From assembly GCA_009192285.1 (NCBI GenBank), contig CM018603.1:310001-374000 (forward strand): 64,000 nucleotides of DNA, read 5' to 3'. Made by a program: the position numbers and the translations under genes. Shown piece by piece: positions 1 through 64,000 of the stretch (positions are counted from its first letter, which is position 1; each line of letters starts with the position of its first letter). The notes below the pieces were generated by a model. It did no database searches, was not told the origin of the DNA, and worked only from the letters and a program-made list of their open reading frames with translations. The DNA comes from Morchella semilibera. Its lineage: Eukaryota > Ascomycota > Pezizomycetes > Pezizales > Morchellaceae.

Positions 1-2775
1 AAACCAGACAGGCTCTGAATTAGTGAAGCTAGAGAGGGGTTGATGAGCTTACCCTCACAGTTGTTTCCCTGAGTTCGTCCACCAGAATCTCGCGGTTAAT
101 AATCAGCGGTGAGTATCCCTATTAGTTGGATCACGGATACGAAAGAGTTGACGAAGGAAACTGTTAACTTCCTCGCGGTATCCATCAAAGTCATCTAAAT
201 TCCCGTTGGGACGGCTGGCCTCTATATCATACGGGTCAGTTACGTATGGCGCTGATGATGGGTCTGTATCCCTCCATGGTATATAGCCTTCTCGACTCTT
301 GTTTCCCCAGGTCGGATGTATATAATGAACGCTAGGTGTTTCTAAACAATGTGGAAACGGGAGGACCAGGACCATAGCCATACAGCGTAAGCAGACGACC
401 CCACCACTCACCCGGGCACCTCCCTCACCTGAACAGTTAATCTTGATTGGTTGAGAAGGGGTTTGGAAGTCGGTTCCGGGATGAACTCTTCAGCTAAAGA
501 AGCACCGGAATCTGTAACTTCCCTTTGAACGGGGCATCCAATTGGGATAACGGACGTTGGTGTCGGCGGCCGTACGTGTTGTCGTAAAATGAAATCACAA
601 CTCATAATGTTTGGTCAATGGAACGCATACATGTAGAGTTGCAATTGACCTATGGGGTACGACAACGAAGCTTGATGGGGTGTTGACGGGTGAGGGCAGC
701 TATGTACTCAGCTACATAAGCCACCGGTCCCAGTGATACCTGCTTCTACCATATATTTGGCCCATCCGGAATTAATAGTTAGACCTAGTACCTATTGCAG
801 CACCCATCATTGATGGGGCGTGGAGTTACGCAGACGTTATTGAGGCATATCACCCTTGGTTGCATATATGCTCCTTTACAAAACCCCAAACGACATCCAA
901 CTTACTGACTAACCCCCCAGTGCGCCATGGCCGACGCCGACGCCGATGAGGCCGCCCAGCTGATCCGCCGAATTGACACTAACAGAAAAAGTAGGAGCCC
1001 GAGAAATACCTCCGCCCCCCGCCGGAGAAGTCAGGAATACGAATATGGACGGAAACCCCTTCAGGCCGCCGTTTATCGCCAAGGAATGATGCGCTCTACC
1101 ATTACAAGCGCCTTACAGAGTTAGCGCCAGCAAATTCTGACCAACCCTCCAGTTATTACCCATTCACTTGTCCCTATGATGGGAGTAATAAGGGCACTAC
1201 TGATGGTGAAATACCGTAAATTCTCGAGAAATCCACTGTCCCCGCTTCGCTAAGTCTTAATTCCGGGTGAGAGAAAGTATGTATCTGCATGAACTCCTGG
1301 AGTTTGATTCGCCAATTCGCCTTGGTTCGGACTTACCACATACAAATACGGGGATAGTAGATTATTCGATCCGCAGATGCGGGGCATCTCATCAGGTTCG
1401 GGGGATGCTGCTAGGAGACCTATTACAATTACTTAAGATGATCCAGGCCCTTCAAAAGAAGCTTACAGACGTACGGAAAAGAGCAATACACGACAAGAGC
1501 AATACACGGCTATGTTTTATATATACTAACCAATACACACCCGCAGAAACAAGAAGGATCTACCATTGGCGGGAGTTCTTGGGGTGGGCACTTTTCTCGC
1601 CCCAGAGGCCAGAGTGCCCATTATATAGCTAGCGCCGATTTATATTGCACGCGTAGATACGATGGATTTGTGCGCTGTACTTTTGTAGTGAGTGATGGAA
1701 TAGCCAGACCTGCCAACAAGGTCGAGGCGAATCAAAAAGTTGGATGATCGGGATGTGGAGTGTTTGAAGAAAAGTTGGGATGGGGTGTCCTGGGATGAGG
1801 TTAAGGGTTATTTTACACCGATGAGTACCCGTAGATCTCCCTCTACTTTACAATCATACCGCCGAAATTTTAAACACTTGATTTCCCAAACCCCATCAAT
1901 TATTAATCCCTTCCCCTCATACGATACTCCCCCGAGATCACCAGTGTCAATGCAAACGCGATTCGCTGATCCCACACCCGCCCGTTCGGCCATAATCAAA
2001 ACCCCCCAGTCGGGAGGGAGCGTCCACAACCACAACTACCGGCGCGGTCACCAACCAACCAGCTTGCAGCTTAATTGCCTACATATACATCCGCAAGATC
2101 GCTTACGTGGGCCCGGTGCATACCCGGCACCCACCTCCCGAGTGATGTTTCATGAGGGGATGATGGCCCCGGGGGGGGGGGGGTTGTCGCGAAGGGGAAA
2201 AACACTAACGTCGCTAACGCTAACCTTAAGCACGGCGCGGATAATTTGTAGATATACGAGAAAGCCTTCTTCACAGAGCACCATGGATCATCCTGGTGGC
2301 CGTTGAAAAACAGATAATCCTTGGACCGCTTTGCCTAAATTCTAGAGAAGAAGAAGTATACGAGGCTCGAGTACTCTACCCACAGGCGCCACGCCTGCGG
2401 TGTGACTGGAAGTTGTTGTTGATAATGATATCGGCCGATTCAAATCCAATTGCCAATTGACCCCCCCCCCCCCAAACAGGGGCAAGTAAAAAAAAGAAAA
2501 GGAAAAAAGGAAATAAATATTTACAATGAAAATTTTTAAGGATAGGCAAGTCTGTGGGATAAAATTTTTCCGAACGCATCGCCAGTGAAAGAAAGGCTGA
2601 TGTATACGCATAAAAGGGTCGACTTATTCAGAAAAACACAAAAGAAAAAAAGAAAAAACCGCGCTTGGTTTTACCGCTGTGTAACAAAAAAAAAAAGGAA
2701 AAAAAGGAAAAGCAAAACTCCAAACACCAATAGTAAAAATATAAATTGTACAAAAGAAAGTTTGCATACATCAAA
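1..2775. other. gene-poor region, possible decayed coding pieces
   Basis: No gene is confidently supported here. On the minus strand two adjacent open stretches (about 430-600 and 105-330) look weakly protein-like and are separated by a possible GTGAGG...TTTAG intron, but the splice phases do not join cleanly and no family is recognised. A short plus-strand start at 927 (MADADADEAAQLIRR) is followed by a possible donor but no clear second exon. Around 1212-1372 lies one copy of a dispersed repeat whose inverted partner is at 7638-7770. The rest is low-complexity sequence with poly-C and poly-A runs. Confidence 0.4.
1212..1372 (+). repeat. dispersed repeat, copy A
   Basis: This stretch shares, in the same order, several blocks with the reverse complement of 7638-7770: TACCGT, CCACTRTCCCCGC, a CTAARTCTTAATTCCGGG block, GTTTGATTCGCCAATTC, CCTTGG and CGGGGATAG. 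The copies differ mainly by transitions and small indels. No open frame or terminal repeat identifies a class. It may be a remnant of a short interspersed element. Confidence 0.65.
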
Positions 2776-2877
2776 TTCTCCGTGGCGCAATTGGTTAGCG
2801 CGTCCGACTGTTAGAATTCACCGCAAGGTTGTTCTCTCGGTATCGGGAGGTTGGAAGTTCAAGCCTTCCCGGGGAAG
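2776..2877 (+). tRNA. tRNA-Asn (GTT) with 28-nt intron
   Basis: The sequence folds as a complete cloverleaf. The acceptor stem pairs 2776-2782 (TTCTCCG) with 2870-2876 (CGGGGAA), discriminator G2877. The D stem is GCGC/GCGC, the anticodon stem TCCGA/TCGGG, and the T stem GGAAG/CTTCC around a TTCAAGC loop. The anticodon loop reads CTGTTA|A, giving anticodon GTT at 2810-2812 (asparagine). An intron of 28 nt (2814-2841) sits after position 37, the standard site for nuclear tRNA introns. No CCA is encoded, as expected for a eukaryotic nuclear tRNA. Confidence 0.93.
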
Positions 2878-2912
2878 ATAATTTTTTTTTCTTGCTCTCT
2901 ATTTATGAATGG

Positions 2913-3610
2913 CTAATTGAATAGCGTGTGGTATTTTTCCATTTGAGACCTGGAAACCCAAACAATTATGATTAGCATTGTACAAACAAACGGACGGGTA
3001 CACCACTACAACTCAGTAGTAGCAATCCCAAAGGAGTAGTAACAAGCAAAAATACTCACAAATTTGAGCGCTTACACTCCTTCTCCACGAAATATTTCAT
3101 CCACCCCTGACAGCTCCCCTCGATCAGCTCCGTCACCCTCGTCTTCCCACCCTCCACCTCCTCAAACGTCCTCAGCTTCCATATGAAGACGCCCTGCTTC
3201 TCCGCAACACTCTCATAGAGGCAGCACCTGCCCTCCCAGTCGGCCGTCTGCGAGCCGCGGATGACCACCTTATTCTTGAACAGGCCCTTCATGAACGGGA
3301 CCTTCTCCTCGAGCACGAAGGTCGTCCGCTCGAGGCCGCTCTGGGCGGCGGCGGCCGAGGCGGGGAGGGAGCTTGTGCCGCGCGCGGTGGAGAGGAGGCC
3401 CGGCGAGATGCTGATTGTGCGGGTTTCGCCGGTGGTGAAGGAGGTGCAGAGGTCGGAGAGGCGGGCGACGGTCTCGAGGTTGCCGCCGGAGGTGAGGACT
3501 GGGAAGACGGTCTTTAGGGGGTGCGGGAGGACGACGCTGTTTGTGGTGGTGAAGTTTGCGACGGGGATTTCGGGCGCGGGAGGGGGCGTCCTGGAGTCGG
3601 TGACGGTCAT
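2913..3610 (-). CDS. SRPBCC/START-fold-like fungal protein
   Basis: Two exons on the minus strand: 3060-3610 and 2913-2949, encoding 195 residues. The intron runs from a GTGAGT donor to a TTTCCAG acceptor with a GCTAAT branch site; phase is conserved and the second exon adds LSQMEKYHTLFN before a TAG stop. The pattern (an N-terminal strand, a central LERTTFVLEEKVPFMKG segment, then RTFEEVEGGKTRVTELIEG and a C-terminal helix ending in HTLF) resembles the small fungal SRPBCC-like proteins that form a ligand-binding helix-grip fold. The ligand and pathway are unknown. The assignment rests on remembered family pattern; the gene model itself is solid. Confidence 0.75.
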
Positions 3611-6600
3611 GATGGTGGTGGTGATGGTGGTGGTGATGGTGGTTATGGTGGGTTGGTTAGTTTGTGGGAAGGGGGAGAGTGCTGAGGGTGCCTGGTGTGT
3701 ATAGTAAATTGTAATGACTGACGGCAGTAGGTAGACTCAGTACTCTCTCTGGAGAATAGATAGGACTAACGGACGAACGAACGAACGAACGGAGCAGACA
3801 GATAGAAGAGGGTGCCGTGGAGGATATTGGATCGATAAGTACTTTCTCAGTATAAGGGACGATATCTGAGCACAAGCACATGTAAGTAAAAGTGCCCTTC
3901 TCTCTCCCAGTACCCACTTGATCCGCCCCCATGAATCTATCCACTAGCCCAGTAGCTCCCGGACCTTCGGCGCCCCCCCTGACTTGGGTCGGGGACCCGT
4001 CCCTGAGCGGGTTAGTCCGTCCCGGGGGGAGGGGTGGAGGGGGAGGGGGGGGGTCCCTCTCCACTCTTGCACCCATACCCACACACCCACTTCTGCCTGA
4101 GCCGGTAGATCCTACATGCAGGAGATCTTGAGTGAGAAGTTGGGGGGGGGGGGAGGGGGACATGGTTTCGGGAGGGCCCGACAGTGTGAATTCTCCGGGA
4201 GGGGTTTGGGGCTTGGGGAGGTGGGTACGAGTGCGAGGCTGTGAGTAGGATGATGATGGTGACCTCTGGGTCTGGATGGGTGGCGATGATTGATTGATAC
4301 ACATGTAGGTAGGTACATGTAGGCAGAGAGAGAGAGAGAGAAAGAGTCGAGCGAAAGAGGAGGAATACATGTAAGTAGTTAGGTCAAGTACATGTAGAGT
4401 AGAGTGCGTACGTGATAGTAGTTTTGGTACCTGCAGGAGGAGCTAGAGAAGCTAGTGGTGATAGCATTTTTGGTACCTGCATTAGCCAATTGCTCCTAGA
4501 ATAGCCAGCCAGATAGAGCAGTAGTCTCATGTAACAGCTACAGCGCCGCCCCCCCTCGACCGCTATATCGAACCCGTAGAATTCACCCAAGGAAATTGGT
4601 TCGGTATAGAGAATTGATTTGAAGACTACTAATCAATAGGATTTTCTTTAACCAGCTGCTAATATATATATGTATGGTACTCTAGTTGTGCTACAGAATA
4701 TAGCCCAATGGGAGTCAATAATATATCTACGACATGTACCTTGGTATGAAGCTACTACATATACTAGGTTGTCGGTAAGAACTGCACGCCCCGTCGTTAC
4801 TTTGGAGTGTTTGTGACTAAATTCACTCAATCTGGATGATATTAGATCTAACAGCTCAATTTTCAAAACCTCTATAGTAGCTGCTCGGTTCGTTATAACC
4901 GGGGGAGGACAGACAGACACTCTGGATAGCTGTTACAGCCTTGATACAACAACTGCAACAACTGCAACAACAACAACAACAAACTTACTCGCAAAATATT
5001 GATATTGCACCAACTAACCCCCAACAACAACAACAGCAACAAACAGCAAAAAAAAAAAAAAGAGCCTACCCTCACTCCCCACTCCTCCCCACTCCACAAC
5101 CACACGCGCAAGCGAAATGAACCTCTCCGGCCGCAATTAATCTTAGCACCCAGTGTCCCACTCTCCCGGCCCTATGTACCTACATGTACCTATGCTATGT
5201 ACCTACATGTACCTACCTACAGACCGTCCCCCCTCCACCCGCAATTTCCACCACGGTAGACCGTGGGCGCTCGCTTGCAGGTTACGTGATTCCCTCGTCA
5301 CAAAACAAAAACAGAAACAGAAAGCAAGCAGAGGGCCCCCCTGTATGAGTCTAGCTACTAAGGTATATAGGTACATGTATGTAGCACTACCACCATCTAC
5401 ATTTCTACATACTGAGCTCTGTGTGTGAGTGGGTGTGGGTGTGGGTGTGTAGGTACAGGTAAGTACCTGTCTGGTAGGGCAATGCCGAAATTCCTACACA
5501 GCACAGAGGAGCGTATGCACAAACCGCTTCGTGAACTGGTCCGAGCAGCGAACCCGATGGACGGATCCCGGATACGGGAAATGAGCGGTGCCTGCCAAGA
5601 ATCGAGGCGGAGCGGGGGGGGTGGGAGAGAGTGGAGAAAGGAAACTTTGACGGCAGCGGTCAGTTTTGCTCGTTCGGTCGGGTAAATAGGGAATTATGGA
5701 TGGCAACCTCCCCACTCCACCCTGGCTGGGTCAATTATTATATTTGGAGTGTCTGATAGGCGGTGGCGGTTCCTTTTCCTTTTTTTTTTTTTTTTATGGT
5801 ATTTGTGGACCCTAGACATCATACAGAACTTAGCTTATGGCAAATTCAAGTTTGACGGGCGATCTCCCCAACTGGCGGGAACCCGGTTTAACCTTCTTGG
5901 AGGCCCGGTTCGAAATAGAAAGGAATTCGAAACCCGACGCCATGTATATATATTGGTGCTTCAATCTATGGGTCTAGCTAGTTTGCTCTTACGAATTTCG
6001 AAGCTCGAGCTTCCTCTACTTCTTTAATTCTTCTTCCGGGTGCCAAATAAGGTAGCGCGAAATTCAGTGTAAAGCTCAATTGCTCTCATATCATGACCAG
6101 CCTAACCCACCCTCTACCTACCCACCTCCCCATCTCCCTCGCGGGGCCAGAAGTCTCGAGAGCTGTCTCCAGCTCCAGCTCCAGCCCAGCTCCTGTTTCA
6201 ACCCCAAGGGCGTACATACCTGACGAGCGCATCCCCCCCTCTGATACACACATCGTTGCAGCGCGCACTCCATCGGAGAACCCATGCTCGTGAGACCTTG
6301 GGGTAAACATGATCGATCGAACCAAGTAGAGCATGTGTATGTATGGGGCGAACATGCAACGACTCTGCTGCACCCGCACAGAGCTCGATTTGATGCGGTT
6401 TCATATGTGTAATGTGGGCGTTGCGGTTTACCATCCTCCCCTGCGGTTACTTGCCCAGCTGGGTGCTGTAGAGGAGAATGTTAGTCTGGCTGGTTAGTAC
6501 GGTCGTTACTTAGACGTAGGTCCGGTAGCTATAGCTATAGGCTACTGTGTAGTATGAGATAATCCGGGCACCATTCTTATATATTGGCGGGCCCTGCAAT

Positions 6601-8740
6601 CCGGAGCAGAGGCCGTCACTACCAATGTAGCAGTAGGCTAGTAGCTAAGTACTTACTTTGTAGTCTAGTCAGGCCCTGGCATTGGGACGCCCACGAATCT
6701 CCAAAGAGATGGGAAGTAGCCCCAAAAAGCCATCTCTTCCCCCCCCCCCCCATGCACACAGAGTCCCATGAATTGCAACGAGGAAAGCACGGGCTGTCAC
6801 AAATTACGCACCCAATTTGACCTTCTCATATCTGCGCCCGACCCATGCAACGGCGTGCTATTGGACTAACTACTTTAACAGGACGTTTATTACCAAGGCT
6901 CTGTCCGTTCGTTTGGGGAATATTAATACTAATTAGGGCTTTATTGTGGAGGGCCGTCGATCAGGTACTGATTGCACCATTGTCCCGAGAGAGAGAGAGA
7001 GAGAGATAATCTCAATTGTCAGGGACAGGGCGGGTCGTAACGTCTTTTGCTGGGGATGTGTCCTGTCCGCCGGGACAGGAGTTGCTTAGGTAGGTAGGTT
7101 AAGTACATTGTACGTAGTATATATGGATAGCCGTGTCTCAATGATCACCGCCGTTAACCACACGCAAGTATGTACATGTAGATAGCCCACAGCCAACACC
7201 ACGAACGTACCCCAGGACCCAACCCGACAGCAGGCACCTGCGGGACCAGCGCCGCGCCGCATAGTACATACATACCACAGACCGATTGCATTTGGTTGAC
7301 TGACCATGGCCGTATCCCTATCTATATATGCTGTTTAGGATAGAGGGCGCGGGCATGGATTATATTACTGGGAGATAACGATGCACCCGGCCCGGCGACA
7401 TACCCGTTGTTTTGGTCGCTGGAATTATACCGAGAAGCTTCGTTTCCACCCGCCCCCGGCTGGCTCCCTTATTAGTCCGTTGGTTGCTGTATACATATGC
7501 AATTAGTAGGGTGGTACTTGAGTCTTCAGCTCTACCTCTACAGCTCCTGTGACAGTAGTAGTAAGCATGCGCACCCGCCCATCCCTCAGTAAGATGCTGA
7601 CCCCCCCAGAAACAGTAAATTCAATACATAACATCTCCCATAATTCTCTATCCCCGAATTTGCACGTGCCAAGGTGAATTGGCGAATCAAACTCGTGCAG
7701 ATATGTACATACTTTTTTCTCACCCGGAATTAAGATTTAGCGGCGCGGGGATAGTGGGTTTCTGACGGTACAAGCCTAACTCCTCTGTTATAGGGGGGTC
7801 ATGTCAGCATCGACCTCTCCCTCCCCAGACACCACGGGTGTCAGGTCAAGGGCGAGGATGCAGAGGCGGTGCGCGGTGTAGAGGTTAGAGCATGCTCTGC
7901 TAGAGTACATGTAGCTATTATACATACTTATGTGCATGCCAGCTATGATACGTCCCGGCCGCGGACCTATATATGCGCGGTGAACACCCAAAAACCCAAC
8001 ACGTATTGTATTGTATCGCACACAGGAGATAGACACACGACTCAACCTGTCTGCGCCCTACATACGGTCAACGCTCCACTCACCTCTACCAGCCCAGCTC
8101 AGCAGGACGAAACAATTCCTGTCCGGTACTCTTCCCCGCCCCCGAGCACCACCCTACGTGGGGCAGGCCACCCGTCTCGACGCCAACTCGGGGGCCCGGT
8201 CCGATTCAATGCGGGCCTTGGTCCGTCAGGACATTCCTAGTACCGAGGTCCCGAGGTCCCAGTACATAGCAAACACACAGTCAGGTTCCCCCGGCCCGGT
8301 CCGGCCCGTCACGCACAATCACTCGTATTTGCTTTTTTTCCAACTCCCTCCTCTCTGCATGGCGTCTGCCCCCCCCTCCCTGTTTCACGCCCAGAAATAT
8401 TCTAATGGAATATACATTGCGAATATTTTTATTTATAGCCGGGCTTGGGACGATCGGTAAAAAGGAAAAATAAAAAAGAAAAAGGTGGCATACATAGTAG
8501 TAGTAATAGTAATAATAGGGACACATAGAGAACAAAAAAAAAACACTTTGCAGAAGGACTGTCAGATTACCTCTCCATAAAACCCTGATATATGCGTCCC
8601 GTCCTGGTCATCGTTACCTCCACATCCCCCTACCCAGCCAGACCCAATCGTCCACGTCATTACCCCATCCAAAAAGCGCCATTAGCCCGTGCCAAAAGAA
8701 AACCACCAGCCCATAACCAGTCACCATACCTTCCCCCCAA
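3611..8740. other. 5.1-kb gene-poor low-complexity region
   Basis: No gene is supported. The stretch contains many open frames on both strands, but they lack family resemblance and consist of proline-, tyrosine- or histidine-rich readings of simple sequence. It holds (GAAC)n near 3774-3792, (GA)n near 4325-4343 and 6987-7006, long G/C and T runs, a dense set of TACATGTA palindromes (4300-4400, 5170-5220, 5370, 7170, 7908), and a dispersed-repeat copy at 7638-7770. It lies upstream of the minus-strand SRPBCC gene and downstream of the minus-strand RCR gene. Confidence 0.6.
7638..7770 (-). repeat. dispersed repeat, copy B (inverted)
   Basis: Reverse-complement partner of the repeat at 1212-1372, about 6.3 kb away. 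The shared core includes CTAAATCTTAATTCCGGG and GTTTGATTCGCCAATTC on the minus strand. Several differences between the copies are G/A or C/T changes, which would fit repeat-induced point mutation, though the sample is too small to test by eye. Confidence 0.65.
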
Positions 8741-9439
8741 CTAAGCCTTCCCCACATGCGCAGCGGGCGGCGGCCCGGGCGGCGGAACAGCATAGTAGTC
8801 GCTCTCCCTCGTGGCCCCCGTGTTATGCTGCGCCACCCCGCCAGCCATCTCGTACCCCTGCGGCGGCGGCGGCGGATAGTAGGGCGACGACCCGGGGGGT
8901 GGTGTCGGCGTGTACGGCGGCGCCGGGGTCGTGTATTGCGGCGCGTAGTAGCCCTGTGGGCCGTAGGGCTGCGTCGGGTGCGGCGGGTTTGTGGGCGGCG
9001 TGGGACGGAAGGGCATCCATGCTGTGCCGTAGTAGGGCTGGAGGCCGCGGCGGCGGCGGCGGCGGGCTATGCAGCTGTTGGGACAAGGGGTTAGTGGGAT
9101 GTACCCAGGGAGAGAGAGGGGGGGGGGGATTACGCGCAGAGGCCGAAGAGGAGGAGGAAGGCGAGGATTATGCCTGCGATAAAGACCCAACGGCCCCAGG
9201 AGTACCAGTTTGAGTAGCAGTCGTCGTAGTCGTTGTAGTAGCGGCCGTTACAGCTTTTTTTTTTAGGTTGTTAGTTAGTTAGGGTAGTTATATTATGTTG
9301 TTTGATTTATTAGATTATTGAATAGATGGGACTATTGGTAGTGGGATATATGGAGGGGGAGGTACTAGTAATTATAATCGTTATCATAACGCCCGTCCCA
9401 ATTCTGTCGTCTTCTCAGACGTTTAATAACGTCCTCCAT
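8741..9439 (-). CDS. RCR-family single-pass membrane protein
   Basis: Three exons on the minus strand: 9366-9439, 9134-9253 and 8741-9074, encoding 175 residues with all phases consistent. The N-terminus carries a Tyr/Asn/Asp-rich short ectodomain (NWDGRYDNDYNYYCNGRYY), followed by a Trp-rich entry (WYSWGRW), a hydrophobic membrane segment (VFIAGIILAFLLLFGLC, about residues 49-65), a polyarginine stop-transfer stretch (RRRRRRG), then YYGTAW and a long proline/tyrosine-rich cytosolic tail. This order is the hallmark of fungal RCR (resistance to Congo red / chitin synthesis regulation) proteins, which act in vacuolar-endosomal trafficking of plasma-membrane proteins, often through PY motifs. 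The first donor (GTACCT) is weak, so exon 1 is the least certain part. Confidence 0.85.
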
Positions 9440-10921
9440 CCTTGCAGACTTTTTTATTACTATGGACCAAGAGGGTGCAGTGTGAGTGATGTAGTACGTG
9501 TGATTAAGTCTAATCTATGATCTATTGGGAGCAGTACTGGGAGAAGATAATATATAGCCTTTTTTCTATTGGTAGAGTGGGAGGAGAAGAGTGTTTCTGA
9601 AGAGAGTGAGAGAGGGAGAGAGAGAGAGGGAGGGAGGGAGAGGGGAGGCGAATTTAAAAGTAAAGGTGGTTTTTGTTGTGTGCTGACTGGTGACAGGCCA
9701 ATCAATTAATGTCCTATCCTTCAAGGTATTAATACAGACAAGATACATGGGTGTGGGTACATGTGGGCACTAGCTAGATACATGTAGTTGACACTGTATA
9801 CGACTGCTCTCCATCCCTCCCAGTACTCCTCGTATTCTGTACTATAGCTACATGTATGCCCAACCCTCCCCTCCCTCCCCCTCCCGCACCAAGAAAAGCG
9901 AGGCAGTGTGCGATGACGCGTAAAGGCGTCAGCTATTCCGGCTTGGTGCCTGGGCGCGGATCATCATGGTTCACGACGCTATACTGCATTGATGTTTTGT
10001 TTTTAGGTTTGAACGTCATTGACCCCGACTAAACGCTTTTATTTTATTCTATTTTGTTTTTTATTGTTTTAAACTCTCGGAGAACCAGATTCGGCCTGAC
10101 TGACTGACTGACTGACTGATCGAGAGCACGACGTTGAAGGGATCTATCTATCTGTCTGTCTTGTCTTGTCTTGTCCTCTTGTCCTCTTGTCCTCCTCTTG
10201 CCCGGCCGGATACATACAACGAACATCAAACAACAAATTCCCTCAGCCCGCCAATAGATTCCAATTCCTGTCTTGGTCTTGTGTCTTGGGTCGGATTTGT
10301 CACTACTCTAGCTAGTGGAGTAGGTACAGTGCGCAGCAGATGTGAGACGTGAAGGGAAGGCTTAGATGTATGTATGTAGTGAGGGCATGGCATGACATGA
10401 CGGTGGGTGGTGGGCCCCGGGTAAGATCCGATCCGTCTCGTGCGGATATGACATTTTGATCCACGAACCCGTGATGTTTCGAACCGGAGCAGCACTTCCA
10501 TGTAGGCCCACCAATGAATGGCCCCTCTCTAGGTATCAGGGCACCTCGACCGTTTTGCAAAGAGGACCCTCAATGGCCCCGAAATACCTCTCCTCATCGT
10601 TTGCATGGCGCTGTCCACGTACCTCCCAATCGCCCAATGAACAAGAGGTATGGATGTCCTTCTTTGTCAGGAGCTCCCTGCATCCGATCATCCCCCCATG
10701 CGATCCCCCAGTATCTAAATGTAAAATGTAACCAGTAACATTCTCCCCCATCCATCCATCCACCCCTAACCCTGGCCCTGCCCTGCCCTGCCATGGCCTG
10801 CAAGCCACACTTTACGCGTTCTGAAATGCAAGTCATTCCCGTCCGTCCCGATCGCGACTTTTCCCTTTGTCCATCATAGCAAAGCCACATATACCCATAC
10901 ATAGAACTTATATCCATACCG
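9440..10921. other. intergenic region upstream of REV1
   Basis: No gene is seen. The stretch contains a GA-rich tract (9599-9650), an (ACTG)n tract (about 10096-10119) and CTTGT repeats (about 10156-10180). It lies between the divergently transcribed RCR (-) and REV1 (+) genes and should hold both promoters. Confidence 0.6.
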
Positions 10922-13900
10922 ATGGCGCAGCATCGACGGGCGGACGAGAACGCAAAGAGGAGGCTGGAGGCACGTATGTAGTATCTAGATATTCTTACTC
11001 TTTGCAGTGGGGGTGGGGTGCGTGCCGTGCTGACGGGGGTTGCAGTGGACGCGGACGGAGACGAGTATCGGGCGTCGGAGTTTGGGGGGTTGAAGGAGTA
11101 AGATCTCTCCCCCTCTCTTGTTTTTCTCCCCCCTGTTATCGGTGGGAGAAGGGATGCATCATGGGATCTCAACCGGTGTGGGGAAGAGCGAGGACGAGGA
11201 CTCGGCCCAGGGTGACCTATGGAGCTCTGTGGACGTTCTGTATAGAGCTGTCCGTACGTATGGAGCTTGGAGAGTCGTATATGTGTGTTTATACTGGGAG
11301 ACATCTCGTGGATATTCTGAAAAGGGGAAATTACAGAAACGGCCCGCCTCGATATTTGTAGACCTGCCTACAGACTACCTCTGAACGGCCTACAAATCCT
11401 TGGAAATATCCACGGGATGTCTCCTATTTCTATTTATATATATATATACATACAAGTGGGCCAGGTCTTCAAGCTCCATAGCTCTATACCCCCGAGCCCG
11501 CCATCCCCCCCATTGCCCCCAGACCTCACATATCAACCCATCTAACTAGCTCTCCAGGTACATGGCCCGCAAGCGCATCAAGCTCCACCACACCACCACA
11601 CACCTACAGCACACGGCGGCGCCCACAGCGCACCCCACGCTCTTCCGCGGCCTCATCATCCACGTCACAGGACACACAGTGCCGTCCGCGCGCGAGCTGC
11701 ACACGCTGATCGCCGCGCACGGCGGCGCCTTCGCGCAGTACCTCGACGGGAAGACGAGCGTCACCCACATCGTCGCCGAGAACCTGGCGCGCGGGAAGAT
11801 GGTGGAGCTGGCGCGCTACCGCGTCGTGAGGCCGCAGTGGGTGCTGGATTGTGTGGCGCAGGGGCGGGTCAGGCCGTGGACGGAGTATAGGCTTGTGGGG
11901 GAGGAGGGGAGGGGCCAGAGGAGGCTGGCGTGGAGGGAGACGGATGCGGACGGGCCGTCGGGTTCGTTATCGAGAGATGTGGTCATCCCCGCATCGGACG
12001 AGGAGGACGCCGCTGCATCGGACGAGGAAGGGCCCATCTCGACAAACCCAATCTCTACAAACCCCAAGACTGTAGACCCAACACCCGAACCCGCAGCGCC
12101 AAAACCCGAGTACGTCCCACCCACCCCGGTCGCCCATGCTAACGGCCAGCCACTCTGGGCCGCAGATTGCATCATTGGATGCCGCACGCACCGCCGCCAG
12201 ACGCACTACTGGATCCGCTGGGTTGGCTTCCCCGACGACGAGGCGACGTGGGAGGGCGCGCGCGCGCTCGCGAGGGATATTGGGCGCGAGGGCCTGGCGG
12301 AGCTGGTCGCGGAGTGGCGGGGGAAGCCGCAGAGACGAGTAGGGACTGCTTGGGTGCTGAGGGAGGTGGAGAGGCGGGTGTTGGAGAAAGGGTATGGGGG
12401 CGAGGTTGTGAGGAAGGCTTTCGCCGAGGAGGAGGAGGAGGCGGTGGTGCTGAAAGAGGAGCCGGGAGTGAAGGAGGACACATATGCGGTGATAAGGGAT
12501 AGCCTCTCCCCCCGTAACCTCTCGACGGGAGAGGACGATATTGCGCTCCTACGGGGGTCCATCTTCAGCGACGTCGATATCTCGCCTGCTGGTGGTCAAG
12601 AGCTGGCCGTAGCTGGTCCGGCGCCTCCATCTGGGGGAGGCCAGGAGACTCCCCAGGAGCCCACAGGGCAGCAAGAGAACCCAGATCCCACACCCCCCCA
12701 GATATTGCCCAGTCTGCCCGCGCCAATGTCCAGCGCCGGCGGGAACGACCGGAAACCAATACCACCACCAGCAAAAAGGGCACCCGGCTCGCCCGTGGTC
12801 CTTTCGCGGAGCTTGGAGTATGGCTCGTCGGTGGATTTTGGGGAGCTGGTGCCTGTCGTGAAGGAGGGGACGGCGAGTAACAGTTTTGGGACGCCGGTGG
12901 ACTTTGACGTGGGTGTGCTTACGCAGGCGGGCCCGGCGGTTGAGGAAAGTATCCTCCCAGGTCCTGAGGACCAGGACGGCGATGTCCTGATGTCTCAGGC
13001 GGAGCTCTTGACGCCTAGAGAGGAGCTGGAGGCGTATAATGCCCGGGCGTATGAAGACCTCGAGCCTTTGCCCGATATGGGGTCTCCGGAGCGGCAGCTA
13101 CCACCGGTTCAGGAATCTGAAGAGCCGGGAGGAGACGTATCGATACCCCCACCGCAACAGGCCGACACAGAGCCTTCTTTAGAGCTCATGGCCGCCTTTC
13201 TATCTAAGCCCGGTATCCGCTCGCAGACGGTTCTTGACCCGGGTTTCCTCCAATCCTACTTCTCACACAGCCGGCTGCACCATCTCAGTATCTGTAAGAA
13301 ACACCCTCTCTAAAAAGTAAAGTCATAAACATACCCTCTAACCTCCCTCCCATTACAGGGAAATCCAAGATCCGCGCAGACCTGCACCCGCACATCCTCA
13401 CCCTCAAGCCCAAAAAGGACCGCCCCCGGCGGTACGTCCTTCACGCCGACCTCGACGCCTTCTTCGCCTCGGCCTCCCTCCTCTCCCGCCCCGACCTCAA
13501 GGACAGCCCCGTCGCCATCGCGCACGGCACCAGCAGCTCCTCCTCCGAGATCGCAGCCTGCAACTACCCCGCCCGCGCCTTCGGCGTCAAGGCCGGCATG
13601 TGGCTCGACCGCGCCAAAGAGCTCTGCCCGTCCCTCGTCGTCCTGGGCTACGACTTCCCGGTGTACGAGCGCGCGAGCCGCGGGTTCTACCGCGCCGTGC
13701 TCGAGGTCGGCGCGGAGCGCATCCATGCCGGGAGCGTTGACGAGGCCGTGCTCGACATCAGTAACCTGGTCTACGACGTGGGGCTGGATACCGTCCAGGA
13801 CGAGGAGGCGCGCGCAGCGCAGATCGCGCAGCAGCTCAGGGAGGGCGTTAGGGCTGCCACGGGGGGGCTGGAGGTGTCCGTGGGCGTGGGGGGAAACATG

Positions 13901-15989
13901 CTCCTTGCGAGGCTGGCGTTGAGGAAGGCAAAGCCCGCGGGCGTGTACATGGTCAAGGCGGCGGAGCTTGACGAGTTTCTAGACGGGATAGTGGTCGCGG
14001 ATATGCCGGGGGTGGGGCCGAAGGTGGTGGCGAGAGTCGAGGAGGCGTTTGGGACGGGGAGCGTGAAGGTGTTGAGGGGGGTGCGGAGGGATAGGCTTAC
14101 GAGGGTGCTGGGGAAGAAGACGGGCATGATGCTGTGGGGGTACTGCGGGGGCGTGGATGAGAGGGTTGTGGGGGAGGTGGCGGTCAGGAGGAGTCTGTCG
14201 GTCGATGTGTAAGTACTTCATTGGTTATCACTCGGTGTTCTTTTAGGTTTCTGGAGTTATTTATTAATCATTTGTTTATACTCTATATATGGCGTTGGGG
14301 GTTTGGGGGACTCATGTCTTGTCACTCGTGTTTTCATCCCCCCATACATTATCACTCGCACCTTCTCATTATCATTACCCCTATATCCTACCACCCCCGC
14401 TAACACTCCCCGCTCACAGAAACTGGGGCGTCCGCTTCGAAACCACCCAGCAAACCGAAGCCTTCATCACCCAGCTCAGCGCCGAAGTCTGCACGCGCCT
14501 CACGGCCGAGAACCTCCTCGGCGGCCACGTCACCCTAACCATCAAGCAGCGCTCCCCGCACGCCCCCTTCGAGCCCGCAAAGCACCTTGGCCACGGCGAG
14601 TGCACAACGCGCTCTTACGGCGTCCGCCTCCCCGCGCCCACGGCTAGCCCGTCTAAGATCGCGGAGGCCGCGACGGGGATCCTGCGCACGATGAGGGTGC
14701 CTGCGTGGGAGCTGCGCGGGGTTGGTATCACTATGGCGGGATTGAGGCTTGCGCTGGGGGGAGGACAGGACGTGCTGAGGTTTGCTAAGGCGCCAGCGGC
14801 GGGCGGAGGCGCAGAGAATGTACCGCCGTGGGACCGCCCGCTGCCTAAGCCTTATGTCCGACCCAAGCCTGCCTCGCTCCTTGATAGCTTTTTTAAGAAG
14901 CCGGTAGTGCCAGTGCCAGTGCCAGCGCAAGCCGCGCCTGAACTGGAACAGGAGGTAGAGGCAGAGGCAGAGGCAGAGGCGCTCGTCTCAAGCACACAGT
15001 TCGAGATCCCCGACGATGTCGACGAGGATGTGATCCCGTTCCTGCCCCAGCCCCTCCAGGAGCGTATCCGAGCGCACCAACGCCGCGCCGGAAAGGCCCC
15101 CGCTCGAGCCCCGGACCAGCAGGAACAACTGCAGGTGGAGGAAGCAGAGGAAGAGGAGGACCTCAGCCAGCCCCCCAACTCCCAAGACGACATCACCGTC
15201 TGGCGCGCCCTCCCAGCCGACATCCGCGCCCTGCTGCGCTCCGAGCACGCCGCTGCAGCCGCAGCAACCCGGGCCCGCTCGCCCCCCAAGGAGAAAGCAA
15301 AACGCCAAACGCTCCTCCCGCACAGCCCCCGGAAGCTCCCCAGCCTCCCCTGGGAGCCCCTCTCCCCGCGCAAACCCCGCCCCCGCACAAACCCCACAAC
15401 GCCCACCAAGCCCAGACGTGCCCGCCCTCCCCCTCCCTCTGAAGCCGGGCCCTCGACGACAAGGCACCGCGACGGCCCCGTCCTCGACGCGCGCGGGAAC
15501 GACGTCTCGTCGTGGCTGTTCACAACGGCCGGCATCGACCGCTCGTACTTCCATGCGGTGCCGGCCGGCGACCAGCGCGCCATTGTCGCGGCTGCTGTGC
15601 GCCAGCATGGGCCGCGGCTTGCGGCGCTGGCGGCGAGGGCGCGGCGCGAGGCGGCGGAGGCTGCCAGGCTCGCGGGCGCAGTCAGGCTTGTGGACCGGGG
15701 CGGGCGGACGAGGAGGTTGCGGGATGGGACGGAGGTGGCGACGCTGGCGCAGCTCAAGGCGTTTGTGAGGCGGGTGTGGCGCGGGAGGGATGCGGAGGGA
15801 GTGCGCGTGCTGGCGGGGCTGTTGGATGAGAGGTGGGGGGAGGGGGCGGTGGCGGAGGTGCAGGAGGTTGGTAGGCTGGTGGGGGTCTTGGTGGAGGGGG
15901 AGGGGGCGGAGGGGGAGTGGGCGGTGGCGGTCGGCGGCGTGGTGGAGATGTTGAGGGGGTGGGGGGTGCGGGTAGATATATGTAGGTAG
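10922..15989 (+). CDS. REV1: DNA repair polymerase REV1 with an inserted chromodomain
   Basis: Five exons (10922-10973, 11046-11097, 11558-13293, 13359-14208, 14420-15989) encode 1419 residues with consistent phases. REV1 is a Y-family deoxycytidyl transferase and scaffold for translesion synthesis in the nucleus. Landmarks in order: SEFGG and KRIKL near the N-terminus; a BRCT domain (about 61-148, with GRVRPW); a chromodomain-like block (about 234-290); the SRLHHLSIW motif, whose Arg607 corresponds to the template-independent dCTP-pairing arginine; catalytic HADLDAFF (Asp644, Asp646) and GSVDEA (Asp741, Glu742); helix-hairpin-helix MPGVGPKV; NWGVRF opening the little-finger region; three UBM-like ubiquitin-binding motifs (near 1096-1120, 1154-1173, 1268-1290); and a C-terminal helical domain for polymerase/REV7 contacts. 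The second intron (460 bp) contains a foldback repeat. The first two exons are short and rest on phase plus the SEFGG motif. Confidence 0.93.
11240..11489. repeat. foldback repeat inside REV1 intron 2
   Basis: Nested inverted arms: 11240-11249 with 11481-11489 (GTATAGAGC / GCTCTATAC), 11259-11268 with 11471-11480 (TATGGAGCTT / AAGCTCCATA), and 11297-11315 with 11406-11424 (19 bp with one mismatch). The centre holds a smaller TTTGTAG / CTACAAA pair. Arms are interrupted by unmatched bases, so the structure looks like an aged foldback or MITE that landed in, and enlarged, the intron. Confidence 0.7.
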
Positions 15990-17821
15990 ATACATAGGTA
16001 GCTCATATATGTAGGTAGATAGAAAAGTGGCTGCCGCAATCATTGACGCGGGAGCTAGCGGGTAATTAGTAGACCCCACCGTTTTAGGTATGGCCCTGAA
16101 TATTAATCAATCAATCAACCAACACAGTCAGCTAGCTAATAGCCAACCAACGGTACGGTAGCATAACACCTAGTCTGGGGAATAGTAATTTCCTTCTTGA
16201 CCCCCACACACCTTCTGCTTCTGTCACTGCGGTGGGGTACGTCTTGTGTTGTGTTGTGTTGTGTTGTGTTATTGGGCGCGGTCATGGGGTATCACTCGAT
16301 GCCAGTGTGGCCCATGAGCCGGTGGCAGGCTCGTGGTGGTCGATGGTTACAAACAGGACATCCGCTCGCCTACATAACGGCAGATGGAGGCCCCATCTCG
16401 GCGTGGTAGAATAGAATACTCTGGGGCAGTAAACTATTTAGTCGGCCGGTAAAACCGCCTCTTAGGGCCTATTCCGCGGGCCTATAACTAGCTGCACCCT
16501 CTGCACCCTCTTAAGCCTTAACTCCCCCTTTATAAGGGGGGTGCTGTTTAACTCTGTATAGAGGGTGTTCTGTCATTTACGTACCGCCCCGCCAACACCT
16601 TACCCCTATGAGGCGGGCGGGGGGCTCTTTATAGGGCGGTCCAAGTGTATGAGTAGGGTGGGTCTGTAGTGGCTAGGCGGGGTGGGGTGTCTGGCTACGT
16701 GGGCGGGGTGGGCCGGTGGCTGGTGAGGGGTTGTTTCGGGTCTGATCACTCTACAAGGCTGGCGTCTAGCTAGCTAGAAGGCAGGTGTTTCTTTCATGGT
16801 CAGGCTGCCGCTTCTCTTTGTGCAGCGGAGGCTTGCTATAACGGGAAGGGTAGTCTCTGATCTATAACAGTAGCACTTCTCGCACCGAGTGTACCGGGCT
16901 TATTAATGCTCTTTACTAGTTCGGGCTTATGTCCCTGTGAAGGTTTGAATCGAGTGATATTCTGTGACGGGTGGATTGATTGATCGGCCCGAAGGTTATG
17001 GGGTCGTACCCTATTCTGGGCAGGGGTGGCATAGCATGTACATGTATGCAGCCTAAAGGCTATGAAGATCTTACCCGACCGTCTCCTGTGACCGGGTGGG
17101 AGTGGGTGGGTATGGGATAAGGGATGGGGTGTCCGGTGTCCGGGTATATACGGTGCATGTATGTAACCCTACCTGGAATCCGCTCTAGCTCTCTGTTCTG
17201 GTAAAGACGGTATTCGGCAGTTTGATATTGGGTGGAGCTCTGGTCCGGGGTATGGCTCTGGGGGTCTTGAAACTGGTCCTAATAGCAGGGGACGGGCCGG
17301 GAGCGGGAGCGGGAGCGGGCAGGTTATTGTCACTAGCTAACCCTCGCACTAAGACGCTGCTCCCGCCTCCGCCCCCGTCCGTCCGTCACAGAGGACATAT
17401 TTGGTGTCTTTTCTGTGGCTGCATCAGGTATACAGGATATCTAGCTGAGCACGTATATAGAAATAGAATTGAGGTCAAGCTTGCAAGATCTCTAATCTTT
17501 TGAGGTTTTGTAGGTCGGAGCCCAATTGAATAGATACTGCCTACAATTGAACCCATTTTCTATATACTCTGGCATCACAAGCAGACGCTCACCATTGAAG
17601 GCCCTCTCAGAACTCAACCATGCTAGCATCCTATGACCAAAAAAACTCCGAAACGCCATTCTATCCGATTTTCCGATACCGTGCCCAGCTTCCTCATAAA
17701 CCCCTTGTACGCCCCCCGGGCAGCAGCATCATAACTGCAAACCAGACAAACACTGTTACTACAATCACAACATCCCTCCCGAAGATCTCAAGGAATAAAC
17801 TAGTTACTATACTCCAACGAA
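15990..17821. other. gene-poor region downstream of REV1
   Basis: No gene is supported. The stretch includes a (TGTGT)n tract near 16241-16270, a GC-rich near-palindrome at about 16523-16541 (CCCCCTTTATAAGGGGGG) and TACATGTA at 17038. The part just before 17822 is A/C-rich and looks like a fungal 5' untranslated leader. Confidence 0.5.
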
Positions 17822-17989
17822 ATGTGTTTTGGGAAGAAACCTAAGCGCACTGCTGGCGCGGCCACCGTTCCCCGGCCCCAGCGGGCCACGGCTAATGCTG
17901 CTGCCGCAAAGATCAGATGCGAATGCGGCGGCTATATCGAATTTGGGAATGAACTGATGTGTCGAAAGTGCAGAAAGAGGTGTGAGTAG
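17822..17989 (+). CDS. small cysteine-rich (zinc-ribbon-like) protein
   Basis: A 55-residue frame starting MCFGKKPKRT and ending CRKCRKRCE. The C-terminal half carries IRCECGGYIEFG and LMCRKCRK, that is Cys-X-Cys and Cys-X2-Cys pairs spaced about 13 residues apart, as in small zinc ribbons; the N-terminal half is basic and alanine-rich. The ATG follows an A/C-rich leader (CAACGAAATG), a good fungal start context. A GTGAGT lies across the stop codon, so the protein could instead be spliced to a further exon; I could not find a convincing one. Function unknown. Confidence 0.45.
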   Translation: MCFGKKPKRTAGAATVPRPQRATANAAAAKIRCECGGYIEFGNELMCRKCRKRCE

Positions 17990-18735
17990 CCTATCCAGAC
18001 GGATTCCTCCCCCTCCCCCCCCTCTCTCCCCAAACGAAGAATCTGGCAGTAACGTAAAGAGTTGTTTAGACCATGGACACTAAATTAGCAGCGACTCGAT
18101 CTATGGGGAGTTGTCTCTGCATAGAAGAAGATGGCTTGGACTGGTGTTTGATGTGTGCTTTTGGGATGAGCAGGGGGCACCCAGGACTGAGCTAGCGGAG
18201 AGGGGTTGGCCTCTAGTTTAGAGGCTACTTGTAAAGTACGAGTACAGTTTGTTTTTAATACCGGTAGAAATTTCTATCCATAGGATACGCCAATATATAA
18301 ATACTTCATCTTCACCGGCCCCAGGCATACGGAACTTCCCGCTAGAAGCAGCAGAGGTTCAAAGTAGTGGCTTTTGTAGTAAATATGAGATCAGGGTTAC
18401 GTGCATATCATATCATATCTTGCTTGGACAAGACAGCATGGCGCTACATGTGGTACTGAGCTGCAGCTGTTCATAGGACAGAATGATGGTGGTGAGACTG
18501 TGTTACACGAAATTTCGCTTATTTAGTCTTCTGGGGGTCAGCTTGGCCCTTTCGATCTAAAGTTTAATCTAACCCTTAGTCTCTCCCCTCTTCGACCTCA
18601 TTCTTCACGTTATCCAACCTCCTATCATACCAAGCGTAGGCCATGCATCTCTCAACCACGTCTGGTAATTATAATGCATGTACACACTTTACACCTAGGG
18701 GGCGTTGACAACACAAACCGTGACTACCATAGTAT

Positions 18736-18856
18736 GTATTTGAGAAAATTCGTTGCGCTGCAGCAGGGGTCTTCTCTACCAAATCTTGCATATTTACTGC
18801 CTCTGGACGTTGGCCCATACCCCTGCTGCAGCGCAACAAATTTTCTCAAATACTAC
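18736..18856. repeat. hairpin-forming inverted repeat (MITE-like)
   Basis: The left arm, about 18736-18770, and the right arm, 18819-18856, are reverse complements across about 35 bp with one or two mismatches; both contain TTGCGCTGCAGCAGGGGT or its complement and TATTTGAGAAAATT. The loop is about 48 bp. The arms are long enough for a stable hairpin transcript. A short nonautonomous inverted-repeat element or a small-RNA precursor would both fit. Confidence 0.8.
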
Positions 18857-19448
18857 GGAATACATGTTGGCTATATTGGTACATGTCAATTGTGTACAGA
18901 CCGATATGTAATTATGGTGAGAGATCTGATATGTAGCGAGCTAGCGGGTAAACAAAATTCCCACGATCGATCTTGAGCTTGACCATAGGGAGGGACCCTA
19001 CTTTCTCCCGTTCCACAGCCGGGACGATAATACCACAACAAATCAACACCACCACCTCTCGAATTCTCCAGCCTCCTTGTAAATGTGCTAGGCTTAAACC
19101 TTTCTTCGTCGAGTACCATAGCTAGACTACATGAAACTACACTACCAATCGAACTAAGACCCATATATATGGTCACATTAGGTACCTCACCTGATCAGAG
19201 CAGCCAACAGCCGCCCCAGTGCAACTACGAATGAAACAAATAGGCTGTCCTCAGGGGGTGCGGATGGAAGAAAGATTTGTTGCCTGGAATCATAGTTTGT
19301 CACTCGCAAGTCTCGGCCGTTAGTGGCTGGCTGTGGACACCCGTTTGTATAGGGCCCCAAAAGGCTTATTAAAAGGCAGCAGGCTATCAAAAGTAAGAGC
19401 CAAAAGGCCATCTTGTCTGGTAGGTTGTAACCGAAGAAATTAACATTT

Positions 19449-19507
19449 TAGACTAGTGGTAAGCGACACCCTATTAGAGGATCCGAGGACTCGATTCCTC
19501 GCCAAAA
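19449..19507 (+). repeat. tRNA-like fragment (possible SINE head)
   Basis: GACTAGTGGTAAGCG resembles a polymerase III A box and GGACTCGATTCC resembles a B box, 30-odd bases apart, and a CGAGG/CCTCG stem surrounds the latter. The acceptor stem cannot be closed and the T loop is a base too long, so it is not a working tRNA. It may be a decayed tRNA or the head of a tRNA-derived short interspersed element. Confidence 0.35.
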
Positions 19508-20541
19508 GCTAGCTAAGAGTACCCGAGAGACACTTATGTACTCATCAGCTCCCGATCACATGGGGCCGCCAACTAGCTAACCCCCTATGTATGGATTTAA
19601 GATTGGTCCAACCATGCCCTACGATTTTAAAGATTGGTAGGATATATGTCAATCGCGTTATCTCACGGTCCTAGAAAGGGGGGGGGGGGGATTTCGAAAA
19701 GCACATGCCTTTTTTCCTTGAGCCGTTAAAATTAGGGACTTGTGATGCAGCTGAATTCACCAAAGACATGCGCGTATCTGGTGTTCATATACCGCAAAAT
19801 CTCGGGGGGTTGCCAAGGCAAAAAGCTGACAATCTTCACCATTAGAGGAAGCGATCTTCGAGAAAACAGCTCTCTTTTCGAGATCTTGCGGTATCCACCT
19901 GAAGTGCATTTGTGCCATTTTAAGTTATGCTCCCACGCGGGATTTTGACTGGGCTCATCTCACACAGGTGCACTTCACAAGAGAGGACTCAGCAAGTGCA
20001 GTAACAGACCTTGAGAAAGCTGCACTGGGTGTTCCACAAAAGAATTATGCCCGACCAATTATGGTGTCTTAGCTTAGCTCACGGCGCTTCTTTCCACAGA
20101 AAGCCTCAACCATGTAGTTTCAGTACTTCGAGCAACCAAAGGTTTATGAAATAACTTATGATATTAGCGCCAGCAGATACATAATTCTATGACCACACCC
20201 CATCGACTCGAGGGGGAAAATAATCTATAGGGCTATCACATACGCATAAATAGCGCAGGAATTGCCTTTTGGACACTGCTCCTCCTCTCTAGGGTACCCT
20301 AAGGCACCTCTCGTGGTATCTATACCCCAAGCAGTTCTTTAGACCATTCACCTGGCAATGGTATTGCCAAATTCAGGGTGTGCCTGTAGCATATACACAA
20401 GTTTGAAGAATCCACCCTACCCCCCCCCCCCCCCCCGGATCGGAAAATATAGAAAGTACCAGCAGTCATGCATTTGCGCCTATGCGGTCGCGTCGGGATA
20501 AAGATGAAGAGGTGGGAGCGCAAGCTCTTTTGTACAGCCTA

Positions 20542-20638
20542 TGGTAGAATTATTGTAGAAATGTGGTAAGAGTCCTATTGGCTGGGCCAGCCACCTAAAC
20601 CCTGTTTTTAGACCCCTGTTTCTGCAATAATTCTACCA
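20542..20638. repeat. 97-bp inverted-repeat element
   Basis: Terminal arms of 20 bp, TGGTAGAATTATTGTAGAAA at 20542-20561 and its reverse complement with one mismatch at 20619-20638, enclose a 57-bp centre. Size and terminal symmetry fit a small MITE. No target-site duplication is clear. Confidence 0.7.
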
Positions 20639-22497
20639 GATGTTGTAGCTAGAAGCACAATGAAGAGTGGGCGGCGGGCCGTGACAGTTCCAAAGATGCT
20701 ACATCTAACAAGTTAACCCTGGAAGCTGGCGGAATTGACGGAACTAACCATGAGGTCTTGTCACAAAACGCATATGTTTCGAGGTTTCCCGCTGGCCCCT
20801 TCAAAAGGGTTGGCGCGTTACCCTAGGCTACCATCAACGGTGATAATCATAGTATTGACTCGGGTCTTTTAAAGGAAATACTGATCCAGTTTCAGATAAA
20901 TATGTAGTAGAGTTAAAGCGATAGCCTTGCTTGGCAAAGGGCCTTGGGTTCAGTCTAGGGATAGTTCAATACTGTTGAAAAGGGTTTGCCCGGGTACCTG
21001 TCCAGCTGAATGCTCACAAAGGGACTTCAATCCTGGGGCCCGGAAAAGATAGGGAGAGATTGCCAGACTGGTTTTACATTTCAATTTTGCCATAAGCATA
21101 CGTAAATGTATACTCGGTAGGGCATGACGTGTTGTGGTGAAGTACATGTAAGCCTGCCGTCTCACTATTAATACTGTCACTATGTTTCACACCAATTGCC
21201 CGGATTATCCTGAAGAGTGCTTCCTAAAGAAATATGGCCATCTGGAACTAGAGTGCAAAGATTCGTAGACTATCGAAATCTGGGAACATCTACATACAGG
21301 GTGTTCACGTGGGACTGTAAAAAAAATTTGAGTCCTACCCGTACGTCCAAATTGGATAGTGCTTCTACACATGCAGCTACCTATTAAAATAGCGCCCCAG
21401 AAACTTCCTGGAACCAACATAAGTTTATGAGGGGGGCTGTTTTTCAATCTTTATCGTTAATTAATAAGAGAACCATTATTATTTTACAAATAGCCGGCCG
21501 CCAGGGCTGTATATATGTGCCGAAGTAAAGGATCAGTTACTTGTCAAATAACTCAAGATCGATTTCGAGTTTTGATTGGATTGGTGGTTCGACACATAAG
21601 ATGTTCCATCTACTCTAACGGAGACAGTATTGGGCGGGTGCGCTCTTAAGTAGATTCCTTATGAGTCCGGCACTCTTGTTGTTTTCCTCCAGGAATCAGC
21701 CGAGTAATCATGCACTCTATATACATGTATGCATTAACAGAAATCGCTATCGGCCGTAGCACAAGACGGAGATGAGCTCGCCTACATCAAGACTTACACC
21801 CCGAATACTTTATGGGGCTGAAAGAAGCTTTGGGTTAATTGGATTACTCACATACGTATACAACATACTGCATCCATGTATCTTGCAGACTCAGACATGT
21901 CTCTATGTGAGCATGGAGCAACAACATCTACGATGCTGATCATTCCCCCGGAGTCCCCTCCCATATACAGCCACCCCACCGGCTGATTAACCGATATTTT
22001 GATTACACCTTAACACCGCATTGATGACTCCAATATCTCGGCATGAGGAAGTCAGTAAAAGGAAGATTACTAACGATTTTGATAAGACTGGGTCTTCAAT
22101 TGGTCATATTGTAGGCCGTATCGTTACCAGGGGGGGAAAGTATTACATAACGGATAATAGGACCTAGGTCATTCTCGACCCATGGGTCTTGGGTCTATTG
22201 CTGAGAGGTCGTCAAATTAAAGATTGTGGTTGGGGCCTACAAGTGCGGTTCTAGGCGATTTAATTCTTCGATTGGTTTTTCAGTGGCGCCTGCCGAAAAC
22301 GCTGAATGGAAAAAACGTTCATAAGCACAGTAAGATGTGGGGATCAACAGGCAGTAGTGCTTGAAGTGCCGCTCACAAGGGGAGACACCCACAACCACAC
22401 ACCGTAACTGTTGGTCCAGCCTAGGTTACTATCATTGAGCCATTCTATTGACTAGGAGTCGGTGCTGGGGCTGAGTTACCCAAGCTCCCTTAACATA

Positions 22498-24409
22498 CCG
22501 TAGGAACTCGACAAATACAGACCGTTGCCGAGCATGTGGCTTGCAGAATTATGAGATCATTATTCAAGTTCTAAAAAATTACAGGTCCGAGCTCACTCAT
22601 CTTGGAGTCTATACTCCGTATCATTACATGTAATAATAGGTAGTTCTAGGTTTTCTTTCTCAGATGTTCCGTAACCAGCTTCCTCCTCTGAGCGAGCCCA
22701 ATCACCAATAACTAATTCTCCAGGAGCAAAACCCTTTATTTTGATCTCATTATCACGGGATCCATCTACAGGTAGTGAAATACCTGTATCCTTAAAGCTT
22801 TGAATTACTATTTTTCGCTTTTCAGGATTGTTGTGCCATGTTTCCCATGCCTGACCTACGGCTTCTGTTGTCACAATCCGATGTTGACTTACACTCCATT
22901 TATCTATATCCCGGTCTTCTTCCATGCGTTCTCGTGCTACTTCAGTAAATTCTTTGACTAAACCCTTAAAGGGTTTGTTGACAGCGACATCAAGCGGTTG
23001 TGTCATGGATGTGGTTCCAGCTGGAATTAAGGAGGGAATAATATTGTTGTCTCGGCATTTTTGAATTACAGTTGGTGTAAGGTGAGCTCGATAGCGATCA
23101 TAAACAAATAGTGATCGTTGGTTTCCAAAAATTGGAACAAGGTATTTTTCAATGAATTTAGCGAAAAGAGCCTCATTCATCCAACCAGTTGGTGTAAACT
23201 CCACATGGACGCGTTTATCCCAAAATCTTGCCTCCTTTTCACGTACTTTGTCGCCAGTAGCTGCAGTAAATATTAAAATAGGTGGAACACGTGGAACACC
23301 GTCTGCAAAGATGCATAAAAAAAGGGTGCATTGCCGTTTCTCCGATCCAGACTCTGAACTTTTAGACCATATCGTATTTGCCCCCTTTATATGATATGTA
23401 CGCCCGGTCAAATACTCCCATGGCAATGGAGTTTCATCGACATTGCAAATTCGGTGATCAGGAATTCCACCTTCGTTATGGTTGCAAATAAAATAAAGTG
23501 AATGCGGGAATGGAGTAATTGTGGGAGGTACTAGTGGTGTAAGGGTTCGATTACGACGGTTGAATTTTAGCCATTCAATGATTTGTTGTTTATAGTCGTC
23601 AGGAAGCGATTGAGCAGTATTGGTAACAAAACGTAATACGATTCGATGACGTGACAGAAATCCTTGAAACCATCCCCGTGAAAATAAAAAAAGATTTGAT
23701 CCAACATTTTGGTAAGTATCTTTCCACAATTCACTAGCTTTTCTCCGAAACCATCCATCTCGCACTGGTCTTCCTAATGCCCTTCTTTCAATGAATGCGT
23801 CAAAAAGCTTCTTTTCCATTTCTGGCCACATGCATACAAAAATAACTGGTGTATCGCGACGCGACCTATTTCCTTTTTGTTGCAAGATTTTTTCCATCGC
23901 ATCTGGTTGGGTCCAACACGCTATCGTACTCTTTGGGATTTGAAAAAATATAGATGCTTCATCAAGGGTTGGAGAACGCGTCTTGATTGCTGTATTTAGA
24001 GCCTCATTGGGGAGCCGGTAATATCTTAACCACATCAAAACCTGGATTTTGCGTTCACGGGGATAACTGCGTTCTACCCTCTGGATTGGCTTTATCTATC
24101 CGATATTAATCAAGATTTTCCTGGGAATATGCTCAACCAAAACCTACCTGTAAATTTGGTAGTCTTTCCTCTATTGATTTCGGTTTTTGGCCTCGGCGCC
24201 GAGCAGATCGCTCCTTCTCATCGTTCTCTTTGAATATCCGTGACTGTTTCCTTCCCGCTGCCATTTTCATTCTCATGATCTGTATTGTGCAAACAAGCTA
24301 AGAGATGGCAAGCGAGGTGGGTAACCAACACAACCCTAGTTTTATTAAATGGGTATAGATTTGCAAGCCACACTCTCGGCAACGGTCTGTATTTGTCGAG
24401 TTCCTACGG
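22498..24409 (-). mobile_element. pogo/Fot1-type DNA transposon, complete
   Basis: The element is 1912 bp with 48-bp terminal inverted repeats at 22498-22545 and 24362-24409, identical except for two adjacent bases. The ends read CCGTAGGAACTCGACAAATA and both are flanked by TA, the target-site duplication of Tc1/mariner-superfamily elements. It carries one two-exon transposase gene in reverse orientation. Near-identical ends and an uninterrupted coding sequence suggest a recent insertion. Its right end is about 400 bp upstream of the kelch gene start, so it sits in that gene's upstream region. Confidence 0.95.
22593..24276 (-). CDS. pogo/Fot1-family transposase (DDE_1 with CENP-B-type HTH)
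   Basis: Two exons on the minus strand, 24148-24276 and 22593-24080, encode 538 residues; the 67-bp intron has GTAGGT and CCAG ends and is phase 0. The start at 24276 gives MRMKMAAGRKQ; two in-frame ATGs follow closely. N-terminal Psq-type helix-turn-helix (about 43-100, VERSYPRERK and IPKSTIACW), then a CENP-B-type DNA-binding domain (about 120-195), then the catalytic core: first Asp in NVDETPLPW (258), second in FVYDRYRAH (371), third in MTQPLDVAVNKPFK (407), a DD35D spacing. The enzyme would bind the element's ends and cut and paste it at TA sites. No break is seen. Confidence 0.93.
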
Positions 24410-24812
24410 TAGGAGGCTAACGTTAATCAAAACGTTAAGCTTTTCTCTGATCCTTCAGGGCTGAGCAGGTCTAACTTTGTTCTGAGAAATTTAGGGTCAC
24501 GTCGCACCAATGGTGTTTTGGAAGACTGCAACTGCAGGGAGGTGAAGAAAATGAACCGCCGCATAGGAGTACCTCCATCCTAATAGCCGACATTGCACAA
24601 CCCTGTCCCCCGCGGCCAGACAGGGGTGGTGTCCATGTTGATAAATCAGAAAATAACAAAGTCTGAAATGTGCTTACTATTATTATTACCTGTCACCCCC
24701 CCCCCCCTCTCTCTGCTGCCACTACTTCTACTCGATAGCCCCCAAAGCTTTAGAGATTTTCGGATCTTCTCTTTTGTTTTCGCTACCACACTTTTGGAAC
24801 TGGACATAAAAG

Positions 24813-26936
24813 ATGCATCGTGGGACTATTCTGCTCGGGTTTTTAGCATTAGTAGTTAATGCCCAGGTTCAAACCGATCCAATTACGAATTTCTGCAGGA
24901 GGATATGGCATTCATGTAAGTGTCGCATAGCGAATATTGCGGTTTAGGTTGTTTATTGACTTGTGTAGCGGTGGTTAGAGACGATAAACTTTATATTAAT
25001 GGTGGACTTGAATCATTGAGCAATGTAAACAGCACTACTGGAGAGAAATACGGGAACCTAACATACGTTATCAGTAAGTAAATCATCCCCCTTAGTATCT
25101 ACTATATACTCTGACACGAATAGATGAATACCTCATTACAATGGATCTGACCCAAACCTGGAACTGGCGAGAATCCAGCACCCCCATCACAGCGCTCCAG
25201 AAAACCAGCAGCAGCGGATTAACACCCCCTAGTCTTGCCCGCGGCGCGCTCTATGCCGGCGCCTCCAATGATACCAGACTTTGGGCTTACGGTGGAACCG
25301 TGGATTCAACGACCAACAGATCTTGGTCTGGCTACCAGAGCCCGAGTTCAAATCAGGACGCAATATGGTCATACGACTCTGTTGCCAATAACTGGGCGCT
25401 GGAGAATCTCACGGGCGATTCCAGCCTTATTATACCAGCGACCGGGGCGAATGCGGAGGCGAGAGATCTGGGGTTGGGATTCTGGTTCAACGGTCAGCAG
25501 GATCAAGGGACGTCGACAGAGTCGAGTAACTTGGGAGTTATAATAAAGTTTCTAAAGGGGATGATAGTGCTGGATTTCAATACTGGTACGGCAAGGAATC
25601 TCTCGACAGATGCGGTCAGCGGCTTGGCAAGGGCAAGGGGGGAAATGGTTTATATTCCGGGGATCGGAGAGAGGGGGATATTAGTATTGTTGGGTGGAGG
25701 AGAGAAAGGGGCGGGTTATGAAGATTTTCAGGAGTATGGAACCCTGGTGGGTTCCCCCCAAGTCTACTTTGCTGTTATTCTCATTGATAGCTACAAATCA
25801 ATGCAGTATATGCTTACAATGGGAATGATATTAATTAGGTTTCGCTAGCGCAAGTCGATATATTTGATGTTGCGTCACTTTATAACGAGAGTACGCCGGA
25901 TGGGACATGGTATTCACAGAGGGCTACTGGGGATATACCACCCTCAAGAGTTGATTTCTGTCTCGTGTTTGCGTCTGCACCAGACGGGTCTAGCCATAAC
26001 ATTTACATGCACGGTGGACGCGGTACCAACGGCGAATACTATGATGATAGTAAGTCCACCAGATCCACAACGCGCTTACACACTTCGAGTAGCTAACAGC
26101 TATCACTATAGTTCACGTACTTAGCATCCCATCTTTCACATGGACACAAATCTATTCTGCCGCCGCCTATCGCTATGGAATGCGATGCCATGTCGCAGGA
26201 AACCGCCAAATGATCACGGTTGGCGGCTCCCTGGAAGGAAATTGGATGGACACCTGTGATTGGGAATATCGAAGTGTAGGATTTTACGACATGTCGACGA
26301 CAGAATGGAGTCCTACCTTCACTGGGGGCGCTGCGCCATATCAGGTCCCAAGACGTATCACCGATGTTATAGGCGGAAAGTAAGTTTCTCTCCGCATCCC
26401 TAAATTCCTGTTTTTTACAAACGCACAAAAGGGAGCATGTACACTGACAAACCCCCAGCGGAAATGGCAGTGCAACTCTTCTAGCCCCAAGTTCCGGCTT
26501 CCAAAACGCTGCCCTGTACTCCCTCTTCCCCAACTCCGCTAACCGAACATCCACCACCTCCACCGGGACACCTGGGCCCACCACGTCATCCCTCCCCTCC
26601 TCCTCATCATCCAACACCGGTGCCATCGCCGGCGGCGTCGTCGGCGGCATCGCAGCCATCGCTCTAGTCGCCATCGGCATCTTCCTCATCCGACGCCACC
26701 GCAACAACCAAAGGCCCATGGAGTACATGCCGCAGGATCCAGCACTTGAGGCTGCAAGCACCTCACTATACGAGAAGGACGGAACGCTGAAGGTGAACCA
26801 CGAGCTGCAAGGTGACGCCGAATTCCCAGAGAATTCCACGCCGCTGGCGGAAATGCCGGGCGGCATATCAACGCACCCTCCACTAGAGCTTCCGGGGGAA
26901 TCGGCGCCTCAGAGGGACACGGGGAGTACGAGGTAA
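24813..26936 (+). CDS. secreted/cell-surface kelch-repeat protein with one membrane span
   Basis: Six exons (24813-24915, 24969-25073, 25124-25746, 25839-26049, 26112-26379, 26459-26936) encode 595 residues with consistent phases. A signal peptide (MHRGTILLGFLALVVNA) is followed by a kelch beta-propeller; recognisable blades include LYINGGLE, LWAYGGTV, LVLLGGGEK, SRVDFCLVFA with NIYMHGGRG, and MITVGGS. A Ser/Thr-rich stalk leads to a membrane helix (about 491-514, GAIAGGVVGGIAAIALVAIG) stopped by RRHR, and an acidic cytosolic tail. This architecture is common in ascomycete surface proteins of unknown ligand. The donor after exon 3 (GTGGGT) and its acceptor (TTAATTAG) were chosen because they restore the conserved AQVDIFDV motif. 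The pogo transposon lies just upstream. Confidence 0.92.
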
Positions 26937-27360
26937 CAGTATGGGGTATAGGGTGGAGTAATGATTTTGACGGGGGGTTTTTTTTTTTGTGTGTGTGTAC
27001 TTTTATCGAGCGGGGGTTTTTTTCTTTTCTTTTTTTTTTCGGTACGGGGGATCTAGGTGCGCTTGGTCGGGGATGTCAGCAAGCGCCTGCGCTGCGTACG
27101 TCGCAAAAGTCCATCTTACGCGGAATTAGTTAATTTTAGGAATAGATATGTAACTGCATGTATTAATTGTTAACGTTTAACTATTGTGGCTGAGTATGAG
27201 GGATATCGATTGGAACCGGTTCTGCCCTAGGAATATAATAAAACCGGCTGGACGCTCGAAACTTTCAGGCAGCTCAGCATAAAGCATTGATCTGCTGCTG
27301 CTGCATGCATAAATTCAACCTTGCAAGAAACCAAGATAAAATTTCCCATCATATGACGGT

Positions 27361-27398
<38 letters not shown>

Positions 27399-28836
27399 AG
27401 GGGTGTCTACAAGGGACGTAAAATATATATAAGCATTATCAGTGAAGGATAACCTACTGGCTGACCTGGCCACGTAGTTAAGCTTACTGCTGCCTAAGAG
27501 GCTGGGTTGGCGCTCCGAGGGAAGGTCTCAGCACCGAGTGATGGGCTGTGGAGCAAGGAGCAATCATTACCCTCATGCAGGTAAGGAATGGATAAGGATG
27601 GTGGCTATATAGCTGGGTAAATCTGGATTGATATGTAGTACGGTGTAGCTGTACCGTTGGGTTGTTGTTGCTGTGGAGGCTTGGGTATGGGTGTTTAGGG
27701 TTGGGCTTTAATTTTACGTAGCGGCGGAAAGTGACCGTACAAACTCAATCTGCTGCTTACATCCTAGTGCTGGTATGGTGTGGATAAGAGGCAAGTAAGT
27801 ACATGTACATGATAAGCATTGTGTCTCACTCGCTTGAATTCTCTCTACGTCATAGATCAGTCTCCATACTCTAGAGTGATCTCTTGTGATATCAGCTCGT
27901 CTACTCCATTCAATGTGTCTTTTTATACTCACTGTCTCTCTCTCCCTCTCTCTCTCTCTCATCTTCCCTTCCCTTGTGCACAGAGGATATCACCTGGACA
28001 GCTGCAGGTACATACATACAAAGTTTAAGTGTACTATACACTGTTCTCATAGTACTACAACCAAGTGAGAATTCATGACCGCTGCTGCTGCTGCACCTCA
28101 GACACATAGGATCCAAGGAAATGGGGGAGGGGTCAAAGGATTTTGAGGCTGGCCGATAAAACTAATGTGTCAATCAGAGAGCTCCCAGTTCGTACAGTCG
28201 CGGTCCGTGTTGGTACTGCTGCGGGGTCTAACTAAGCTACATACTATAAGATAGGAACGCCATGGGCACTTTCAACACAGCAAGGACTATGAGGGTTCGG
28301 ACGCCCACACTATAGTATTGCAACTAACGTAATGGCGTAGAGGGGTAAGTCCGCGTGTGCTACTGTAGTCAATTCCTGAAGGTAGTTAGGGTTTTGTGAT
28401 TGGGGCTAGGTGGATTTAGTTTTACCTTCAGATTGGTGGCATTATATGTAATTGAGGGAGGAGCTTGGTTTGGTTGGGTGTTTTGGGGGTATAAAATACC
28501 GCTCGCGCCCGCACTGCTACACATACCGCTGCTCCTCTGCCCCTCTAATGATTACTTAGTTGTTAAGAACTGGATATCGCACTTGCAGGGTTTTGCTGAC
28601 AGGTTTCACTTACAGCGGTAGCAAGGACAGCTAAGTTAGTCAAGATCAAGCCACTACACTCGCTACCAATTCATGCTAAACAAAACGACAGATTACCTTG
28701 ATTACCGTATTTATAGCCAATCTACAGCCTCGATCTTGGTTGCTTGACTATACCCTTCCGTCTTTCCAAAAGAACAACAGGAACAGGAAATCACCTCGTC
28801 ATCCAACAAAACCTTCTAAAAAAGAAACTCCCCACC
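26937..28836. other. intergenic region with microsatellites
   Basis: No gene is seen. The stretch starts with T-rich 3' flank of the kelch gene, contains a (GT)n microsatellite at about 27363-27397, a CT tract at about 27931-27960 and TACATGTA at 27802. The last 200 bp are A/C-rich and lead into the ATG8-like gene. Confidence 0.5.
27363..27397. repeat. (GT)n microsatellite
   Basis: About 17 uninterrupted GT units. Confidence 0.95.
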
Positions 28837-29253
28837 ATGTACAAGGACGAGTTCGACCTCTCCGCGCGCCAGACAAATTTCGCCCTGATGATGGCAAAGT
28901 ACCCCGCCGGCATCCCAATCATCTGCGAGCCTGCCCGCGGCTCGCGCGACAACTTCCTCGGGGTGCGGCGCGAGTTCTCGATCAAGCGTAGCAAGACGCT
29001 CGCGCACCTACTACGCCGGATCAGGCGCGACGCGAAGATCAGCGAGACGGAGGGGCTGTTTGTCATGGTGGACGGGATTCTGCAGCCGTGCTCGACGGAG
29101 ATAGGGATGCTGTATGATTGGCAGAAGGATCAAGAGGATGGGTGGCTGTATGTGACGTATTACAAGGAGAATACGTTTGGTGCTGAGTGGGAGGACCAAG
29201 GGGAGCAAAGAGGGGAGGAGGAGCGTGGGAAAGAGGGAGCCGCAGTTCTGTGA
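28837..29253 (+). CDS. divergent ATG8-like ubiquitin-fold protein with C-terminal tail
   Basis: A single exon of 138 residues with a good start context (CACCATG). The chain follows the ATG8/LC3/GABARAP pattern: MYKDEFDL for the N-terminal helix, KYPAGIPIICE for KYPDRIPVICE, a VDGIL strand, IGMLYDWQKDQEDGWLYVTY for the conserved SSIYEEHKDEDGFLYITY, and ENTFG ending at Gly115, equivalent to the glycine joined to phosphatidylethanolamine. It differs strongly from canonical fungal ATG8: the KKYLVPADLTVGQF pocket strand is replaced by RREFSIKRSKTLAHL, and 23 charged residues follow the glycine instead of one to a few. Canonical ATG8 is nearly invariant among fungi, so this is probably a second, specialised paralogue acting in autophagy or ATG4-dependent membrane conjugation. 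The function is inference. Confidence 0.85.
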   Translation: MYKDEFDLSARQTNFALMMAKYPAGIPIICEPARGSRDNFLGVRREFSIKRSKTLAHLLRRIRRDAKISETEGLFVMVDGILQPCSTEIGMLYDWQKDQEDGWLYVTYYKENTFGAEWEDQGEQRGEEERGKEGAAVL

Positions 29254-29788
29254 AGGGTGTGCGATATCTGGGATGGCATCGGTGAGTACGACTTGTCTTT
29301 ATAATTGTCGTTACCAGGTTTTCTTTTTTGTTTTGAGTTGCTTGTATGCATTCCTTCATATGAGTAGGTGCGGATAGCTAGATCAAGTAGTCAAGGAATA
29401 AACTCCAAATATTAGGAATAAGTACATCAGTTGTATGTTGAAATTATTCTCGTGCTCTCGGCACATTCTCTTTAGCCACTAAATATGTATAGCTATTAAA
29501 ACCAGGAGGAGAAGAGAGCTATTCGCTCGTCTTTGGTTTGGTGACGGCTGGAATATGGCTTCTGAGGATAAGAGTATGTGCGGTCATCAACGACGTCGAC
29601 GAACTGTGCCGAGCACCGAGTGATATCCCATGGTGTTATGTCAGCAAACCTTCGACCCTACTGGTCCGTTACCCTCTCTGCGGGCAAACGCGCCCTCACA
29701 GCTCAGCGCCACACCTGTGATATCACGTACCTCACGTACCTCACGAACTTTGCCATCCCAAGCCCAACCAAACCACAAACCACAAACT
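29254..29788. other. intergenic region between ATG8-like and YTH1
   Basis: No gene is seen; the stretch contains the 3' flank of the ATG8-like gene and an A/C-rich leader before the YTH1 start. A GTGAGT near 29281 could be a donor if the upstream transcript is spliced in its tail. Confidence 0.45.
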
Positions 29789-30688
29789 ATGGCAAATACA
29801 GCCGCCGCCAACGCCTCGGCGGCATCCTCCAACTCCAGCATTGCAGACCGCATCCTGAACCCGCGGCAGCAATTCGCTGGCCGCTTCGCGTTTAACGACT
29901 TCCTGCGGAAAGAGTACCGGTTTGGCCTGGACCCAAATAGGAGGACGTGCCCCCTGTTTGTGCAAGGACATTGTCCGATGGGGAATTCGTGCCCGGATAA
30001 GCATGCGGTTAGCTCCAGCTTTAATAAGTGAGTTTGCCCCCCCCGTCCGGTGGCGGTTCTGTGCGGATAGCAGAGGTACTAATGTAGTTTGTGGGGTGCA
30101 GCCTGGTGTGTAAGCATTGGCTCCGCTCGCTCTGTAAGAAAGGTGAAGCCTGCGAGTTTCTTCATGAGTATAATCTGTATGTCTCTTTCCTCCTTTCAGA
30201 TAGGTCACTGGACCCCCGTGCTGACAGTAGGTAGTCGTAAAATGCCCGAATGCAACTTCTTCGTGCGCAACGGTTACTGTAGCAACGGCGAGGAGTGTCT
30301 ATACCTCCATGTGGACCCCGACTCCAAGATCCCCTTGTGCCCCCACTACGAGAACGGGTTCTGCCCGCTCGGCCCGACGTGCTCGAAGAAGCATGTCCGG
30401 AAGCCGATCTGTAAGTTCTATCTTGCGGGCTTCTGCCCCGACGGCAGGCAGGCGTGTAAGGAGGGAGCGCACCCTAGGTGGACAACCGGGCTGGCGCCGC
30501 CAACGGTGAGGAAGCCAAGGGAGGAGAGAGATGATATGGGGGATGGAGGGATGGATGGCGGGAGGGAGCGCGGGAGGGGCGATGGAGGCGATAGGGGAGA
30601 TAGAGGGTTCGGTGGGAGGGGCGGGTTTGAGGGGAGGAGAAGGTATTACGGTGCGAGGGGCGGCGGGAGGAGGGATAGGGATCGGTAG
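29789..30688 (+). CDS. YTH1: mRNA 3'-end-processing protein YTH1 (CPSF30), five CCCH fingers
   Basis: Three exons (29789-30027, 30102-30176, 30235-30688) encode 255 residues with consistent phases. The protein is the RNA-binding CCCH zinc-finger subunit of the cleavage and polyadenylation factor, which recognises the AAUAAA-type signal. Five fingers are visible: CPLFVQGHC...[14 protein letters not shown]...[15 protein letters not shown]...[14 protein letters not shown]...CSKKH and CKFYLAGFC...CKEGAH, all near the C-X7/8-C-X5-C-X3-H spacing. [12 protein letters not shown] spans the first intron. The C-terminus is an RGG/GGR-rich tail, longer than in yeast. The third exon uses a TAG|TCGT acceptor just after a CTGAC branch site. 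Confidence 0.95.
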
Positions 30689-31590
30689 TTCGCGGCTCCG
30701 CGCCACAACTTTAACCCTACTGGTTGTGAGCATGGGATTTTGATTTGGTCAAGTTTTTCTTTCCCTTCTCTTTTCTATTTTTGTCATTCCCTTTCCTTTC
30801 CCTTTCATTTACATGGGTTTTATAAAAAGATGCGGGGCGTTATTGTTTTAAGCCATGTTAGTTCTTGTTCCTTTTTTCTTCCTCCTTTTCTTATACTCGG
30901 GACGAGTAATTATATTTTATCAGGGCGAGGATATCCAATAGCTTTTTGTCCATCCAGTACTAGTGTTTGCGTTTCTGGGGAGTACCCCACCCATAAAGTT
31001 TGAAAATAAGATGCAATATAAGCAATATAATAGAGGTCGACTGGCCGTCTTGACTTGATCAATAAAATGGCGGGTCTTGGTCCCATAAATACTGTACCTG
31101 TACCCAAATATATGGTGCCAAGAGGTGACTACTAATATCCCACGGGACTCCATAGCAAGACTACATATACATACATGTAATGTACCGGGAAATAGTTCCA
31201 TCTCCTAGTACAGACAAAACCTCAGGCGCGGGGGCCATGACCCCAGGCAATAACCTCCCAGGCTCGGGTGCCCCAAGTTTGACAACATAATGTTTTGCTA
31301 TGGCGAGTGACCACCTATGACAAAAAGAAGCTAGAGACTCCCCCCCCACAAGTCCATACCCCGCTCCCCAGGTTCTCTACACTTCATTTGAATCTCTAAT
31401 CACATTCGTTCTCTACTAGTTCTATCATCTACATCTACATCTACCACAATCATTTTCAATCTTTTAATAAATAACCAACTTGTGTCACTCACTCACTCAT
31501 CACCTGCTCGCGCTCGTTCAGAGTACCTCCATATAGCCTAGGACATAGGTCACACATATAGCTCATCCCTTCACAACCCCAATCCCCAAA
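30689..31590. other. intergenic region
   Basis: T-rich 3' flank of YTH1 followed by sequence without a supported gene; TACATGTA at 31170 and a CA/CT-rich stretch (31380-31590) that looks like a fungal promoter and leader. Confidence 0.45.
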
Positions 31591-32559
31591 ATGAACGACC
31601 CCACTACCGGCCCTCGCTCCCGCCACGACCATGACTGCCGCGGTGCACATGCGGTAGATGTTACTTGTAGGACAGCTGCCCAGCTTCGAAGGACGTACAT
31701 TGCTGTACGGGAGATGGATGGCTCACGCTCCTCCAGTTCATTGCCTAGGATGTCGACAATTAATCAGGCGCCCGAGGCCCAAGAAGGAGTTGCAAGGTCA
31801 GCACCAAGGGAGATCCCAACTACCAGGACAGGGCCTGCGATGACAGATGGAACTAGGGCCAGAGCTGGAGCTGGATCTGTAAGTAGTGGTGATAATGATG
31901 CTGAAAGGAAACCCAGAGGTTGTGGAATGTGGTTTTGCCTTCCGTGCTTTAGTGCTAATTACCGTAAACCGGGCGGACCTCAGCCAGGACTACATCCCCG
32001 ATTGCCTAGGCCTCAACATCTCCCGCCTTCTCCCACAGAGGTTAGGGATGGGCTTAGGTTTTTTGTGCCGGAAGAGCCACCGCTGCCGAATCCTGCGCTG
32101 GATCCTGCGCAGAACCCGTCGGCGGAAATTGCAAGACAGATTATGGTAAAGCATGGTGAGATCGAGGATATTCCCCTAGTACCCCTTGCGGATGCGGCGG
32201 CACGAAATACCAACGGCCGTGAGCTCCCAGGGATTTCTGAAGACGAAGATGAAGATTGGGAGGTGGTCGTGGATGAAGTTCCGGGTGCTTCGGCATCAGG
32301 AAATCAAGAAACTAGATGCACACTGCAGTTCTCACGGAGACCATATCCTTACCCAGTCCAGCCTAGTATCTCAAAAATTACCACTGGCTTACAGGCGCTT
32401 GCGCTTTTGCAGTCGGGCGCTAGCTCAGAGCCAATTCCTATTTCTTGCAGGGCTCGGATTGCACGGCCGATTGTTAGGAACCAATCGCCTACTTATTCGC
32501 AACCGTCCACATCCCCTCGGTTAGTTGATAGTTTTGAAAAAAGAAGAGAAAGTGTCTAA
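31591..32559 (+). CDS. hypothetical protein, cysteine-motif and acidic patch
   Basis: A single-exon frame of 322 residues with a clean start (CCAAAATGAAC). It is not recognised. The N-terminal third is Ser/Arg-rich and probably disordered; the middle has a conserved-looking cluster CGMWFCLPCF that could be palmitoylated; next come FFVPEEPPLPNP, a short helix around SAEIARQIMVKHGEIEDIP, an acidic patch SEDEDEDWEVVVDEVP, and a basic disordered C-terminus. No membrane span is seen. The length, codon regularity and start context favour a real gene; the function is unknown. Confidence 0.6.
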   Translation: MNDPTTGPRSRHDHDCRGAHAVDVTCRTAAQLRRTYIAVREMDGSRSSSSLPRMSTINQAPEAQEGVARSAPREIPTTRTGPAMTDGTRARAGAGSVSSGDNDAERKPRGCGMWFCLPCFSANYRKPGGPQPGLHPRLPRPQHLPPSPTEVRDGLRFFVPEEPPLPNPALDPAQNPSAEIARQIMVKHGEIEDIPLVPLADAAARNTNGRELPGISEDEDEDWEVVVDEVPGASASGNQETRCTLQFSRRPYPYPVQPSISKITTGLQALALLQSGASSEPIPISCRARIARPIVRNQSPTYSQPSTSPRLVDSFEKRRESV

Positions 32560-33951
32560 GTAACTGTATTAGTCAATCAGAGGCTGAGATATACTCCAGA
32601 GGAGTATATCAGTTGTTCCAAGGCCAGCGGAGCAGGAATTGGTACTAGACCGGGCACCCGAGGGAACTGAGGTAGAGAGTATGTTATCAGCCTTATTTGC
32701 TGTTGCGGTTCGAGGTTGTATCCCCTGCACGTTATATTGGAGCTATAGAAGTTTCATTGTGTTTAGTTATACTGTATTCTATGAGATCTCTCACCAAATG
32801 TTTTATAGGTGAAGACCGTTAAAGTATGTAACTACATGTATGATATGTACATGTAGTTATCTGATAAGCAGTCCGAATTCAAAGTCGCTTATTATCCCCC
32901 TCAGTCACTGAATCCTGCGGTTAGATCATAGTCACTCACTCGTCATAAAGCACCATAGTTTTGCTATTTCTGGTTGGACAGCATCCCTGCTGTGACAGCG
33001 TGGGGTCTAAAACCCCGATGCCAAGTCCCGTTTCATTCCACCCCAATTTTGGGGGGGGCAGATGTCAACATCTCCATCTCACCACCTTCATCACGTTCAT
33101 CGCAACTTTACAACCTTAATCATCGTTCCCTATGTCCCACAAAATTCCCGATTTCCAGTCTATCAATGGAGGAGGTTCTGTCTCCTAACTCCCACAATGT
33201 CCATACCACATTCAATAAAAGATCGAGGTCAACCCAACCCAGTATACCTCTATCCGTCCATTCCCAACCCCCATCCCCAATCTATATATATGCACATCTT
33301 AAGATGCCCATCCCCCCCGCCCTGCGGGACCACAATGGAAGGGTACTCTAGTCTATGTGCAAAGATCAACTTCCCCCCCCCTCCCGCCCTCCCCCCCCTC
33401 TTTCAGCCACACACCGCTAGGTCCAATCCTCCCCTCCACGTTAACCTCCCCCCCCGTCGTCGTCGCGGAGCGTTCTGTTTTTGCGGCGGCGGCGGCGGCG
33501 GTGGCGGCGCTGTGCGGGGGATATGGTGCGGATTTGGTGTGTGGTGAGGGTGGGTGAGGAGGAGGGGGGGAGTTTTCCAGATAAAACCCCCAGGTGCTGT
33601 CGCCACCCTTTTTGGGTGGAGGTGCAGCGACGCAGGTGGCTCCCGGAAGGGGGGTCGGTATGCTTGTGGATTGGGGGGTGCTGGAACATGTCCTACTTCC
33701 TTTTTTTGTGTGTAGATGTGCGGGGATGAGTTTGTAAAGAGATGGTAGAGAAAGAGAGAGAGATGGATTATTTAGATTTGTATTTAAACTAGCTACATAA
33801 TCATTAACTACATCTTCGTCTGACCATTAAGACGATCCCGAAAAGAGAGAACAAAAGAGAGAACAAAGAGCTTCATAGCTCGTCAATCGTAAACAAGTAA
33901 AAAAAAAACAAAAAAAACAAAAACAAAACAGTATCCTACCCTACCACTGAT
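32560..33951. other. convergent intergenic region, low-complexity
   Basis: No gene is supported. The several overlapping proline- and arginine-rich frames at 33000-33730 are readings of C-runs and a CGG-rich tract (about 33481-33510). Two TACATGTA palindromes lie at about 32830-32850. The A-rich tract at 33900-33930 is the 3' flank of the lipase gene. Confidence 0.5.
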
Positions 33952-35333
33952 CTACAGCCTCTCCCCCCTCCCCATCCCACTGCTCCTCTCGGGGCTACCC
34001 CTCCTCCCCGAACCGTTCCAGCCCTTGACCCACTCGGCGATCAGATCGCGACTCAGATGCCCCATCTCGGGGTACCACGGGTTCGTCTTTGGCGAGAACA
34101 TGGACACATGCGCCTCGACCTCATCGCTGACCTTCGGGTTGACGCAGCGGTAGAACAGGTTGGCATGCTCCGTGTTTGACTCGGGCAAGGTGATGAAGGT
34201 GCGCTCGGCCTTGTCCTGCCCGCGCTCGCCCAGCGCCGTGTAGAGCGTTGCGAAGCCGACGCCCGGCACGGTGCTGGCGCGCTTGGTACGGTTTCGGAGC
34301 TCCTCGTTTTTCATGAGGGCGCCGACGAACTCAAGGTGGGAGGAGACCCAGCCGATGCCGTGGCCGAGCTCCTCGCGCTTGAAGTATGCCATTGCGCCGC
34401 CGGCGGCGAGCAACGACGCGGCGCCGGCGTACGCGGCGACCTTGCCCCAACCGCTCCAGAGGCCGGTTGCGGGCTGGGGGTTGGAGCGGGAACGGGAGTG
34501 ACTTGAGGAGGAGCCCTTGGCGGCGGCGGCGGCGTCGGCTTCTTTGCCCTTTTGCACGACGTTTGCGCCTTCGGAGGCGGCGCGGGTTGCGAAGTAGCCG
34601 GAGGCGAGGGTAGAGATCTGTGAGATTGTGGAGGATGCGGAACGGAGCCTGGTGTCGGTTCCGTATGCGAACATGGCAGGGGAGAGGCCGAGGTATGGGG
34701 TGTCGAATGCTAGGATGCCTTGGATGTAGGGGAACATGAAACCCTTTGCCTTTTGCTGTTTGCGGCCGTTGGGTAGAGTGATGACTTCATCATCGAGGAT
34801 GGAGAGGAGGGTATCGGCTGCAACAATTCCACCCATGGAGTGGGCGACGAGAATCGTGCGGACGCCGGGGTCGAAAATTGGAGACGGGGTACCAGCGGCG
34901 ACTTCGAGGTCGATTACGCGGGTCTGTAGCCTATAGAGATACTTTAGATATATTGTAAAACTTGAAGCAAGGTGAACTTGGGCGTACCATTCTCGGAATC
35001 TTGCGACACAGCTGGGGAGGTCTCCACGAGTTTCATATTGCGGGTAAACGACCGTCTTTACGTTAAGATTTGGGAATGCATTGCTCACGAGAGCTCTAAG
35101 GTCCTATGCAATATGAAGGACACATCAGAATCTTCATTTATTCTATCGCAAACTAGTGGGGACGAAGAACTTACAGCTGGGAAGCCATCGAACGTATCAT
35201 CGGTTCCCTATGATATCGATCCAATCGATTAGCCCAAGGCCGCCTTAAGAATCGGAAACCGTGAAAAGCTTGATCGTAAAATACGGACCTTGAATCCATG
35301 GATGAAACAGAGCAACAAAGTCTTCCTTCTCAT
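33952..35333 (-). CDS. DUF676-type serine lipase/esterase
   Basis: Four exons on the minus strand (35289-35333, 35175-35207, 34988-35103, 33952-34930) encode 390 residues with consistent phases. The start MRRKTLLLCFIHGFKG and the following GTDDTFDGFPADLRALVSNA match fungal DUF676 alpha/beta hydrolases: the HGF segment begins the fold, VVYPQYETRGDL follows, and the nucleophile elbow is LVAHSMGGIVAAD, with Ser as nucleophile. A hydrophobic segment (VAAYAGAASLLAAGGAMAYF) suggests membrane association in this family of intracellular lipases. Substrate unknown. The third intron (34931-34987) is 57 bp, divisible by three and free of stops, so retaining it would add 19 residues without changing frame. 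Confidence 0.92.
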
Positions 35334-35842
35334 GGCTGGTTGATGATCGATAACGTGATTCTTTGTTTTTACTTGGTTGAAGTAATTAAGATGTTACAAA
35401 GTAGAGCTTGCCACGCCTTGAGCTCCGGGAAAACAGAGGCAAAACCCAGGGCCAGGGTTGTCATCGAGGGCTGCTCTCTTTCACGTTCTGTTTGAGGTTA
35501 GCGAGCAGAACACGTCGGCCCCTGCAGCACAAGTTTTTAATGCCCCCTCCACGGTTCCACCTCCAGCTCCACCCACAGGTTTTGGTGCCCGCGATAACCG
35601 AAAAGCCATCTGTGATTCGGCAAGAGATGCCAATATCATTTAGCCCAGGGCATGGATTCACACTGTCGAGTGATGGGTTGTGTCTAACAGACTGAGACTG
35701 GTTTAGAGACTGCACAGTCTGCACCTCCCCATCACATTGCAATTTCTAGAAAGCGTATCTACTATCAATTGCTTCTATAAAAACAGCCAATAAAAAATAA
35801 TCCTAAAAATTATCAAGGACAGAAGGAAAATTCACTCGCCAA
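35334..35842. other. intergenic region between two minus-strand genes
   Basis: No gene is seen; it holds the promoter of the lipase gene and the 3' flank of the secreted-protein gene. Confidence 0.45.
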
Positions 35843-37270
35843 TCAGACCAATCGGTAAACAATCACGTTCCCTCCCCAGCCTTGACGAATAATCTTTCCG
35901 CTGACTTTGTAATGTCCATCAATCAACTCCTCGCAACGCCTAATAAGCTCTAAAATCTGTTTCCCTACATCTCCACAAACAGTCTGCCAGCCAAAGTAAT
36001 GATCACATACAGCGATAGAAGCACTTCTAATTCCCCCGATTCTGGTGCACCTGTTAATCTGGAGGGGTTTCACCCTGCAAATTCTTTGTAGACCATCATT
36101 GTTGAAGTATTCAGCTATTCTAAAGACATCAACTGATAACGGGGAGAACCTGTTCGTTGTGCATGCGAATTCTAAAAGGGGGACAGGTAAAACTACAGGC
36201 CCCTTTTGCTTCATAGGGGTACTGAGGTCGAGGGGGTCATCTGCGGATGGCTCTTCTATGTGTGACTCTTTTGAGTCGGTGTTATAATTATTATGATTGT
36301 CATAATTATCGTTGCTTGTGCCCTCTTCGTTTTCGGAGCGGATATAGTTTGTTTTGTGAATTTGGCCCTCCTCCGTCTCATAAATGCTGTCTTCGGCATT
36401 GAAGATAGGTCCATTCTTTTCATGAACCTGGCCTTCTTCCGTCTCAAAGATATTACTCTCCGATAGGTTTGTTTCATCATCTACCCTCCTTTGGAAGCAT
36501 TCGTCTCCTATATCCTGGTAATAGTCTTCATATGTCTTCTGCAGCTGGAGCTCTTCCTCATAATCATGACTATCTTCCTGAGAAGTCCCATAACTCTCCG
36601 TTGTGGAGGCCTGTGTGTGTTCCTCTGAAGGGTGTTTCTTTCTATAATCGTTATATATCTTCTCTGCGCATCGGTCTTCCTGCAGGTCTACCATTAATCC
36701 ATCACGCCAGCTATCCGGTGGCAAAGGGTGACATTCACAGCCTCTCTTCTCAAAGAGCCCTTCTTCTGTGTAACCGCTGCAGCAATCTTCCTCGTGGGCT
36801 GCCATTCGATTAGGGTCGCTCTCGTTGAGGTTTTCATCGGATCGTTTTGACCAGTATTGAACTCTCTTTCTGAGTTCTTGGCTCTTAAAAGCATTTCCCT
36901 CTTGAGCCTGTTTTTTCTTCAGTTCATAGTCAACTCCAAAGGGATATCCATTATCTCTTTTTGAGTAGTAGCCATAGTGGTCCTGCATGTCACCAGATGC
37001 ATCGTACCCCATCCTAAGATCTCGTTCGAAATCATCGCTCACATCTTCGTTACCATCGCCCCTCTTTTTGATATGCATGGTGCTTCTCTTTGGGCGATGA
37101 TTGCCACTAGAGGGTTCATCTTTCTTGTGTGAGGAGGGGTGGGGTCCACGGGACTTTTCCGCTACTTTCTCAATCTCTAGATCATGAACTCGAGGGGGGA
37201 AACGAGGATGGGCCAAAGCTGCTGCAGCCACAACAAAAAGGTAGATGAGAACCAGAGCTAAGGACCTCAT
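35843..37270 (-). CDS. secreted precursor with many dibasic (Kex2-type) sites
   Basis: A single exon of 475 residues. It begins with a strong signal peptide (MRSLALVLIYLFVVAAAALA). The first half has repeated dibasic sites, including KRSTMHIKKR, YYSKR, LRKRVQYWSKR and FEKRGCECHP, which are candidate Kex2 cleavage sites. The middle is Glu/Asp/Tyr-rich and contains an internal duplication around ETEEGQVHEKN and ETEEGQIHKTN. The last 110 residues form a compact-looking cysteine-containing domain (FACTTNRFS, RICRVKPLQINRC, ASIAVCDHYFGWQTVCGD, IRRCEE, RQGWGGNVIVY), spaced like domains found in small secreted fungal proteins. The likely mature product is that C-terminal domain, possibly with released peptides. 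Function unknown. Confidence 0.8.
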   Translation of the reverse strand: MRSLALVLIYLFVVAAAALAHPRFPPRVHDLEIEKVAEKSRGPHPSSHKKDEPSSGNHRPKRSTMHIKKRGDGNEDVSDDFERDLRMGYDASGDMQDHYGYYSKRDNGYPFGVDYELKKKQAQEGNAFKSQELRKRVQYWSKRSDENLNESDPNRMAAHEEDCCSGYTEEGLFEKRGCECHPLPPDSWRDGLMVDLQEDRCAEKIYNDYRKKHPSEEHTQASTTESYGTSQEDSHDYEEELQLQKTYEDYYQDIGDECFQRRVDDETNLSESNIFETEEGQVHEKNGPIFNAEDSIYETEEGQIHKTNYIRSENEEGTSNDNYDNHNNYNTDSKESHIEEPSADDPLDLSTPMKQKGPVVLPVPLLEFACTTNRFSPLSVDVFRIAEYFNNDGLQRICRVKPLQINRCTRIGGIRSASIAVCDHYFGWQTVCGDVGKQILELIRRCEELIDGHYKVSGKIIRQGWGGNVIVYRLV

Positions 37271-38031
37271 TTGATAGAACGGTAAGACTGATAGACATAC
37301 GATTAATTTAAATTTCTGGATACAGTGTTATTAAAGATATATATAACTGACCTTGTGAGAAAGTCTGCTAAGATGATTCGAGCGTTTTGATGGGGATTTG
37401 TGTGGATTATGGATATGATGCGGGAGAGGATGGGGGGATTCTTATGCAAATAAAGAGTGGGTATGAAGAAAACAGATCGATATCAAGCTCATATGGTTTG
37501 TAAGTCGGAGGGACAGCGGCGCATGAGTTGAAATTGCTTACAACCTGGCATCACGCCTATGGTGCCAATAAAGCCAAAACTGAGCCTGATGTTGGAATTT
37601 GAAGGTGGCCACATACACCATGTAAGAATCCAAGGAATGTTTTGGCAGAGTTGGCGTTAGGCCCCTGGCGCGGGAGACTACCCCTAACCCTATCAATGTC
37701 CACCACTCGTGTGGTCAATATTGAAACCTAGAGTTTCCCACTTGCGATAGTATTGCAAAGAGGGGATAGGATCTACAGATCAAGAAATATTATGCCAATA
37801 TCATTACCATTAACATTGACCATGGAGTGATACATGAATATACGTCGAAAACGCTACACAAAAGAAAAACTGTGCCAACAAAAGAAATTTAAAGAATGTA
37901 CATCATATGGGCGTCCTTAGGAGCAAGAAGTAGGGGGTATATCACCTATCCACCTTATCAGCAGCCTTTTCTGCCGATACTTCGCCAGAGGTCTTTGGCA
38001 CTCCCGGTGTTAAATGTACTGCCCAGGCCGG
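37271..38031. other. intergenic region
   Basis: Promoter side of the secreted-precursor gene and 3' flank of the IQM-like gene; no gene is seen. Confidence 0.45.
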
Positions 38032-40151
38032 TCAGTTCAGGCCAGAAACTTTCCTCCAAGAGGACTTACACTTCTGCATGATTCTCAGCACAAGTCTGTT
38101 TTGGTCCCTCTTTGCCTCCTCGTTATCAATTTTCTTTTGCAGCTCTTTGTCTGGTCCAGGCTTCCTCGTTGCGTCCGTGGTCGTATTTCCGTCCACTATA
38201 GCCTTTTCTTTTCTCTCGTCGTGGTGGGCCATGGTTTCTGGCAGGGTTTTATTTGCTGCGTCTCGCGCGGCACGCCTTGTCTTCTTTTTGCCCTTGCAAA
38301 AATTTCCGTATGCCTCAAGGCCCACGAGTATCGCGTACGATTTGGAGATTGAGACGTGAGACATGTCTACGCCTGCCTCCTTCAGTGATTTTACAAATTT
38401 ACGGAAATTCTAATTGGAGTTAGTAGAAGATTCGTAGGTGGTAGAGAGTGTCAACTAACAGTAGCCGGCGGCCTGTAATGTCCAGATAATGGACTCAAAC
38501 TGCAAGATCATTAGCAATACATAGAGAATCTACTAAAACCAGTAAATTACATACCTCTTCAACCTCCCATCTTTAATCTTAATCAGTCCCGCAGCACTGA
38601 CTCTTGCACCATGTAAAAAGCTGCTATGCTGAAAAGCGCCGCTTTGTTTGATCCCTACATATAGCCGAAACGAGTTATCTGCCACAAAAATCCAGGTATT
38701 CTTTTTCGTTGTTTTCCGGAGTAGCCTATTTAGGACTGTAGATGCAGATACATGGAAGACCCTTTTCGGTCCATGATGTTCCTGCATCCCTGGGTCAACA
38801 TATCGGTCTGCTCTCTCACTCTGACCCGAGTCACTCGAAGAGGACGATGAGGACGAGGATGAAGACGAGGATGAATCGCTAGTCCCAGGGCGTGCAGAAA
38901 TGTGGTAACGATAATGACTTCCTTCAGGGGTAGTGGATTCATTCCCTTCCGTTGGCACAATACCGTGTTTTGAATCCTGGTATTTCTCGGAGGTGTCGAT
39001 CCGTTCCCCATTTTTTGCCCAACAGAGGCGCCCTTCTTTGTCGAACGTAACTAGATATGCAGTTCTCTCTTCTCGTGAGAGATAACGAACTCTTTCTCTG
39101 TCTAATTGCTCTCGAGGACAGGCAGAGAGGTCAATCCCCTTGCCGGCTCCATAATCAAGCCAGTAAAAGAAGTTTTCATGTGTGGGCTGGGTCTGCCAGT
39201 ACGCGTGGTAGGCGCGGAGGTTGGAGCCATAACGATGCTAAAGTGGATTAATGATACGCTTGGGTTACAGTATTTGCTAGGGGAAATACCTTTACTAAGA
39301 TTAAGTTAGTTAAGTATAGGACACAATTGAGTATGGGGAACTTACAGTCAACCATTTCAAGAAAATACCTTCAAGCGGGGGTGTTAACAGTCTTCTAACT
39401 CAACAAGGAAATGATAATTCATACTGCATATCCATGGCTTTTGAGTATTCAATCCGCTCCTTTCGCTTCTGCAACCTCTTTTGCCTCCTTTCCTCTCTTT
39501 TCTGTTCTCGAATTCGGATATCCTCCCCGTCTACACTAGTACTATCACTATCCGAAGATAGTTCATCGTCATGTTGCGCCTGTCGTTGCCTATCAATACG
39601 ATGTTTTCTCCACTGGATTTTGATAACGGACCTGCTTTGCAAATAATACTGCCCTGTCCCATTTCTCTCTCGATTCTGAAACTCTCCGTTTCTCACCTCC
39701 CCCAAGCCTTGCGCCGTTTTCCTCAACCGGGAGGAGTTGCGCGCTTGCACTCGGGCGGGCCTCGCGGGAAACTGGACGGGCGACTTGACGGTAATGAGCT
39801 TCCTTTAGCGCCTGAGAACTTTAGCTTCTATCCAGGCGAAGAGAGATAGATAGTATACCTCATTCCACCGTTGGCTCGGTGTAAGTTGATGGCCCTTTAA
39901 ATGGCGTCTTTCGCGATGGCCTCTGTAATGGCGCTGGGGATCAGAAGGACCAGCGTCAGAATCCATTTCACAGCTTCAAAAACAACAAAGCAAGATTTTC
40001 CGAAATATTCGCCGAAGCGCGCTTTAAAGGCGATTTTAAGGGCACTTTGTTCGGTATTCCAAGACTAAAAACAAACCTGTATCTCCACCGCAGCTCTTGC
40101 ACGTTCCTCTGCTGATGACTCTGCCCGCGCTATTGGAGCAGCTGTCGCCAT
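38032..40151 (-). CDS. IQM-like calmodulin-binding protein, nine exons with a 5-nt micro-exon
   Basis: Nine exons on the minus strand (40077-40151, 39859-39933, 39632-39811, 39425-39579, 39346-39368, 39290-39294, 38555-39237, 38460-38499, 38032-38409) encode 537 residues. An IQ motif spans the first junction (AAVEIQ|RHYRGHRERR), followed by SQRWNE|ALKEAHYR, an acidic DDELSSDSDSTS stretch and the conserved core MQYFLEMVDLKHRYGSNL, FFYWLDYGAGK, VRYLSREER, GRLCWAKNGE, KNTWIFVADNSFRLYVG, QHSSFLHGARVSAAG and PLSGHYRPP, matching plant IQM proteins and their fungal homologues. The protein should bind calmodulin; its fungal role is not established. The exon of 5 nt (39290-39294, TAAAG) is required to read MVDLKHRYG. 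A polyserine tract lies in exon 7. Confidence 0.9.
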
Positions 40152-41282
40152 TACTGATTTTTTTGTACTCGTGCGATAGGGTTTTAGATAATGGAATACG
40201 AGGATAGCCCAAACAAGAAAATCGAGTAGATACGTGGTCCTCTGAAAAACTATTGTTGGAAACAAAGAACGTAGACTGTGAGTGCTGAGTTTTCCCTTAT
40301 TGATTAGTTGTTGAATATGGGATAGCTATAGCCGGATTTCGAGATGCTTGCGCGTCATCTAGCAGACAACTCGACGAAAATCACCTTGGCAGGTTAATCT
40401 ATGCTTGGCAGGGTCTTTTAAGATACATGTATGTCCGGAAGAGGTGGGGTGGTTGATCCGGAATCGTAGGTTTAAACATAATACATTGTATGTGTTCAGC
40501 CGTGTACGTAAATGTTCGGTAAAGGCTACAAACCCCGGTTGTTCAACGGTGTAGGGATTATGCACCCGGTACTTCCATGACTGTACTTACAGTCCCCTTA
40601 ATCATAGAATATCACCCAGACTCCGGATTCACCGTTGGCTGGGACGTGATAAGCTACATGCATGATCCTAGGGTAATAAACTTTGTATATGGTATAAACA
40701 AATTTTCTACTCCTAATGATCTAGCCTCACCCACGCTCTAACCACAATGATCAAGACAATGTTAAAGATAAAAATTCTATAAACAGCCTAAATCCCCCAA
40801 AACCCGAAATTAAGAGGCGTACTACAGTACCGAAAATGCGCAGAAATTGACTACCGTATTCCAGTCGTTACCCTAGTGGTGCGGTATCGATATGGTACTC
40901 TACTTACGATGCTGGTTTAAACCGGTATCCTTGACTCGATACCGTAGCCCTACGGTTACATTTCTACCCCCTGTTTTCGGGGCTGTAGTACTATGAAGAG
41001 CCCCCCCGAGTGATGAATTATGAATTAAATCGCCTTATGACTGTTGTGGCGTATGAATACAGCGCCACATTAGAGTCATCCTGCCAAGAGGTCCCAAGAC
41101 ATGGCGCGTTGTCGGAGCTACGTGCCACATTCGGAACTATTCTCGCTCGCCATCCAGTATCGATAAACCCTCGATTCCGATTCTTTCTCAACCCCAACCC
41201 ATCTCCCACCCTACACCCATCACCTCACCCTCATCTCCACAACATCTTACACTCCATACAGCGAAAGAACCTCAGCCGAGAT
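40152..41282. other. divergent intergenic region
   Basis: Lies between the IQM-like gene (-) and SF3B6 (+) and should hold both promoters; no gene is seen. TACATGTA occurs at 40427. Confidence 0.5.
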
Positions 41283-41833
41283 ATGAATCGGGGTGGTAAG
41301 CTCGCTCCTGAAGTCCAGAGAGTTCTGTTCGTGAAGAACTTGAGGTTCGTAAAGCTCTCGCTGTCTTCTTCCCGGCCGCTCTTCCCTCCCGCTGACATAA
41401 GGACAACAGCTACAACGTTTCCTCTGAGGAACTATTTGACCTTTTCGGAAAGTTTGGCCCAATCCGGTATTACTCTATCTTGTTTTTCGATAAATTCTTA
41501 TGCTGACAGAGCGCGTCAAAGCCAAATTCGCCAAGGAATAGCAAACAACACTAAAGGAACCGCGTTTGTAGTCTATGAAGATGTCATGGACGCGAAGACA
41601 GCGTGTGATAAGTTGAATGGTTTTAATTTTCAGAATCGTTACCTTGTTGGTTAGTTATTAACACCCAATTCCCCTTCATCGCTAGTAACGAATAAGGAGT
41701 TCCGCTGACACCGACTTGATGGAAATGAATAGTATTATACCACCAGCCTGAGAAGATGGCGCGTGCAGAGAACGATCTAGCGAAACGCCAGGAGAGTTTA
41801 GAAAAGCTCAAGAAACAACACGGAATCGATTAA
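41283..41833 (+). CDS. SF3B6: splicing factor 3B subunit 6 (p14 / SF3b14)
   Basis: Four exons (41283-41344, 41410-41466, 41522-41649, 41733-41833) encode 115 residues with consistent phases. The protein is the U2 snRNP component that contacts the branch-point adenosine. It is one RRM: RNP2 is VLFVKNL, then [20 protein letters not shown], and RNP1 is [31 protein letters not shown] and the C-terminal helix [19 protein letters not shown] follow, ending at HGID. Length and sequence are close to other fungal orthologues. The acceptor of intron 1 (ACAACAG|C) was chosen over a nearer AG because it gives the conserved NLSYNV. Confidence 0.95.
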
Positions 41834-44800
41834 AAGGCTTTTGTCTGCGATGAGCCGATGCTCTCCGGGAAATAGGGTTATCGGTACAACGCAACAACGT
41901 AAAGGAATTAACTCATTTCGATAATACTATACCTTATGTTTTCATTTGGCATACCTGGGAAAAGGGACGGGAAACGGAAAGGGAAACGGGCTATGCGTAT
42001 ATGGGGTGTATCTGCAGGGCTACGATTACGGGAAGGGATTTGAAGGCGTTGATTCTGATTCTTTCCGTTCTCAATTTGTTTTTCTATCTGCGTTTTTTCC
42101 CTCAGTTATCTCTACTTTTGCTTTGGACTTAGTTTTCTGCTATTACTTAACCTGCAAATACTACTTTCTGGGTGTGTATGATTTAGTAGGTACAGCGAGA
42201 CTTAAGCTACAAACATACATACCTTTACATTTTGATGACTAGCGTTACCAATATGTGCATCGATCTACATGTAGTATCAGCATAAGCTAATGACCAGAGA
42301 AAAGTGACCAATGCCCTTTTGACCCAGTGACGAGTATATGTGTAATATCTATGATATCCATATTTAACAGAAGTTCGAGAAAATTTCTTGCTAAGAATAA
42401 GAAAATATTCACCGATGACACGATGACATCTACCCACATCTCGATTACAAAAAGGAAAGATGCAAGCGTATATATTGAAGCCATGACTACATCATCTAAC
42501 ATGCTTCCATCCAGAGGGAGGAAAAAGAAAAAAACGAATCCCCTGCTCAGCTTATATGTGTTCTCTTATTGACTCTCCACCAATCTCCGCCAATGGCCAG
42601 GGGGCACCAGAGCCAAGAATTTATTGGCCTAATGTCTCCATTGAGTAATATGTATGGAAGAAAAGAAGCATGAAGGAAGGAAATAAGAGCAAGGATCGAA
42701 GAAAGGGGGGGCGGGGATCCAAATGGCCGCCGAATATCTAGTTATTTATCCAAAGTGACGGCTTTCCGGAGATATCATTGGTTACGAAGCGTACTTCCTC
42801 CTCTGTCTTAATCTCATACGGCGGACCCTGGTCTCTCTCGCTTGTGCTAAGCACTCATATGCAAGGTATCAAAGACATAGGGTGCTGTAGAGGTCCTGGG
42901 GTTCATTATCACATGGTGGCAGTACGATGGCACTTTAGCTGCATTATGTACACTGCTAGATTGTACTAGTACTTCCAGTCACAAGTATGGAAGAGACTTC
43001 TTTTGTTACATTACGCGTACGTAGTATGAATGAAAATAAAAATATGAGATTAGGTTTATATGATTTTGGGATATGTCTGTGATAAAAGAAATGTCGTCGA
43101 GACGGACTACAAAGAGTGGGGGAAAAACCGATCAAAAGAACTTTTCTATATCCCAAGCCCGCGCCGGGGCCATCAGCAATTACCGGACAACATTGCCCAT
43201 TCCCACGTCCCATAAGAAAACCATACCCGACCCAGACCCTGAAAGAAAAACCCGGTGCATGAAAACAAAAACGGGGAAAAACAAAAAAAAAGTTTTTTTT
43301 TCCCTTTCTATCCAGTTGGATGTGATGTGATGTGTGATATGTGTGGTGTGGTGTTTGACGTTTCGTTCCTCGACCAATCATTACCCCCCAGTAGTACATG
43401 CCGCGGCGATCCATGTCACTGGCGAACCACCTATAAACCGCGCCCTGTGAGGCTGTCAGAATTGAACTATGATCCTGCAAATCAAATCTCAATGGGTAAA
43501 AATGTTCCGTACCTTGCATACATAGTAACTACAACCTCACATGGTTGTGATGCTGCGAGGGAGATTTCATCCCAACTTCACCAAACGGAAACGACGGATA
43601 TCGTTGTTCTGTAGGTGATGGCGGTGGCGGAGGAGGGAATGGAGAGTCTTTGATAAAACGGCTAGGAATCTGGATTGACAACTGGTTTTTTCTTGGGGAC
43701 ATGATTGCGATGGGTGGGTGATATTTAGCCTTTGGAGGAGAGTGGGAAAGGTGAGCTATATGTATATATATATATATATCTTAAGGTGAATCAATAAAAA
43801 ACTGGTTTGATTGATCGCCAAAGTAGTTGAACTCGTAGAAGATACAAGATACAGTCCAAGAGATCTGATGAGGACTCAAGAAAAAAGGAAGGATGAGAGA
43901 TCTTCAAGTAAGTATTATATGCACTTCGGAAAATCGAATCTTGAATATCTTGGACCGCCTCCGGCGCCACAGACATGACAGCGGGTAAAAAATCATTGAT
44001 TGACCGGCTATCTCTCTCATCTTCGCATCGTCATCACCTGAGAAAGTAGTAATCTACAGGTTTCTTTCCCTCAGCCCCAGCTATGCGTAGGGCACAGAGG
44101 CACAGAGGGATCATTGACGAACAAAAACTGAACGCGTTGACCTGATGAGCATGTGTGTGCCCCAAGAAAAAAGTCCAGCCTGGATCCACAGTGGTGTGCA
44201 TACTAAGAGAGATGATAAGTTTTGGATGGTTCTATTTTTGAAGGGTACATAGCTAAAGCTGGTCTGGTTGTTGAGGATATTTGGCCTATTAACTGGCATC
44301 AGATCAGATTGCAATCGTCTCGCAGTAGTACTCGCAGCAAGCTCATCGTTAAATTTTCCGGCTCCGGCCCCAGCTTAGAGGTATGTAGCTGCCCGGGTGT
44401 AGTTTCCGATGTAGCATCTGGGGTCTGGATTTTTCCTAGCGTATTCCTCTTGCTTCATTAATTCTAATAGGATACATGTATATGCATGTTATTCCAGGGT
44501 CTCTTTTCCAAGTCTGAGATATGCATATACCCTATAAGAAATAATAGCAACGATGGCTGAGAATTTCAATTGTGTGATGGTGTTGAAAATCAATGTAGCC
44601 GTAATGCTCAAGCACAAACAGTTCATCATGACTGATTTGCGGGAGTACAAGATTCGAGACAACGGGCATCGAGATGAGACGAAAAGGGGCAAGTAAGTGG
44701 CGTGGCAGGTTGAGATGGATGGAGGAGAAGACCTCTCCACAGTTCCAAAAACTCATAAGCCACCAGTAGTGAATTAGAAGTGAATCCTGATTGGTTAAAC

Positions 44801-46660
44801 TATATAATTTTTTTTTCTAACCTGCGCATAAAGAATGCTGGGTGAGCGGTGATGTGCTGGATCAGGTATAGGTGATCAAGCAAGTGGCCCTGCTGGCGGA
44901 GACATGAGTGGTGCCGCGTGGAATCTGGGGAAAATTGAAAAGATATTCAGGCACGGATGAGAGTTGCCTTCCGCTGGCGGTCTGTGTTCAGGAAATAATA
45001 TGGGAAAGAATTACTATAGATTAATCCTCTCGATATAGCTCCCCGATGTCGGGAGTCTACAAAGGTGTATGAGCGATGTGAATTTTGATGCTGCCATCGA
45101 ACAAATGGCTGTATTGTGACAAGGGAGCACCTACAAACACCCACCAATTCACCAATCCAGCCATTCATCCAACATCATCACCATCATCTATCTCGACATC
45201 TTGTTTTTGGCCTTCCGTTGAACGGTAGGCTTCGCAGGGCAGCTAGGCAGAGGATGTGAAGAATTCGGTAACCCACTGGAAGAGATTTAGACGAGTCCCG
45301 AGCCCGAAGATTTGAGGCATCAGCCGGGATTGGGGTTCGAGCCAGACGCCGTGTACAGGCTAAGCGGGCGTCAGCATCGGCAGTTTATGTACGTCAAAAG
45401 CCATCACGGCATCTGCGATACGTACATACATCCTCGGCCTGAAATCCGCTTCAGGTTTGCACCAACCAAACAATGAGAGTCACCCATCGCTTTCCCTTCT
45501 CCTGTTACAAGAGGCTTGGTAATTCTCGGGGAAGCAACATGATATGCGATACTAGGTTGCTCGCGCGTGCTGACTGACTACGTGCCTTTAAAATATGCGT
45601 TGTCGAGCGTTTCACGATAGACCAAAGCAGATTGCTATGTCTCGCGTCCCACTGAGTCCAACTATATTGAATATGCTAGTGACCGATCACTAACTACAAC
45701 CAGTCGTAAGTCCAGAATCCATGCGTTTCTCTTCTCACCCCTGCGTGATTCACGGGTCCCAGGATTTCAGAATGATGCTGTGGAGCAGGTCCCATTCAAG
45801 CAAGGTAGGGTATGCACAGAGCAAGAGAGGGCAAGGCTCCATGTGTGCCCATGTTTCTTTATCAGGGTCCTATCAAATCTGGAGATAGGCATAGCAGCAA
45901 ATCTACTCTGGGATACTCCATTATTATCCTTAACTCAACCTTACGGGCTGGTATGTCGTGCGTAATTTTCTTACTTGGGTTCTGTTATTCTTCCTTTCTG
46001 ACTTCCTTCCTTCCTTCCTTCCTTTCTTTTTCCTTCTGGTTTGTGCCCTTCCTCTAGATCTTTCGCTTCATAGTGTGTCTGTTTCATTCCCAGGTAATCA
46101 ATTTCCAACCTATCATTTACTGTATCTTTAGCCCGCAAGTGATAAACACCCCCCCCCCCCCCAAGCCATTATTATTCTCCCGCTCTCATCCCATACTGCT
46201 CCCGCTTTTTTTACAATCCACCCTGGAAGCAGGAGCTGCAGAGACTGCCGACCATGTTCCAAAGAAACAACAAATAGAAATCTTTCCTGAGTGATTACAC
46301 CATGCAATTATGAGAGAAAAAGTTGCAGGAAAAAAACACTGCCTACATGTACTGAGTGCTTCCAAGTAAATGTTTTGCGAAAGTTCGTCCAGATTGGAAT
46401 ATGTATGAGGTGACCATGGTGGTGTGCCCCACCAGCGTAAACAACCCCTCCAAGCTGCGGCAACAACCCCTCCTCAAATCCTGACAGTTAGTTCCACGAA
46501 CGGCTATCCCTCATTCTCACCCCTTCTTTCCCCTCCACCTCTCCCCTCCATCCATTCTTCTGTCATTCTTCATCGTCAAAGATCGAATTCTCACGAGTTC
46601 TGATTTTTCTGCCGCTCGTATTACTTTTACAGCCTTCTTAGCTCCGTCGCCTAGAGCATC
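41834..46660. other. 4.8-kb gene-poor region
   Basis: No gene is supported. Open frames on both strands, the longest on the minus strand at 42956-43519, lack introns, conserved motifs or plausible domain structure. The stretch contains T- and A-rich tracts, TACATGTA at 42265, 44472 and 46347, a (TA)n run near 43763-43779, a (CTTC)n tract near 46002-46024 and a C run at 46150. The last 200 bp are CT-rich, as in promoters of highly expressed fungal genes, and precede the hexokinase start. Confidence 0.5.
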
Positions 46661-48578
46661 ATGTATCTCAACACCTCAAGAAAGCCCCCTAGCCGTAAAG
46701 GTTCGTATCTATTACCTTACTTATAAGTATTCCACTGTAAACGAAACGGAGCCAATAATTAGACTGTGAATTAAATATTCACTTCTCTTAAAGGAATTAA
46801 AAAAAAAAAAAAGCAATCCTCCGAGATCTTTAGGACAATCACTGATGCCTTTTATTGAGCAGGCTCTATGCACGATGTGCCCAAAGATCTGATGGACCAC
46901 ATCAAGGAGCTGGAGAAAATCTTTACCATTGATACTCCTAAGCTTCATGAGATTGTCGATGTTTTTGTGGAAGAGCTGAAGAAAGGTGATGATTCCCCGC
47001 ATCTTGTGGCGCTGTGGATCATCTGTTAATAATTGTGTTCCAGGATTGGCAAAGGAGGGTTCAACAATTGTAAGGCATCTGCATCGCCCACGTTTCATTC
47101 ATCACCCTGCATCTTTACAAATATCCAATGGAAACTAATTTGTTCCTGTGTCTTCATACAGCCCATGAACCCGACATGGGTTATTGGATACCCCACCGGA
47201 GACGAAACAGGAACATACCTTGCACTTGATATGGGCGGAACAAACCTTCGTGTTTGTGAGGTCGAGTTACCTGAAGAGAAGGGGCAATATGACATCTACC
47301 AATCCAAGTACCGCCTGCCCGAAGAGATCAAGAACGGCACTGGTGAACAACTCTTCGACTACATCGCAGAGTGTGTGAAGCAATTTTTGATTGCCAATCA
47401 CGAGGGCCAAGATATCAGTGAGCTCAAGGAGCTGCATCTCGGTTTCACCTTCTCGTACCCATGCACACAAAATGCTATTGACCATGGCATCTTGCAGCGT
47501 TGGACAAAAGGTTTTGATATTGATGGCGTTGAAGGCCATGACGTTGTGCCGATGTTCGAAGCAGCTTTGGAGAGGAAGGCAGGTAATCATGTTACGGAAC
47601 AGTTGATTTAGATACTGACCCTAACTCTTTCAGGGTGTTCCCATCAAAATTACCGCTTTGGTGAACGATACCACTGGAACTTTGATCGCTTCCGCTTACA
47701 CCGACAACACCACGAAGATCGGGTGCATTTTTGGAACAGGATGCAATGCTGCTTACATGGAGGAGGTCGGCTGCATTCCCAAGCTCGCACATATGAATCT
47801 TGACCCCACCCTTCCTATTGCCATCAACTGTGAATGGGGTGCCTTCGATAACGAGCATCGCGTGCTTCCGCGTACTACCTATGACATCCATATCGACAAA
47901 CACTCTCCTCGTCCTGGACAGCAAACCTTCGAGAAGATGGTTGCAGGCCTCTACTTGGGCGAGATCTTCCGCTTGGTTCTCGTCGATTTGTATGCCAACC
48001 CGGATGTCAGCCTCTTCAAAGATCAAGATATCAGCGCATTGCAGGTAGAGTATTCTCTTGATGCATCTTTCCTAGCTGAGATTGAAAGGTAAGTTCATTC
48101 TCTTATCAATCATACACTGGGCAATTTTCTAATCAGGGGTGATAGTGATCCATGGGAAAATTTGATGGAAACCCATGCACTTTTCGAAAAGAAGCTCAAG
48201 ATCGCCCCAACGGAACCCGAGCGCAAGCTTATCCGCCGTCTTGCTGAGTTGATCGGCACCCGCGCCGCGCGTCTATCTGCTTGCGGTGTTGGAGCTATCT
48301 GCAAGATGAAGGATATTAAGTCTTGCCACGTTGGCGCTGATGGTTCCGTATTCAACAAGTACCCGAACTTCCAGCAACGAGGCGCTCATGCTCTTCGTGA
48401 AATCTTCGGCTGGGACAAATCAGTTAGGAAAGATCCTATCCAGATTGTCCCTTCTGAAGATGGAAGTGGTGTAGGTGCTGCTCTAATTGCTGCTTTGACT
48501 ATGAAACGCATTAGGAGAGGCATCCATGCAGGCGTGAATGTTAAGAGAAAGAACTCTCTTATTCCCCCAATCCCTTGA
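46661..48578 (+). CDS. hexokinase
   Basis: Six exons (46661-46700, 46863-46985, 47044-47069, 47162-47578, 47634-48088, 48137-48578) encode 500 residues. The enzyme phosphorylates hexoses with ATP at the entry to glycolysis in the cytosol. Visible motifs: DVPKDLMDHIKELE in the N-terminal helix, PMNPTWVIGYPTG, phosphate loop LALDMGGTNLRV, substrate segment LGFTFSYPCTQ and RWTKGF, catalytic Asp in ALVNDTTGTLIAS, IGCIFGTGCNAAYME, INCEWGAFDNE, RPGQQTFEKM and IVPSEDGSGVGAAL. The sequence is hexokinase rather than glucokinase in type. The third exon is only 26 nt. The fourth intron appears to start with GC (AAG|GCAGGT), because only that donor keeps the phase and the conserved ERKGVPIKI. Confidence 0.95.
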
Positions 48579-51471
48579 GTTATCTAAGTTGAGTGCCTCT
48601 TCAAAAAGAGGAGAAACTAGCTGTATTACGGGACATTTTTTCTTCTTTCTTCTCTGCTATTGTTCTATAGGGTTGTTTGAATCTGCTCGTTACATGTTTG
48701 AAGGTCATGCAATTGACTATGCATTCTTTCTATTTCCTTTCTCGAATGTCTTGCTTGTGGTTGTGGAAGTGAGCCAATAGAAGGGCTGAATGAAAGATAA
48801 GATACCCGACCAGCTGCAAATTTTTACCCGTATTTTACGGTTCTTCCAAACCTGGTTTTGTGTACCTACTGCCTATGCATTAGACAATCACGCTTGGGCG
48901 GGGTATCTTATTTCAGCCTCTTAAACGCCTCAATAGCTGACAAGCTCTCTTTGTATGAAAGAATTAATGGCTGTGCAATCATTACCAGTTTCAGCAAATA
49001 GCCCATGCACGAATCCGGGATGACGTAGTTGTCGCCTGAGGAGGTGCACATCCCGGTTATGACCAGGGTCAGCTAAGCCGTGATTGCGGCATCTCCCGGG
49101 TAACTACCCGAGTGAGATGCTGTGATACTCGAAGTGAGACTTGAAGCTACATGTACATACAAACCCCGGTACACGCCCATATCCTAGAGATTGGGATATA
49201 ACCGATATTTTATATCTCAACGGCCATGACGTCACACAAGCTCTATTGTAAATTACCCATTGCAGTATTTTGAATTAAGAATAATACCGCAATACATATC
49301 ACTCAAAGGAATTGAAATAGAGAGAAAATTAGTAACATGGGTCTGAATGCTCACGTGGGATATTAAAACTGAGTGTTTGACTACCGGCATCCATTCAGCT
49401 AAGGGGGGGCATATGCTGTGGAACAAACATACTCCAGCTCGCGCGCGCGGTACATACCATGTATGTGCAAATCTTACATGCAATCGGAGAAATAGAAGTC
49501 AGCGAAGAACCTTCCATCACAGTAGTGACCGCGTTTCGATTTTCACCAACGTATCTACGGGAAGTATAGTGCTTACATGGGGCGGGAGAAAAATGTGGAC
49601 GATAATATCATTGGCTCATGTATATATTGACGAGTGATACGCCGTGATTGGAGATGCTCTTCGTCCCCGCGGAAAAGTGGCAATGAGAATGAGCATCGGA
49701 CGGGAGATTTCCCCTATACTCCTATCCAAGAAATGCCCCCGAGCTGCGTCCGGATCCTGGTCTCTAGAAGGCCACGTGAGGTGGGTCTTTCTCGAATATG
49801 ATTGCTTGATCATTTCCTGCTAGAATGGTAGCGATCCATGTAGCAAGAAATTGATTTGAGGGCTTGTGTTCCAATAGAATCTAAGATACTGGTTCAGGTA
49901 CAGAGGGTCATCTCGTATTCAGGCTAACACCTCACTTTATTGGGCGTAATGTGAAAGGACACTATCGACTCGCCTCCACATAGAGGCGATTCTACTTGAC
50001 TGGAGTGCCTGATCCTGGAAAAGCGCTAAGTTGATGCATCTCAGGCTCATTTAGAGAGAATCCTTAAACAGGGCCTCATCTAGAAGTAAGCCTCGGTAAT
50101 GTAGTAGTATGCAGTCCATAATGTTTATCCAAACGAAGGCGTATCACAGCTGGGTTTTGACTCCCCGGTTTATAACTAAGATTTCTCCTTTTCTTTGAAA
50201 TCATTTGCCCATATACCTTGTGCGGGCCTGATTTGATTATATGAACCCCAGGAATTTCGACCCGCTTGCCTTGTCCACGCAGCCTGCTGCAGACAAGAGA
50301 GGATTTATGTGGCGCTTAGCTTCCTAGTTGGACTCAATCGACTCAATCTTAGTCCCTCAAGGCTACCAATAATGCTTGAATTATTTCCGCTTTGTTTGGA
50401 AGAAATCATGTGGCGATAGAGTGCAAGCTTGTCTTCCAATCTCTTAATAACGATATCAATACCCCACTTTGTAACCCTGCAATCGATCTGGACGAGCTTT
50501 GGTACGGCTAGCGGTTTTCCTCGAGTCGTGGATGGCTATACTCAACTTCCAATAGGGGCTAGGTCACGGCCTGAATGCGTGGGTTGAGTGGTGTCGTGCG
50601 TGGATGCTCAGGGCAAGAAGCTGCGTTGTGAATGGGTTGGGAGTACTTGGCTGGTGGTTAGTTGCGCTTAAGCCACAGAAAATTTTGCGTAGAATATGTT
50701 TGATTGTCAACTATACGTGCACATTTTGTCCATCTGTGACGATCCAATCAAGGAGTTTCCTGAGGTGTACTTTTTTGAAACATTACCACCCTAGCATCTG
50801 CACTACGGCTCTTTTTTTCTACCCCTGAAAAACTCCCCACCAGGTTAAATATCGATGTATACAATGTAGTTTAAAACTAACAGTTCCTTGCATAAAAGCA
50901 CGGCTCGTGAACCCCTATAACTACATGTATGTATTACAGACTATTGGGTTAGGGTTCTGTCTCAGATTAGGTGTTTTGATCGGTTGAAAACTGTACTGTG
51001 GAGGGTCTCGGTTTGAATGATAACTAGGAGAAAGAAACCATACACGAGTGATCACTCGGTGAGTGGGGGTTTGTGGGGGTTGGTGTTGGTTTCTTCCCTG
51101 CTTTTTCCTCCTATCAAATTCGGGCTCTACCAAGGTTTAGTTGCGGTGAGGTTTGACTGGTAGCAACTTTGAAAACAGGGATAATTCATTAGAAATAAGT
51201 TACTTTCTCTTTGTTCTTCTGTTCATCCCGCCCGAAAGCATACATGTCCTAGTCACAGAGAAAAATCTAGAGCGTGGAGGTTCTCCCAATTAACTCCTCC
51301 CACACCCCTTAGCTAGGTTCGTAACCCCCTACAGAAAATGAGATACATTACTAAGAGAGAGAAAAAGATAAATCGAAATAAACAAAATAGACAATTAAAG
51401 AAGAAGAGGAAAAAAAAAAACACATTGCGCCATCATTTTAACGAAAGGGAACCAGTACGGTACTGGTCAGC
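48579..51471. other. 2.9-kb gene-poor region
   Basis: No gene is supported. The stretch contains the hexokinase 3' flank, TACATGTA at 49149 and 50924, and A-rich sequence at 51340-51425 that is the 3' flank of the minus-strand cupredoxin gene. Confidence 0.5.
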
Positions 51472-54400
51472 TCAGGCCGGTGTCGGCCCAATCTTCCCTG
51501 TCCACTGCGCCTGCAGCTCCCCCAGGGACGCGCTGCTAAAATTGATCGCAATAAGTCTTGCTGTTGTTGCTGCTACGAAGGGGACCGTAAGGTCTATTGT
51601 TGATTCTAATGCTGTTGAAGTCGCCGTTACAGCAGCTGTTAATACGCTCGTGTCCAGCACCAGACTCTCTACAACAGATGACACCGGGTCGGCGTCGATA
51701 GGGGTTAGTGCCGGAAGAACAGCGCTGACAAAGCCAGTTCTGACTACGGTTGCCATTGTCGACTCTACTTGTGTAGTAGGGAGATTTACTGCTTCGACAG
51801 CCTTGAAAGAAACCGCCATGCAATGGCACTGGCAAGCACACGCCGCGCCAGGAACGGCGCTGCCTGTTACTACAGCAGCTGTTGTAGTAGCTGATTCTGT
51901 CGCTGCTGCTGTTGTGGTAGTAGTAGCGGCCGTCCCGTTTAGTGCGATGGCGGAATCCTGGAATGCCTTGAATGTTTTCTCGGCGGTTGGGTTGATGGCA
52001 AATACCATTCCCTTCCCACAGTGGGAAGTTTGCGCACAATACCACCAAGTTGGCTCAGTAGTTGTGACAGTGTAATCAAACGTCGGCGCAGGAATAATGG
52101 TGCCGTTAATATTGCTCAGAAAACCTGAGTCAATTCCCTCAACGGATATTTTATTGCATGGAGCACTAAATGTTGACTGAGTAACTGTATGATTCTGCCT
52201 CATGAATACGAAGTGTACTACATCGCCGACCGTAGCACTAATCTCGGAGGGAGTATAGACAAGCCCTAATTCCCCTCCAACAATTACCTCATGAGTTGTG
52301 GCGGCGACGACGGCTGACGTCGAACTTGTAGCAGCAGGAGGCGAGGTTGATGTCCCATTCAGGGCGATGGCGGCATCTTGGAATGCCCTGAACGTTTTCT
52401 CGCAGGTGGGATTAATGGCGAATACCATTCCTCTTCCGCAATGAGCAGTTTGTGCACAATACCACCACGTTGGGTCTTTAGAAGTAACAGTGTAGTTCCA
52501 AGTGGGCGCAGGAACAACTGTATTGTTAATGTTACTAAGGAAGCCTGAATGGGCCGCGTTAATTGATGCCTTGATACATGGGTTGCCAAAGGTTGACTGA
52601 GTTACTGTGTGATTTTGTTTCATGAAGACGAAAGTGACAATGTCACCGATCTCAGCAGTGATTTCTGAGGGACTATAGACAAGACCTGCATCCCCTCCGA
52701 CAATGACGGTGTGTATAGCCCCTCCAGTTGGTTCCGGACAGGGAACGGTTGTGGTGATACTGGTAATTATGTAAATGGTTGAAAGCTCTGCGGCCGACTG
52801 AGTTTCAGCGGTGATGAGTACTGTTTCCTGATGGAGGAAAATTTGTTAGCGAGTGATAATTCATGAGGCGTATATCGGAACTTACTGTCGCAACGCTGGC
52901 TACGGTCTTGGTTAAAACGTTACTCAAGACCTCGGTTTCCGTAGAAATCTTTGTCTCAGTTGCGATACTATGAATGACTTGTGTCGCTGTTTCGGTCAAG
53001 ACTTTGTCCTCTGTGACAGTAGCAGTGGCTATCGCGGTGCTATGGGCAGTCTCTGTGGCAACACTGTGAACTACCTTAGTCTCAGTGGCCAACATTGTTT
53101 CCGTAGCTATACTGTGAATTATCTGAGTCTCCGTAGCTAACTTAGTCTCAGTAGCAGTACTTTGAATAACCTCAGTCGATGCTCTGTCGATTGTGGCAGT
53201 ACTGCCAACGGTCTCTGTTGCGATGCTGTGATCAACTTTCGTCTCAGTCTTCAAAATTGTCTCTGTGACGATGCTATGAACGATTTGAACCTGAGTTTTC
53301 GTCGCCAATTCTGTCAAAGTAGAAATCTGGGTCTCAGTCGCGACACTATGAATAACCTGCGTTGCCGTCTCTGTGGCCACACTTTCAACCACCTTCGTCT
53401 TCGTAGACAACTTCGTTTCTGTAGTGATACTATGAATAATCTGTGTCTCCGTCTCCGTCTTAAGACTCTCAACAACCTTCGTCGCTGTATCAAGCTTAGT
53501 CTCCGTAACCAGCTTCGTCTCAATCTTCTTAACCACCTCCGTCGCGGTCTCCGTCGCCGTCATCTCTTGCGTAAAGATTTCCGTCTGCACGATGTGAGAA
53601 ATCTGCACTTCCGTCTTCGTCTTCAACTTCACTTCCGTCTTCACCGCCGTCTCCGTCACCTTAACTTCAATAGTCTTCAGGTCCGTCTGGGTGACAAGTT
53701 TCTCAACCGGCACAGCCACCTCAACAGTATGCTACCCAACCCCATGTTTCATATTAATAACCCTCTATCTACTCGCTTTGTACAACAGGGGAATACGGAA
53801 CTAACCAAAAGTGTTTCAGTAGTAGGCTCTGTTACAGTCACATGAACTGGTGGAGCGGTTTCGATAACCTGTTTGGTTTTATATGTTGTTAGCGGTTATA
53901 GGGATTTAAGTCGTTAATTATTGACCGGGTTATATTTACGGTGTTGTAAATTGTCACATGCTGTGTCTCTGTTACGGGCTGTACTCTGTTTTGATAATTA
54001 GATTTTTACTCCAACAGTGGAAAAAAATGAATGTATTAACAAAAGAGAGGCATTCTTACTGAGTAACATGTTTAACTTCCGTTGAGACATCCGTAACATG
54101 CAGGGTCCTAAAAAGGCCATTATTAGCCAGGTTAACCTCAAACCGACCAACCAAACATTAAGAATACTTACTCAGTAATATGCACCTGTTCTTTTTCAGT
54201 AATGTGCATAACCTCAGTTGAAATATCGGTGACATGCAATGTCCTGGAACAATCAATAAACAACTCAACTCAGCCTAACTTCGAAGTTACTTACTCAGTA
54301 ACATGCGCCTGAACCTTTTCTGTCTGCACCACTGTCACCAAAATCGCCGCTGCCACACTGTTGCTGCTAGCTTGTGGCTGTCCCCGTTTTGATAATTTGC

Positions 54401-54494
54401 CGTTTGCATTAGATTCGTCTATTTCTGCCGTCTGTGCTACAGCTACTGCTACATGTAGTTGTAGTACTACAGCGAGAAAGCTAAAAGCTCTCAT
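51472..54494 (-). CDS. secreted Thr/Glu-repeat protein with two cupredoxin domains
   Basis: Seven exons on the minus strand (54295-54494, 54172-54243, 54060-54107, 53940-53985, 53806-53868, 52886-53731, 51472-52827) encode 876 residues with consistent phases. A signal peptide (MRAFSFLAVVLQLHVAVAVA) and a KR site precede a region of HVTD/TEV repeats spread over small exons, then a 280-residue tract of units of about 16 and 22 residues such as HSIATETMLATETKVV. Two plastocyanin-like domains follow: copper-ligand candidates are His498, Cys549, His554, Met559 and His638, Cys689, His694, Met699, each within QNHTVTQSTF and WWYCAQT.HCG.GMVFAINP. The Ala/Thr/Val-rich C-terminus has no clear GPI-anchor signal. 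Similar single-domain proteins are known as fungal extracellular serine-rich cupredoxins; electron transfer or copper binding is inference. Confidence 0.9.
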
Positions 54495-56410
54495 TGGGTA
54501 GATTGAAAAAAGCGCAGATGTATAATAAATGGATTGATAAACAGGTCCTCTCCTGGAGGCGAAAGATCCAGATAATTACTTAGTGGTATATAGATACACT
54601 TAGCCCTAGGAACATACGTTTAACTACGTATGGGATAAGCTGAGCGGCGGGCAGTTATAATTGGTGTATAGCTCAGGCCAGAGATCTTAGTCCGTAGTGG
54701 AAAGAAAGCGCAAAGAACACGTATGGAACCTGAGCTAAAAGAATAAAGCTCAGATAATGATTAAGATGAGGATCAGAAGGGAAGCAGACAGATAGAAGTA
54801 CAATGTAGCCTCAAAAAGAGGGAGGGAAAAAAAATCATAACGGGGCCATTATTGCACTACGGTTCAAGCATAAAATCCTATCGAACCAACTTTTTTATGA
54901 GAGCGTCAGGAACATGAGTTGATATGAGTCGCTATCTGTATCATTAAGGTCTGAACATATCTACACAAGTACTTGTTCGCGCAAACTCGCTTGCCCAGCC
55001 CACCCCTGAAGGTGAGGGTCCTCATATCGTGATATCGAAGTCTTTGGGCAGTAGTTAACTTACTGAAACACATGGTGTTTTGACACGGGGGATAACACTG
55101 TAAGAGAGTCGAGTTTCCAACGAGAAACTCCCCCTGAAAGTTGTGTTCCCTTTGACGGATGAAATCCTCAAATTCGCGACATCCCTCTTTTAGCTATTCC
55201 TAGCCCTTTGTGGTAACTGATGCCAATTTTTCATCGGCTCTATTGCTACTCTCGCACGTAAAAAAAAAAAAAAAACAGTTACCTTACTAAGTGCGCGGTC
55301 CATGTCGCGAATTTGAGAATTTCAGATAGTATGCACATATCGTACGATTCAGACTTCATGGTACTGGAATAAGGTTAAAGATTAGGCATTCATCCATGTA
55401 GGTTGCTCTGTGCAAGTCTGGAGGGAAGGCTGAGTGATCGGTTTGAAGGATGGCCATCACGGAATGGTTCTCCTCCGTACAGTACGCGTATTAGCGGTAT
55501 GCGGGGTTTATCAAGATGGAGCAGGGTTCTTACAGGATTTCTCCCCCTGTCTGATAGCAGCTCAATGATTTCAGAATTACGATAAAGAAACGGGGGATTT
55601 CGCTCATAAAGACAGTAGACTCTGGAACCCCTAATATTAGAAATCGTAGAGAGAGACCTCCAAGCCTGTCAACCATACGGAAGTCGCCCACTACAGGGTA
55701 AGGGTTATCTTTGATGAGGCTGAGATTAGTAAATCCACCACCACCGGCTTTGAGCTTCCCCGCAGTTTGTGACGTCGGCTTTAAAGTCGTAACACTTCCA
55801 AGGGCTCTTACAAAAGCAGTTGTAGCTCTTAAATTCCTCTCGCCCTCGGCAATAAATCGGATGTTCACTCGTACGATCAAACGTTATGCTGTCTCTCCTG
55901 TTCACCGACCCTTTGGGCCGTGGGCTGGTACTACAATAAGAACCATCCATGACCCGGCATGCAAGATCGCGAGCAGTAAGAGCACAGGTGATATACCGTC
56001 AAAAGCCTCTGTAAGGCTTATGCTGTCTCGCCACTAGAGCGAGCTGCTAGGCCTAATAAATTATTAGGGATGTTATGCGGATTGTGATTGGTTGGGATTG
56101 GTTGGGTTAGGATCACACACTACCGGTTGATCACCCCACGCCGCAAATATCCCCCTGCGGTGCGTCATTGTTACTGAGAAAAGGTGGATCCAGGAGTGTA
56201 ACAATGCAGTATGTGCCATCAGGAGCCCTCACCTGGAGTAACAGGCCACAAGGATAGACTCCTTTTGTAGCCGTTTTATAAAGAAGTTCATCACTCCATC
56301 TTGTTATCCTTTTTGTGCTTCATCAACTCGTAGACTTCCATTGAATCTAGTACTACGTATCTTCAATTCTTTCCCAAACTTCACTTCCAAACCAACAAAT
56401 ACTATCAACA
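54495..56410. other. intergenic region with unexplained coding-like stretch
   Basis: No gene is assigned. Between about 55400 and 56040 both strands hold open frames (minus 55530-55880, plus 55711-56037) that look more protein-like than the surrounding DNA, but no family is recognised and no splice pattern unites them. The last 200 bp before 56411 are CT/CA-rich and look like the ADH promoter and leader. Confidence 0.4.
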
Positions 56411-57725
56411 ATGGCCGGACAAATTCCAAAATTGCAATGGGCCCAGGTGTTCGAGAAGAACAATGGCCCCATCGAATACAAGCAGATTCCCGTTCCTAAG
56501 CCAGGCCCTGACGAAGTTTTGGTAAACATCAAATACACCGGTGTTTGCCATACTGATCTTCACGTAAGAACTTATCAATAACCGTTGTTTAAGAAGCTCA
56601 ATACTGATAAATGTCTTCGCATAGGCATGGAAGGGCGATTGGCCATTGGATTCGAAGCTGCCTCTTGTTGGTGGTCACGAAGGTTTGGCTTAACTCAGTC
56701 TCTTGGTCGTATTGTAATGAATCCTAACACAAGCCAGGTGCTGGAGTTGTTGTCGCAGTTGGAGAACTCGTAAATGATATTAAAGTTGGTGATCACGCTG
56801 GGATTAAGTGGCTCAATGGTAGCTGTGGAGCTTGTGATTTTTGTAAGTTTTAATAGTTTCTAGAAAGCTCTTATCAGGTTTGATCGGTCTAACATGCATT
56901 TACAAATAGGTATGGCCTCTGACGAGCCCCTTTGTGCAAACGCTTTATTATCCGGCTACACTGTCGACGGTACTTTCCAGCAATACTGTATTGGCAAGGC
57001 AGCCCATGTAGCCCGTATTCCTAAAGAAGTCAAACTTGATGCCATTGCCCCAGTTCTCTGTGCCGGTATCACTGTAAGTAATTCCACATCTTTTAGTGTT
57101 AATAGACTAACAACTCTGCTAGGTCTACAAAGCACTTAAAGAATCCGGTGCCCGTTCCGGCAACACTGTAGCCATCACTGGCGCAGGTGGTGGGCTTGGA
57201 TCTCTCGCTTGCCAATATGCTAAGGCTATGGGCTTCCGTGTCCTCGCCATCGATGGCGGTGATGAAAAGAAGGATATGTGCCTCAACAAACTCGGTGCCG
57301 AAGACTATGTCGACTTCACAAAACAGGATGTTGTTGCTGCGGTCAAGGATCTCACCGGCGGGCTTGGAGCCCATGCCGTTATTCTGCTCGCTGTGAGCGA
57401 GAAGCCATTCCAGCAGGCAACCGAATATTGTCGAAGCCGTGGTACGGTTGTTTGTGTCGGCCTTCCAGCAAAGGCAAGGATCAGTGCAGAGGTCTTCCCG
57501 ACTGTGGTTAGGATGATCACCATCAAAGGATCTTATGTTGGCAACCGTCTTGACACACAGGAGGCGATTGACTTCTTTAAGAGAGGGCTCATCAATGCTC
57601 CGTTCAAGACCGCAAAATTGAGCGAGCTACCAGAAGTCTTCAAGCTTATGGAGGAAGGCAAGATTGTCGGAAGATACGTCCTAGACTGCAGTGTAAGCCT
57701 TCCTGAATATGGCACAAAATATTGA
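56411..57725 (+). CDS. zinc-dependent alcohol dehydrogenase (ADH1 type)
   Basis: Five exons (56411-56563, 56625-56682, 56738-56842, 56910-57073, 57123-57725) encode 360 residues with consistent phases. The enzyme interconverts ethanol and acetaldehyde with NAD in the cytosol. Catalytic zinc ligands are Cys46 (GVCHTDLH), His69 (VGGHEGAG) and Cys156 (PVLCAGIT); structural zinc cysteines are 100, 103, 106 and 114 ([15 protein letters not shown]). The Rossmann motif is [12 protein letters not shown] and the NAD-ribose acidic residue follows in [10 protein letters not shown]. Fungal ADH1 usually ends near GRYVLD; here about 11 residues ([12 protein letters not shown]) extend beyond, which is a mild oddity. 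Confidence 0.96.
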
Positions 57726-58796
57726 CCTATAACTAACACCAAGCAGGCGTAAACAAACAGAATCCGTGGGAAATGTATTAAAGTATATGGGGTTTAAGTT
57801 TGGTGTTTTGTTTGGCGGGTTTGGGGTTGGGCTGGTGGTTCGGGCGTGATTGATGTTTTTTCTTCTTCTCCCTTCTGTTATTATCTGTGTATGTTGTATG
57901 AGCTTCCAGATGGATAGCATGTTTGCCTTACTGGCCATGGTGAGGTACGGCCTCTGACCTACTATATCTAGAAATCTACACCTAGGAAGGAATTACAATA
58001 TCGAAGTGCTGTAGCAGTGCGCAAAAAAAAAAACTAGGAATCCAATTAAAGAGCCCTATAAGTGATCATAAGTGTGAATCGAGATCTCTCGCTCTTCAGG
58101 ATAACTTAATTTCACGACGTATTAGGACCAATAATAATAGAACTCGCGTGAAGTACATGTAAGCTTTAGAACATACAGTCGCGTATGATGAGATTTTGGG
58201 ACATCTATTTGTGACTGCGTTGTTTACGGCCCGATTATTTGGGGGATATTTTAAATTTCCAGCTGATATATAGAGTCCAGTGGGTTATTCATCTTCTAAT
58301 TCTAGCTTAACTCAATTACAGAATTGCTCAACATAACTTAGTGTCTTTTTTTATATATATATTCTTAAATTAGGTTCTTGTGTCTAGAGAATCTAGGGCA
58401 AGAGCCGAAGTCCATATATCACGACGTCAGGCCAACCAATCAGCGCTGCAGCGCTCACAGTTTTTCTTTTTTAGCTATCTAAAGCCCTTGCCTGCATGCA
58501 TCGAACTTAGATTTAAATTCTCCGGCCCGGGACGATCTGCTCCACCAGGTTGACGGGTACATAGCATAGAAAATTCTGGACTTCTAGGCATGCGGAAAGT
58601 CTGGTGGCCAACAAGGGACACATACCAGGGTTTGGAGTTCCCTAGCTGGGACACGCCATGGTGGCGTGAGCGCAAGGCTACCAGGAACGAAAGATATGCG
58701 CTGTCGAGGATGGATTATATAATTGGGTTTATGTAGACAGCTGGCTATATATTCCCAAAGCCCGCCTTCACGTAAGTATCATGGCCATGGTGTGAT

Positions 58797-58908
58797 GTAC
58801 AGCGACAGGTAACAAGTGATGGAACGCCCTGAGAGTACAAATTAAACACCAACATTTGCGGTGTTTGTACTCTCAGGGCGTTCCATCACTTGTTACCTGT
58901 CGCTGTAC
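58797..58908. repeat. perfect 45-bp hairpin
   Basis: Arms 58797-58841 and 58864-58908 are exact reverse complements over 45 bp (GTACAGCGACAGGTAACAAG at the outer end), separated by 22 bp. Within the loop AACACC and GGTGTT can extend the stem further. Perfect identity over this length implies recent formation or selection on pairing. There is no open frame. Confidence 0.95.
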
Positions 58909-59776
58909 TTCGAAACGAAATCACAGCTGGTGGCATTTAGTCCATGATACGAACACATATGTTGGGAGATCAATATATAACCTACTTAAGCGCAGGAAAT
59001 TCAGGATAGGCATATTATAATGTACATACATGTAGTTATTATCATGAGAATAGTAGCAGATATTGGTTGGATGTGTCTTTAGGAGCTCAACTTCGACCTC
59101 TAGATGTATCTGTCAGTCCTAGCTAAAGTTTGGGGAATTAATATATAAACACTGTTATAATATTGCTACACGACCTACTTGTATGTCTTCGTCCGTATTT
59201 AGGAATTGTAGTAATCTGTGGCTCACCATAAAAAATTAGCTGCAGACTCTAGCTGTCGACGTGATAGTGTTCTAATTGCCGTTAACATTGTGTGTATCAC
59301 CACACCACCTCCTCGGCAAAAGATTGTGAATCGCGGGAACAGACGAAGACATCACCACGCCGCTTCTTCGGGCAGAGAGGCGTCCGTTTGGCCGGCCGCT
59401 GTGCTAGAAAAGGGAGGGCTAGGGGTTAGGGTTAGTCCCTTGAAGCCCTTCCTGACTGCCTATGGGCTAATCGGGTTAGTTGTGATAATTATCATTGTTA
59501 CTACAAAAAAAAAAGACTTCCTCTTATGAGCATCTATCAACCTCTCTAGCTTTTTATGGTAAGCTTAACGCCCTTAAAACTCGTGAAAATTACTAAATCC
59601 TTTAAACATCTATAAAACTTTGTAGAGAACTCAATACCATACGCTTTCTTCGCATTATTCTTCGCATTATAAAAATAATGGTTTGAAATATAGTTACAGT
59701 AATGCGCCGTAATCTTTCCACCGCCCTTTTCAGGAACATAGTGATATTTCCGGCCATCATGGTTACAAGAAATAAA

Positions 59777-59819
59777 AAGGAAAGGAAAGGAACGGAAAGG
59801 AAAGGAACGGAAAGGAAAA
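59777..59819. repeat. GGAAA/GGAAC minisatellite
   Basis: About eight tandem five-base units, mostly GGAAA with interspersed GGAAC. Confidence 0.9.
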
Positions 59820-59967
59820 AGACGAAGTATGAGCTAGCTAGATAGAATTTCAGTCTTATGGTTAATTCTCCAGCTACACGAAGACCGGTGCGCATAGACC
59901 TGGGGGCAACAAGACCAAAGTACACCTATCTAGCTGGCAAGGAGTAATTAGTGGCGGTGTAAGAATA

Positions 59968-60591
59968 CTAATCCTTCACCACTCTTCTCCTACTTGATCG
60001 CCTTCCCCCTGCAGGGCCCTTAGCCTTAGCCTTAGCCTTTCCCTTTCCCTTCCCCATCGACTCCTCCGACTCCCCCGCTTCTTCCTCTTCCTCTTCCTCC
60101 ATTGCCTTTCTCTTAGTAGCAGCCTTCATTGCCCTGGAGTCTTCATAGATATTCCCCAAGGCTAACTCTGTCCTCAGGTATCCCTGCCAATTACGATCCT
60201 TGACAAAGCACCATCCGGCCTCCATCTCACCCTCGTCGACCATAAGCTTGAGGTAGTCGTCCCTCCATTGCTTCGACGCAGTACTCATGAAAGCAAAGGC
60301 CTTCAAGTTCGTCTCCGGGTCTGGCCCACAGATGATCCTCTGGAAGCGCTGCGCGGTTAGGTGAGGGTTGCCCTCAGCGTACTGCATAAATGCGTTGAAG
60401 ACTGGCGAGTCCGCGATCTTTTCGGGGGTGCTGGAAGCCTCGTGAGGGAAGGCGACATATTTGTAGGTGGTATGGTCGAGGAGGCCGCCTGGGCCAGCAT
60501 CAGGCTCGGACTCCCATGGGATATAGCCGAGCTTGGAGAGAATTGCGGATTGGCTGACGATGGGGTCAGTGGCGGTCGCTTCGATCACCAT
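59968..60591 (-). CDS. hypothetical protein with basic nuclear-type tail
   Basis: A single exon of 207 residues, start MVIEATATDPIV. The first 160 residues look like a folded, conserved-type domain: AILSKLGYIPWESEPDAG, FNAFMQYAEGNPHLTAQRFQ, TASKQWRDDYLKLMVDEGEMEAGWCFVKDRNW and YLRTELALGNIYEDSR. The last 50 residues are an acidic polyglutamate run followed by KGKGKAKAKAKG and RRSSRRR, a plausible nuclear localisation or nucleic-acid-binding tail. I do not recognise the family. Regular codon use, domain-like composition and clean ends argue for a real gene. Confidence 0.75.
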   Translation of the reverse strand: MVIEATATDPIVSQSAILSKLGYIPWESEPDAGPGGLLDHTTYKYVAFPHEASSTPEKIADSPVFNAFMQYAEGNPHLTAQRFQRIICGPDPETNLKAFAFMSTASKQWRDDYLKLMVDEGEMEAGWCFVKDRNWQGYLRTELALGNIYEDSRAMKAATKRKAMEEEEEEEAGESEESMGKGKGKAKAKAKGPAGGRRSSRRRVVKD

Positions 60592-62591
60592 TCTGTGGGG
60601 GATGAGCGTGGGACGTATGGTGTGTGGTGTATGCGGTGTATGTAGGTTAGATTAGGTGCGACTTGCGCGTAGACGAGTAGACGAGGTGGAAATGATCGGT
60701 TCGGAGGTAAGAATTTCTTGGCCGAGAATATCGTAATGTAGGTTCACTCCTGACGATTTGAGGAGGAAAGGTTCTGAAAAACAGATTTCGTCAAGTCATA
60801 AGGTTGGGTGGAAAATCGTATAGGGCCGTTATGTGAGCAAGGTCGTGGGTTTTCTTGCTCCTTCGTTAAAGGCTCTGGGAGCTGTTCTGAGCAGTTATGT
60901 AATGAACGCGCCCTTGGTTGATGTGGTCACGTGGACATAACCTAACCTGGTCAGCCGCGTTGGGTGACTAAGGTTTTATTAATATGTCTCAGGGGCTTTT
61001 GGGACATGGAAATGATTGTTTTAATGGGACATACTATTAGTAAGGACAAAGCTTTTCAAAGTATTTCTTAATAGTGTGGACCGAGCCCCAACCCGGGGTA
61101 TCCTTTAAAATGAATCTAATTGTTAAAATAGCGGGACCGGCCTATATACATGTATACTTATATATGTATCAGTATCCGGTACATAGCAAAGTACATATGT
61201 ACATGTACTAAGTACATGTAAGTACAGTACCGGTATTGTACGTATCTTTTGCACTATCCAGGACTTATCTTACTACATATATGAGTCTCGAGATATGTGT
61301 CTTTGTGTGCGAAACTACTCGCGCTGCCGGATTGAAGCCGCTCAGACAGATCGCTCGCCACAGTTCATTGAGCGGCTTCAAACCAGCAGCGTGAGTACTT
61401 AAGTACGGTGTAGTACTTATTACACATGCAGAACTGATATACCACAGCCTACCGGCCAAATTGCAATGCTAGGTGGTGTAGTCATGATCGGAAAAGACCC
61501 TGCACCCAGCTTTCCTATATGCGCTCGATAACAAGTATAAGTATGATCAGTAGTAGCTAGCGCTATATCAGTGATCTAAAGCTGGCACATTGACGTTAAA
61601 TGACTAAAGTATGGACTAAGTCTGATCTCAATTCGAGAAGATGCCAATGACATTATCAATAGTATATGTAAACTCTTCGCCGAACCTATTTGATTTCACG
61701 CGTGTCTAAATAAGTATATATTAGCGCCGTAGCGTTTAGCTGGCTTCATGAACTGTTTACGCTAAGTGTTAGTATTGTGGGTAATTACGCTTACACAGAC
61801 AGTTTTACGGCGATTAACTGAGCTTGAAGTGATATTACTATTGGTTGATAAGTGCATAGATATCGCTTATATGGGTTCCGTATTAATCCCCAGTTGCCAA
61901 TTCCTACTCAGCCCGGTCGCAAGAGCACAACCAGGGCATTCTCAGAATCTAACAATATTACAATTGTTATTAACAAAGCTCCAAGGAGGCCGTGTGAAAT
62001 TCGGAGGTTTTCATGCATATGGGTACGTATACATACAATATTAAAACTAAAAAAGAAAAACACAGTAAAACGCTTTGGGCCAGCCTCATTACATGAATTC
62101 GTTGCCTCCTATATATTCTAGTGTTTACTTCTCATTCTTAGCCTCTTATTCATGCGTGGGAGTGTTTACCCAGGTACCACCGCCAAGCCCCTTCAAACTC
62201 TCGCCGGAAACGTTTTAACCACATAACAAGGCCTTGCCTATTGACGAATTGAGCTGAAAGCCTCAATCAATTATCCGCGTTCGTTGATTTTTGCTGTTGC
62301 TATCTGCACGTTCGACTCATGAATTCTAGGCTCCCAACCCCACACTAACCAGTAATAGCAGGGAGGCTTTGCGCGGGGCTCACTGTTTGGCGGGCTTGGC
62401 AGGGAATAAGCAACAAGCTCTTAAGGTGAAGATACATACAATCCATCTCAACCATCCCATCTCTCATAGCACCAGTTCTAGCAACACTGCAAACCTTTCT
62501 CTAAAGCTTCATCTCATCAGTTCACAACTTTCTTTCTTCTCCCACCAACGCCCCTTCTTCTTCCTCTTCGCCACAACAGTAAATAGTAACA
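60592..62591. other. intergenic region with palindromes
   Basis: No gene is seen. The stretch contains the promoter of the 207-residue protein gene, a cluster of TACATGTA and related palindromes (61149-61230) and a foldback repeat (61314-61399). The last 150 bp are CT/CA-rich and lead into CUL3. Confidence 0.5.
61314..61399. repeat. foldback repeat
   Basis: The left arm, about 61315-61344, and the right arm, about 61369-61397, are reverse complements with about four mismatches; the inner TTGAAGCCGCTCA/TGAGCGGCTTCAA blocks match exactly. The loop is about 24 bp. Confidence 0.8.
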
Positions 62592-64000
62592 ATGAACCGC
62601 ACCCGTGGCAAGATTCGGCCCCTCGAAGAGTGAGTTCCCTCGCCCTCCCCCGCACCATTCCTATTCCCGTTCAATAGACTCATATCTTCCTCAGGGGCTC
62701 GCGACCGACCCGGTCGACTTCGATGAGTACTGGGACACCCTTGCCCAATCACTGCGCGAGATTCACGCCAAAAACGCTTCCCGGCTATCATTTGAAGAAC
62801 TCTACCGTAACGCCTACAAGCTTGTTCTCAAAAAGCACGGCGAGAAGTTGTACGCAAACGTCAAGCAGCTGGTAATCGAGCACCTTAAGGTCGTTGCAGT
62901 GCGGGATGTGCGACCGCTAGTGCCTAATGCTATTGTCACCGGCGGTGCGGCGTTCGGGACGGCGAGTAGTGTGGAAAAGCGAATTGGGGGAGATAAGTTT
63001 TTGGATCGGCTGAAGGTGGTATGGGAAGACCACCAGCTGTGTATGGGCATGATGAAGGATGTGCTGATGTACATGGTTTGCGATGCCCCTCTACTTTATT
63101 GCTCCCCCGGGAATGCGTCGGCAGTGCTAATTCTAAGGTGATGTAGGATCGTGTTTTTTGTGCGGATCATAAGATACCGTCAATATATGTTACCTGTATG
63201 GGATTGTTCCGGGATCATATCCTAAGGAACCCGCAATATAACATCGGAAAAGCACTGAACACTGTGATCCTCGACCAGATCAAGATGGAGAGAGAGGGTG
63301 ATATTATCAACCACGCGACCATAAGGTCTTGTGTATACATGCTTGAGGCGTTATATGAAAACGAAGATGAGAATGAAAATGAGAGGATTTACCTGACCAG
63401 TTTTCAGGGTAAATACCCCCCCCCCCCTTTTTCCTTCCTTTCCCTCCTCCTACACTACTCTTCAGTGGCCTAACTCATTACGAACCATATATATAGGCGA
63501 GTTTCTCGCAGCATCTAGCGAGTTTTACAAACAAGAGGGTATCCGGCTCCTCCGAGAATGCGATGCTGCAACCTACCTCCGGAAAACGGATAAGCGTCTA
63601 TCTGAGGAGTACTCCCGGTCTCATGATACCCTTTCTATGCTATCTGAGCCCAGGATCCGCGCGGTAGTAGAGGAAGAGTTGATTACGAACAATATTAAGG
63701 AGGTAATGGAGATGGATACCGGCTTACGGTTCATGCTCGATAACGACCGCTTTGAGGATTTAAAGCTCGTTTATAAACTTATCTCCAGAGTAGACACAGA
63801 GAAGCAGGCACTCAAGAATATGTTGTGCAAGAGGTTAGTGGAGCTAGGTAGGGAGATTAATAAGAGCGCCGACCCTACCACCGTCGCCGCAACACCGGCG
63901 GCACCGACGGAGAATGGCGACTCAGCAAAGAACTCTGGTGCTGCTGCTGCAAGCGAAGATAAAGCTGCCAACAACCTTACAGTGGTTGCTATCCGGTGGG
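62592..64000 (+). CDS. CUL3: cullin 3, N-terminal part, cut by window end
   Basis: The visible exons are 62592-62629, 62695-63075, 63147-63408 and 63497 to the window end. Cullin 3 is the scaffold of BTB-adaptor ubiquitin ligases. The start MNRTRGKIRP is typical of CUL3, followed by DFDEYWDTLAQSLREIHAKNASRLSFEELYRNAYKLVLKKHGEKLY (62716-62853, cullin-repeat 1), MYM|DRVFCADHKIPSIYV, GLFRDHIL, GEFLAASSEFYKQEG, YLRKTDKRLSEEYSR and GLRFMLDNDRFEDLKLVYKLISRV. A low-complexity Ala/Thr stretch interrupts the repeats near the window end, as in several fungal CUL3 proteins. Exon 1 ends in phase 2 but exon 2 needs phase 0, so the first junction is off by one base and remains unresolved. The remaining exons join cleanly. 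Confidence 0.9.

Follow-up and report, generated by a model that had tools for sequence, protein, structure and literature searches.

The locus described here raised the question of whether a fungal REV1 carries a chromodomain between its BRCT domain and its polymerase core and, if so, what such a domain would do. The coordination of translesion synthesis with chromatin is an open question. No description of a chromodomain paired with REV1 was found among the listed papers and passages of the open-licence literature searched. Binding of the kind predicted from the sequence would tie damage-tolerant copying to the state of chromatin. The source DNA was from Morchella semilibera (assembly GCA_009192285.1, contig CM018603.1, positions 310,001 to 374,000 of the forward strand), and the whole stretch of 64,000 nt that was analysed is referred to as the window. 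The window is eukaryotic, and its introns and genes point to a probable fungal source.

The REV1 gene was modelled on the plus strand at 10922..15989, and all the features of the gene given below lie on that strand. The model contained five exons coding for 1419 amino acids in frame, without an internal stop. Exon 1 (10922..10973) is directly followed by GTATGT, and exon 2 (11046..11097) is preceded by TTGCAG and followed by GTAAGA. Exon 3 (11558..13293), defined by its open frame and splice sites, contained the BRCT domain, the predicted chromodomain and the linker, with the BRCT domain at 11637..11891 (residues 62-146; Pfam BRCT_2, 46.8 bits). Exon 4 (13359..14208) was assigned to the palm, fingers and thumb of a Y-family polymerase from the Pfam matches IMS (132.5 bits, residues 644-801) and IMS_HHH_1 (34.2 bits, residues 828-880) in the whole protein, while exon 5 (14420..15989) contained most of the little finger (IMS_C, 52.7 bits, residues 890-1005) and the C-terminal tail. 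The four introns were of the GT-AG type, with lengths of 72, 460, 65 and 211 nt, and the acceptor was preceded by CTAAC in introns 2 to 4 and by CTGAC in intron 1. Intron 2, the longest of the four (460 nt), contained 20-nt inverted repeats at 11297-11424 (95% complementary, 88 nt apart) that resemble a small foldback element or MITE. The region 12001-16000 was GC-rich, with values of 0.64 and 0.66 in its two 2-kb blocks against a window mean of 0.49.

A search of the PDB revealed budding yeast Rev1 (8tlq_B, a chain of 985 residues) as the top match, with an E-value of 1.1e-86 over two stretches, one for the BRCT domain and one for the core. REV1 accounted for the top seven of the 79 PDB sequences (E 1.1e-86 to 7.1e-63), and three separate REV1 BRCT chains were matched as well. 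The alignment with yeast Rev1 showed that SRLHHLS-WK and the catalytic acidic stretches HADLDAFF and SVDEAV were retained. REV1_C had no Pfam match in the whole protein (up to E 1) or in the last 196 residues (up to E 10), searches that a divergent copy may escape, and no REV1 chain was obtained from the PDB with these 196 residues. Since REV1_C went undetected, orthology is based on the BRCT domain and the core; by this order of domains, with a Y-family core closest to REV1, the gene at 10922-15989 is identified as a REV1 orthologue. No UBM was matched by Pfam in this protein, and NCBIfam produced nothing relevant for the REV1 tail or for a 90-aa piece containing the chromodomain. Two LP-centred stretches, PFLPQPLQERI and WRALPADIRALL, were found by eye in the C-terminal tail (15000-15989) and may be UBM-like.

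The Pfam-A family Chromo (PF00385) matched residues 236-273 of the whole protein with 25.9 bits (E 9.2e-6), just 0.8 bits over the curated cut-off of 25.1. The score was 31.3 bits (E 1.9e-7) in the 90-aa piece and 32.5 bits (E 8e-8, with 24736 families searched) in a 64-aa piece, and Chromo was the sole Pfam match within residues 147-643. None of ten composition-preserving shuffles of the 90-aa piece hit a Pfam family at E 10 or lower, in a test where the HMMER filters discard most matches above E 0.1. With phmmer, 53 distinct PDB sequences were matched up to E 10, and four (SUV39H1 and three from HP1) reached E<=0.001. By their names, such as Rhino, Oxpecker and MPP8, all 53 are chromodomain proteins. 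A 62-aa piece produced 55 matches, again chromodomain proteins, with 4 at E<=0.001. The entry RE36324p (4quc), among the 53, is Rhino according to a legend in PMC5039027. The top match was the HP1 chain 6mha_A, in which, as in REV1 here, Trp replaces the Tyr of HP1 1kna_A. The profile match ends at position 40-42 of 53 and leaves the C-terminal part of the chromodomain uncovered, with the last quarter of the domain missing; this part is divergent, and the basic stretch RGKPQRR comes after the domain. The earlier note had placed a chromodomain at 12153-12323, after the BRCT domain and ahead of the core. This segment corresponds in the gene model to residues 234-290 in exon 3, in agreement with the note, and with profile scores of 25.9 and 32.5 bits against the cut-off of 25.1, together with the shuffles and the phmmer matches to HP1 and SUV39H1, a chromodomain in the REV1 linker is confirmed at the level of sequence.

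The alignment with HP1 placed W235 (12156..12158) on the first residue of YAVEKII, W256 (12219..12221) on the Trp of LKWKGY and F259 (12228..12230) on the Tyr of KGY. These are the positions of the fly HP1 aromatic cage (Y24, W45 and Y48), and on this alignment all three cage positions are aromatic in REV1. Three tryptophans had been named as the cage in the earlier note: W235 and W256 fit the HP1 alignment, but W266 (in ATWE) is not a cage residue there, and F259 takes its place. The cages of Pc/CBX chromodomains are described in PMC13068663 as two Trp with one Tyr or Phe. The first strand, WAADCI, aligned with the similar FAAECI of CBX2, a likeness that may hint at a Polycomb-like groove; sequence alone cannot separate K9 from K27, and peptides with K9me3 and K27me3 are, according to the same review, often poorly discriminated in vitro (PMC13068663).

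Structure prediction by AlphaFold without an alignment showed two strands and a helix in a 73-aa piece (strands 9-17 and 20-28, helix 34-59; pLDDT 66.7) and in the 62-aa piece (strands 7-15 and 18-26, helix 32-58; pLDDT 74.6), with the TWE motif inside the predicted helix in both models. Foldseek against the PDB produced no match at E<=0.001 for either of these single-sequence models. The chromodomain fold, in which three antiparallel strands pack against a C-terminal helix, was not recovered in these uncontrolled runs without an alignment, which showed two strands and one long helix.

The coding status of the segment was assessed with a codon score trained on the remainder of REV1. The stretch 12153-12326 scored +0.221 per codon in frame, while the other forward frames scored -0.422 and -0.316 and the best reverse frame +0.12, which supports a segment that shares the reading frame of REV1 and resembles the rest of it in codon usage. 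A stretch of 56 nt at 12110..12165, which overlaps the first strand of the chromodomain, has the form of an intron (GTACGT, GCTAAC and GCAG), and its removal from some or all transcripts would take part of the domain with it. It is the only stretch of the strict form (GTANGT, CTAAC, 40-120 nt) in REV1 exons 3 to 5, among 8 in the window on both strands (6 plus, 2 minus), and the codon score of 12111-12164 was about zero (-0.071). Its removal, however, would cause a frameshift, with a stop after 111 codons, near 12500 and upstream of the polymerase. The signals searched gave no second intron that restores the frame, and on this evidence a full-length REV1 requires 12110-12165 to remain unspliced. 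The strict form was also absent, by inspection, from all four modelled REV1 introns, and we consider it very improbable that this stretch is intronic. Splicing of the whole domain was looked at separately and rejected: one GT[AG]NG donor was present in 11950-12175, with 2 frame-preserving introns to a YAG acceptor in 12230-12700, neither of which had the branch site CTRAY.

A chance resemblance within the GC-rich linker would fit a whole-protein score so close to the cut-off and a predicted fold that was not recognised, but it is hardly credible beside an E-value of 8e-8 among 24736 families, shuffles without a match and PDB matches to chromodomain proteins only. A chromodomain captured into the linker, for example from an LTR element, and retained as a harmless, neutral or decaying insertion is improbable in our judgement, though less remote. 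In line with such a capture, residues 147-643 match no Pfam family other than Chromo, and in a screen of 1237 fungal genomes Chromo is one of the domains for which over 1000 candidate host-TE fusions are listed, without being exclusively TE-derived (PMC10799480). On the other side stand the good match of strands 1 and 2 and of the cage, the REV1 codon usage, and a Pfam search of REV1 that revealed no other mobile-element domain, with neither integrase nor reverse transcriptase present. Among ten ORFs of the window, Pfam (E<=0.01) detected a DDE_1 transposase, with integrase, reverse transcriptase and chromodomain all absent, and a single chromodomain motif pattern, scanned through the six frames of the window, hit nothing but the REV1 site. 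In the collection viral_contigs, 12 pattern matches were obtained with the 90-aa piece and 5 with a stretch of 260 aa from the polymerase core, with no relatives for either. The same 260-aa stretch had 187 relatives in genome_contigs, the best 80 of which were titled bacteria or archaea; the scanned collections contained no set of fungal genomes.

Other elements and genes were observed elsewhere in the window. A DNA transposon of the pogo/Fot1 type at 22496-24411 has 57-nt inverted ends (91% complementary) and a minus-strand ORF (22596-24095) with DDE_1 and HTH_Tnp_Tc5. Close-armed inverted-repeat pairs, possibly foldback elements, were found at 18736-18853 (35 nt, 97%), 20533-20647 (29 nt, 86%) and 58794-58911 (48 nt, 98%). 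A minus-strand ORF at 51475-52845 scored 26.3 bits (cut-off 21.2) for a copper-binding domain of the plastocyanin/azurin-like type, and a plus-strand ORF at 40989-41651 had a partial RRM_1 match at its end (27.6 bits, cut-off 20.7).

For the function of the domain, we tentatively propose, with a little less than even confidence, that this fungal REV1 binds the methylated histone H3 tail through its linker chromodomain, and that the domain acts as an extra tether. The target would be an ARKS-type site on the tail, K9 or K27. The BRCT domain would keep REV1 on PCNA, as is known of other REV1 proteins, while the chromodomain grips marked nucleosomes beside the gap. In silent chromatin, this would retain REV1, together with its partner polymerases, at lesions or DNA structures, and would keep the filling of gaps near the parental marked histones. 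The profile match, the shuffles, the HP1 relatives, the aromatic cage (W235, W256 and F259) and the in-frame codon usage argue for the tether; the unmatched last quarter of the profile, the change of WEPENN in HP1 to WEGARA and the single-sequence AlphaFold models without a chromodomain fold argue against it. Work in DT40 and in embryonic stem cells also bears on the proposal, and neither organism is known to carry a chromodomain in REV1. Contacts of other REV1 proteins with PCNA and partner polymerases are described in PMC9225081. DT40 cells without REV1 lose histone marks near a G quadruplex; at the studied locus these are H3K4me3 and H3K9/14ac, with H3K9me2 cited from earlier work. Against the tether, H3K9me3 was not raised at that locus in these REV1-deficient cells (PMC4282387). 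Factors of silencing and H3K9 methylation interact with replicative polymerases in fission yeast (PMC6801657). Against a general role in heterochromatin, REV7, a partner of REV1, is stated to favour euchromatin in embryonic stem cells, with no colocalisation with H3K9me2 heterochromatin (PMC11747621).

The main rival to the tether is a domain that is a chromodomain by descent but has lost histone reading and would serve REV1 as a DNA- or protein-binding module, as in GEN1. This reading arises because the GEN1 chromodomain, in the human protein, contacts DNA and bound none of the histone peptides tested, according to PMC5039027. The divergent C-terminal part, the basic RGKPQRR after it and the early end of the profile match are consistent with such a loss. 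The three aromatic cage positions of REV1 point the other way, since in GEN1 two of them are occupied by Leu and Pro and a helix closes the cage (PMC5039027), and on balance we regard a GEN1-like module as rather unlikely.

Returning to the tether, a wider form of the proposal is possible, if doubtful: REV1 would itself read the silencing mark, on H3K9me or H3K27me nucleosomes, so that both error-prone lesion bypass and the keeping of parental marked histones at gaps would be directed to silent chromatin, and the arrangement would be a fixed trait of a lineage of fungi. In vertebrate cells, histone marks close to replication blocks are protected by REV1 (PMC4282387). With a histone reader built into REV1, the coordination of translesion synthesis with chromatin would become testable in one protein through mutation of three residues, and polymerase targeting would be suggested as a means to tune mutation in silent chromatin.

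Compared with known systems, the BRCT domain and Y-family core stand in the same order here as in yeast and human REV1, whereas REV1_C and UBM of known REV1 proteins were undetected by Pfam. The gap between BRCT and core is 50 residues in yeast Rev1 8tlq_B (260 to 311) but 435 here (158 to 594), with the chromodomain inside it. Alignment with HP1, SUV39H1 and Polycomb-CBX covered the first two strands of the REV1 chromodomain, its cage positions and its TWE motif, and 12 of 37 aligned residues, counted by eye, were identical to fly HP1 (1kna_A). The REV1 domain differs from HP1-type chromodomains in the Trp at its first cage position, in its divergent C-terminal part, where WEPENN of HP1 reads WEGARA, and in having a polymerase as its carrier. 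The Holliday-junction resolvase GEN1/Yen1 is likewise a DNA-repair enzyme with a built-in chromodomain, present from yeast to human and absent in C. elegans according to PMC5039027. There, GEN1 has a Tyr near the second of the two cage positions taken by Leu and Pro, and a helix closes its cage (PMC5039027), whereas the cage predicted for the REV1 described here is aromatic at all three positions.
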